Under the pieces are notes generated by a model. The model worked only from the letters and a program-made list of their open reading frames with translations, made no database searches and was not told the origin of the DNA. A stretch of DNA of 40,642 nt, from contig VHCZ01000025.1 of the NCBI GenBank assembly GCA_016871535.1, positions 1-40,642 of the forward strand, written 5' to 3'. The position numbers and the translations under genes are program-made. Shown here piece by piece: positions 1-40,642 of this stretch (positions are counted from its first letter, which is position 1; every line of letters begins with the position of its first letter). Source of the DNA: Verrucomicrobiota bacterium (GTDB lineage: Bacteria > Verrucomicrobiota > Verrucomicrobiia > Limisphaerales > SIBE01).

Positions 1-262
1 GATTGTCCCCGGTCTTGTAGAGCACCTTGCCCGCATTGGTCACCTCGATCATGCGCGCCTGGGAAAACGGGCAGCGCAAGAAATACTGGATGAGGCGCTG
101 GATTCCCGCCCGATCGCCCGCCTCCAAGCGCACGCTCTGGTCCACACTGAAGCCCGAATGCTTCCAGGAACGGATGTTGGCGACCACCTCCTCGGTAATC
201 TTGCCCTCGGCCAGCAGCAGCGCGAACACCTCTTGTTCCCACAGCTTGGCGATTGATGCGAT
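1..262 (-). mobile_element. IS91-type transposase fragment (C-terminal part, runs off the left edge)
   Basis: Read on the minus strand, this stretch encodes an open segment containing KLWEQEVFALLLAEGKI, then RSWKHSGFSVDQSV, GDRAGIQRLIQYFLRCPFS and ARMIEV. This is the conserved C-terminal block of the IS91-related (Y2, Transposase_32-type) transposases, which mediate rolling-circle transposition. I recognise the family from memory of this block, not from a search. The N-terminal zinc-finger and HUH catalytic parts are absent, because upstream the reading frame passes straight into unrelated recombinase sequence around 255-275. The other end continues beyond the window. No start codon belongs to this frame here. 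It is most likely a dead remnant that marks a past rearrangement. Confidence 0.7.
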
Positions 263-684
263 AGAGAAGCATTGACGAAACTGACTTTCCACCGCTGCAC
301 TTTGTCCGGCGTGAGGGAGTCGAGTTTCACAGCGTCCACCTTGCCCCGCCAACCCAGGCAACCACCCTTCCGGTAGTCGAATTTCTCCTTTCCGCACTCG
401 ATTCCAAAGACGCCAGCCACGATCGTGCGGAGGCAATTCGTGTAACACCGGAGCGTGCGCTCGCGGAGGCCGCTCTTCGCTTTCACTTCATCAAGGAAGA
501 CGCCAACCGTGGGCGAGTCTTTGCGAACGATCATCTCCGGGTTGTACTCCGCCAGGTTCAACTCCTGACGGGTGCGCCAGTTACTATCAACCGAAGGAAG
601 TCGTCCTGCGTTTACCTCTTCGTTCCCGGCATATACTTTGCTAAAATCGATCCATGCATCACCCGCAAGATTGGGATCAGCCAT
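263..684 (-). pseudogene. Tyrosine recombinase (integrase) fragment, N-terminal SAM-like region only
   Basis: The minus-strand frame starting at ATG 684 resembles the SAM-like DNA-binding region of tyrosine recombinases found in Verrucomicrobia: a TLRCYTNCLRTIVAGVFGIE helix, KFDYRKGG, then LTPDKVQRWKVSF. The catalytic domain (R, HxxR, Y) is missing because the sequence switches to an IS91-type transposase tail at about 255-275. The frame nominally continues to 49, but the residues after about position 140 are arginine/serine-rich shadow sequence. The family assignment rests on motif likeness only. A non-functional fragment created by recombination between two mobile elements is the simplest reading. 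The 144 bases between 685 and the next promoter hold no gene that I can support. Confidence 0.5.
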
Positions 685-828
685 TTATGGCTGGCGCGCG
701 CGCGGAATCGGTTAAGTCCGGCCCTTCCTCCTGGCTCCGCGCCTGTTTCCCAAGCCATCTGAGTGAGGGGGACCCGGCGGGACCGCGAAGGTCAAATGCG
801 GAAGATTTCTCGAAGGAATCTCCGCGGA

Positions 829-856
829 TTGACATTGAACTCGCCGACGATTTAAT
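829..856 (+). promoter_or_regulatory. Sigma-70-type promoter for the pilus/T2SS ATPase operon
   Basis: TTGACA (829-834), a perfect -35 box, is followed after 16 bases by TTTAAT (851-856), which matches the -10 consensus at five of six positions. It lies 47 bases before the GTG start of the first ATPase gene, after about 140 bases without coding potential. No other promoter this good is visible before the terminator at 6911, so it probably serves all four genes. It has not been tested experimentally. Confidence 0.6.
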
Positions 857-902
857 GTCTCCTGAATTTACCTGATTAACCCATGCGCATAATGAATTTG
901 TT

Positions 903-2612
903 GTGGCTTCAAGAGACGACGCTTTAATTGACACGCTGCTCGACATGGGGTTGGTGACCAACGAACAGTTGGATGCCGCCCGACCTGAAGCAGACCAGAC
1001 CGGCGAAGGTGTCGTTGACACGCTCGTGGCCAAGAAACTACTTCGCCCTGCCGACGTGGCTCGCGCAAAAGCAGCCCACTCCGGGGCCGAGTTCGTTAAT
1101 CTGAGCGAAATGCGTCTGACGGACGACGTGATCAAGTCGATTCCCCGCCACATTGCCAAGCGCTTTAATGTCGTCCCGGTTTACAAGGATGAGGCGTCCC
1201 TGAAGGTGGCGCTGAGTGATCCATCTGACCTCGATACGATCGATGGCCTTCAGCACGCCCTGAACACCCACGTGGAAATCCTCGTCGCCAGCGCCGAGGA
1301 TATCGAGGCTGCGATTGCTCAGTATTACGGGGCTCGGGACGACGCCGTCGGGAAAATGATTCAGGACATCACTGAAGGTGAAGTCGAGATCGGGCGGTTC
1401 GGCGGCGGCGGCGAGGGGGATGACGCGTCGGTGGTGGAGGCCGACGCACCGATCATCAAATTGGTCAATACCATGATCGTCGAGGCGTTCAAGATGCGCG
1501 CCTCGGACATCCATCTGGAGCCTCTGGCGACGCGATTCCGGGTTCGGTATCGGATCGACGGCATGTTGCACGAGATGAAAAGCCCGCCCAAACGGTTGCA
1601 GGCGGCGATCATCAGCCGGTTGAAGATCATGTCGAACATGTCGATCGCCGAGAAGCGCATCCCTCAGGACGGGCGCATTCAAGCGTCGGTGGGCGGCAAA
1701 ACCATCGATCTGCGCGTCTCGTGCCTCCCGACCAATCACGGCGAAAGCATCGTGATGCGTATTCTGGACAAGGAAGGGTTGCGCCTGGGGTTGGGCGAAC
1801 TCGGGTTTTTCACGGACGATCAGCAGACCTTCGAGCGCTTGATTGGCCTCCCTGACGGGATTTTGTTGGTCACCGGGCCCACGGGCTCTGGCAAAACAAC
1901 CACGCTATACTCCTGTCTAAACTTTATCAATCGGCCGGACCGAAAGATCATTACGGTGGAAGACCCGGTTGAATACGTGCTTGCGGGAATCAATCAAGTG
2001 CAAGTCAATGACGAAATCGGACTGAGCTTCGCGGCGGCATTGCGATCGATGCTCCGCCAGGCGCCCAATGTCGTCATGTTGGGGGAGATTCGCGACCTCG
2101 AAACGGCCACGATCGCGATCAACGCCTCTCTCACAGGCCATCTCGTGTTCTCGACCCTTCACACGAACGACGCGCCGAGCGCGGTCACCCGGTTGATCGA
2201 CATCGGCGTCAAGCCATTCCTCGTGGCCTCATCCACGCGAGCACTCATGGCGCAACGCCTGGTGCGCAAGGTCTGCAAGCGCTGTGGCGCGCCTTCGACG
2301 CCGACGGACACGGAGTTGCGCGCGCTGGGACTGGACGCAAAGAAGGCCGAAGGCGCCACGTTCAAGCGCGGCAAAGGCTGCGCGGACTGCAACAAAACCG
2401 GCTATCGGGGGCGCTTTGGAATTTTTGAGGTTTTCGTGATCGACGACGAGGCCCGGAAACTGATTTACGAAAAAGTCTCGGCGACGGTTCTCCGGACGCG
2501 CGCCCGCGAGACGGGGATGCGCACGCTCCGGGAGGATGGATGCCGAAAAGTTGTTGCCGGACTCACCACCCCTGATGAAGTGATCCGGGCCACGGTGATG
2601 GACGCCGACTAA
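903..2612 (+). CDS. GspE/PilB-family assembly ATPase (first copy)
   Basis: A 569-residue cytoplasmic hexameric ATPase that would power pseudopilus or pilus assembly from the inner membrane. Residues 1-150 form the GspE N-terminal (MshEN-like) region. The core carries Walker [10 protein letters not shown] (G325-T332), the Asp box ITVEDPVEY, Walker B MLGEIRDLETA and the His box [14 protein letters not shown]. Four zinc-binding cysteines sit in CKRC (458, 461) and CADC (493, 496). Length is normal for GspE/PilB. The start is GTG 903: an in-frame stop lies at 873, and the nearby ATG codons at 883 and 892 are out of frame. It heads an operon with pilT, a second GspE-like gene and pilC. Sequence alone does not decide between a pilus and a secretion role. 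Confidence 0.95.
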   Translation: MASRDDALIDTLLDMGLVTNEQLDAARPEADQTGEGVVDTLVAKKLLRPADVARAKAAHSGAEFVNLSEMRLTDDVIKSIPRHIAKRFNVVPVYKDEASLKVALSDPSDLDTIDGLQHALNTHVEILVASAEDIEAAIAQYYGARDDAVGKMIQDITEGEVEIGRFGGGGEGDDASVVEADAPIIKLVNTMIVEAFKMRASDIHLEPLATRFRVRYRIDGMLHEMKSPPKRLQAAIISRLKIMSNMSIAEKRIPQDGRIQASVGGKTIDLRVSCLPTNHGESIVMRILDKEGLRLGLGELGFFTDDQQTFERLIGLPDGILLVTGPTGSGKTTTLYSCLNFINRPDRKIITVEDPVEYVLAGINQVQVNDEIGLSFAAALRSMLRQAPNVVMLGEIRDLETATIAINASLTGHLVFSTLHTNDAPSAVTRLIDIGVKPFLVASSTRALMAQRLVRKVCKRCGAPSTPTDTELRALGLDAKKAEGATFKRGKGCADCNKTGYRGRFGIFEVFVIDDEARKLIYEKVSATVLRTRARETGMRTLREDGCRKVVAGLTTPDEVIRATVMDAD

Positions 2613-2701
2613 GCCTTATGCGGACCTCGATTCAATCACTTTCAATTCTGCTTCTGACCGCACGCTGAACAACCCACGCTTCCTGTCAATTCCCCGCTTG
2701 T

Positions 2702-3799
2702 ATGTCCTATTCGATGTCTGATTTGTTGCATCTGGTCGTTTCCGAAGGCGCATCTGATTTGCACATCCGCGTCGGCGCGCCGCCGGTAATACGGTTGCAC
2801 GGCATACTTCACCGCGTCGAAGGCCCGCCTTTGCGTCCGGAAGACACCGAAGAACTGATGCGGACCATCACCTCGGAGGACAACATCCAGCACGTGCGCG
2901 AACGGGGGGGCGCGGACTTTGGCTTTGCCTTTGGGGAGCTGGCCCGTTTTCGCGTCAGCACTTTCAGAGAGAGGGGCAATTTTGGCGTCGTGCTGCGGCA
3001 AATCCCAAGCAAGATGCTCACCATGGAGCAAATCGGTCTGCCGCCGTCCGTGCGAGAGATGCTTTACAAACCGCGAGGATTGGTCCTGGTCACGGGGCCA
3101 ACCGGCTCGGGCAAGACGACGACCCTCGCCTCGATGATCAACATCATCAATGAAGAGCGGGATGAAGCCCACATCATTACAGTCGAGGATCCCATCGAAT
3201 ACTACCACAAACACAAGAAAGCGTTGGTCACCCAGAGAGAGGTCAACGTGGACGTGCCAAACTTTGCGGAGGCGCTGCGCCGCGCCTTGCGCCAGGATCC
3301 AGACGTGATTCTGGTCGGTGAGTTGCGCGATTTGGAAACCATGGAAGCGGCGATCACAGCCGCGGAGACGGGCCACCTGGTGTTTGGCACGCTGCACACG
3401 ACCGGCGCGGCGAAAACGATCGACCGCATTACGAACGCCTTTCCGAAGGAGCAGCAGGAAATGATTCGCATCCAGCTTTCCACCGTCTTGCAGGCGGTCA
3501 TCTCGCAACTGCTGATCCCGCGCGTCGATAAGCCCGGCCGCGTGGCCGTTTTCGAGATCATGGTGAACACGCCTTCCATCGCCGCCCTCATCCGCGATAA
3601 CAAAACGTTCCGGATCAATTCGGATATTCAGACCGGCGCCAAATACGGCATGGTCACGCTCGATAGTTTCCTCCTCGACAAATATCAATTGGGAATGATC
3701 TCCCAGGAGGAAGTCATCACGAAAGCTCAGGATCCGACGACGATCCTGATCAAACTGCAAGAGATAGAAGCCAGCCGCGCCGCCGCCGCCGTCCACTGA
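2702..3799 (+). CDS. pilT: PilT twitching-motility / retraction ATPase
   Basis: A 365-residue PilT-family ATPase, which depolymerises type IV pili. It has the short PilT N-terminal domain ([20 protein letters not shown]), Walker [10 protein letters not shown] (G132-T139), Asp box ITVEDPIEY, Walker [14 protein letters not shown] and His box [26 protein letters not shown] stands where PilT proteins carry the AIRNLIRE retraction motif. It lacks the GspE-type zinc cysteines and the long N-terminal domain of its neighbours, which separates it from the assembly ATPases. Its presence favours a retractable type IV pilus over a pure type II secretion system. The gene ends five bases before the next start. 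The 89 bases upstream hold no other gene. Confidence 0.95.
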
Positions 3800-3804
3800 A
3801 CCTT

Positions 3805-5517
3805 ATGTCGGATATTTCTCCCAGCCCGCTGTTGGCGCTCATCAAGGAGCGAGGCCTCATTGACGATCTGCAATTGGAGGAAGTCTCTCAGGAACAGAGC
3901 CGCACGGGCAAGCCCATCGGCGAGATTCTGAATGCGTTTGGGATCGTGGACACCTTCACTCAACTCCAGATCACGGCCGATCATCTGGGGACGGAGGTTG
4001 TGGAGATTCGGGAACAGGATATCCCTCCGGACGTTTTGAAGGTGATCCCGGCGCCGCCCGCCCGCATGTATCAGTGTTTGCCGCTGGAGGATTTTGGCTC
4101 CAGCCTGCGCGTAGCCCTGGCCGATCCGCTGAATCCGGGAGTGATCGACGAACTCGGATTCACGATTGGACGGGAAGTTCAGGTCGTGGTTGCGGACCCG
4201 GCCCAAATCGAACGGGCCATCAATAATCTTTACCCGGAGGACACCGAAAGCGTCAGCCAGGTTCTCAAAGAATTGGGCGCGGAGCTCGAAGCGGGAAGGA
4301 AGGAAGCTGCCGTTGAAGCTCCCAAAGGTTATGACGTGGGGAATCTGGCAGACCAGGCCAACGCGACCCCGATCATCAAATTCGTCAATCTGGTCCTTTA
4401 TCAAGCAATCCAGGATCGGGCGAGCGACATTCATTTCGAGCCCTTCGAGGATGAGTTCAAGATTCGCTACCGCGTGGACGGAGCGCTTTACGAAATGTCT
4501 CCGCCGCCCAAGCACCTCGCGTTGCCGGTTACTTCGAGATTGAAGGTCATGGCGAATCTGGATATCTCCGAGCGGCGCTTGCCTCAGGACGGGCGCATCG
4601 CCATTCGCGTGGCGGGCCGCGACGTGGACCTGCGGGTTTCGACGTTGCCGACCCAATTCGGAGAGTCAGTGGTGTTGCGCGTGCTGGATCGCTCGGCAGT
4701 TCGGCTGGAGCTGGAGTCATTGGGATTTCCTCAATTCATTCTTACTTACATGAATGAGGCGATCCAGCAGCCCAACGGAATCGTCATCGTTACGGGACCG
4801 ACCGGTTGCGGCAAGACCACGACCCTTTACTCATGCATGCGGCGGGTCAATGTCATCGACTCAAAGCTCCTCACGGTCGAAGATCCGGTCGAATACGACA
4901 TCGAGGGAATCATGCAGGTCGCCGTTCATGATTCTGTCGGAATGACTTTCGGCAAGGCCATCCGCTCGTTCCTTCGACAGGATCCGGACATCATCATGGT
5001 GGGTGAGATGCGCGACCTGGAAACCGCCCAGATCGCCATTCAAGCGTCGTTGACCGGCCACCTCGTGATGACCACGCTGCACACGAACGATGCGCCTGGC
5101 GCGGTGACTCGTATGATCGACATGGGCGTGGAGCCGTTCCTGATTTCTTCGACCTTGACGGCGGTACTTGCCCAGCGGCTCGTTCGGACGATTTGCAAGA
5201 AGTGCCGGACCCCGTTTGAACCGACCGAGAACCAGTTGTCTCTGATGAACCTTTCTCCCCACGACCTGGGCGACAAGGTTTTCCATTATGGCCGCGGCTG
5301 CGCGGCGTGCAACGACACGGGCTATCGGGGACGAAAAGGCATCTTTGAGTTGCTCGTGGTGAGCGAGCCAATTCGGGCCTTGATCAACGAAAAGGCCCCG
5401 ACAGTTGTCATACGTCAAAAGGCCGTTGAATTGGGAATGGTGACGCTGCGCGAAGATGGGCTGCGGGGCATCTTCGACGGTGAAACCACGATTGAAGAAG
5501 TGTTGAAGTACACATAA
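3805..5517 (+). CDS. pilB: GspE/PilB-family assembly ATPase (second copy)
   Basis: A 570-residue paralogue of the first ATPase, with the same layout. An N-terminal MshEN-like region occupies about 1-160. Walker A is GPTGCGKTT (G331-T338), with Cys in place of the Ser of the first copy. The Asp box is LTVEDPVEY, Walker [13 protein letters not shown] and the His box [14 protein letters not shown]. Zinc cysteines are at 464/467 (CKKC) and 499/502 (CAAC). It lies between pilT and pilC, the usual place for the pilus extension ATPase, so the pilB label is an inference from context. The start ATG is five bases after the pilT stop, which suggests translational coupling. Two assembly ATPases in one operon may serve two filaments or act together. 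Confidence 0.93.
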
Positions 5518-5538
5518 TCGCTCAGAGAAAGGTTCGCT

Positions 5539-6888
5539 ATGCCGAAATTCAATTACGTCGCCATGGACTCCCGTGGCAAAGAAACCAAAGGCACTTTGGA
5601 AGTCGCGAATCAAAACGAAGCCATCGCCCGCCTCAAAGAAATGAATTACTTCCCGACGAAAGTCGTGGAGGCTGACAAGGTCAAGGAAAAGCCCGGAAAA
5701 AAAGCCGCCCCCCAGGCTGGAGCCAAGAAGAAGGGCTCCATGCAAATCAACATCAAGATCCCGGGCTTGGGCGGGAAGGTTAAGCCAAAAGTGCTCACGG
5801 CTTTCACACGCCAATTGGCGACGCTGGTGGATGCGGGTCTTCCTTTGTTGCGTGGCTTGCGGGTTTTGGAAAAACAAGAGAAGAACGCCACGCTGAGAAG
5901 GATCATTTCCGACCTCGCCGTATCGATCGAAGGCGGAAGCACGTTTTCTGAAGGTTTGGCGCAGCATCCCAAAGTTTTCAACCGCCTCTTCGTGAACATG
6001 GTGAAGGCCGGTGAACTGGGCGGCGTGTTGGAGGTGGTGTTGAACCGGCTGGCTGAATTCATGGAAAAAGCCCAGAAGATCAAAGGCAAGGTCGTCGCCG
6101 CCATGTTCTACCCGGCTGCGGTCATGTTCGTGGCAACGGTCATTCTGGCCGTCTTGATGATTGTCGTGGTGCCGAAGTTCAAGTCGATCTTTGCGGACAT
6201 GCTCGAAGGCGCCAGTCTGCCTGCGTTCACGGACACGGTTCTGGCCATCAGCGACACCATCAAGAATTATTCCATAATGGAGGTCACCTTCTTTCCTTAC
6301 TACATTCCAGGTCCGGTTGTCTGGAGTATCGTGGGTGTCTTCATCCTTTTCCGATTGTCGCTGAAAACCAAAATTGGCCGCAAAGCCTTCGATAAGTTCA
6401 AGCTCGTATTCCCGGTTCTGGGTCCCGTGGTCAGCAAAGTCGCCATCTCTCGCTTTGCCCGGACACTCGGCACCTTGATCAGCAGCGGTGTGCCGATTCT
6501 GCAGGCGCTTACCATCGTGAAAGAAACATCGGGAAACGTGATCGTTGGGAATGCCGTAGCCGCGGTTCATGAAAGCGTCAAAGAGGGCGAGACCATCACG
6601 GCGCCACTTGAGGCAGCGAATGTTTTTCCACCGATGGTCATCAGCATGGTGGACGTCGGCGAGCAAACGGGCGCCTTGCCGGAAATGTTGATAAAGATCG
6701 CCGATAACTACGACGACGAAGTGGATAATGCGGTTGCCGCGATGACCTCGCTTCTGGAACCCATTATGATCGTCTTCCTTGCGGTAGTCGTAGGAAGCAT
6801 CGTCATCGCGTTGTTCCTCCCGTTGATCACCTTGATCGACAAGCTCGGTTCTGAAGGCGCCGGAGGCCAGGGCGGCGGTGATGATTGA
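5539..6888 (+). CDS. pilC: PilC/GspF inner-membrane platform protein
   Basis: A 449-residue polytopic membrane protein that links the cytoplasmic ATPase to pilin insertion. Two T2SSF domains are visible, starting at FTRQLATLVDAGLPLLRGL and at FARTLGTLISSGVPILQAL. Hydrophobic segments lie near residues 190-215, 255-270 and 410-435. The N-terminus (FNYVAMDSRGKETKGTLE) matches the usual start of the family. A lysine/glycine-rich linker at about residues 50-75 is longer than in many homologues. The start ATG 5539 follows the ribosome-binding sequence GAGAAAGG (5525-5532). It is the last gene of the operon, ending just before a terminator. Confidence 0.95.
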   Translation: MPKFNYVAMDSRGKETKGTLEVANQNEAIARLKEMNYFPTKVVEADKVKEKPGKKAAPQAGAKKKGSMQINIKIPGLGGKVKPKVLTAFTRQLATLVDAGLPLLRGLRVLEKQEKNATLRRIISDLAVSIEGGSTFSEGLAQHPKVFNRLFVNMVKAGELGGVLEVVLNRLAEFMEKAQKIKGKVVAAMFYPAAVMFVATVILAVLMIVVVPKFKSIFADMLEGASLPAFTDTVLAISDTIKNYSIMEVTFFPYYIPGPVVWSIVGVFILFRLSLKTKIGRKAFDKFKLVFPVLGPVVSKVAISRFARTLGTLISSGVPILQALTIVKETSGNVIVGNAVAAVHESVKEGETITAPLEAANVFPPMVISMVDVGEQTGALPEMLIKIADNYDDEVDNAVAAMTSLLEPIMIVFLAVVVGSIVIALFLPLITLIDKLGSEGAGGQGGGDD

Positions 6889-6910
6889 TCACGCCAGTAC
6901 ATTTCTTTGG

Positions 6911-6942
6911 AGCCACCGGCATCACCGGTGGCTTCATTTTTC
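6911..6942 (+). terminator. Rho-independent terminator of the ATPase/pilC operon
   Basis: AGCCACCGG (6911-6919) and CCGGTGGCT (6925-6933) form a perfect 9-bp stem around the loop CATCA. A T-rich run with one C and one A (6932-6941) follows. It lies 22 bases after the pilC stop. Confidence 0.85.
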
Positions 6943-6954
6943 GAAATGTTGATA

Positions 6955-6987
6955 TTGACACATCGGACGCGCAGGTGTAAATACAAT
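6955..6987 (+). promoter_or_regulatory. Candidate promoter of the toxin-antitoxin pair
   Basis: A perfect -35 box TTGACA (6955-6960) stands between the operon terminator and the toxin gene. The -10 box is uncertain. TAAATA at 6978 has ideal 17-base spacing but a weak match. TACAAT at 6982-6987 matches five of six positions but with 21-base spacing. The second choice overlaps the inverted repeat at 6984-6999. Confidence 0.4.
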
Positions 6988-6999
6988 GTAATCACATTG
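6984..6999. promoter_or_regulatory. Candidate operator of the toxin-antitoxin pair
   Basis: CAATGT (6984-6989) and ACATTG (6994-6999) form a perfect 6-bp inverted repeat with a 4-base spacer. It overlaps the candidate -10 region and lies 31 bases before the toxin start. Ribbon-helix-helix antitoxins usually bind such short palindromes to repress their own promoter, so BrnA-type autoregulation is a reasonable inference. Confidence 0.45.
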
Positions 7000-7030
7000 A
7001 ATTGGCGTTTGATTTACAAGAAAACCCAAG

Positions 7031-7324
7031 ATGGAGTTTGATTGGAATAATCCGCCATTGGAGTGGGATGGTTCTTTGACGGCCAGAGACGTGGAAGAAT
7101 CCTTTGAGGATCCGTTCGCGGTTCGGTTGCTGCCCGATTCCTCGCGATTTGCCGCGCAAGCGCGGTATTTCAACCTCGGCAAGTCGGCGGCCGGAGTTGG
7201 GATATTCAGCGTTTACCGCACGAATGGAAAACAAATCCGCGTCGTGTGCGCCAGACCCTTTACCGCCGAAGAACAGTTTTTTTATCAGCGGAAGCTCAAC
7301 CAGAGCCTTTCGCAGCAAAGTTGA
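7031..7324 (+). CDS. BrnT-like type II toxin
   Basis: A 97-residue basic protein resembling the BrnT/RelE-fold toxins, which act as ribosome-dependent ribonucleases. The family pattern is visible: an N-terminal region opening MEFDWNNPPLEW, an acidic stretch SFEDPFAVRLLPDSSRF, a strand RYFNLGKSAAGVGIFSVY, and the hallmark end IRVVCARPFTAEEQFFYQR (the ISAR-x-AT-x-x-E-x-x-x-Y type motif). Length is typical. It precedes the antitoxin gene by 33 bases, which is the standard brnT-brnA order. The ribosome-binding site is weak. The pair is placed between the ATPase operon and the pilin genes and may have entered as a unit. Toxicity is inferred from family likeness only. Confidence 0.72.
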   Translation: MEFDWNNPPLEWDGSLTARDVEESFEDPFAVRLLPDSSRFAAQARYFNLGKSAAGVGIFSVYRTNGKQIRVVCARPFTAEEQFFYQRKLNQSLSQQS

Positions 7325-7357
7325 TCGTGGCCCTCGCGGGCAACTGAGGCGAACCGA

Positions 7358-7633
7358 ATGAACGCCGTAATGAGTTGGGAAGAAGTCCCGCTCTTCGACA
7401 GCGAAGAGGCTGAGGCCTCTTTCTGGTCGGAAAACAGTATTGACATGCGGCTCATGGAAGGCGCGGTGGCTGCAGGCACAGAAGTGTCGGAATCGATCAC
7501 CATTACGTTGCGGATGGATCCCAGGATGCTCGCGCGAATCAAACGCCTCGCTCGTTCCAGGTATCTAAACTACCAGAGCATGATCAAGCAATGGCTGAGC
7601 GAGCGCATGGAACAGGAATTGCGGGAAAGATAG
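7358..7633 (+). CDS. BrnA/CopG-type antitoxin
   Basis: A 91-residue protein of the CopG-antitoxin type that pairs with BrnT-like toxins. Residues 9-24 carry the F-x-SEEEEA-x-FW-like motif (LFDSEEAEASFW). The C-terminal half is a ribbon-helix-helix domain: SITITLRMDPRMLARIKRLA, then NYQSMIKQWLSERM. The ATG at 7358 is preceded by GAGG at 7345-7348 with workable spacing; an alternative ATG lies at 7370. It is expected to neutralise the upstream toxin and to bind the palindrome at 6984-6999. The stop at 7633 is followed at once by dyad repeats. Confidence 0.72.
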   Translation: MNAVMSWEEVPLFDSEEAEASFWSENSIDMRLMEGAVAAGTEVSESITITLRMDPRMLARIKRLARSRYLNYQSMIKQWLSERMEQELRER

Positions 7634-7683
7634 ACAGATTCTGAACTCTTGAATGAAGATTGTCCTGAAAACAAGCCATTCGA

Positions 7684-7781
7684 CTGTGCGGACCGCAGCC
7701 TTTAGGCTGCTTCCGCGCACTCTCGGCGGTCGGGCGTCGAAGCGGCCTGAAGGCCACAGGCCGAAGAGACGGTTTAGGGGA
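7684..7781. repeat. Dyad repeat, family D, copy 1
   Basis: An element of about 100 bases with internal hairpins GCAGCC-TTTA-GGCTGC and GGCCTGAAGGCC. It is a diverged copy of the element at 7815-7922: both share GCGGCCT-AAGGCCAC and TTCCGCGCAC in the same order. It lies in the gap between the antitoxin and the first pseudopilin. The gap (7634-7919) is open in one frame, but I see no gene in it. Confidence 0.7.
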
Positions 7782-7814
7782 AGTTTCCATGATCTCAGGA
7801 CCATGCGCATGGCC

Positions 7815-7922
7815 CATGAACCGAAAACCATCCGGACCACAGCCCTCAGGCTCCTTCCGCGCACCTTCCGGAGTCCAGCGCTGAAGCGGCCTAAAGGCCA
7901 CGGTCCGGAGGAACGGTTCATG
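7815..7922. repeat. Dyad repeat, family D, copy 2, ending in a start codon
   Basis: A 108-base element with inverted ends CATGAACCG (7815-7823) and CGGTTCATG (7914-7922). Inside are two smaller hairpins, including GGCCTAAAGGCC. The last three bases are the ATG used by the pseudopilin gene, and GGAG at 7907-7910 inside the element acts as its ribosome-binding site. Confidence 0.75.
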
Positions 7923-8609
7923 GGAAGACAACCGGGCTTCACGCTGATCGAACTGCTGGTGGTCATCAGCATCATCGGCGTGCTGGCCAGCCTGACGGTC
8001 GGCCTCAGCGCCGTCGCCTCTCGGAAGAGCAAGGAATCCAGGGTCCGGGCGGACCTGGATAGGTTGGTCACGGGGATTGAGAACTATAAAGCCGCGCTGG
8101 GCATGTATCCGCCCGATAATCCGGGGAAACCTTCTACGAATCAGCTTTTCTATGAACTGAGCGGCACGATCTACGAGCAATCAGGAGCCAGAGGCAATTT
8201 TGTGACTCCGAACAAACAGGAGCGAATCGACGCGGAATCGATCCGCCAGGTGTTCGGCGCTCGCGGGTTTTCCAATTCGGCCCGCCCAGGAGAAAACCCG
8301 AAGTTTGAAGAAGAGTTCAAACAGGCGCAGCACGGGGAGATCGCCTTGGAAACCGACGTGGAAGTCCTGGTCTCTCCGGTCAGGGGCCCTGAATTGTTTT
8401 CCTACCAGGGCCGGCCTCCGGTGCAATTGGCCATCCCTGTGCGGGGCAACCCGAAGAACAAGCTGAATCCGTGGCTCTACGACTCCTCTTCTCCGGGCCG
8501 CAACAATCGAAACACGTTCGATTTGTGGACCGAAGTCATCATTGGCCGGAACATTGTCCGGTTCAGCAACTGGGACAAAGACCCCGTTGTGATTGGCCGG
8601 GCGAAATGA
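7920..8609 (+). CDS. GspG/PulG-like pseudopilin 1
   Basis: A 229-residue pseudopilin with a classical class III leader: MGRQPG is cut before FTLIELLVVISIIGVLAS, with Glu at +5. The hydrophobic helix is followed by an RVRADLDRLVTGIENYKAALG amphipathic region and the YPPDN motif typical of GspG. After that comes a long soluble part without a recognised domain. It would be inserted in the inner membrane and assembled into the pseudopilus by the ATPase/PilC machine upstream. ATG 7920 is chosen because it gives a normal six-residue leader and has GGAG nine bases upstream. The frame is open further upstream to 7653, but only through repeat sequence. Confidence 0.85.
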   Translation: MGRQPGFTLIELLVVISIIGVLASLTVGLSAVASRKSKESRVRADLDRLVTGIENYKAALGMYPPDNPGKPSTNQLFYELSGTIYEQSGARGNFVTPNKQERIDAESIRQVFGARGFSNSARPGENPKFEEEFKQAQHGEIALETDVEVLVSPVRGPELFSYQGRPPVQLAIPVRGNPKNKLNPWLYDSSSPGRNNRNTFDLWTEVIIGRNIVRFSNWDKDPVVIGRAK

Positions 8610-8754
8610 TTTTATGCCTGCTTCAGAAAACCATGTTAAACATCCCAAGTCACTCCGGGTGAGATGGTCCTCTTCGAGTTGGCTGGCCAGGATCGTCCAG
8701 CCAGGTTCATTGCTGATTCCGGTGGCTGACAGTTCCGGGGGCCGAAAACTGCGT

Positions 8755-8815
8755 TCCCCCTCACCTCGGCCCTCTCCCTTAGAGAGAGGGGTGGCGCATG
8801 GCGCGCAGCCGCACA
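8755..8815. repeat. Dyad repeat, family B (LTPALSPGE type), in the 8610-8870 spacer
   Basis: The core CCTCACCTCGGCCCTCTCCC followed by AGAGAGAGGG forms an imperfect hairpin (CCTCTC/GAGAGG). Translated copies of this repeat give the LTPALSPGE string well known from Verrucomicrobia annotations. The rest of the 261-base spacer between the two GspG-like genes shows no gene. Confidence 0.6.
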
Positions 8816-8870
8816 TCTCCATTCTGATTTCTGATCCGCCGGCCCGAAATAATTGATTTTTGAACTTATT

Positions 8871-9674
8871 ATGAAAAACTTCTTTACTCGTTCCCGGAAA
8901 TTCATTGTGGGATTCACCTTGATCGAGTTGCTCGTGGTCATCTCGATCATCGGCATTCTGGCGTCGATGCTTCTGCCCGTCGTGAGCAAGGCGAAACTTA
9001 AAGCGCAGGTCATCAAGGCCAGAACCGAGATCAGCAGCATCGTTGGCGCAATCAAAGCCTATCAGTCCACCTATCATGTTTTCCCGGCTTCCAGGGACAC
9101 ACGCGCCGCCCTATCTGAGGCCGGAGAAAACAGTCCCGACTTTACTTATGGCACCAGGTACGGCGGTGGTTGGTGGGCGAACAAGAAAGGCCAGCAATCG
9201 CAAATCGGAACGCTGGGAGTCAACGCACGGGCACAGGCCAATAACTCGGAGATTATCGCCATTTTGAAGGACCTGACCGTGTTTCGAAACGGCCAGCCCA
9301 CGGTCAACATCAATCACTCGCTCAACACCCAGAAGACATCTTTTCTCGACGCTAAGGAAGTGGACGGTCTGCAGACTCCCGGGATTGGCCCCGACGGAGT
9401 GTATCGCGACCCGTGGGGCAACCCCTACATCATCTCAATCGACCTGAACTACGATGGGCAATGCCGGGACGGGCTTTACCGCTACGACAAGGTTTCGGCT
9501 GATGCGAAAGGCATCGGCCACAATGGTCTGTTCAGGGGCAATCCCAAACAGGCGAACTCCTTCGAAGCCCGCACGGAGGTCATGGTCTGGTCCATGGGGC
9601 CTGATGGTTGGGCCAATCCGGCCGTGCCGGCGGCTTTGCCCCCCAACAAGGACAATATCCTGAGCTGGCAGTAA
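8871..9674 (+). CDS. GspG/PulG-like pseudopilin 2
   Basis: A 267-residue pseudopilin. The leader MKNFFTRSRKFIVG is basic and ends in Gly before FTLIELLVVISIIGILAS, with Glu at +5. Downstream are AKLKAQVIKARTEISSIVGA and YQSTYHVFPASRD, matching the start of the GspG globular domain. Near the C-terminus GPDGVYRDPWGNPYIISIDL is the G-x-x-DPWG-x-P-Y signature of major pseudopilins, and DLNYDGQCRDG resembles the calcium-binding end. ATG 8871 is preferred to an in-frame TTG at 8853 because it gives a normal 14-residue leader. It lies 11 bases before the next start, so the pilin genes are probably co-transcribed. Confidence 0.88.
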   Translation: MKNFFTRSRKFIVGFTLIELLVVISIIGILASMLLPVVSKAKLKAQVIKARTEISSIVGAIKAYQSTYHVFPASRDTRAALSEAGENSPDFTYGTRYGGGWWANKKGQQSQIGTLGVNARAQANNSEIIAILKDLTVFRNGQPTVNINHSLNTQKTSFLDAKEVDGLQTPGIGPDGVYRDPWGNPYIISIDLNYDGQCRDGLYRYDKVSADAKGIGHNGLFRGNPKQANSFEARTEVMVWSMGPDGWANPAVPAALPPNKDNILSWQ

Positions 9675-9685
9675 ATGACGGCGGC

Positions 9686-10867
9686 ATGAATGAACAACGG
9701 ACAGAATTGAAAGCTTGCGCCACAGGTTCGGATCTTCGGTTCTGCGGAATTCCCTCTCCCTTGAGGGAGAGGGACAGGGACAGGCTGAGGGTGAAGCCGT
9801 TGGGAAAATCCACGTTCTTGGAAAGCTGCCACGGCCTCCAAGCCGTGCGCACGACTCATGAACTGGTAAGGACGCGTTCCACCGCGTCCCTGAAATTGTC
9901 GTTTCGATCGCTGAGCAAAGTCAGGGACGGAGTGGAATCCGTCCCTACCAGGTTCATGGGAAGTATCGGTGGTTCTCCCTTACCCCAACCCTCTCCCGCT
10001 AGGAGAGGGAGAACGGCCGAAAACAGCGGGGAACTTCAAGAATCCCGCGAACGGAGCGCGGGCAGCCTGCCCGCAAGTCTCGCGAACGTTTCGCCAAGAC
10101 GCCGTGCGGACAAGCTGTCCACGCTCCTTCCAAAATCTTGCCGCGCCTTCACGCTGGTCGAATTGCTCGTGGTCATGGTAATCATCGGCATTCTGACGTC
10201 GATCACGCTGCCGGCGTTGAAGGGCATTGGCCAAGCCAACCTCAACGCGGCCGCCAACCGCCAGATTCTGGACGATCTCGCGTTCGCCCGCCTTCGTGCC
10301 ATCAACGACCGCACGACGGTTTACATGGTGTTCGTCCCGCCGTATGTCGCTCAGAAGCTGGACCAGGCCCGGGGCGACTTTCAGGAACTGCGGTACGTGA
10401 CCAATCTGCTCGGTGGACCGTACCGAGGCTACGCGCTGCTGGCCGCGCGCACGGTGGGCGACCAGCCGGGCCGAGGCCGGCGCCGGTATCTTTCCGATTG
10501 GAAGACGCTTCCTGAAGGAGCCCTGTTCGCTCCGTACAAATTCGACTCCAGGCTTTCTAGGCATCCCAACGATTATCTGCGGAGCTTCGCGACCAATGCG
10601 TTTCCGTTTCCGGATGCCAACAGCTCGCCGTTCATGCTGCCGTACATCGCTTTCAATCCGTACGGCCAGCTTACCTCGCAACAGGACGAGTTGATTCCGC
10701 TGGCCAAAGGCCACATCACATTTCCGCGCGACGACGCTGGAAATTTCATCCATTCCACGCCGGACGTGCAGTTGATCCCGCCCGGACAAGGCACAAATAC
10801 CTTTCAATACGTCCGGGTCAATTGGCTCACGGGCCGCGCCAAAATCGAACCTGTCATCCCGCAATAG
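9686..10867 (+). CDS. GspH/FimT-like pseudopilin (Verru_Chthon D-like) with a repeat-encoded leader
   Basis: A 393-residue frame whose pilin part begins at F155: SCRAFTLVELLVVMVIIGIL, with Ala at -1 and Glu at +5. It continues as a GspH-like protein (ANRQILDDLAFARLRAINDR). ATG 9686 is 11 bases after the previous stop and opens with a polar, basic peptide (MNEQRTELKACATG), as a leader should. The following roughly 130 residues are encoded by dyad repeats at 9750-9799, 9857-9958 and 9973-10015. ATG 9956, the end of one repeat, would give a 64-residue leader; ATG 9608 would overlap the previous gene. No ATG, GTG or TTG lies in frame close to the pilin motif. The assignment to cassette protein D is from memory of the family order. 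Confidence 0.75.
   Translation: MNEQRTELKACATGSDLRFCGIPSPLRERDRDRLRVKPLGKSTFLESCHGLQAVRTTHELVRTRSTASLKLSFRSLSKVRDGVESVPTRFMGSIGGSPLPQPSPARRGRTAENSGELQESRERSAGSLPASLANVSPRRRADKLSTLLPKSCRAFTLVELLVVMVIIGILTSITLPALKGIGQANLNAAANRQILDDLAFARLRAINDRTTVYMVFVPPYVAQKLDQARGDFQELRYVTNLLGGPYRGYALLAARTVGDQPGRGRRRYLSDWKTLPEGALFAPYKFDSRLSRHPNDYLRSFATNAFPFPDANSSPFMLPYIAFNPYGQLTSQQDELIPLAKGHITFPRDDAGNFIHSTPDVQLIPPGQGTNTFQYVRVNWLTGRAKIEPVIPQ
9750..9799. repeat. Dyad repeat, family B, inside the pseudopilin leader
   Basis: CCCTCTCCCTTGAGGGAGAGGG (9752-9773) is an almost perfect hairpin, followed by CAGGCTGAGGGTGAAG. It is read in frame as part of the long leader of the pseudopilin that starts at 9686. Confidence 0.7.
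9857..9958. repeat. Dyad repeat, family C, ending in an in-frame ATG
   Basis: A 102-base imperfect inverted repeat with ends CATGAACTGGTA (9857-) and TACCAGGTTCATG (-9958). It contains GGACGCGTTCCACCGCGTCC and GGACGGAGTGGAATCCGTCC, two internal hairpins. Its last three bases, 9956-9958, are an ATG in frame with the pseudopilin, and GGGA follows as in the family D copy at 7922. Confidence 0.75.
9973..10015. repeat. Dyad repeat, family B, third copy
   Basis: TTCTCCCTTACCCCAACCCT followed by CTCCCGCTAGGAGAGGGAGAA forms a hairpin (CCCTCTCC/GGAGAGGG, with TTCTCCC/GGGAGAA at the ends). It is translated as LPQPSPARRGR within the leader of the GspH-like gene. Confidence 0.65.
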
Positions 10868-10873
10868 AACATC

Positions 10874-11818
10874 ATGAAAACGCAGTTTGAGAAGCGATCA
10901 GGCCGGCACCCAGCCGGCGCGTTGCGGTGCGGTGTCGTAGCGCAGAGTTGCACTCTGCCGTATCGCCGATTTGCAATCGGCGTCGCTCCCGCAAGTTCCG
11001 AGGCGATCAAGCCTGTCAGGCGTTCGCAGAATGCAATTCTGCGATACGGCAGATTTCAAATCTACGCTACGTCGCGTTGCGCGGCCTTCACCATGGTCGA
11101 GATCGCGCTGAGTTTGGCGATCATTGCGTTCGCACTTGTCGCCATCATTGGCGTGCTGCCCGCCGGCGTGAAGGTGCAACAGGAGAACCGCGAAGAGACG
11201 ATCATCAACCAGGATGGCCTGTTTCTGCTGGAAGCCATCCGAACAGGATCGAAAGGCGTCGATGACCTGACCAACTACGTCGAGTCCGTGACCGTGCGTT
11301 ACGGCCGGCTCAATTCCATCACGTTCACCAACACCCTGGCCGCCAACGTGCCCAATCGCCTGACCAACGGCCTGCAAATTATCGGTCTCCTGAGCACGCC
11401 GAAGTTCGAGCGGATGCCGGACGGTTCGACCCGCTCCAACGCCGTCGAGGCGCACGTGCGGGCGATCACGGGCGTGGCCGGGGAGAAAAGCCGGCTGAAC
11501 GATCAAGTGGCGTTTCGCTACCGAGTGCGATCCGAAGTCGTGCCGTTCATGAATCGTCCGCCCGGCTGGGTTTCCGGGCGGTCGAACGAATTCGCCATCG
11601 CGACCAACCTGCTGAACAACCTCTACGATGTGCGTCTGACCCTGCGCTGGCCCTTGTATCAGAAGGGCCAGAATTGGGAGACGGGCCGGAGCCGAAAATC
11701 CTTCCGCACGCTGGTGAGCGGCGAATTGAGGCCTTTCACGCCGCCCCGTTCTCGTTACTCGTTTTACTGGTTTGAACCCAACGCGTTTGCCACGAACGCG
11801 CTCGTGGCCGGATTCTAA
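10874..11818 (+). CDS. GspI/PilV-like minor pseudopilin (Verru_Chthon B-like) with a repeat inside its leader
   Basis: A 314-residue minor pseudopilin. The pilin segment begins at F72: CAAFTMVEIALSLAIIAFAL, with Ala at -1 and Glu at +5. It is followed by VLPAGVKVQQENREETIINQ, the pattern I recall for Verru_Chthon cassette protein B. ATG 10874 lies six bases after the previous stop and opens with MKTQFEKRSGR, a typical short basic leader. A 136-base dyad repeat (10936-11071) then separates it from the pilin motif while keeping the frame. The only closer in-frame alternative start is TTG at about 10920. The stop TAA overlaps the next ATG by one base (TAATG), so translation is coupled. Confidence 0.8.
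   Translation: MKTQFEKRSGRHPAGALRCGVVAQSCTLPYRRFAIGVAPASSEAIKPVRRSQNAILRYGRFQIYATSRCAAFTMVEIALSLAIIAFALVAIIGVLPAGVKVQQENREETIINQDGLFLLEAIRTGSKGVDDLTNYVESVTVRYGRLNSITFTNTLAANVPNRLTNGLQIIGLLSTPKFERMPDGSTRSNAVEAHVRAITGVAGEKSRLNDQVAFRYRVRSEVVPFMNRPPGWVSGRSNEFAIATNLLNNLYDVRLTLRWPLYQKGQNWETGRSRKSFRTLVSGELRPFTPPRSRYSFYWFEPNAFATNALVAGF
10936..11071. repeat. 136-base dyad repeat, family A, copy 1 (inside a pseudopilin gene)
   Basis: The ends are CGTAGCG and CGCTACG. Inside, CTGCCGTATCGC pairs with GCGATACGGCAG, and two small hairpins flank the centre (CAGAGTTGCACTCTG and GCAGAATGCAATTCTGC). The first 46 bases are identical to those of copy 2 at 17106, and both copies are exactly 136 bases long in the same orientation. 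Confidence 0.85.
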
Positions 11819-12741
11819 TGAAAACTCCATTTCAAAATCGCGTGTGGACAAAAAGGACGGCCTTCACCGTCATGGAGCTGCTCGTCGCCGTGTCGATCAT
11901 GTCGTTGATCGTCTATGCGCTCTATCACATGTTCAATCAGACGCAGAAGGCCCTGCGCGGAAGCATCACCCAGGTCGATGTCCTCGAAGCCGGGCGCGCC
12001 GCGCTGGACATGATCGGCCGCGAATTGGAACAGATCACCGCGACCGGGATTGCCGGCGCGACCAATCTTTACGCCGGGTCCATCCCGGCCATCGCGCCGG
12101 TGGTGCAATCGGACCTGGACGAACAGCAGCCACTGCGCACCAATGTGCTGCAGGAGCTTTTCTTCGTGAGCCGCCGCACGAACACGTGGGTGGGCACGGG
12201 CTACCGGATCCTCGGCGCGCAGAACGGCGTGGGGTCGCTTTACCGGTTCACAGTTTCGACCAACTATCGCTTCATCTCCTCGAACAATCTCAGCGGCGCC
12301 TATTTTACGGCCGACCCGACCAACCGCGCGACCGGGGCACTTTCCACGAATTTCCACCGCGTGGCGGACGGCGTGATTCATATGCGATTGCTCGCCTACG
12401 ATCCGCAAGGCCGGCGGATCGGCGTGGAAACGACCAACTTTTTCCATCCGCAATATCGCGTGTTGCGCCAGACATTGCGGCAGGCCTCCCTTCCCGTTGG
12501 CACGGCCAACAATGTGATTCTGCGGGAGGACGTGGCGCGGCAAACGAGACTGATTTTCCTGAGCAACGCGCTCCCGGCGTATCTGGAACTGGAGTTCGGC
12601 GTGGTCGAACCTGACACTCTGGTTCAATACGACTCGATGAGACTGGCGTCGGCGAGCGTCGCGCAGGACTTCCTCAAAAAGCGCGCGAACAAGGTCCACT
12701 TGTTCCGCCAACGAATCCCCATCCGAACCGCATGGCAATGA
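11818..12741 (+). CDS. GspJ/PilW-like minor pseudopilin (Verru_Chthon C-like)
   Basis: A 307-residue minor pseudopilin with a normal short leader: MKTPFQNRVWTKRTA is cut before F16 in FTVMELLVAVSIMSLIVYAL, with Glu at +5 (E20). The segment HMFNQTQKALRGSITQVDVL and DMIGRELEQITATG resemble GspJ-type proteins. The start ATG shares one base with the previous stop, and the end overlaps the next gene by 10 bases. It is the one member of the D-B-C-A series whose leader holds no repeat, so it is the internal control for the others. In type II systems GspI, GspJ and GspK form the pseudopilus tip. Confidence 0.85.
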   Translation: MKTPFQNRVWTKRTAFTVMELLVAVSIMSLIVYALYHMFNQTQKALRGSITQVDVLEAGRAALDMIGRELEQITATGIAGATNLYAGSIPAIAPVVQSDLDEQQPLRTNVLQELFFVSRRTNTWVGTGYRILGAQNGVGSLYRFTVSTNYRFISSNNLSGAYFTADPTNRATGALSTNFHRVADGVIHMRLLAYDPQGRRIGVETTNFFHPQYRVLRQTLRQASLPVGTANNVILREDVARQTRLIFLSNALPAYLELEFGVVEPDTLVQYDSMRLASASVAQDFLKKRANKVHLFRQRIPIRTAWQ

Positions 12742-15700
12742 ACTCTCCAATTCCCAATCTCCGTTTTGTCCGCACCGACCGGCGGCACACGCCCTTCCCC
12801 CTCACCCCGGCCCTCTCCCCTGGGGAGAAGGAGGATCGCGCGCAGCGAGGGAACAATGCCGGCGGCCTTCCCATCTACGGCACGCGGACTCCGGTATTCC
12901 CTGCCAACGAACCTGATTTAACCACGGATTACACAGATAACACGGATAAGAGTGCTTCGTTATCCGCGAAATCCGCGAAATCCGTGGTCCAAGAATCTGT
13001 TCAGGGGGGGCATGCGCGAAGTGTTGCTTGGGAGAATTCTCCCCACGAACCCACCGCTCCACCCCTCCCAGGAGGTGGGATCAGGGGTTGCAGAGAGAGA
13101 TCAGGGACGCGGTGGAACGCGTCCCTACCGGGTTCAACAGCACAGAGTGGCGTGGCCCTGGTCATCACGTTGATCATGCTTTCCCTGGTGACGCTTATGG
13201 CGGTGGTGTTTCTCGCCGTCAGCCGCCGCGAAAAAATCTCCGTCACCGTCACCAACGATCAAACGGACTCGCGATTGATGGCGGAAGCGGGCACGGCGCG
13301 CGCGGTGTCCGAAATCATCGCCCGGATTCTCGCGACGACCAACCCGTTCAACTACGATTTGATCGTCTCGACGAATTTCATCAACCCGAACGGATTCCGG
13401 CCCGGTGCCGCGGCCCTGGACAACGTCAGTTACACCTACGCCAACGGACGGCCTCTTGCGAATCTCGACGACCAACTGCGGAATCTGGCCAACCTCCAGT
13501 TCGATCCCCGCCCGCCGGTGTTTGTCCCGACCAACCGGCTCGGATCGAACGAATTCAGGTTCTATCTGGATCTCAATCGCAATGGCCGGTTCGAGACCAA
13601 TGGCTTTCTCCCCATGCTCGGCAACCGGCCCGGCGAGTTGGTATCCACCAACGGGTTCACGACCGATCCCGCGAGCGCGGTGTGGTCGCATTTCGTCGGC
13701 GATCCGGAGTGGATCGGGGTGCTGGAGCGCCCGGAGAGGCCGCACTCGGATTCAAATTTCTTCATCGGACGCTACTGCTACCTCGTGCTGCCGGCGGGAA
13801 AGACGCTGGACCTGAATTTCATTCACAACAGCGTCAAGTCATTGAACAACCCGACGCTGCTGGCTGACGGCTACAGCCGCAACACGGGCCTCGGTTCCTG
13901 GGAACTCAATCTCGCGGGCTTCCTCCGCGATCTCAACACGAACTCCTGGCGAGATTACGTTTATCGCCCCGCCGCTCTGGTTGCAAATACCGGCACGGCT
14001 TTTGACGACGCCCGGACGCTGCTGCGCCACCGCTATCGCGACGAGCGGCCCAATCTGCCCACGACTTACCAGCTTCCGAATGTTCCCACGACGCTGGGCG
14101 CGTTTGCGACGCTCGCATTCCGAACCGATGGCCTCGACAACTACGGAGACGGTCCGCTGCTTTTGAGCACGTCGCTGAAGAATCTGGACGTAGGGCCCCT
14201 GGCCGACCAGCCAGCCAAGCCCTGGCCAGGCAGCCCAAACCCGCAACTCTACTATGACGTGCAGGAGCTATTTAATCTCGATCCCGCGAATCCGGATCCC
14301 GCCTCGCGCACTTTCTCGGCGTTCTTCACGAATCGTTTCGTTTCGCCGATGACGAACGCGTTTTCCTCCTACGACCGTTACACGTTCTACCGTTATCTGG
14401 CGCAGATGGGGACCGATTCGACACCGGCCGTGTCCAACCGGCTTTATGGCGCGGATTTCCGGATGCACTACACGAACAAGCTTCATATCAATTATCGAAA
14501 CGATCTTCCGGACGGACTTTCCAGTTTTATTCCGTGGGATCCGGTGGTTCCGGGAAATCCGTCAATGGCCGCGACCAATGCGGCCGCTTTCTTCAGCCAG
14601 GCTGCGGACCGCTTGCTGCGCGCGAATCTCCGCCGGGGCGACACCACCAATGCCCTTGTCCTTACCCCATCCGGGCAGCTTTTGGAGGCGGTCAGCCCAA
14701 TGTCCGTAAGCACATCCGAAGCACTGCCGGGCCCGCACACGCATTTCCTGATGGGCAACACGCCGGTCCGGACGAATTTCGGCCTGAACAATATTCAACT
14801 ACTTTACTCCGGGGCGGCCAACGGCGTGCCGTTCTACATGACGAACAACGAGTACAACGCCACGACGCATCGGTTGCTCCAGGTCGCGGCCAATCTGTAT
14901 GACAGCACCACGACGCGCACTCTAGGCACGACGAACGATTATCCGTCCGTGTTCCGGCCGTACTTCGTCAAGACCTCCACCAACGTCATCATTCATGGTT
15001 ACGTCGAGGAAAGGGGAATGAACCTCCTGCTCAACAACTGGATGACCGCGCAGGAAGTAGCCCTGGCGCCGAACATCCCCACGAACACGCCGCTCTTCGG
15101 GATCAATATTTTTGGAGTTCCGGCCGTCATTGGCGCCAAGAAGGGCTATCCCAACTTCAACGAACTCTCCATGGAGACGGCGGTGCAGGTCAGCCGCAAA
15201 CTGGAAATCCGCAAGCTCTCTGCGAACACATTCCAAACGAATCAAATGTACGTGGTGGGCATTTCCAACATCTTCGGCGTCGAAGCCTGGAATTCCTACA
15301 CACAAAACTTCCAACGAGCGTTTCCGTTCGAGTTGCGCGTGACGAACCGATACTGGACGCGGCTGTTCCACGTCGTGGACAACACGGTCCGCACGCTGCG
15401 GACGACCAGCGGCCTGGTCTCCAGCACGATCACCAATAATATCTGGACCAACCGGCTCAGCCCGAGTTCGTTTCTGTTGCCGATTCACACCAATGTCCAT
15501 TTCCTGACCAATTCTGCGTACCTTTCGCGGCGGTTCCCGTTCCTGCTGGATCCGCGCTCGACGAACAGCTTCGAGAACACATTCGATCCGCCGCAACTGT
15601 TCCTCCTGATCAGCAACCGGCTTCAGTACGCCATGATCGACAAAAGCGTCGTCCCGCCCCGGATCGTCGATTTTGTGAACCTGGACAACCTGGTGACTTC

Positions 15701-17039
15701 GGTGGACATCTCCGGGCTGCTGGTCGCGGACACCGCGCGGACAGGCGGCCGCTTCTTCAGCGGCTCGCAAATGAGCGACGGCGACTTGTGGAACACGAAC
15801 CGTGTCGCCGCCAGCGCGCGCAGCCCGACCATCGGCGTGGTGAATCAAATCAACGTCGCTCTCGGCGATCCGAATGTCGCGCCGGACGTGTGGCGCAGCC
15901 ATGTCGAGAATCCGGTCACCGGCGGCGACAAACAGAAGGCCATCGAGAAATTCCGGGAGTTCTTTTCCCCGCTTTCGACGAATCTGGTCATGCAGGTTCC
16001 GTTCACGCCGACGCGGAAGATTTACCAGCGCACGACGTGGCAGGCGAACGATCCGCTGGTGCATTACACGCCGGAAGATTTGACCGACCCGGTGCTCACC
16101 AGTTCCCGGAACGCGCTGTTCATCCGCCCGCCGAACAATCCGCTTCCCGTTTCCAACCTCGGCCTGATGAACGAACGGTACCGGCCCTGGGGCGGCAACC
16201 CAAACCGGACTGCCGACGCCAGCAGTTATCGGATGTCGATCAAAGATCCGCTCGTGCGCAGCTCGGATGATTGGGATTTTCCGACCAACAGATTCCCGAA
16301 CATCGGCTGGCTGGGCCGCGTGCATCGCGGAACGCCCTGGCAGACGATCTATTTGAAAGCAGGCGCGGAGGAACCGAACCTGTGGGTCCAGTGGGCCGGG
16401 AGCTACGGCACGCATCCGACCAACGACTGGAAGCTGCTCGATTTGTTCACGGTCGCTCCGAACCCCGGCGCCGCGCGCGGCCTGTTGTCCGTGAATCAGA
16501 CTAATCTGGCCGCGTGGTCCGCAGTGTTGAGCGGCGTGGCGGTGCTTTCCAACTCTCTGGCAAATCCGGGGCCGATCACGGGAATGAAGTTCGACGATTT
16601 GTTCATCCAGCCCAACTCGCCTCACCTCTCAAGAATCGTCGATGGCATCAACCGCGCCAAAGCCCAGCAGCCCACCGGCACGTTCCAGTCGTTGGGCGAC
16701 GTGCTGGCGGCGCCTGAATTGACCGTGGCGTCCCCGTTCCTCAATTTGAGTTCGCCCGCCCAGCTTGAACGCGGGCTGACCGACGTGGCGGTTGAGCGCA
16801 TCCCGCAGCAGATTCTTTCGCTTCTGAAAACCGACGATCCGCGCATCGTAATTTATGCCTTCGGACAATCCTTGAAGCCCGCCGAGCGTTCCCTGGTCAC
16901 GGCCGGCAGTTTTTACAACATCTGCACGAATTATCAGATCACCGGCGAATACGCGACCAAGACCGTCATCCGCATTGAAGACGCGCCGAGGAAGCCGCGC
17001 GCCGTGGTCGAGAGCTTTACGATTTTGCCGCCGGAATGA
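12732..17039 (+). CDS. Giant GspK-like protein (Verru_Chthon A-like), 1435 aa
   Basis: After about 139 N-terminal residues comes one hydrophobic helix, SGVALVITLIMLSLVTLMAV, then FLAVSRREKISVTVTNDQTD and a MAEAGTARAVSEIIARI helix. This is the GspK/PilX arrangement, where the pilin helix lacks the usual Phe-Glu motif. The remaining roughly 1200 residues are Asn-, Thr- and Pro-rich, with many TN pairs and no domain I recognise; GspK itself is only about 330 residues. ATG 12732 overlaps the previous gene; ATG 12738 would give a classical ATGA overlap. The N-terminal extension is encoded by repeats at 12792-12832, 12921-12988 and 13102-13136. By family order it would be the A protein of the cassette. 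Confidence 0.75.
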   Translation: MAMNSPIPNLRFVRTDRRHTPFPLTPALSPGEKEDRAQRGNNAGGLPIYGTRTPVFPANEPDLTTDYTDNTDKSASLSAKSAKSVVQESVQGGHARSVAWENSPHEPTAPPLPGGGIRGCRERSGTRWNASLPGSTAQSGVALVITLIMLSLVTLMAVVFLAVSRREKISVTVTNDQTDSRLMAEAGTARAVSEIIARILATTNPFNYDLIVSTNFINPNGFRPGAAALDNVSYTYANGRPLANLDDQLRNLANLQFDPRPPVFVPTNRLGSNEFRFYLDLNRNGRFETNGFLPMLGNRPGELVSTNGFTTDPASAVWSHFVGDPEWIGVLERPERPHSDSNFFIGRYCYLVLPAGKTLDLNFIHNSVKSLNNPTLLADGYSRNTGLGSWELNLAGFLRDLNTNSWRDYVYRPAALVANTGTAFDDARTLLRHRYRDERPNLPTTYQLPNVPTTLGAFATLAFRTDGLDNYGDGPLLLSTSLKNLDVGPLADQPAKPWPGSPNPQLYYDVQELFNLDPANPDPASRTFSAFFTNRFVSPMTNAFSSYDRYTFYRYLAQMGTDSTPAVSNRLYGADFRMHYTNKLHINYRNDLPDGLSSFIPWDPVVPGNPSMAATNAAAFFSQAADRLLRANLRRGDTTNALVLTPSGQLLEAVSPMSVSTSEALPGPHTHFLMGNTPVRTNFGLNNIQLLYSGAANGVPFYMTNNEYNATTHRLLQVAANLYDSTTTRTLGTTNDYPSVFRPYFVKTSTNVIIHGYVEERGMNLLLNNWMTAQEVALAPNIPTNTPLFGINIFGVPAVIGAKKGYPNFNELSMETAVQVSRKLEIRKLSANTFQTNQMYVVGISNIFGVEAWNSYTQNFQRAFPFELRVTNRYWTRLFHVVDNTVRTLRTTSGLVSSTITNNIWTNRLSPSSFLLPIHTNVHFLTNSAYLSRRFPFLLDPRSTNSFENTFDPPQLFLLISNRLQYAMIDKSVVPPRIVDFVNLDNLVTSVDISGLLVADTARTGGRFFSGSQMSDGDLWNTNRVAASARSPTIGVVNQINVALGDPNVAPDVWRSHVENPVTGGDKQKAIEKFREFFSPLSTNLVMQVPFTPTRKIYQRTTWQANDPLVHYTPEDLTDPVLTSSRNALFIRPPNNPLPVSNLGLMNERYRPWGGNPNRTADASSYRMSIKDPLVRSSDDWDFPTNRFPNIGWLGRVHRGTPWQTIYLKAGAEEPNLWVQWAGSYGTHPTNDWKLLDLFTVAPNPGAARGLLSVNQTNLAAWSAVLSGVAVLSNSLANPGPITGMKFDDLFIQPNSPHLSRIVDGINRAKAQQPTGTFQSLGDVLAAPELTVASPFLNLSSPAQLERGLTDVAVERIPQQILSLLKTDDPRIVIYAFGQSLKPAERSLVTAGSFYNICTNYQITGEYATKTVIRIEDAPRKPRAVVESFTILPPE
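12792..12832. repeat. Dyad repeat, family B, copy 4 (translated as PLTPALSPGE)
   Basis: CCCCTCACCCCGGCCCTCTC followed by CCCTGGGGAGAAGGAGG forms a hairpin around CCCCTGGGG. It is read in frame as FPLTPALSPGEKE in the N-terminal extension of the GspK-like protein. Confidence 0.75.
12921..12988. repeat. Dyad repeat, family E (translated as TTDYTDNTD)
   Basis: ACCACGGATT (12921-12930) and AATCCGTGGT (12979-12988) are perfect 10-bp inverted ends. The inside holds ACACGGATAA and TTATCCGCG arms. This type is seen often in Verrucomicrobia and, in this window, has a relative at 38121-38193. Confidence 0.75.
13102..13136. repeat. Dyad repeat, family C, half copy
   Basis: CAGGGACGCGGTGGAACGCG followed by TCCCTACCGGGTTCA is one arm of the family C element at 9857-9958 (GGGACGC/GCGTCCC hairpin). 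It ends 12 bases before the hydrophobic helix of the GspK-like protein. Confidence 0.65.
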
Positions 17040-17105
17040 GGGACAAGAGGGACGAATGAGAGAACGGGATCAGGGGATGAATCATGTGTTCAGCGTGCCG
17101 TTCGC

Positions 17106-17241
17106 CGTAGCGCAGAGTTGCACTCTGCCGTATCGCCGATTTGCAATCGGCAGCGGTTCGGCGAGTTTCAGAGCCCTCGAACTTGCCGAGCCCCTGCGGA
17201 ATGCAATTCCGCGATACGGCAGATTACGAATCTGCGCTACG
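17106..17241. repeat. 136-base dyad repeat, family A, copy 2, in the 17040-17512 spacer
   Basis: Same length and orientation as copy 1 at 10936. The first 46 bases are identical, the right third is nearly so, and the middle has diverged. Here it lies between genes. The spacer also holds a family B repeat (17291-17335) and no gene I can support, although a frame is open across it by chance. Confidence 0.85.
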
Positions 17242-17290
17242 CTGAACAAATACCCGGGAGAGAACTCTCCGCAGCAGGACGTCGCGCATT

Positions 17291-17335
17291 GTCCCCCTGA
17301 GCCTCCCCCTCTCTTCCTCGGAGGGGGAGAGGGGG
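17291..17335. repeat. Dyad repeat, family B, copy 5
   Basis: GCCTCCCCCTCTCTTCCTC and GGAGGGGGAGAGGGGG form a hairpin (CCCCCTC-class arm with GAGGGGG). It is upstream of the giant protease gene. It could end transcription from the pilin genes, but no T-run follows. Confidence 0.5.
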
Positions 17336-17512
17336 TCCGCAGGACGGGAGAGGGGGGCGTTCGTGGGGAGGGCAGGGTGAAGGAGCGGAATCCGGCTCTC
17401 CATTCCGAGTCTTTCTCAGTTTTTTCTTTGCCATTGTTCGCGTGGAACGCGCATCCTAAGAAAAAGCCTTGTCCTGGGTCTTGCGGGATAGAGACGTGAC
17501 GAGCATTTCACT

Positions 17513-20500
17513 ATGCGCCTGGAAAGTCGAACGTGGTTCTTGTTAAGCCTGTTGCTGCTGGCGGCGGCGCTGTTTTTTTGGCTTTATGGCAACGATTACC
17601 AGGCCCGGAAATCGATCCAGCCTCCGCCGCAGACCAATCAGCAACGCCAGGCCTCCTCGCTTTCTCAATCCGCCTCCGGCTACAACTTCCCGCTTCTGAC
17701 GCGGCTCGACAGCGCTCTGGCCGCGCAAATCGCTGCCACGCCAGCCCAGACGGTCCGCACCGCATCCGAGCGACGACCCGCCATGCAAAGCGGGCGCGCC
17801 GCGTATCGGGTGAGCAACACTCCGAAATCCGCGCAGGAACTGGCCCGTTCTGACACGGCCATCCTGCTCCGCAATGCCTGGATTGACACGACGCAGTCGG
17901 CCGCGCTTCCGATTCCCGCGCATCTGAAGTCGTCCGGGGATCCGGGGAGTTATCTGGTCCAGGCGCGCGGGCCGATCCGTGATGAATTTCGCGCACGGTT
18001 GCGTGAAGCTAACGCGTCGATCATCTCTTACATCCCGAACAACAGTTACTTGGTGCGTGTCTCGCCGGAAGGCGCCCGGCGGTTGAAAACCTGGGCCGGG
18101 GTCAGGTCCGTTCTGCCGTACGAACCATACTATAAACTTGAAAACAAGCTGCTCGTTCTCGCCGTCGAGCAAGAGCCGGTGCCCGAAGCTCGCTGGTTGC
18201 GGCTGACTCTCTTCCCGGGAGAGCGCGAGTCAGCAGTGCGGGCCGTGCAAGCGCTCGGGGCAGAGTTGATTGCGGAGGAGCCGTCGCCGTTCGGTCCCCA
18301 GCTTGTGATTCGCCCGGAACCCCGCAGTTTGCCCGCGCTGGCGCAGCTTCCATCGGTTCAGGGCATCGAGCTTTGCCACGACCGCCAGCTCATGAACGAC
18401 AAGATGCGGGTGAGGATCGGGCTGGCGACCAACACCACCACCGCCGTCAATTATCTCGGACTGACTGGAAGCAACATCGTCGTCAACATCAACGACTCCG
18501 GGACCGATGCCTCGCATCCGGATCTGCAAGGCCGCGTGACCGTTTCAGAGCAGCGGCTGCTGACGGATACCGTTGGCCATGGCACGCACGTGGCCGGAAT
18601 CATCGCGGGCAACGGAACGCAGTCCGCGTCCATCCCGGAATTGCCGCACGGTTCGGTTACGAACTCGAACTTCCGCGGCGTCGCGCCTCGCGCCCGAATT
18701 TTCACCATGCCGATCGTGTTCGGTCCGGCCGTGAATCCCGCCGTCTCGGACACCTATTTACACGAGCGAGCCGCGGCGACGAACCTGTTTTCCTTCCGGC
18801 GCCGCAGCACGCTCATCTCGAACAACAGTTGGAATTACAATGGCGCGAACGAATACGACTCTTCCGCGGCTCGCTTTGACGCCGCGACGCGCGACGCGTT
18901 GCCCGGCGTAACGAATGCCCAATCCACGCTTTATGTCGTTTCCGCGGGCAACACCGGCGAGGGCGAAGACGACGGCCTGGGCGGTCTTTCCAGCAGCGTA
19001 CCCTCTCCCGCGACCGCCAAGAACGTCATCTCGGTCGGCGCTCTGGAGAGTTTTCGCAGGATCACCAATCAGGCGGTCGTGACGAACATGGACCTGACAT
19101 TGAGCACGAATGAACCATTCGCGCTCTCGAGCGATAGCGACGATCAGGTCGCCGCCTTTTCGAGCCGGGGGAACATCGAGATAGGAGCGGAAGGCGATTT
19201 CGGGCGGTTCAAACCGGACGTCGTGGCCCCCGGTGGTTTCATCGTTTCGCTGCGCTCCAAGGATTGGGCTTACGAACCGGGCACCAATGCGGCCGAGGCG
19301 CAGGTATTGCAGCAACTTCATCCCAAGCTGGGCCGCTATTACCGCTACGAATCCGGCACGAGCATGGCCGCGCCCGTGGTTTCAGGGATGCTCGCGCTCA
19401 TCCAGGAGTTTTTTGAGTCGCGGCTCCCGGTCACCCAGTTGGGACCCCCTACGTTCGGGTCGCAGAGTCTGCGGCGCACGAACAGCCCGGCGTTGATGAA
19501 AGCGTTGCTGATTCACGGCGCGCGTTCCGCGGGACCGCTTTACGACAGCTACCCGAAAAGCTCGATCAACTACCAGGGCTGGGGATTGGTCAACATCTCG
19601 AATACGCTGCCCGCGCTGATGCTGTCCCAGCCTGAAGCCAGTTGGCCCATCCGATTTTTCGATCAACACCCGACCAATGCCGTCGCCACCGGCCAGACCA
19701 AATCGTGGAACGTCAATCTTACCGAAAGCGCGCAGCAAGTGCCGTTGCGCGTGACGCTGGTCTGGACCGATCCGCCCGGCAATCCCAACGCCGCGATCAA
19801 ACTGGTCAACGACCTGAACCTTGTCGTCTCCAATACCGTCACGCGGCAGGTCTATTACGGAAACAACATCCCGGTCGCGAGCGACTTCACGCAACCGAGC
19901 GAACCGGATACGCCTCCGGTCACGGACATGGTGAACAACGTGGAGAACGTGTTCATCCGCGAACCGTTCGGCTCCAATTTCGTCGTCAGCGTCGTGGGCC
20001 ACCGCGTCAACGTCGCGGCGGTTTCGGATTACACGTCGGTCACCACGACGAACCTGGATATCGTGCAGGATTTCGCGCTGGTGGTTTCGACTGGCGATCT
20101 GAGCCTGACGAACGCCTTCACGATCACGCCCATTACCACCAACGCGCCCGCCATCCCGCCTGCGCCGACCGTCATGACCAACGGGGTGCCGTTGCTCAAT
20201 CGCCATGCCGGCGCGCAACCCACGCTTTCGACGAACCGGAATGGCGTGCCGGAGCAATGGAATTTTTACGTGTTCACAAACTCGTTCATGACGAACAGCC
20301 CGTTGACGATTACCAATGGCACCAACGTCGCGTTCATCACTTTTTTGCCTCCAGATCTGGGGCGCCCCAGGAATCTCGAAGCGGACATTGATCTGTACGT
20401 TTCCAAGGATGCGGGCCTGACGAACCTGAATCAGCTCGCGATGGATTCCGCCTGGAAATCCACCACGCGCGGCGGCACGGAATACATCACGTTCACCAAC

Positions 20501-23500
20501 GCCGCGCTCGGAGATGTCTTTTATATCGGAGTCAAATCCGAGGACCAACAAGCGGCCGAGTACGGGCTGATTGCGTACTCCAGCGACCAGCCCTTCGAAA
20601 CGTTGGACAACGGCAGCCCCGTGCTCCAGGCTTTCCCGGTTCCCGCGATCATTCCGGACGGCGTGGCCAGCAGTCCCGGCGGCGTGCAAATGTTCGCGAT
20701 TGGAATCACGCCCGTTGTGGCCGAGCGAGTGGTGGTGACGAGCGTGCTGGCTCATGAAGATTTGGGTGACCTGATCGGCATTCTCAGCCACGAAGGGACT
20801 TCGGCGGTTTTGAACAATCACACGCTGATCCCGGGCCGGGTCTCCGGGACCAACATTTTCGTCTATGACGACAGCCGGTTCGCGCCTTTGCCGTTCACTC
20901 AGCGAACCGACGGGCCGGGCAGTCTGGAGAATTTCGCCGGACGATACAGCACCGGCGTCTGGATGCTCAATATGGTGGATAATGCGCCGACGCACACCGG
21001 ACGCGTGGCGTCGCTGACGATCCGGATTCGCCCGCTCTTCGGCGGCAATCTCGGCGCGGCGGGCGCGGCGGGTCTGGACGGCCAGGTTTTACCGAACGAC
21101 CGCACGTGCTTCTTCCACGATGTGCCTCCGGAAGCGACGAATCTCGTGGTGCGGCTCTCGCAATTGACCGGCCCGGTCGAACTCATGATCCGGCGGGAAA
21201 AAGTCCCGGACACGAATGATTTCGACAAGACCATCACCATCAATCCGCCCGGCGGCGAACTCCGATTGGGAATCAAGGACGAACCCGCGCCGTTGCTGGC
21301 CGGACGTTACGTGATCTGCGTGTACAATCCGAGCCTCTCGGCGGCGGTGAAGTTCCACATTGTGTCTCTGGCTGAACTGGGCCTCACGGCGGACACGTCG
21401 CTGACTTTGACCTCCACCAACATTCTCACGACAATCGATGACGGACGCACCTCCGCCACGTTTGACGTGTTGGCGGACAAACAAGTCACCGATGTCCAGG
21501 TCGGAGTTCGCGTCAACCATCCGCGGCCCCAGGACCTGGTCTTGCACCTGGTCAGTCCGCAAGGCGCGCGCATTCTGCTGACGGAGAACCGCGGCGGCTT
21601 CAGCCCGCAAGGCTACGGATCGGGATACGACACGAACATCAGTTTCGCGATTTTCACCGAGGCCACGAACCGCTTCAAAGATCTGCTCCCGATCAAATTC
21701 GCCACCGCGCCCTACACCAATGCCGTCGGCGGAGGCCTTGACGTCCCGTTGTTCTCCGACGGATTCGAGAACGCCACTCTGGGCGCATACAGCTCCAACG
21801 CCGTGGTCTCCGGTTGGACCGTCACGCAAGGCCGCGTGCAAGTCCACGCGACGCTGGCCACACTTCCAGGGGTGCCTTCGGCATCGGGAACGAACTTCCT
21901 CGAGCTGGACACGACGCGAAGTCCCGCCGGCATCCTCAGAACCGTCCCCACCTCGCCCGGATCGCAATATTTGCTGAGCTTCAAATACAACCGGAACCCC
22001 GCCGCGATTCGCCCGGGTGTCGCTCACGGCTTGCAGGTCTATTACGGCCCGCCTGCGGACGTGCGGTCGGCCAACAAATTCGTGCCCGTCCAGGGCTTCG
22101 GATGGGTTTCGACCGACATCGTCTTCCGCGCCACAAGTCCTCTCACCGTCATTGAGATGGCTTCGCTGACCAGCGCGGGGCCGCTCGTGGACGACGTCCA
22201 ACTCTTCGACGTCGTGGCGACCACGAACACTTTCGTGATGCCGGAGGAAGCCTTGAGCATTCTGAACGGCGAACGCACGATCGGGGAATGGAAGTTGGAA
22301 ATCCTCGACACGCGCCGGGGACCTGGGGCCAGTCTGCCGACCGGCCTTTTGAGTTGGGAATTGCTCCTCAAATATGGCGAACCCCGGCCGCGGGCCATCG
22401 TGCTGACCAACGACGTCGCGTACAGCGCCGTTCTGACCAACAATCAGACGAATTATTTCATTGTGGACCTTTGCGACACCACGAAAGAAGCGTTTGCCAC
22501 GTTGACCGGCCCGACGAACAAGATCGTTCTCCTGGCTGACCGCAGCGGCTTGCCCACGGGCGATCTGCTCCGCGACGATTATTCGCCGACCACGAACAGC
22601 GTCGCTGCGGACGCGACTCTGGGCACGGGCACATTCGCCTTGCGCGCCGATCCGGCGCACCCGGTGCCATTGCAGCCGGGCAAGCGGTTTTTTCTCGCGG
22701 TTCACAACCTGAAGCAGGAAGAGACGAACAATTATTCCCTGGTCCTGAATCTGGACCGCGATGAGTGCCACGGCCCGCGCCGCATCATCCCGCTGACCAA
22801 CAGCGTGCCCTACACGAACAGCATTCCGCCGCTGACGAATCTGTTCAATTACTACGTCTTCACTCCGTCCTGCAACGCCGGGCAGGTGGAATTCGAATTG
22901 AAGCCCAGGAACGGCGACCTCGGCATGGTGATCAAGAAAGGGCCGCTGCCGCCTTTGCCCGACCTGACCCATTTCGATTACTCCATCGACTTGCCCGGCA
23001 ACCGAACCAACGAAGTGATCACCATCAGCACGAATTCCGCGCCTGTGCCGATGTTGCCGGGGGATGAGTGGTACATCGGGGTCTATCAGAAATCGACCAA
23101 CACGGTTCTCTACACGATCACGGCGACCGAGCTAACGGTGGCGGGAGCGAAAATCACGGGAACCAATGTCGTGGCGCTCACCAATAGTGTGCCGCTGGAT
23201 TTCACGATCCAGTACTGCCCGGAATTTACGAATTACTTCCGCTTCACCATTACGAATCCGGTCCCCGGCGTGAGATTCGTGGTGACGAACCTCAATGCGA
23301 ACGCGGATATCTTCGCCAGCTTCAACTCCCTCCCCACCCCGGTGAGTTTCCTGAGCAGCAACACGTCGGGCACGAATTTCAGCGCGGCCCCCACGATTAC
23401 CACCAACTCTCAGCAGCCCACGCTGCGCGGAGATTGGTACGTTCTGGTCGTGAACAGGCTCCCCACGAATTTCCGTTTCACCATTCAAGGGGACGAGTTG

Positions 23501-25495
23501 ATCGAGATCGAGCGGCCCGGAATTCGATTCATCATTCCGGACCTGACATTCCGGCCTGGAGAACTCTGCCTGACCTGGGACACGGTGTTTGGGTATTTCT
23601 ACAACGTGCAAGGAAAGGCCGCGGTCGATGATCCGGCCTGGATTGACGCCGCGCCGCAAAGCACGGGCACCGGCGAGAGCGTCACGTACTGCATGAGTTT
23701 CCCCGGACCGTTCCGTTTCTTCCGCATCATGGAAACGCCCACCACACCGCTGCCGCCGCCGCCGCCCGTGGGCCAGTATATCACGCCGTTGCTCCTGGTG
23801 GGGCAATCGAACCTTTGCGTGCGCTGGCCGTCGATGGTGTTGAGCAACTATTACGTCCAGGCCAAATCCAGCGTGGACGACGCGACCTGGGCTCGCGTCT
23901 CGCCTTTGATCACCACGGCCGGCCAGCTTGCGGAATATTGCCTCGACTTGCCGACACCTTATCGATTCTTCCGCGTTGAAGTGGTGGGTGTGGCCCCGCC
24001 GCCGCCGCCGCCCGTGCAGTTTGTCACGCCCGTGCTCGTGCTGAACCCCACGAATCTTTGCCTGAGATGGACGTCTTCGATCGGGACGAATTATGTCGTC
24101 GAGGCCCGGACGAATGTCGAAGACCGGATCTGGGATCGGATTTCGTCGGTGCTGACGGCTTCGAGCACGAACAGCGAATTCTGTCTGGATCGGCCGACGC
24201 CGTATCGGTTCTTCCAGATCACCGTCGTGGGCGCGGCCCCGCCGCCGCCGCCGCCGGCCCAGCGCATCATTGTCGGGGCCGACGCCAGCGAAACCAACCT
24301 TTGCGTGCGATGGAACTCGGCGGTGGGCACGAACTACGTCGTGGAAGCCAAAACCAACCTCGAAGATCAAGTGTGGAGCCGCATCTCTTCGGTCATCGCG
24401 GCCGCCAGTACGAACACGGAGTATTGCGTGCCGCTGCCCACGCCGTATCGGTTTGTGCGAATTGTGATTGTGACCGAGCCGGCGCCGCCGCCACCGCCAC
24501 CCCCGGCTCAAGAGGTCCGGTTGAAACTAGCCGTTGGGACGAACAATCTCTGTCTGGGTTGGAATTCCGCCGTCGGAACCAATTACGTGATCGAAGCAAA
24601 GACGAACCTGGAGGACACGGCCTGGGCGCGGCTCTCTTCCGTGATCACCGCGGCGAGCGCCAACAGCGAATACTGCGTGACGCTGCCCACACCGTACCGC
24701 TTCTTCCGCGTCGAAGTTGTGGGCGGCGCGCCGCCTCAACCGCCCCCGCCGCCGCCGAGCGAGCCGGTGGCCGTGAAAGCTGTAGCGACGACCACCAACC
24801 TTTGCCTGAACTGGAATTCGGTGCCGGGCACGAAGTACGTCGTCGAAGCCAAGTCGAACGTCGCGGACACCGCCTGGGCGCGGCTTTCCGCGGAGATTAC
24901 GGCAGCGAGCACCAACAGCCAGTATTGCGTGACGCTGCCGACTTCCTACCAATTCTTCCGCGTTGAAGTGGTAGGCGGGACGCCGCCTCAACCCCCGCCG
25001 CCCTCGCCGCCGGGCGAGCCAGTGGCCTTGAAGGCAGTCGCCACTGCGACCAACCTTTGTTTGAACTGGAATTCCGTGGCGGGCACGAATTACGTGATCG
25101 AGGCCAAGACGAACGTCGAGGACACGGCCTGGGCCCGGCTTTCTTCTGTGATCACGGCGGCGAGCACGAATAGCCGGTATTGCGTGACGTTGCCGACACC
25201 GTACCGTTTCTTCCGCGTTGAAGTGGTCGGAGCGGCGCCTCAACCGCCGCCCGCACCGACGCCCAGCCAGCCCGTTGCTGTGAAAGCTGTGGCGAAGACG
25301 AACAGCATTTGCCTGAGCTGGAATTCTGTCGCCGGGACAAACTACGCCGTGGAAGCCAAGACCAACGTCCAGGACGCCGCCTGGAGCCGGGTCTCGCCCG
25401 TCATCACGGCCACAACGACGAACACCGAGCACTGTGTGGCGTTGCCGACTGCCTACCAATTCTTCCGGGTCGCCTTGCGGGACGGGTTTCGCTGA
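17513..25495 (+). CDS. Giant secreted S8 (subtilisin-like) protease with P domains and tandem C-terminal repeats
   Basis: A 2660-residue protein. An N-terminal signal/anchor (TWFLLSLLLLAAALFFWLYG) is followed by a propeptide-like region to about residue 300. The S8 catalytic domain has Asp328 (NDSGTD), His356 (GHGTHVAG), oxyanion Asn480 (SAGN) and Ser617 (GTSMAAP), so it should be active. The post-catalytic beta domain ends near residue 865. Then come one P-domain-like segment (about 1070-1170) and a second one split by a DUF642-like insert (about 1290-1620). Further beta-rich segments resembling pre-peptidase C-terminal domains follow. From about 2017 there are eight repeats of about 80 residues with polyproline linkers. 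It is probably exported; the neighbouring pseudopilus is a candidate route. Stop TGA 25493 interrupts the repeat series. Confidence 0.9.
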   Translation: MRLESRTWFLLSLLLLAAALFFWLYGNDYQARKSIQPPPQTNQQRQASSLSQSASGYNFPLLTRLDSALAAQIAATPAQTVRTASERRPAMQSGRAAYRVSNTPKSAQELARSDTAILLRNAWIDTTQSAALPIPAHLKSSGDPGSYLVQARGPIRDEFRARLREANASIISYIPNNSYLVRVSPEGARRLKTWAGVRSVLPYEPYYKLENKLLVLAVEQEPVPEARWLRLTLFPGERESAVRAVQALGAELIAEEPSPFGPQLVIRPEPRSLPALAQLPSVQGIELCHDRQLMNDKMRVRIGLATNTTTAVNYLGLTGSNIVVNINDSGTDASHPDLQGRVTVSEQRLLTDTVGHGTHVAGIIAGNGTQSASIPELPHGSVTNSNFRGVAPRARIFTMPIVFGPAVNPAVSDTYLHERAAATNLFSFRRRSTLISNNSWNYNGANEYDSSAARFDAATRDALPGVTNAQSTLYVVSAGNTGEGEDDGLGGLSSSVPSPATAKNVISVGALESFRRITNQAVVTNMDLTLSTNEPFALSSDSDDQVAAFSSRGNIEIGAEGDFGRFKPDVVAPGGFIVSLRSKDWAYEPGTNAAEAQVLQQLHPKLGRYYRYESGTSMAAPVVSGMLALIQEFFESRLPVTQLGPPTFGSQSLRRTNSPALMKALLIHGARSAGPLYDSYPKSSINYQGWGLVNISNTLPALMLSQPEASWPIRFFDQHPTNAVATGQTKSWNVNLTESAQQVPLRVTLVWTDPPGNPNAAIKLVNDLNLVVSNTVTRQVYYGNNIPVASDFTQPSEPDTPPVTDMVNNVENVFIREPFGSNFVVSVVGHRVNVAAVSDYTSVTTTNLDIVQDFALVVSTGDLSLTNAFTITPITTNAPAIPPAPTVMTNGVPLLNRHAGAQPTLSTNRNGVPEQWNFYVFTNSFMTNSPLTITNGTNVAFITFLPPDLGRPRNLEADIDLYVSKDAGLTNLNQLAMDSAWKSTTRGGTEYITFTNAALGDVFYIGVKSEDQQAAEYGLIAYSSDQPFETLDNGSPVLQAFPVPAIIPDGVASSPGGVQMFAIGITPVVAERVVVTSVLAHEDLGDLIGILSHEGTSAVLNNHTLIPGRVSGTNIFVYDDSRFAPLPFTQRTDGPGSLENFAGRYSTGVWMLNMVDNAPTHTGRVASLTIRIRPLFGGNLGAAGAAGLDGQVLPNDRTCFFHDVPPEATNLVVRLSQLTGPVELMIRREKVPDTNDFDKTITINPPGGELRLGIKDEPAPLLAGRYVICVYNPSLSAAVKFHIVSLAELGLTADTSLTLTSTNILTTIDDGRTSATFDVLADKQVTDVQVGVRVNHPRPQDLVLHLVSPQGARILLTENRGGFSPQGYGSGYDTNISFAIFTEATNRFKDLLPIKFATAPYTNAVGGGLDVPLFSDGFENATLGAYSSNAVVSGWTVTQGRVQVHATLATLPGVPSASGTNFLELDTTRSPAGILRTVPTSPGSQYLLSFKYNRNPAAIRPGVAHGLQVYYGPPADVRSANKFVPVQGFGWVSTDIVFRATSPLTVIEMASLTSAGPLVDDVQLFDVVATTNTFVMPEEALSILNGERTIGEWKLEILDTRRGPGASLPTGLLSWELLLKYGEPRPRAIVLTNDVAYSAVLTNNQTNYFIVDLCDTTKEAFATLTGPTNKIVLLADRSGLPTGDLLRDDYSPTTNSVAADATLGTGTFALRADPAHPVPLQPGKRFFLAVHNLKQEETNNYSLVLNLDRDECHGPRRIIPLTNSVPYTNSIPPLTNLFNYYVFTPSCNAGQVEFELKPRNGDLGMVIKKGPLPPLPDLTHFDYSIDLPGNRTNEVITISTNSAPVPMLPGDEWYIGVYQKSTNTVLYTITATELTVAGAKITGTNVVALTNSVPLDFTIQYCPEFTNYFRFTITNPVPGVRFVVTNLNANADIFASFNSLPTPVSFLSSNTSGTNFSAAPTITTNSQQPTLRGDWYVLVVNRLPTNFRFTIQGDELIEIERPGIRFIIPDLTFRPGELCLTWDTVFGYFYNVQGKAAVDDPAWIDAAPQSTGTGESVTYCMSFPGPFRFFRIMETPTTPLPPPPPVGQYITPLLLVGQSNLCVRWPSMVLSNYYVQAKSSVDDATWARVSPLITTAGQLAEYCLDLPTPYRFFRVEVVGVAPPPPPPVQFVTPVLVLNPTNLCLRWTSSIGTNYVVEARTNVEDRIWDRISSVLTASSTNSEFCLDRPTPYRFFQITVVGAAPPPPPPAQRIIVGADASETNLCVRWNSAVGTNYVVEAKTNLEDQVWSRISSVIAAASTNTEYCVPLPTPYRFVRIVIVTEPAPPPPPPPAQEVRLKLAVGTNNLCLGWNSAVGTNYVIEAKTNLEDTAWARLSSVITAASANSEYCVTLPTPYRFFRVEVVGGAPPQPPPPPPSEPVAVKAVATTTNLCLNWNSVPGTKYVVEAKSNVADTAWARLSAEITAASTNSQYCVTLPTSYQFFRVEVVGGTPPQPPPPSPPGEPVALKAVATATNLCLNWNSVAGTNYVIEAKTNVEDTAWARLSSVITAASTNSRYCVTLPTPYRFFRVEVVGAAPQPPPAPTPSQPVAVKAVAKTNSICLSWNSVAGTNYAVEAKTNVQDAAWSRVSPVITATTTNTEHCVALPTAYQFFRVALRDGFR
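23561..25495 (+). repeat. Eight tandem repeats of about 80 codons in the protease C-terminus
   Basis: Each unit reads roughly TNLCLxWNS-xGTNYVVEAKTN, then VEDTAWARLSSVITAASTN, then EYCVTLPTPYRFFRVEVVG and a proline-rich linker. Two cysteines are conserved per unit (in LCL and in YC) and may form a disulfide. Units 4 to 7 are the most alike, which suggests recent duplication. The middle units have runs of CCG codons giving six or more prolines. Confidence 0.9.
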
Positions 25496-25497
25496 GC

Positions 25498-26676
25498 CGG
25501 CTCTCCTCACAGACCGCCCCGCGTTCCGCCGCGCTTTCGTCGCAGGGCGGCGTGATCGATCCGCGGGTCCGATATTCGAGCACGAACGTTTGCCTCAACT
25601 GGGATTCACAAGCGGGCCTGAAGTATCGCGTCGAAGGAGCCACTTCCGGTGTTTCCCGGGTGGTGTACGACAACACGGTTAGCAGCAGCTCCGTCCGATC
25701 GTTTTTCCCAGGCAACGGAATCGAGTTTGGAGACGACGTCACACTCGCCGGGACCGAGCGTCTTCTGACCGATTTTCGTTTCGATTATTTTCTGAGTCCG
25801 AACGCCAACGCGAACGAGAAAGCGGAATTGTTCTTCCGCTTGAATGACGGCCCGGACGACACGCCGGGAACGATGGTGTTTCGCAGCGGCGAATTCACGC
25901 TCGACACCAGCCCGAGCGGCTATGTCATCGTCGATGCAACGGAGCTGGGAGTTCCGGTGCCCAATGCGCTGACCTGGAGCCTCGTCATCACCGGGGTTGA
26001 TCCGGGAGAGGAAGCCGGCTTGCTCCTGAACGGTCCCCCCACGGCCGGCGCCAGTATCGTGAGCTTCTGGCAAAGGAGCCCCGAAGGCGTCTGGACGCGG
26101 AATCTCATTGATGAAGGCGCCGTGCAGGGGAGCTTCGCGGCCTCCGTCAAAGCTGCTCCCAATGCAGCATCGTCTTGGATCCCGTTGTCCTGGGTCACGG
26201 CCTCCAGCTCAACTTCGTCCTACTGCCTGGACTTGCCCAACCCGCATCGGCTCTTTCGAATCGTGCCGGAAGCCGGCGGTCCCGGGCCCTCTCCGGCGCC
26301 GAGGCTGCAGGTTCCGGTGATCCTGGCGGACGGCCGCGTGCAATTCAGTTGGAACGCGGAAGCGGGGAAGAAATACGAATTGCAGTGGAGTCCAAACGTC
26401 GGGGATCCGCCGCGCGTCAATTGGACAACCCTCACCAACGTGACCGCAAGCGGCGCGCTCGTAACGGTCACCGAGCCAGCCCATCCCACCAGTTCGCCGC
26501 GTTTCTACCGCCTGCGCGTTCCGGAGCCTCAACGACAGGCCTGGCGTCCAAACATGCGCGGACGACACGGGCCAGGTCCTCCAGCTTGTAAGGTTTCTGA
26601 AACTCAAGGTCGTCCGGATGCACGCGGCTTCGCCAGCTTTCCGGATCGCATCCCATTTCCTCGGCGGAGTATTTGA
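25498..26676 (+). pseudogene. Frame-shifted continuation of the giant protease (ninth repeat and C-terminal domain)
   Basis: Three bases after the protease stop, the frame one base back stays open to 26676. It begins a ninth repeat at STNVCLNWDSQAGLKYRVEG. About 180 residues of another beta-rich domain (NGIEFGDDVTLAG, DFRFDYFLSPNANANEKAEL, a choice-of-anchor-like region) are inserted, and the repeat then resumes as SWIPLSWVTASSSTSSYCLD and LPNPHRLFRI. A last domain (FSWNAEAGKKYELQWSPNVG, RFYRLRVPE) is a typical end for such proteins. The frame has no start codon with a ribosome-binding site, so it reads as the lost C-terminus of the upstream gene. Residues after about 26530 are foreign. A sequencing error could give the same picture. 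Confidence 0.7.
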
Positions 26677-26840
26677 GCAGACGCGTGAAATCGCCGTCCC
26701 AATGCCATTCGCCGGTTGAGGGGCATCCCTCGTAAACGATTTCCGCCAGAGCGCGTACCAGCGCTTCATGGCGTTGCAGAGGGGTTATCGCAGGTTCAAT
26801 TTGCTTGTCGAAGACAGAGAAAATCGGGCATGAATAACTC
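26525..26840 (-). pseudogene. Remnant of a hybrid histidine kinase: PAS piece joined to a receiver-domain tail
   Basis: On the minus strand, ALAEIVYEGCPSTGEWHWDG, then DFTRLLKYSAEEMGCDPESW and RSRVHPDDL make a PAS domain of the kind found in sensor kinases. It runs directly into FQKPYKLEDLARVVRACLDA, which looks like the last helix of a response-regulator receiver domain (KP-x-x-x-x-x-L motif). The dimerisation and ATP-binding parts expected between them are missing, so an internal deletion is likely. It overlaps the 3' end of the shifted protease frame, which suggests that a rearrangement joined the two here. No intact start is evident. Confidence 0.5.
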
Positions 26841-26890
26841 CCAATCAAGAAACCAGGAACAATCGAACCATCAAATCCCAGAATTATCCC

Positions 26891-27322
26891 ATGAGAATGT
26901 TCATTCCGATCGCCGCCGCAGCGATGCTGGCGTCTGGCCTGGCGGCGGCCGCCCAGGATGCCCAAACCAAAACCTCTCCAACGGCCGCCACAGCCGTTGA
27001 TAAGGCTTACAAAAATGTCGGTGTCGATGAATTCGAGAAACTTGCCGCGGACAAGAAGAATGTCGTGCTGGACGTGCGCACGCCGAAAGAATTCGCGGCG
27101 GGCCACATCAAAGGCGCGGTGAACATTGACTTCAATGCCCCGGACTTTGAAAAGAAAATCGCCGCGCTGGCCAAGGACAAGACGTACCTCGTTCACTGCG
27201 CCGGCGGCGTCCGCAGCAGCAAGGCTTGCGCGAAGATGGGCGATCTCAGGTTCAAGCATCTGGTCAACCTCGAGCCGGGGTTCAAGGCGTGGGAGAAGGC
27301 GGGCAAGGCGGTGGAAAAGTAA
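26891..27322 (+). CDS. Periplasmic single-domain rhodanese
   Basis: A 143-residue protein with a signal peptide (FIPIAAAAMLASGLAAAAQ) and one rhodanese domain. VVLDVRTPKEFAAGHIKGA is the CH2A-type motif, and the active-site loop is HCAGGVRSSKAC with catalytic Cys103. Rhodaneses move sulfane sulfur between small molecules or proteins; the substrate here is unknown. ATG 26891 is chosen, with a second ATG at 26897. It stands alone between the kinase remnant and the integron-like cassette, and its 3' end lies about 60 bases before the cassette core site. Confidence 0.88.
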   Translation: MRMFIPIAAAAMLASGLAAAAQDAQTKTSPTAATAVDKAYKNVGVDEFEKLAADKKNVVLDVRTPKEFAAGHIKGAVNIDFNAPDFEKKIAALAKDKTYLVHCAGGVRSSKACAKMGDLRFKHLVNLEPGFKAWEKAGKAVEK

Positions 27323-27384
27323 GACGGGATGGACTGGCTTGGGAAGACCCAGTGAGCAGCCACTGGTTTTCAGTAATCTCCACT

Positions 27385-27391
27385 GTTAGCC
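27385..27391 (+). other. Integron-type recombination core site at the start of a gene cassette
   Basis: GTTAGCC fits the GTTRRRY core except at the last R position. It lies four bases before the ATG of the VOC gene and is the exact reverse complement of GGCTAAC at 27776-27782, which overlaps that gene's stop. In a circularised cassette the two would pair as the outer arms of one attC site. Confidence 0.6.
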
Positions 27392-27394
27392 AAA

Positions 27395-27781
27395 ATGAAA
27401 AAGCGCGCGCGTCGTCAGGTGGAGTGCACGATTCCGGTTCTGCCGGTGGGCAGTCTCGCCCGAAGCATTCGCTTCTACACCGAGAAGTTGGAGTTCAAGC
27501 TCGACTGGCGCGGCGGCGCGCTTTGCTCCGTTTCGCGCGATGGAAGCTCGATCATGCTTCGTCAGAAGCACAGGCGCGATAAGTCGGCGCCGGTTTGGGT
27601 GTGGATCGGCTTGGAGAGCGACACCCTGTTCGAGAAGTTCAGGGCGCGTGGCGTCAAGGTTCTCCAAGAGCCGCGGAATTGTTCCTGGGCGTATGAGATG
27701 ATGTTCGCAGATCCCGATGGTAATGTGTTGTGGCTCGGCACGGAGTCGAAGCGAAATTTGCCGCTTGAAGAAAATGGCTAA
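27395..27781 (+). CDS. VOC/glyoxalase-bleomycin-resistance superfamily protein in an integron-like cassette
   Basis: A 128-residue single VOC-fold protein. It shows TIPVLPVGSLARSIRFYTEK, then FKLDWRGG, and the closing strand MMFADPDGNVLWLG, which is the most recognisable mark of the superfamily. Members act as lyases, dioxygenases, fosfomycin-modifying enzymes or drug-binding proteins; nothing in the sequence points to one substrate. The first metal ligand seen in many members is not obvious, so a binding role is possible. The ATG is 4 bases after a GTTAGCC core site and the TAA stop lies within the GGCTAAC arm of an attC-like dyad, the usual packing of an integron cassette. VOC proteins are common cassette cargo. 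Confidence 0.8.
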   Translation: MKKRARRQVECTIPVLPVGSLARSIRFYTEKLEFKLDWRGGALCSVSRDGSSIMLRQKHRRDKSAPVWVWIGLESDTLFEKFRARGVKVLQEPRNCSWAYEMMFADPDGNVLWLGTESKRNLPLEENG

Positions 27782-27866
27782 CGGCGGTGCACCGAAAGCG
27801 GGCGGGCGACGTCAGTCCAATTCGAGCGCGACTGGCTGCCCGCGTCGTGAGCTTGGGTCGTTGGCA
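27776..27866 (+). other. attC-like recombination site
   Basis: GGCTAAC (27776-27782) and GTTGGCA (27860-27866) bound a 91-base imperfect dyad. Pairings include GCTAACG with CGTTGGC (one G-T pair), AAGC with GCTT, GCGGGC with GCCCGC, and CAGTC with GACTG. The closing arm belongs to the next segment; the cassette's own GTTAGCC at 27385 pairs perfectly with GGCTAAC. Length and layout fit an integron attC site. No integrase gene is in the window. Confidence 0.6.
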
Positions 27867-27872
27867 GAAACT

Positions 27873-28505
27873 ATGCAAGCAACGATGACATTAAGCCGCG
27901 CAGCCCTTGCGGTTCTTAATGATCGTAACAAGATCGTGGCGCTTGCGGACGACTACTGGACTTTAATTGCTGACAGTGATGCTAAAGCGGAGCATGCCTT
28001 TGAAAATGCCTTTCGGGAGGCTCGCAGTCGCGGCCATCTGACAAAGGATCTCTTCGTTCGCGTCGCGCGGTGGAAGTCGGTTCGGAATACACGGAACTAT
28101 GAGTTGAATACTGAGACCGACATCCGCACAGCGACCGCTGCCGCCTTTCAAGCCTCCAATGATGCCGCGTCGATTAAGGCGCTGGTACAGTTACATGGAG
28201 TCGCGTTGCGCACTGCTTCCGCTATTCTCCACTGGATGCGTCCTGAGAGATTCCCCATCTTGGACTATCGAGTGGTGACTGCCCTAGGCGAAACTGCGCC
28301 GAAGTCCTATGACGACATTCGCCTTTACATCCGCATCGCTAACCGGATCAGAGGACTGGCGCTTCACCATTCGCTTGATCTTCGGACAATTGATCGAGCA
28401 CTCTGGACATGGGACAAGCGTCGCACCCTAACATTGAAACCAAAATGTCGAAAGGCTCTAGCCTTGCCAGGGCGCTGCAGCGAACCGTTGATCAGTGTGA
28501 ATTAG
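27873..28505 (+). CDS. HhH-type (DNA glycosylase-like) protein of unknown function, downstream of attC
   Basis: A 210-residue protein. The central part LVQLHGVALRTASAILHWM followed by PERFPILDYRVVTALGE resembles the helix-hairpin-helix and Pro-Ile-Leu-Asp segment of the HhH-GPD DNA repair superfamily. The rest is not recognised. I chose ATG 27873, because earlier in-frame starts would be read through the attC-like dyad; a second ATG follows at 27885. The start is 13 bases after the recombination point, as expected for a cassette gene, but no closing attC is visible after the stop, so it may be a truncated cassette. The coding sequence looks visibly less G+C-rich than its neighbours, which suggests transfer. 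Confidence 0.6.
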   Translation: MQATMTLSRAALAVLNDRNKIVALADDYWTLIADSDAKAEHAFENAFREARSRGHLTKDLFVRVARWKSVRNTRNYELNTETDIRTATAAAFQASNDAASIKALVQLHGVALRTASAILHWMRPERFPILDYRVVTALGETAPKSYDDIRLYIRIANRIRGLALHHSLDLRTIDRALWTWDKRRTLTLKPKCRKALALPGRCSEPLISVN

Positions 28506-28551
28506 TGTTGAATGGTACCAAGTACCAATTTGGTTGAACTAAATCTTGCCT

Positions 28552-29304
28552 ATGAAAACCCGAAATCTCGCAACGATCTTCTCGACCTCCGCCATCGTCT
28601 CCGCCCTTTGCGTTTGGGCACAATCGAAGGACGACGGCTTTGTCTCCATCTTCGACGGCAAGACCCTCAAAGGTTGGCACGTCAGCGCCAAGACCGGTCA
28701 CAGCCGCGTGAGCAAGAATCAATCGGGTGGCCGCTGGGTGGTGGAGAACGGCGCCATCGTCGGCAGCCAGGATATCCCCGCCAACGGCGGCATCGTGATC
28801 ACCGACGAGCCATACGGCGACTTCGAGGTCGCGCTGGAAATGAACAACGACTTCGGGCCGGACAGCGGGCTGTTCCTCCGCAGCACCGAGGACGGCAAGG
28901 CGTGGCAGGCGATGATTGACTACCACGCGAAGGGAAATGTCATGGGCATTTACGGCGAGGGCCTGGGCGGAAAACCCAGCGTGCGCAACTACAGCTTTGT
29001 GGACACGCCGGAGAAAATCGCAGCAGTCACGGATTCGCCGCTCCCTCTGGCCGTGCTGCCCGAATCATGGCCGCATTTCTGGCGTCATGGCCAGTGGAAC
29101 GAGTTGCGCGCCCGCATCGTGGGCAATCCGCCACACATTACGACCTGGATCAACGGCGTGAAAATCATGGAGTGGCAGGAGAAGGAGCTGCGCCATCCGG
29201 ACAAAGGCGGCATCGCGCTTCAGGTTCACGGCGGCGGGAATTACACGAGCCAGTTCGTGCGCTACCGGAACATCCGGGTGAAAGCGATCCCGTCCACGAA
29301 ATAG
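28552..29304 (+). CDS. Secreted DUF1080 (3-keto-disaccharide hydrolase-like) protein
   Basis: A 250-residue protein with a signal peptide (LATIFSTSAIVSALCVWAQ) and one DUF1080 concanavalin-like domain. Typical pieces are FVSIFDGKTLKGWH, GDFEVALEMNNDFGPDSGLF, WNELRARIVGNPPHITTWIN and the closing KGGIALQVHGGG followed by VRYRNIRVK. Some members of the family hydrolyse 3-keto-glycosides, and Verrucomicrobia and Planctomycetes carry many of them. ATG 28552 is preferred to an in-frame TTG six bases earlier. The upstream gap contains GGTACCAAGTACC, a small palindrome of unknown meaning. Confidence 0.88.
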   Translation: MKTRNLATIFSTSAIVSALCVWAQSKDDGFVSIFDGKTLKGWHVSAKTGHSRVSKNQSGGRWVVENGAIVGSQDIPANGGIVITDEPYGDFEVALEMNNDFGPDSGLFLRSTEDGKAWQAMIDYHAKGNVMGIYGEGLGGKPSVRNYSFVDTPEKIAAVTDSPLPLAVLPESWPHFWRHGQWNELRARIVGNPPHITTWINGVKIMEWQEKELRHPDKGGIALQVHGGGNYTSQFVRYRNIRVKAIPSTK

Positions 29305-29371
29305 GTTAGAGATGTTCTCATGGACTTTCGCTCCCTACCAACCTTGAAGATCCTTGGATTCCTTGGTTTTC

Positions 29372-29432
29372 TAACAGGAGATTACAGAGGCAACGGAGAG
29401 CTCTTCTCTGTTCCCTCCGTTTCCTCCTGTTA
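29372..29432. repeat. Dyad repeat (TAACAGGAG type) between the DUF1080 and YceI genes
   Basis: TAACAGGAG (29372-29380) and CTCCTGTTA (29424-29432) are perfect inverted ends, with AACGGAG and CTCCGTT nested inside. The 206-base gap has no other feature apart from a short spacer before the YceI gene. Confidence 0.7.
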
Positions 29433-29510
29433 AATGAAGACAACGGTTCAATCTTTTTGAAACCGTGAGGCTGCTCCGGCGTCATATATGCCGAAAACCG
29501 TTCTCGAATC

Positions 29511-30122
29511 ATGAAACGAAATGCTTTGATCCTGACTTCCACTATTTGCTTTGCAGCCACGCTTTCCGCGGCGCCGATTGAGTTCGACTTCAAAGACTCC
29601 AAAGGCGTGAACAATATCGTCTTCAAACTGGATGCGCCCCTGGAGGCCATCAACGGCACGGCGACGGGCATCTCCGGCAAAGTCACCTTTGATCCGGATC
29701 ATCCCGGCGCGGTGAAAGGCAAAATCATCGTGCAGACCGCGTCGATGCATTTGGGGAATCCGATGCAGAAGGAACATCTTCACGGCGATCAATGGATGAG
29801 CGCCGCGAAGTTTCCCGAAATTAGTTTCGAGGCCGTCAGCGCGAAAAACGTCAAAGCCGAAGGAAACGTCACGACCGCCGATGTGACGGGCAAGATGACG
29901 ATCAAAGGCGTCACCAAAGAAATCACCGTGCCCGTCAAGATGACCTACTTGAAAGGGCGGTTGCGCGAGCGGACGCCTGGCATGGATGGGGATCTCTTGG
30001 TCTTGAGGTCGAACTTCTCGGTGCGCCGGCGTGATTTCGGCATTCAACCGGGCCGGAACGAAGAGAAGGTGGCGGACGAAATCGTCCTCGAATTGAGCCT
30101 GGCCGGCGCGGCGCCGCGATAG
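29511..30122 (+). CDS. Periplasmic YceI-family protein
   Basis: A 203-residue YceI-like lipocalin-fold protein with a signal peptide (MKRNALILTSTICFAATLSA). The family pattern is clear: IEFDFKDSKGVNNIVFKLDA, an ISGKVTFDPDHPGAVKGKI strand, HLHGDQWMSAAKFPEISFE, and GKMTIKGVTKEITVPVKMTY, then a conserved DFGIQPG before the C-terminal strand. YceI proteins bind isoprenoid or amphiphilic ligands in the periplasm. Length is normal. The gene stands alone on this strand, convergent with the minus-strand block that ends at 30245. Confidence 0.9.
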   Translation: MKRNALILTSTICFAATLSAAPIEFDFKDSKGVNNIVFKLDAPLEAINGTATGISGKVTFDPDHPGAVKGKIIVQTASMHLGNPMQKEHLHGDQWMSAAKFPEISFEAVSAKNVKAEGNVTTADVTGKMTIKGVTKEITVPVKMTYLKGRLRERTPGMDGDLLVLRSNFSVRRRDFGIQPGRNEEKVADEIVLELSLAGAAPR

Positions 30123-30123
30123 T

Positions 30124-30156
30124 TCAGTGGCCAGTTGTCAGTTATCAGTTGTCAGT
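30124..30156. repeat. CAGTTGTCAGT-type simple repeat, copy 1
   Basis: CAGTGGCCAGTTGTCAGTT and ATCAGTTGTCAGT are tandem 7-10 base units. A second tract of the same type is at 30852-30897, so the two flank the proline-rich membrane-protein gene. The 122-base convergent gap holds no gene. Confidence 0.6.
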
Positions 30157-30244
30157 AGAGCGGGGCGTCGAGCCGAAGTTTTCAACGCGCCGACGCAGCT
30201 TTGAACTTTGAAACCTTGAACTTAGAACTCCGGCAGCGGCCGGG

Positions 30245-30856
30245 CTAATTCTCCAAGCCCTTTGGCGGATTGAAGACAATCGAGGATATGAAGGCTTGCC
30301 GCACGGAGGACGGGTTTCGGAGGAGCAATCTCGCGGCGGCAATCTCCGGTGATCGAACCTTGCTTTGGATGGGGATTTTTCCCGAATGGTCATGCCGGGA
30401 ATGATCGGAGAAACGTTGCAGCCGGATGGCAGCGGCATCATGCAGTTGTTGCGCCTTCTTGTAAGCCGCGCTGGCTTCCGTGAGCCGGCTGCTCTGGGGT
30501 CCCTCTTCTGTCACTTCCGCCAAAACGGCGGGACGCGGAACCAGCTTTGGCGTGCTCACAACAGGCGGCGGCGCGGGAGGCTGCGCTTCGCGAACGATCA
30601 CTGGCGGCGGTTCCGCGGGAGGAACGTCCCCTTGCAACAACCGGCGCAATTCTTCTTGCCAGTCTATTTTCTGAACCGGCTTTGGCGGAGTTTGCGCTTG
30701 CGGCGCAGCCCCACGTGGGGGTGGCGGGCCAACGGGCGGACGCATGGGCGGACGGGCCGGCGGCTTCCGTTGCTGCTGCTCTTCCGCCTTGCGCTGCAGC
30801 CAGCTTGAAGCCGCCATGATCAAGAGGATCACCAGGGTGCCGAGCAGTGAGTCCAT
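30245..30856 (-). CDS. Proline-rich membrane-anchored protein downstream of floA
   Basis: A 203-residue protein of unknown function. It has one N-terminal membrane segment (LLGTLVILLIMAASSWLQ), a basic EEQQQRKPPARPP stretch, about 60 residues dominated by proline, and KIDWQEELRRLLQGDVPP. The C-terminal segment SSVRQAFISSIVFNPPKGLE has the look of a conserved family motif: I recall similar RQA-xx-x-x-x-I-x-x-PPKAL ends in Verrucomicrobia, but cannot verify it. It is the third gene of an nfeD-floA-this series on the minus strand, 76 bases after floA, so a role at the same membrane microdomains is a fair guess. Confidence 0.6.
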   Translation of the reverse strand: MDSLLGTLVILLIMAASSWLQRKAEEQQQRKPPARPPMRPPVGPPPPRGAAPQAQTPPKPVQKIDWQEELRRLLQGDVPPAEPPPVIVREAQPPAPPPVVSTPKLVPRPAVLAEVTEEGPQSSRLTEASAAYKKAQQLHDAAAIRLQRFSDHSRHDHSGKIPIQSKVRSPEIAAARLLLRNPSSVRQAFISSIVFNPPKGLEN

Positions 30857-30897
30857 CGTCAGTTGTCAGTTGTCGGTTGCCAGTTGCCAGTTATCAG
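30852..30897. repeat. CAGTTGTCAGT-type simple repeat, copy 2
   Basis: Tandem units CAGTTGTCAGTTGTCGGTTG and CCAGTTGCCAGTTATCAG lie between floA and the proline-rich protein gene. The tract begins at the very start codon of the latter. Confidence 0.6.
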
Positions 30898-30932
30898 CGA
30901 ACGTAGTCTGCAATCTGCAATCCGCAATAAGA

Positions 30933-32006
30933 TCAGCTTCCGGACGGTTTTACCGGGGCAGGGGATGCGCCGCCGCCGGCAATGCTGTCGCGCATGTTGG
31001 TGTCGGCCTGGACGTTCTTGATTCGGTAGTAATCCATGATGCCAAGGTTGCCCTGGCGAAACGCTTCCGCCATGGCCAGCGGCACCTGCGCTTCGGCTTC
31101 GACCACGCGGGCGCGCATTTCCTGGACGCGCGCGAGCATTTCCTGTTCGAGCGCCACAGCGGCGGCGCGCCGCACTTCGGCCTGGGCTTGAGCGATGAGC
31201 TTGTTCGCTTCGGCTTGTTCGGCCTGGAGTTTGGCGCCCACGTTTTCGCCTACGTCCACGTCGGCAATGTCAATGGACAAAATTTCGAACGCCGTGTTGC
31301 TGTCGAGCGCTTTGTCCAAAACTGTTTTGGAAATGCGGTCGGGGTTCTCCAGAACGACCTTGAACGTGTCAGCCGAACCGATGGTCGAGACGATGCCTTC
31401 ACCGACGCGCGCGATAATCGTTTCCTCCGTTGCGCCGCCGACGAAGCGGTCCAGATTCGTGCGCACGGTGACGCGCGCCTTGGCCTTGATGACAATGCCG
31501 TCCTTGGCGACGCCATCGATTGAAGTTTTGCCTGAAGACGGATTCGGGCAATCGATCACCTTCGGGTTGACGGAAGTTTGCACGGCTTCGAGGACGGTTT
31601 TGCCGGTGCCTTTCGTGGCCAGGTCAATGGCACAGGCGCGGTCGAAGACAAGATGAATGCTGGCTTTGCGCGCGGCGATCAGGGCATCCACCACCATTTT
31701 CGGATTGCCGCCCGCCAGATAATGCGTCGAGAGATCATCGATCGTCACATCCAGGCCTGCCTTCACGGCCGTGATGCGGTTATCGACGATCATGCCGACC
31801 GGGACATTTCGCAGCCGCAGCGCAATCAGTTCCGTGAAGCTCACTCGCGCGCCCGAGAACAAGGCCCGAATCCAGACGCTGAAGAAGTTGATGACCACAA
31901 TGGCGATCACCAGCCCGACGACCGCGATCAGGCCAAAGAACAGCAGCGTCCACCCGCTGACTCCGTTGAACAGTCCCTGCGCGAAGAAGGAGAATGATTT
32001 TTCCAT
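30933..32006 (-). CDS. floA: Flotillin-like protein FloA
   Basis: A 357-residue FloA-type flotillin, which scaffolds lipid microdomains in the bacterial membrane. A membrane segment lies at about residues 18-48 ([20 protein letters not shown]). A SPFH/PHB-type domain follows ([40 protein letters not shown]). Next is an Ala/Glu-rich coiled coil at about 265-325 ([40 protein letters not shown]) and the conserved [18 protein letters not shown] end. Length is normal. It begins 22 bases after the nfeD stop, matching the usual nfeD-floA pairing. Confidence 0.95.
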
Positions 32007-32028
32007 GGTTGGTTTGGGTTAAGGGTTT

Positions 32029-32565
32029 TCAGGAATTTTCAATAGCCCGGACGACGACTTTCAAGCCTTCCACGGCCACAACCCGAATGGGCGTGCCGCG
32101 GTCGATCATGTTGCCTTCGGTGACCACATCGACCCGGCGGCCGTTGATGACGGCGGTCCCGGACGGGCGGAGATTCGTGTGGGCCGCGCCCGTCTGATTC
32201 AATAGTTCGGGTTTCTCGACGCCTAGTTCGCCGACCGTTTGCTCCGAAACAAATACCTTCGCGAGGCGGCTGTTTGGAAAATACTTCATCCACGCCAACG
32301 TGCCGACCACCAGGCCGGTGGCGACGCCCAGCAGAATCAGGTTGCCGGTGGGTGCGCCGAATTTCGCATAGCCGACGATGACCCCGGCCAGCAGGCAGAT
32401 GAGGCCCATGACGCCCGCGATCAAGCCGGGCAAAACCGTCTCGAGGAGCAACAGCGCCGCGCCCGCGAGAATCAAGGCTCCGACAACCCAGCCCGAGAGA
32501 TCTCCCGCGGCATTGGCAAGCAGCATTGAGGTGCCCAAAATGCGCCCGTTGATCACCGTGTCCAT
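32029..32565 (-). CDS. NfeD family protein (short form, no protease domain)
   Basis: A 178-residue integral membrane protein. About three or four membrane segments (VVGALILAGAALLLLETVLP, LICLLAGVIVGY, LILLGVATGLVVGTLAW) precede a C-terminal OB-fold. The latter has LRPSGTAVINGRRVDVVTEG and GTPIRVVAVEGLKVVVRAI, the standard NfeD pattern. The ClpP-like protease domain of long NfeD proteins is absent, so this is the 1b-like form that accompanies floA. It lies 56 bases after lysC, on the same strand. Confidence 0.92.
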   Translation of the reverse strand: MDTVINGRILGTSMLLANAAGDLSGWVVGALILAGAALLLLETVLPGLIAGVMGLICLLAGVIVGYAKFGAPTGNLILLGVATGLVVGTLAWMKYFPNSRLAKVFVSEQTVGELGVEKPELLNQTGAAHTNLRPSGTAVINGRRVDVVTEGNMIDRGTPIRVVAVEGLKVVVRAIENS

Positions 32566-32621
32566 GCCTCGATTATGAAGGCAAGGGCGGACGGCGCAAG
32601 CGCAATTGGCTGTTTATGACT

Positions 32622-33842
32622 TCACTTCTCCAGGAACGCCGCGTGCACGGCTTTCATCGCTTTTTCGCCTTTGGCCAGGTCGATCACGACGGAGATCTTG
32701 ATTTCGCTCGTGGAAATCATGTCGATGTTGATGCCTTCGTGCGCGAGGGTTTCAAACATCTTGGCGGCGACCCCGGAATGGCTGCGCATGCCGACGCCCA
32801 CGATGGAAAGCTTGCCGATCTTCTCGTCGGACAAGGCTTCGCGAAATCCCATCTCGGGCTTCAGTGCCTCGATCACTCTGGTCGCCTTGAGCAGGTCCGG
32901 CTTGTCCACAGTGAACGAAATGTCCGTCGCCGGCGTTCCCGAACCGTGGCTGACGTTTTGCACGATCATATCGACGTTCATGGCCGCGTCCGCGAGGGCC
33001 TTGAAAATGCGCGCGGCCACGCCGGGCCGGTCCGGGACGCCCACCAACGTCACTTTGGCTTGATTCTTGTCGAGCGACACGCCGCGAATGACGACGTCCT
33101 CCATGCTTGCGGTTTCTTCTTTCACGAGGGTTCCTGGATTATCATTGAGACTGGAGCGGACTTCAAAGACGACTCCGAATTTCTTCGCGAACTCGACGGA
33201 GCGCGACTGCATCACTTTCGCGCCCAGGCTCGCCAGTTCCAGCATTTCGTCGTAAGCAATCTCGCTGAGCTTGCGGGCGCCGGGCACGATGCGCGGATCC
33301 GCCGTGTAAACGCCATCGACGTCCGTGTAAATCTGGCAGAGATCCGCCTTGAGCGCCGCCGCCAGCGCGATGGCCGTCAAATCCGATCCCCCACGTCCCA
33401 GCGTGGTGATCTGGCCTTCGGGCGTCTGGCCCTGGAAGCCCGCCACGATGACAACCTTCCCCGCGGCCAGCAAGGCATGGACTTGTTTCGGAGTGATGTT
33501 CTGGATTTTTGCCTTGGTATGAACGCCGTCCGTGACAATTCCCGCCTGCGCCCCCGTCAGAGAAATCGCCTCGACGCCGATCGCGTGCAGGGCCATCGCG
33601 GTCAGCGCGATCGTCGTCTGTTCTCCAGTCGCCAGGAGCACGTCCATCTCGCGTTCGCTCGGCAAAGGCATGATGTCCTTCGCGAGTTTGATGAGGTTAT
33701 CGGTGACTCCGCTCATGGCGGAGACGACGACGACGATCTGGTCTCCTCGCTGGCGGTATTGAGCGACGCGAGCGGCGACGTTCTTGATCCGCTCGGTATT
33801 GGCGACGGATGTGCCGCCGTATTTTTGGACAATGAGAGACAT
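32622..33842 (-). CDS. lysC: Aspartokinase
   Basis: A 406-residue monofunctional aspartate kinase, which phosphorylates aspartate as the first step to lysine, methionine and threonine. KYGGTSV (residues 7-13) is the ATP/substrate motif, and [20 protein letters not shown] and [15 protein letters not shown] are family signatures. Two ACT domains follow ([20 protein letters not shown] and [20 protein letters not shown]), as in feedback-regulated enzymes. It is the third gene of a hom-thrC-lysC series on the minus strand. The upstream spacer is 164 bases with a dyad repeat. Confidence 0.97.
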
Positions 33843-33901
33843 GGCCTAAACTCAATTACAAATTCTCTTCGGTGGGGCAACCCTGAAGCAGAGCCTCAGC
33901 C

Positions 33902-33972
33902 GGTGAGGCGACGCTCCCGCGGAGCCATGATCGAGTGGCAATGGCCGGCTCGGCAGGAGTCTCGCCCACTCC
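33902..33972. repeat. Dyad repeat (GGCGAGACTCCTGCCGAGCC type) between thrC and lysC
   Basis: GGTGAGGCGACGCTCCCGCG plus GAGCC (33902-33926) is roughly the reverse complement of GGCTCGGCAGGAGTCTCGCC plus CACTCC (33947-33972). A related string, GGAGCGAGGCTCCTGCCGAG, occurs at about 35165 before thrC. Confidence 0.65.
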
Positions 33973-34006
33973 ACAGTCACTTCTATCGTGGCCGCCGTCG
34001 ATCTCA

Positions 34007-35110
34007 TCACACTCCAATCACTTTCAGCACCGCTTCTCGCTTGGCTTCCACAACGACGGGTTCCACGCCGGCGGTTTTGATCGCATTGTCCGGGTCTTTC
34101 AGACCGTGGCCCGTCATCGTCGCCGCGACGACGCTGCCTTTCGGAATCAAGTTCTTTTTCGCGCATTGAATCAAGCCGGCCAGCGCCGCGGCTGAAGCGG
34201 GTTCGACGAACAATCCTTCCGTGCGCGCGAGCAACTGGTAAGCCGCCAGGATTTCCGCGTCCGTCACCTTGTCGATGTGCCCATTCGATTCCTTCAATGC
34301 TTTCGCGGCGCCTTCCCAACTGGCGGGATTGCCGATGCGGATCGCCGAGGCGACAGTTTCGGGCTTCTCAATAGGGCGGCCTTCGACAATCGGCGCGGCG
34401 CCGCTGGCCTGGTAACCGAACATCCGGGGGAGGCCGGTTATCTTCTGATCCGAGAAGTATTCGGTGTACCCTTTCCAGTAAGCGGTGATGTTGCCGGCGT
34501 TGCCCACCGGCAGAAAATGAAAGTCGGGCGCGCGGCCCAGGTGGTCGCAGATTTCGAACGCGGCCGTCTTCTGGCCTGCGATGCGCACGGGATTCACGCT
34601 GTTGACGACTTCCACGAGGCCGGTTTCACCGAGTTCGCGGACGATGCGGAGGGCTTCATCGAAATTTCCATCGATCGCCACGGTCGTGGCGCCGTACATC
34701 AACGCTTGCGCCAATTTGCCCAACGCGATCTTTCCGTGCGGCAAGAGCACGACGCAGCGGATTTGGGCCCGCGCCGCGTAAGCGGCAGCCGACGCCGAAG
34801 TATTGCCGGTGCTCGCGCAAATGACCACTTTGGCGCCCTTCTCAACCGCTTTCGACACCGCCACGGTCATGCCCCGGTCCTTGAAGGAGCAGGTCGGGTT
34901 CATCGCCTCGCACTTCAGCCACAGCTCGAACATGCCGCCGCAAGCCTCGACAAAGTTCGAAACGCGGATCAACGGGGTATTTCCCTCCTGGAGCGTGACG
35001 ACGGGGGTGGACTTGGAGACGGGCAAATACCGCGCGTAATGATGAATGACACCTTTCCACACAAAGGCGCGAGCGGCTTCTCCTCCTTTGTCTGGCGGAC
35101 CGTGCTTCAT
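34007..35110 (-). CDS. thrC: Threonine synthase
   Basis: A 367-residue pyridoxal-phosphate enzyme of the short threonine synthase class, which converts O-phosphohomoserine to threonine. The cofactor lysine is K77 in CSFKDRGM, the phosphate-binding loop is ASTGNTSASAAAYAARA, and VVTLQEGNTPLIR and FLPVGNAGNITAYWKGYTEY are further family marks. The start at 35110 gives an extra N-terminal stretch of about 17 residues before FVWKGVIHHYARYLPV, where many homologues begin. It lies between hom and lysC on the same strand. Confidence 0.95.
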   Translation of the reverse strand: MKHGPPDKGGEAARAFVWKGVIHHYARYLPVSKSTPVVTLQEGNTPLIRVSNFVEACGGMFELWLKCEAMNPTCSFKDRGMTVAVSKAVEKGAKVVICASTGNTSASAAAYAARAQIRCVVLLPHGKIALGKLAQALMYGATTVAIDGNFDEALRIVRELGETGLVEVVNSVNPVRIAGQKTAAFEICDHLGRAPDFHFLPVGNAGNITAYWKGYTEYFSDQKITGLPRMFGYQASGAAPIVEGRPIEKPETVASAIRIGNPASWEGAAKALKESNGHIDKVTDAEILAAYQLLARTEGLFVEPASAAALAGLIQCAKKNLIPKGSVVAATMTGHGLKDPDNAIKTAGVEPVVVEAKREAVLKVIGV

Positions 35111-35159
35111 CGGGAACGAAGGGTGAGTGATGAAACCGCTGGGTGATCGCTCGGTAAGC

Positions 35160-35310
35160 GCGGGTGGAGCGAGGCTCCTGCCGAGCTGTGCGTCGATGGC
35201 GGTTCGCTCGCCCCACGTTCACCGAGCGAATCCGCCACTGGCAGGTTTGTCCTTACATTCGAGAGGCAGGGTGCCTCCCGATCTGGCAGGCTGGAAGCCT
35301 GCCCTACATT
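35160..35310. repeat. Repeat cluster in the hom-thrC spacer (35111-35343)
   Basis: Several short dyads: GGAGCGAGGCTCCTGCCGAG (shared with the lysC-thrC spacer), GGCGGTTCGCTCG paired with CGAGCGAATCCGCC, and GGCAGGCTGGAAGCCTGCC, a near-perfect palindrome at about 35285-35303. No gene or attenuator peptide is apparent. Confidence 0.6.
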
Positions 35311-35343
35311 CCTGGCGGTCGATTTCAATGGTGAGGTTCTCAA

Positions 35344-36735
35344 TTATTCAAAACTTTCCACGCGAATCATCGTCGGCGCGGCTTTGATCACGTTCAGCCG
35401 GCTGATGGCTGTGAGCGCCCGCGCCATCGCGGCATTCGGCGCGTCATGAATCATCAGGATCAACGGCACGCTCTCTCCTTCGTGGCCTTCGGGTTGAATG
35501 ACCGAGGAGATGCCGATCTTGCTCCGGCCCAAAATGGCGGCGATTTTGGCGAGCGTCCCCGGTTTGTCAATCACGCTCAGACGCACGTAATACCTGGAAA
35601 CGACTTCGCCCATGTTCAGCACGGCGCCGGCGCATTCGTGCGGAACAAACGGCGGAATCCGGCTCTGGCTGCCGCACTTCAAATCCAGCGCGGCGTCCGC
35701 CAGATCGCTCAACACGGCGCTCGCCGTTGCGTCCGGGCCGGCGCCGCGCCCATAATACAGCGTGTCGCCAACCACATCGCCGCGGACAAAAATGGCGTTG
35801 AACACATGGTTCACGCTGGCCAGGACCTGCGCGTTCGGCACCAGCGCAGGATACACCGAGACCTGCACACGGGGAGGGGGGCAATGCGGCATCGGCGACT
35901 GGCGATTGGCGATTGGCGATTTCCGTGACTTCAACCGGGGCGGCTGTTCCTTCGCCGAAGGCAGGCGGTCAATGAGTTTCACCACGCCGAGCAGCTTGAT
36001 CGTATAGCCAAGCTGGCCGGCAAATTGAATGTCGAGCCGCGAAATCGACCGGATGCCTTCGACGTGGATTTGTTTCGGGTTGACCCAAAACCCATGAGCC
36101 AGCGAGGCCAAAATGCCAACCTTGTGCAACGCATCGTGGCCATCGATGTCCAGGGACGGCTCCGCCTCGGCGTAACCCAGGCGTTGAGCGTCCGCCAGCA
36201 CGTCGGCAAAATCCGCGCCCTCGTGCTTCATCCGCGTCAATATGTAATTGCACGTGCCATTGACGATGCCGTAAATGCCGGTGATCCGATTGCCGATGAG
36301 CGCTTCGCGGACGACCTTGATGATCGGGATTCCGCCGCCGACGCTGGCTTCGTAGTAAAGGTTCGCGCCGTATTGCTGAGAGGCCACGAACAATTCTTCG
36401 CCGTGCGCGGAAAGCAAGGCTTTGTTAGCCGTGACGACGGATTTGCCCGCAGCCAATGCTCGAAGAATGATCGTTCGCGCCGTCGTCGTCCCGCCGATCA
36501 ATTCGACAACGAGATTGACGCGCGGATCGCGGACGATTTCTTCCCACCTGGAGGTCAGCAGCGAAGCGGGGAATGGGATGGCGCGAGCTTTTTTGGGATC
36601 GCGGACCGCGATTTTCGCGACGCTGATGCGGGCGCCGAGACGGGACGCCATGAGCGGCGCGTTGCGCTGGAGAGCGCGAAACACGCCGCCGCCGACCGTC
36701 CCGCCGCCAATAAGGCCCACATTGACCTGCTGCAT
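35344..36735 (-). CDS. hom: Homoserine dehydrogenase with an in-frame repeat insertion
   Basis: A 463-residue enzyme that reduces aspartate semialdehyde to homoserine. The NAD(P) fold is at residues 4-19 (VNVGLIGGGTVGGGVF). The catalytic part includes KSVVTANKALLSAHGEELF, YEASVGGGIPIIKVVREALI, GIVNGTCNYILTRM and EAEPSLDIDGHDALHKVGIL. A C-terminal ACT domain begins at YYVRLSVIDKPGTLAKIAAI. Residues about 262-290 (EQPPRLKSRKSPIANRQSPM and on) are extra and are encoded by the repeat at 35890-35925. I chose ATG 36735 because it starts three residues before the NAD fold; a start at 36846 would add 37 residues unlike the family. It heads the hom-thrC-lysC series. Confidence 0.95.
   Translation of the reverse strand: MQQVNVGLIGGGTVGGGVFRALQRNAPLMASRLGARISVAKIAVRDPKKARAIPFPASLLTSRWEEIVRDPRVNLVVELIGGTTTARTIILRALAAGKSVVTANKALLSAHGEELFVASQQYGANLYYEASVGGGIPIIKVVREALIGNRITGIYGIVNGTCNYILTRMKHEGADFADVLADAQRLGYAEAEPSLDIDGHDALHKVGILASLAHGFWVNPKQIHVEGIRSISRLDIQFAGQLGYTIKLLGVVKLIDRLPSAKEQPPRLKSRKSPIANRQSPMPHCPPPRVQVSVYPALVPNAQVLASVNHVFNAIFVRGDVVGDTLYYGRGAGPDATASAVLSDLADAALDLKCGSQSRIPPFVPHECAGAVLNMGEVVSRYYVRLSVIDKPGTLAKIAAILGRSKIGISSVIQPEGHEGESVPLILMIHDAPNAAMARALTAISRLNVIKAAPTMIRVESFE
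35890..35925. repeat. Simple repeat inserted in hom
   Basis: CATCGGCGACTGGCGATTGG followed by CGATTGGCGATTTCC is a run of GGCGATT units. It is read in frame on the minus strand as KSPIANRQSPMPH inside homoserine dehydrogenase, in a loop before the ASVNHVFNAIFV strand. Confidence 0.7.
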
Positions 36736-36877
36736 AGGAGCGGAGAGAGTGCCGGGATTCACTGCCTCCGACAATTCCTTTTTGCGCCTCCCGTTGAGCG
36801 TCAAAGGCAGGGCCATGGCAGCGACAAAGTCTATTTTTTGGCGCAAGCCTTTACCCGGTTGGCTCAGCCAACGCCTC

Positions 36878-36912
36878 CATGCATTTTGAGCATCCGATGC
36901 TCAAAATGCATG
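36878..36912. promoter_or_regulatory. Perfect 16-bp-arm palindrome upstream of the AAA ATPase
   Basis: CATGCATTTTGAGCAT (36878-36893) and ATGCTCAAAATGCATG (36897-36912) are exact reverse complements around CCG. The second arm ends four bases before the ATPase ATG at 36917. It could be an operator for autoregulation or an RNA hairpin that masks the start. It also lies in the gap between divergent hom and the ATPase gene. Confidence 0.65.
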
Positions 36913-36916
36913 CACG

Positions 36917-38122
36917 ATGGGAATGATTCACCGCGGCGAACTGCTGGCCCGCATTGAAGATCGCTTTCGGGCTAATCCAGTCGTGTTGCTACTTGGCCCG
37001 CGCCAGTGTGGCAAGACCACACTGGCGCGCCAATTTGCCGATGCACACCAGGCCGAATATTTCGACCTTGAAGCTCCGGCTGATTTCGACCGGCTTACTC
37101 AACCCATGACCGCACTGGAACCGTTGCGGAGCTGGGTGGTTCTGGACGAAGCGCAGTTGCGGCCGGAACTTTTCAAAGTGTTGCGCGTCCTGGCCGATCG
37201 ATCCTCATTGCCGGCGCGATTTCTGGTCGTGGGCAGCGCGTCGCCGGACCTGGTTCGTGGCGTTTCCGAATCGCTAGCGGGCCGTGTCGCGCTGATCCCG
37301 ATGGCGGGATTTGATTTGTCGGAAGCCGGAACAAAGGATTTGCGCCGCCTCTGGTGGAGGGGCGGTTTTCCGCGCTCGTTTCTGGCCGAGACCGACGCCG
37401 AGAGCCGTCAGTGGCGCGCGGATTTCATCCAGACCTTTCTCGAACGCGACTTGCGGCGCCTTGGCGTGCAGGTGGCGCCTCTGGCGCTGCGTCGCTTCTG
37501 GAACATGGTGGCCCATTATCATGGACAGATCTGGAACGCTTCGGAAATCGGGCGCTCCCTCGGCGAGGCACACACGACGGTCAAGCGTCATCTCGACATT
37601 CTCTGCGGCGCGCTCGTCATGCGCCAGTTGCCTCCGTGGTTCGAGAATCTGGGCAAGCGCCAGGTGAAATCACCCAAAGTTTATTTGCGCGACAGCGGAC
37701 TCTTGCACGAACTGCTGGGCATCGCGTCGTTCGCCGCGCTGGAGGCGCACCCGAAACTTGGCGCTTCGTGGGAAGGGTTCGCGCTGGAGGAAGTGCTGCG
37801 CGTGACCGACGATCGCGAAGCCTATTTCTGGAACACGCAAGGCGGAGCGGAACTCGATCTGTTCGTGTTCCTGAACGGCCAGCGCTACGGCTTCGAGTTC
37901 AAATACGCCGACGCGCCCGCGGTGACGAAGTCGCTCGAAGTGGCACGCCGCGACCTGAAACTGAAACGCGCCTTCATTGTGCATCCGGGCCGGCAATCTT
38001 ATCCGTTGAACGCCTGGGCGGACGCGGTGGGCATCGCCGCGTTGCGGGCGCGCGTGGAGGAGTTGGGCGACCTGGCGAACGCTGCGCTTTCCAAGCGTCC
38101 AAGACGCGAAAGGAATGAGTGA
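36917..38122 (+). CDS. AAA ATPase with C-terminal DUF4143 domain
   Basis: A 401-residue protein of the AAA_14/DUF4143 type. Walker A is LLGPRQCGKTTLARQFAD (residues about 25-42), and Walker B is SWVVLDEAQLRPELFKVLR. A sensor-like LVVGSASPDL follows, and then the DUF4143 half with NASEIGRSLGEAHTTVKRHL, a helix-turn-helix-like segment, and a restriction-endonuclease-like end FWNTQGGAELDLFVFLNGQR plus GFEFKYADAP. The E-x-D-x9-E-x-K pattern there is the PD-(D/E)XK signature. The biological role of the family is not settled; many copies are mobile and accessory. ATG 36917 sits four bases after a perfect palindrome; ATG 36923 is the alternative. Confidence 0.88.
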   Translation: MGMIHRGELLARIEDRFRANPVVLLLGPRQCGKTTLARQFADAHQAEYFDLEAPADFDRLTQPMTALEPLRSWVVLDEAQLRPELFKVLRVLADRSSLPARFLVVGSASPDLVRGVSESLAGRVALIPMAGFDLSEAGTKDLRRLWWRGGFPRSFLAETDAESRQWRADFIQTFLERDLRRLGVQVAPLALRRFWNMVAHYHGQIWNASEIGRSLGEAHTTVKRHLDILCGALVMRQLPPWFENLGKRQVKSPKVYLRDSGLLHELLGIASFAALEAHPKLGASWEGFALEEVLRVTDDREAYFWNTQGGAELDLFVFLNGQRYGFEFKYADAPAVTKSLEVARRDLKLKRAFIVHPGRQSYPLNAWADAVGIAALRARVEELGDLANAALSKRPRRERNE

Positions 38123-38193
38123 CACGAATTGCGCGAATCATCGCGAATGGGTTCCTCTTCTTTGAATTCGCGTGAATCCGTGAAACTCGTGTC
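38121..38193. repeat. Dyad repeat, family E relative
   Basis: GACACGA (38121-38127) and TCGTGTC (38187-38193) are inverted ends, with GCGCGAATCATCGCGAAT and GAATTCGCGTGAATCCGTG between. It starts at the stop codon of the AAA ATPase gene. Confidence 0.65.
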
Positions 38194-38242
38194 CAGGCAA
38201 AGAACCAGCGTTCGTGCGTCCGGAACGATTCCGTTGGGATGG

Positions 38243-38349
38243 GGAGCGCGGCGTTCACGCCGCTTCGAGTCCGGATTGGCTACGGACCAAGGATAGCGGT
38301 CTGGAGCCACGACCTTTCGTCAGTTGAAGCGGCATGAATGCCGTGCTCC
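38243..38349. repeat. Dyad repeat, family D, copy 3, in the 38123-38540 spacer
   Basis: A 107-base element with ends GGAGC and GCTCC, and two internal hairpins: GCGGCGTTCACGCCGC and GCGGCATGAATGCCGTGC. Length and layout match the family D copy at 7815-7922. The rest of the 418-base spacer, 38350-38540, shows nothing I can name. Confidence 0.7.
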
Positions 38350-38540
38350 GGCGTGGACTTGGCTGGCCCTTTCTTGACCGATACGGCGTGCGCCCAACGT
38401 CTCTTGGCTCGCGTTTGGGTTACTACCGCGATTACTTCAACCTATTGATCGTTCGGGATCCAACTCCGGGCGCCTGACACCGAAAACTCGAAGCATTGCC
38501 ACGCCCTTTGCGACGGCCAAAGGGTTCACGGCGGTTTCAA

Positions 38541-39341
38541 TCAATCTGGTCGTGAATGCGTCCGGAGCCAGGCCAGGTAGGCATTGCCAGGAGAAACCTG
38601 GCGGTGGTCATGCCAGGCGCGGCCTTCCGGATAGCCGGCTGTTCTTGAGTCCGCGCTCGGCCTGGCGGAGACGTGACCGTTGGCAAACGAGACACTGGCG
38701 GCTCCGCGATGATGAATCGCTGGATAATTGAAAAACACGTCATTGGTCTCAACCCCCAAAAACGGCCAGCAGACGCTCTCGGGATGCAAGTCCATGAACA
38801 CGAGTTTTTGTGAAGGCGACGCAATGGACGAATCCTTGTGAAAAACTGGCCCCTTCGGATTCCAGCCCGAGCCGTTGATCCAGCCCATGTAACAATTCAT
38901 GGCGTAACTTCGGAGTTTGGAGAATCGAATGCCGCTGTTCGCGTCGACAAACTCGCTTCGATCCGAGGGACACTTGTAGATTCGCGTGTCCTTGAGATAG
39001 GCCGAGAACTGAGCGAAGCGGGCATCGTTTAGAAGAGTAGCATTTGTGCCGTCTGGAAAGCTGATGTGGTGATTGAGGTAGCCTTGAACCCACATCGGAT
39101 TGGCCGCATCCCCGCCTCCACGAACCATCCCATTGCCTGCGATCCGGCCGGTATCGTCCGAATACATCGTCCAGGCCAGGGAAAGTTGCCTCTCGTTCGC
39201 AAAGCACCTGGCCAGACGCGCCGACTCCCGCGCTGCCACGACCGCTGGAATCAGCACCGAAGCCAGAACCATCACGATTGACATCACCATCAGCAGTTCG
39301 AGCAAGGTGAACCCAAGGGATGGATCTTTCAGCAACTTCAT
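38541..39341 (-). CDS. Pseudopilin-like protein with prepilin leader and H-x9-DG-like C-terminus
   Basis: A 266-residue protein. The leader MKLLKDPSLG is cut before F11 in FTLLELLMVMSIVMVLASVL, with Glu at +5. The globular part has RCFANERQLSLAWTMYSDDT and YKCPSDRSEF, and ends with AIHHRGAASVSFANGHVSAR, the His-Gly-x-Phe-x-(D/N)-GHV pattern of the large Planctomycetes/Verrucomicrobia pseudopilin family (DUF1559-like). These proteins are numerous in that phylum and their role is unknown. It is far from the main pilin cluster, on the other strand. Confidence 0.85.
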   Translation of the reverse strand: MKLLKDPSLGFTLLELLMVMSIVMVLASVLIPAVVAARESARLARCFANERQLSLAWTMYSDDTGRIAGNGMVRGGGDAANPMWVQGYLNHHISFPDGTNATLLNDARFAQFSAYLKDTRIYKCPSDRSEFVDANSGIRFSKLRSYAMNCYMGWINGSGWNPKGPVFHKDSSIASPSQKLVFMDLHPESVCWPFLGVETNDVFFNYPAIHHRGAASVSFANGHVSARPSADSRTAGYPEGRAWHDHRQVSPGNAYLAWLRTHSRPD

Positions 39342-39445
39342 GGCGCGGAGCGAACGGTTGGATTCGCTCTTGCCAGGGAGATGAAGAAAAATTCCGCGGG
39401 AGTTTCAGGAAAACTTGCATCGACTCTTCGCTCCGCGACGGCGTG

Positions 39446-40642
39446 TCAGTGCTTTTCCCCTCCCGCGATTTCGCTGTCGATTTGGGCCAGCGAATCCGGG
39501 CGCAGGAGTTTGATGAGCGGGTTCTCAAGGAGGTTGTAGGACTGAGCCAGGAGAAATGAGTTGCCATCGGGGGAAAACAGACCCAAAGGCGCTTTGAGTG
39601 TAAGAACGGATCGTGCAGCAGCGATGTTCCAAAGTTCGACCAAATCGTCGGACCCTCCGCTGACAAGGGTTTTGCTGTCGGGCGAGAATGCGACCCAGTT
39701 CACCACGGCTCGCCGGCCTTTCAGTAGAGCCCGCCTCCTGCCCGAGGGAACTTCCCAAAGCCACACCGTGTGATCACGGAAGCCCCCGGCCAATAACTTT
39801 CCGTCCGGTGAAAACGCCAAGCTGAGCGCGTCGCCGCGCGGACCAGACAATACCAGTAATTCCCGCTGCGCGTTCAGGTCCCAAAGCCGGGTCCCGTTGT
39901 CAGTTGACCCGGTGGCCAGAAGGTTGCCTGTCGGAGAGAGGGCCAAGGCGGGAGGCAAACCTGGATCCCATATGCGGGTAGCAATAGAAAACTCTCCCGC
40001 TCGCAAGGAGGGCAAATCCCACATGCGCACAATTCCGACTGAGGCTCTGCCACCGAGATCTGGCCAGTAATCTCCGGCGGCCAGAACCCGGCCATCACGA
40101 GAAAAGGCCAGTCGAGTCCGAGCGAAGGAGCCCGCTCGCCGCACCTGTTCATGTTCTGGCAGGATATTCGTTTGCCGCGTCTCCAGGTCCCAGATATGAA
40201 CCGCACTGTTCGTCAGCCTAACGGCCAAACGCCGCCCATCTTCGGAAATCGTTTTCCCGTTGATGGCAGTGTTCCCATCAAACCGGACGCGTAATGCCGT
40301 GTCAGGCAGTTGGATCGTCTCGACTTCCTTTTGATCAACGATGTCCCAGATCCGGATTGCGTTGTCCGTGGTTTCGATCATTAGGCGCCGGCTATCCGGC
40401 GAAAAGCCGAGTGGAATGCCCGTCTGCGGTATCATTCGTTCTGGGCTCGGACGCCCTGGTCCAGCCGTCCAAAAGCGGATCGTCCCGTCTTTGCTGCCGG
40501 AAACAAGCGTTCGGCCACGGCACGTCTTTTCATGCTGGTAACCTCCAAGCATTCGGTTCTTTGGCGAAGACCAAGGCGTGGAGGCGTTCGGGGCCACCGT
40601 TTCGCCGGGCAAATTGCTGCTGATAGCGTCGCACGCTCCAGC
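39446..40642 (-). CDS. WD40-repeat beta-propeller protein (5' end outside the window)
   Basis: A frame open to the right edge encodes at least seven WD40 blades, marked by GSKDGTIRFW, DNAIRIWDI, NSAVHIWDLET, GIVRMWDLPSL, NGTRLWDLNA, HTVWLWEVPSG and DLVELWNIAAA. Several blades carry AFSPDGKLLAGGFRDH-type strands. Seven blades would close one propeller. The TTG at 40612 is only the first possible start in the window; codons to 40642 are open without a stop, so the gene probably starts outside. In Verrucomicrobia and Planctomycetes such propellers often follow a Ser/Thr kinase domain, but none is visible here. Residues 10-45 of the visible part look less regular, so a frameshift there cannot be excluded. 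Confidence 0.8.
   Translation of the reverse strand, partial: AGACDAISSNLPGETVAPNASTPWSSPKNRMLGGYQHEKTCRGRTLVSGSKDGTIRFWTAGPGRPSPERMIPQTGIPLGFSPDSRRLMIETTDNAIRIWDIVDQKEVETIQLPDTALRVRFDGNTAINGKTISEDGRRLAVRLTNSAVHIWDLETRQTNILPEHEQVRRAGSFARTRLAFSRDGRVLAAGDYWPDLGGRASVGIVRMWDLPSLRAGEFSIATRIWDPGLPPALALSPTGNLLATGSTDNGTRLWDLNAQRELLVLSGPRGDALSLAFSPDGKLLAGGFRDHTVWLWEVPSGRRRALLKGRRAVVNWVAFSPDSKTLVSGGSDDLVELWNIAAARSVLTLKAPLGLFSPDGNSFLLAQSYNLLENPLIKLLRPDSLAQIDSEIAGGEKH

Follow-up and report, generated by a model that had tools for sequence, protein, structure and literature searches.

The locus studied here lies on the plus strand of a 40.6-kb stretch of DNA (hereafter the window, meaning the whole stretch that was analyzed), between two chromosomal genes. 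On the left, a rhodanese-domain gene (26891-27322; PF00581, E 1.8e-19) is followed by a segment ending in the G of a G^TT triplet (27363-27385). On the right, the chromosome resumes with TTGATCAGTGTGAATTAGTG (28488-28507) ahead of a DUF1080-type gene (28546-29304), which we take to belong to the 3-keto-disaccharide hydrolase-like family. The two genes adjoin each other in two genomes of the same genus (G236 and G237), where the DUF1080-type proteins are 80-88% identical to the one in the window. Between them, we observed two integron gene cassettes of 475 bp (cassette 1, 27386-27860) and 627 bp (cassette 2, 27861-28487).

The two cassettes

Cassette 1 contains a single ORF of 128 aa belonging to the VOC/glyoxalase superfamily (27395-27781; PF00903, E 2.6e-12), and core sites are found at both of its ends. 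The left core site, GTTAGCC (27385-27391), takes its G from the target and its TTAGCC from the first bases of the cassette. It is the exact reverse complement, over 7/7 positions, of GGCTAAC (27776-27782), the R'' arm of the cassette's own attC site. The stop codon of the VOC ORF (TAA, 27779-27781) is located inside this arm, so that the ORF ends within the attC. A sequence-only reading of this DNA had already proposed a VOC cassette with these boundaries, outer arms that are reverse complements, one overlapping the stop, and a core-like site behind the dyad. All of these positions held when re-checked, the last being GTTGGCA at 27860-27866. The same reading described the cassette as a lone one, which has to be revised, as cassette 2 follows it directly with a truncated attC.

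Among 195 other genomes from the order, none gave an orthologue of the VOC gene, and just two matches, at 34-35% identity, were obtained. Relatives with 55-67% identity occur in Verrucomicrobiota, Planctomycetota and one Dechloromonas bin, and no attC was detected near them. Their distribution fits the phylum given in the sequence-only reading, from which we take the genome to be probably that of a member of Verrucomicrobiota. The gene is a sporadically distributed member of a widespread family and was probably gained here. In NCBIfam, bleomycin-binding and fosfomycin transferase models matched its protein best, with scores that fell far short of the cut-off, and therefore no resistance function is claimed.

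Cassette 2 runs from the core TTGGCA to the G of the right junction. Its ORF (ORF2, 27873-28505, 210 aa as read) is DUF6308-like, with a PF19827 score just under the cut-off (27.0 bits vs 27.3), and gave no sequence match to a solved structure. At its end lies the 5' half of a second attC (28461-28487), reading GCCTTGC CAGGGCGCTGCAGCGAACCG and corresponding to the R''-L'' half, while the 3' half is missing. When CCAGGCGCTGCAGCGAACC was searched within 2 edits on both strands of 390 kb, it was found at three places, namely here and in two genuine attC sites. ORF2 now runs through the attC remnant into the flank, with TTG where R'' had TAA. The original stop was probably at 28464, GCC TAA C having changed to GCC TTG C. 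In the nearest homologue (65% identical, G237:C68), the stop codon falls within the GCCTAAC of the attC belonging to it, a full site of 46.8 bits, and GTTAGGC lies at the other end. A more distant homologue (G241:C117) is flanked by two attC sites. Both homologues, in two related genomes, are cassettes as well. Deletions ending in the variable structure of attC have been described in evolved plasmids (PMC10127599).

A degraded attC site in cassette 1

The attC of cassette 1 (27776-27866) consists of R'' GGCTAAC, L'' GTGCACCGA, L' TCGTGAGC and R' GTTGGCA. It was evaluated with a covariance model (R1) built from 22 integrase-linked attC sites at 8 loci of the same class, with nothing taken from this genome. 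The training sites came from an arm-pairing scan of contigs from the best integrase-bearing genomes; they were aligned and the classical R/L structure was assigned. The pairs of this alignment showed strong covariation: 89.6% of the cells were paired, a figure that is partly by construction since the structure guided the choice of sites, and 13 pairs had changed on both sides. None of 500 shuffles scored as high, and slid versions of the structure paired 23-41% of the cells.

The top R1 match in the window was 27776-27866 on the plus strand, at full length, with 19.9 bits (E 0.013), compared to 13.1 bits (E 0.44) for the second best. This score is modest and would not stand out alone across the 6.7-Mb genome, and the R1 E-values, on which the attC counts depend, are rough. 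Independently of the model, the DNA of the site is about 80% identical, over 79-94 bp, to attC sites at three places in related genomes (G238:C114, G237:C387 and G237:C52; E 1e-15 to 2e-11), which score 39-53 bits with R1. The attC-like dyad of the sequence-only reading and its proposed covariance-model check are borne out by a model made from the attC sites of other genomes. No Rfam match was obtained in the 40.6-kb window; to our knowledge Rfam holds no attC family, hence this result is uninformative.

Within the full-length R1 match, R''/R' and L''/L' are paired and L'' is asymmetric (bulged), with a weak stem. Compared to its relatives, the site has a changed L'' and lacks one base in L'. 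It folds at -14.3 kcal/mol (z +1.1), no better than shuffles, in contrast with five related attC sites that fold at -18.9 to -30.8 kcal/mol (z -0.9 to -3.9). The site at 27776-27866 is a real but degraded attC. The earlier suggestion that the cassette could be mobile is doubtful because of this degraded stem. The fold of the first attC is weaker than those of related sites and the second attC is truncated, so that we probably see here a remnant in decay, of limited mobility.

The unoccupied site in a congener

We then compared positions 26500-29400 of the window with related genomes. In both same-genus genomes (G236, contig C118, and G237, contig C23), the rhodanese and DUF1080-type genes lie side by side without the insert, and the empty site contains no attI, attC or intI. 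The gap between the matched parts is 157 bp in G236 vs 1269 bp here. The empty site of G236 reads CACACTGATCAGTG-TTGATCAGTGTGAATTAGTGG, where the window reads CTCCACTG-(1102 bp)-TTGATCAGTGTGAATTAGTG, and G236 continues exactly at G^TTGATCAGTGTG. At the right junction, GTTGATCAGTGTGAATTAGTG in G236 is identical to 28487-28507 of the window over 21/21 bases; this base-precise placement comes from one congener, and because the second attC is incomplete, the right end lacks a full attC/target junction. When the two flanks are joined, they can be aligned to the G236 empty site, with divergence in the left half; for this reason the left junction is placed by the cassette core and not by base-by-base identity.

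In the genome of the window, the unoccupied target would read CACTG-TTGATCAG. Its GTTGATC is one mismatch away from GTTRRRY, the core motif of integron integrases being given as GNT/GTTRRRY (PMC10127599). The 1102-bp insert thus lies between the G and the TT of GTTGATC, in the orientation that an integron integrase gives. In G236 the empty site is a palindrome, one of about 50 copies of a repeat found there, and the target is the loop of the palindrome. This REP-like palindromic repeat, ATTAGTGTnnATCAGTGTnAATTAGTGGTT (for example L119-L145), is nearly absent from the genome of the window and from G237. We considered it as a preferred cassette target and rejected this idea, as none of 13 other cassette loci checked was near such a repeat.

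Origin of the insertion and integrons in the class

The sequence-only reading had found no integrase nearby. This stands for the window and its contig (C25), where a profile search gave no TIGR02249 match at E<=1, so that the locus has cassettes without the adjoining intI and attI of a complete integron. It does not extend to the genome, in which contig C258 encodes an integron integrase (TIGR02249, 421.9 bits vs a cut-off of 265). The enzyme measures 507 aa from the first start codon, with about 190 extra N-terminal residues, and the contig of this draft genome breaks off just upstream of its gene. Comparably long integrases of relatives are accompanied by attC sites on the expected side, so this type goes with arrays. 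N-terminally extended integrases, with about 100-190 additional residues, are frequent in this class beside attC sites (L010 190-1713, on C258, and L029, L030, L038-L042). Directly behind the full-length gene on C258, the C-terminal end of an integron integrase is present a second time in partial form (L010 1724-1858), and further along there is a tandem repeat with several copies of a unit of about 140-180 bp (L010 4960-5900). A possible second integron integrase on contig C276 was discarded: profile positions 178-236, where the integron-specific insertion lies, are left out of its matches, and it is probably an ordinary tyrosine recombinase.

The genome-wide search proposed by the earlier reading also returned other attC sites. 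R1 gave 18 matches in the genome, 15 of them at E<0.01 on 8 contigs, and several lie in islands between ordinary genes. For the islands on C6 and C66, no resolvable empty site was found. On contig C213, an insertion relative to G237:C276 (L109, about 4596-7365) carries two attC sites and a gene for a 674-aa amidohydrolase; it was examined as a second clean G^TT case and rejected, as its ends are not G^TT. A further site, on contig C344 (L111 1530-1589), is a 60-bp attC like those of class 1 integron cassettes on plasmids. It follows an ORF of 201 aa, matches thousands of plasmid records at about 88% over 73 bp, and is presumably aadA-like.

Given the two cassettes, the congener's empty site, the G^TT junctions and the integrase and many attC sites of the same genome, we consider it highly probable (roughly 87%) that an integron integrase inserted both cassettes between the rhodanese and DUF1080-type genes, using a G^TT that is not part of an integron, known as an attG or secondary site. 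In this process, the attC bottom strand of an excised cassette circle would have folded, been cut opposite G^TT and been joined to the chromosomal G^TT. The product would have read target-G / TTAGCC-cassette 1-attC-cassette 2-attC-G / TTGATC-target. Afterwards, the 3' half of the second attC and the stop of ORF2 would have been lost, and substitutions, along with a deletion in L', would have made the stem of the first attC weaker. The integrase responsible may have been of the C258 type, and the cassettes may have arrived in one step or two.

Off-target insertion is one of three proposed origins of CALINs, and the erosion of a complete integron is another recognized one (PMC8618304). The element could then be the eroded end of an integron formerly present here, its integrase gene and other cassettes having been lost or moved by rearrangement, as the degradation of both attC sites might suggest. 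This history is nevertheless unlikely, given that in both same-genus genomes the flanking genes adjoin each other with no integrase or cassette between them, and that the junctions fall at the G^TT of the empty site without any intI remnant. If a different mobile element had brought the insert in, or if a fragment bearing cassettes had recombined homologously with this region, the G^TT junctions would be a coincidence. The attC-bearing insertion on C213, whose junctions are not clean G^TT, lends some weight to such a route, but at the present locus both ends are at cassette cores, the right one at the GTT of the empty site, and the insert has no transposase or other integrase gene, which makes this route very improbable.

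That the locus holds no cassette at all, and that an ordinary VOC gene is simply surrounded by an inverted repeat that arose by chance, might be argued from the 19.9 bits of the first attC, from its fold, no better than shuffles, and from VOC relatives elsewhere that lack detectable flanking attC sites. Against this stand the attC DNA of about 80% identity at three places in related genomes, the empty site, the half attC at the far junction and the ORF2 homologues located in cassettes. This combined evidence already refutes the chance-repeat explanation, to which we assign next to no probability.

Cassettes without an adjacent integrase are known as CALINs (PMC8618304; PMC9024848), as the sequence-only reading had stated. 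As in the CALINs of IntegronFinder, the attC cassettes here have no integrase beside them, and the genome has an integrase and attC sites elsewhere. In contrast, this element has one near-complete attC, which R1 found, and the 5' half of another. IntegronFinder 2 asks for two attC sites by default, so that by count the element would be a SALIN, defined as a single attC without integrase (PMC12690207). Insertion at attG sites in E. coli (Loot et al., 2024, via PMC12444791) and at secondary sites (Francia et al., 1993, via PMC10127599) shares with our case the use of a G^TT in the chromosome, distinct from both attI and attC, and the expected orientation. Our case differs from them as a natural, old and decayed event instead of an experiment, and in the congener its target forms the loop of a palindrome. 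With the integrase-linked arrays of the same class (L044, L058 and L060), the element shares its attC family in both sequence and structure; those arrays adjoin an integrase, whereas the element in the window does not.

Taken together, these results confirm the earlier observation and partly support its interpretation. The element can be regarded as a small CALIN-type cluster that most probably arose by off-target insertion. Its two cassettes in an ordinary stretch of chromosome clearly exemplify, in nature, a process already known, with the empty site preserved in a relative and the element now partly decayed; it is not a new kind of system. Finding a natural insertion along with its unoccupied site decides between the proposed origins of cassette clusters without integrase, for off-target insertion at this locus.

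A broader possibility is that, in this bacterial family, integron integrases habitually spread cassettes over G^TT sites of the ordinary chromosome, most cassettes forming small dispersed islands and not one array. We regard this as rather doubtful, since the other insertion that could be resolved, on C213, is not a clean G^TT case. Integrons in Verrucomicrobiota were already known (PMC8618304; PMC9024848), and, against the earlier remark that few CALINs are known from the phylum, integrons and cassettes are not rare here. An integron integrase over the TIGR02249 cut-off was present in 63/236 sampled genomes of the class, and all 15 relatives scanned had R1 attC matches, up to 37 per genome. 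Overall, these results highlight a little-studied class in which integrons are abundant, with integrases in about a quarter of the sampled genomes and many dispersed attC sites.
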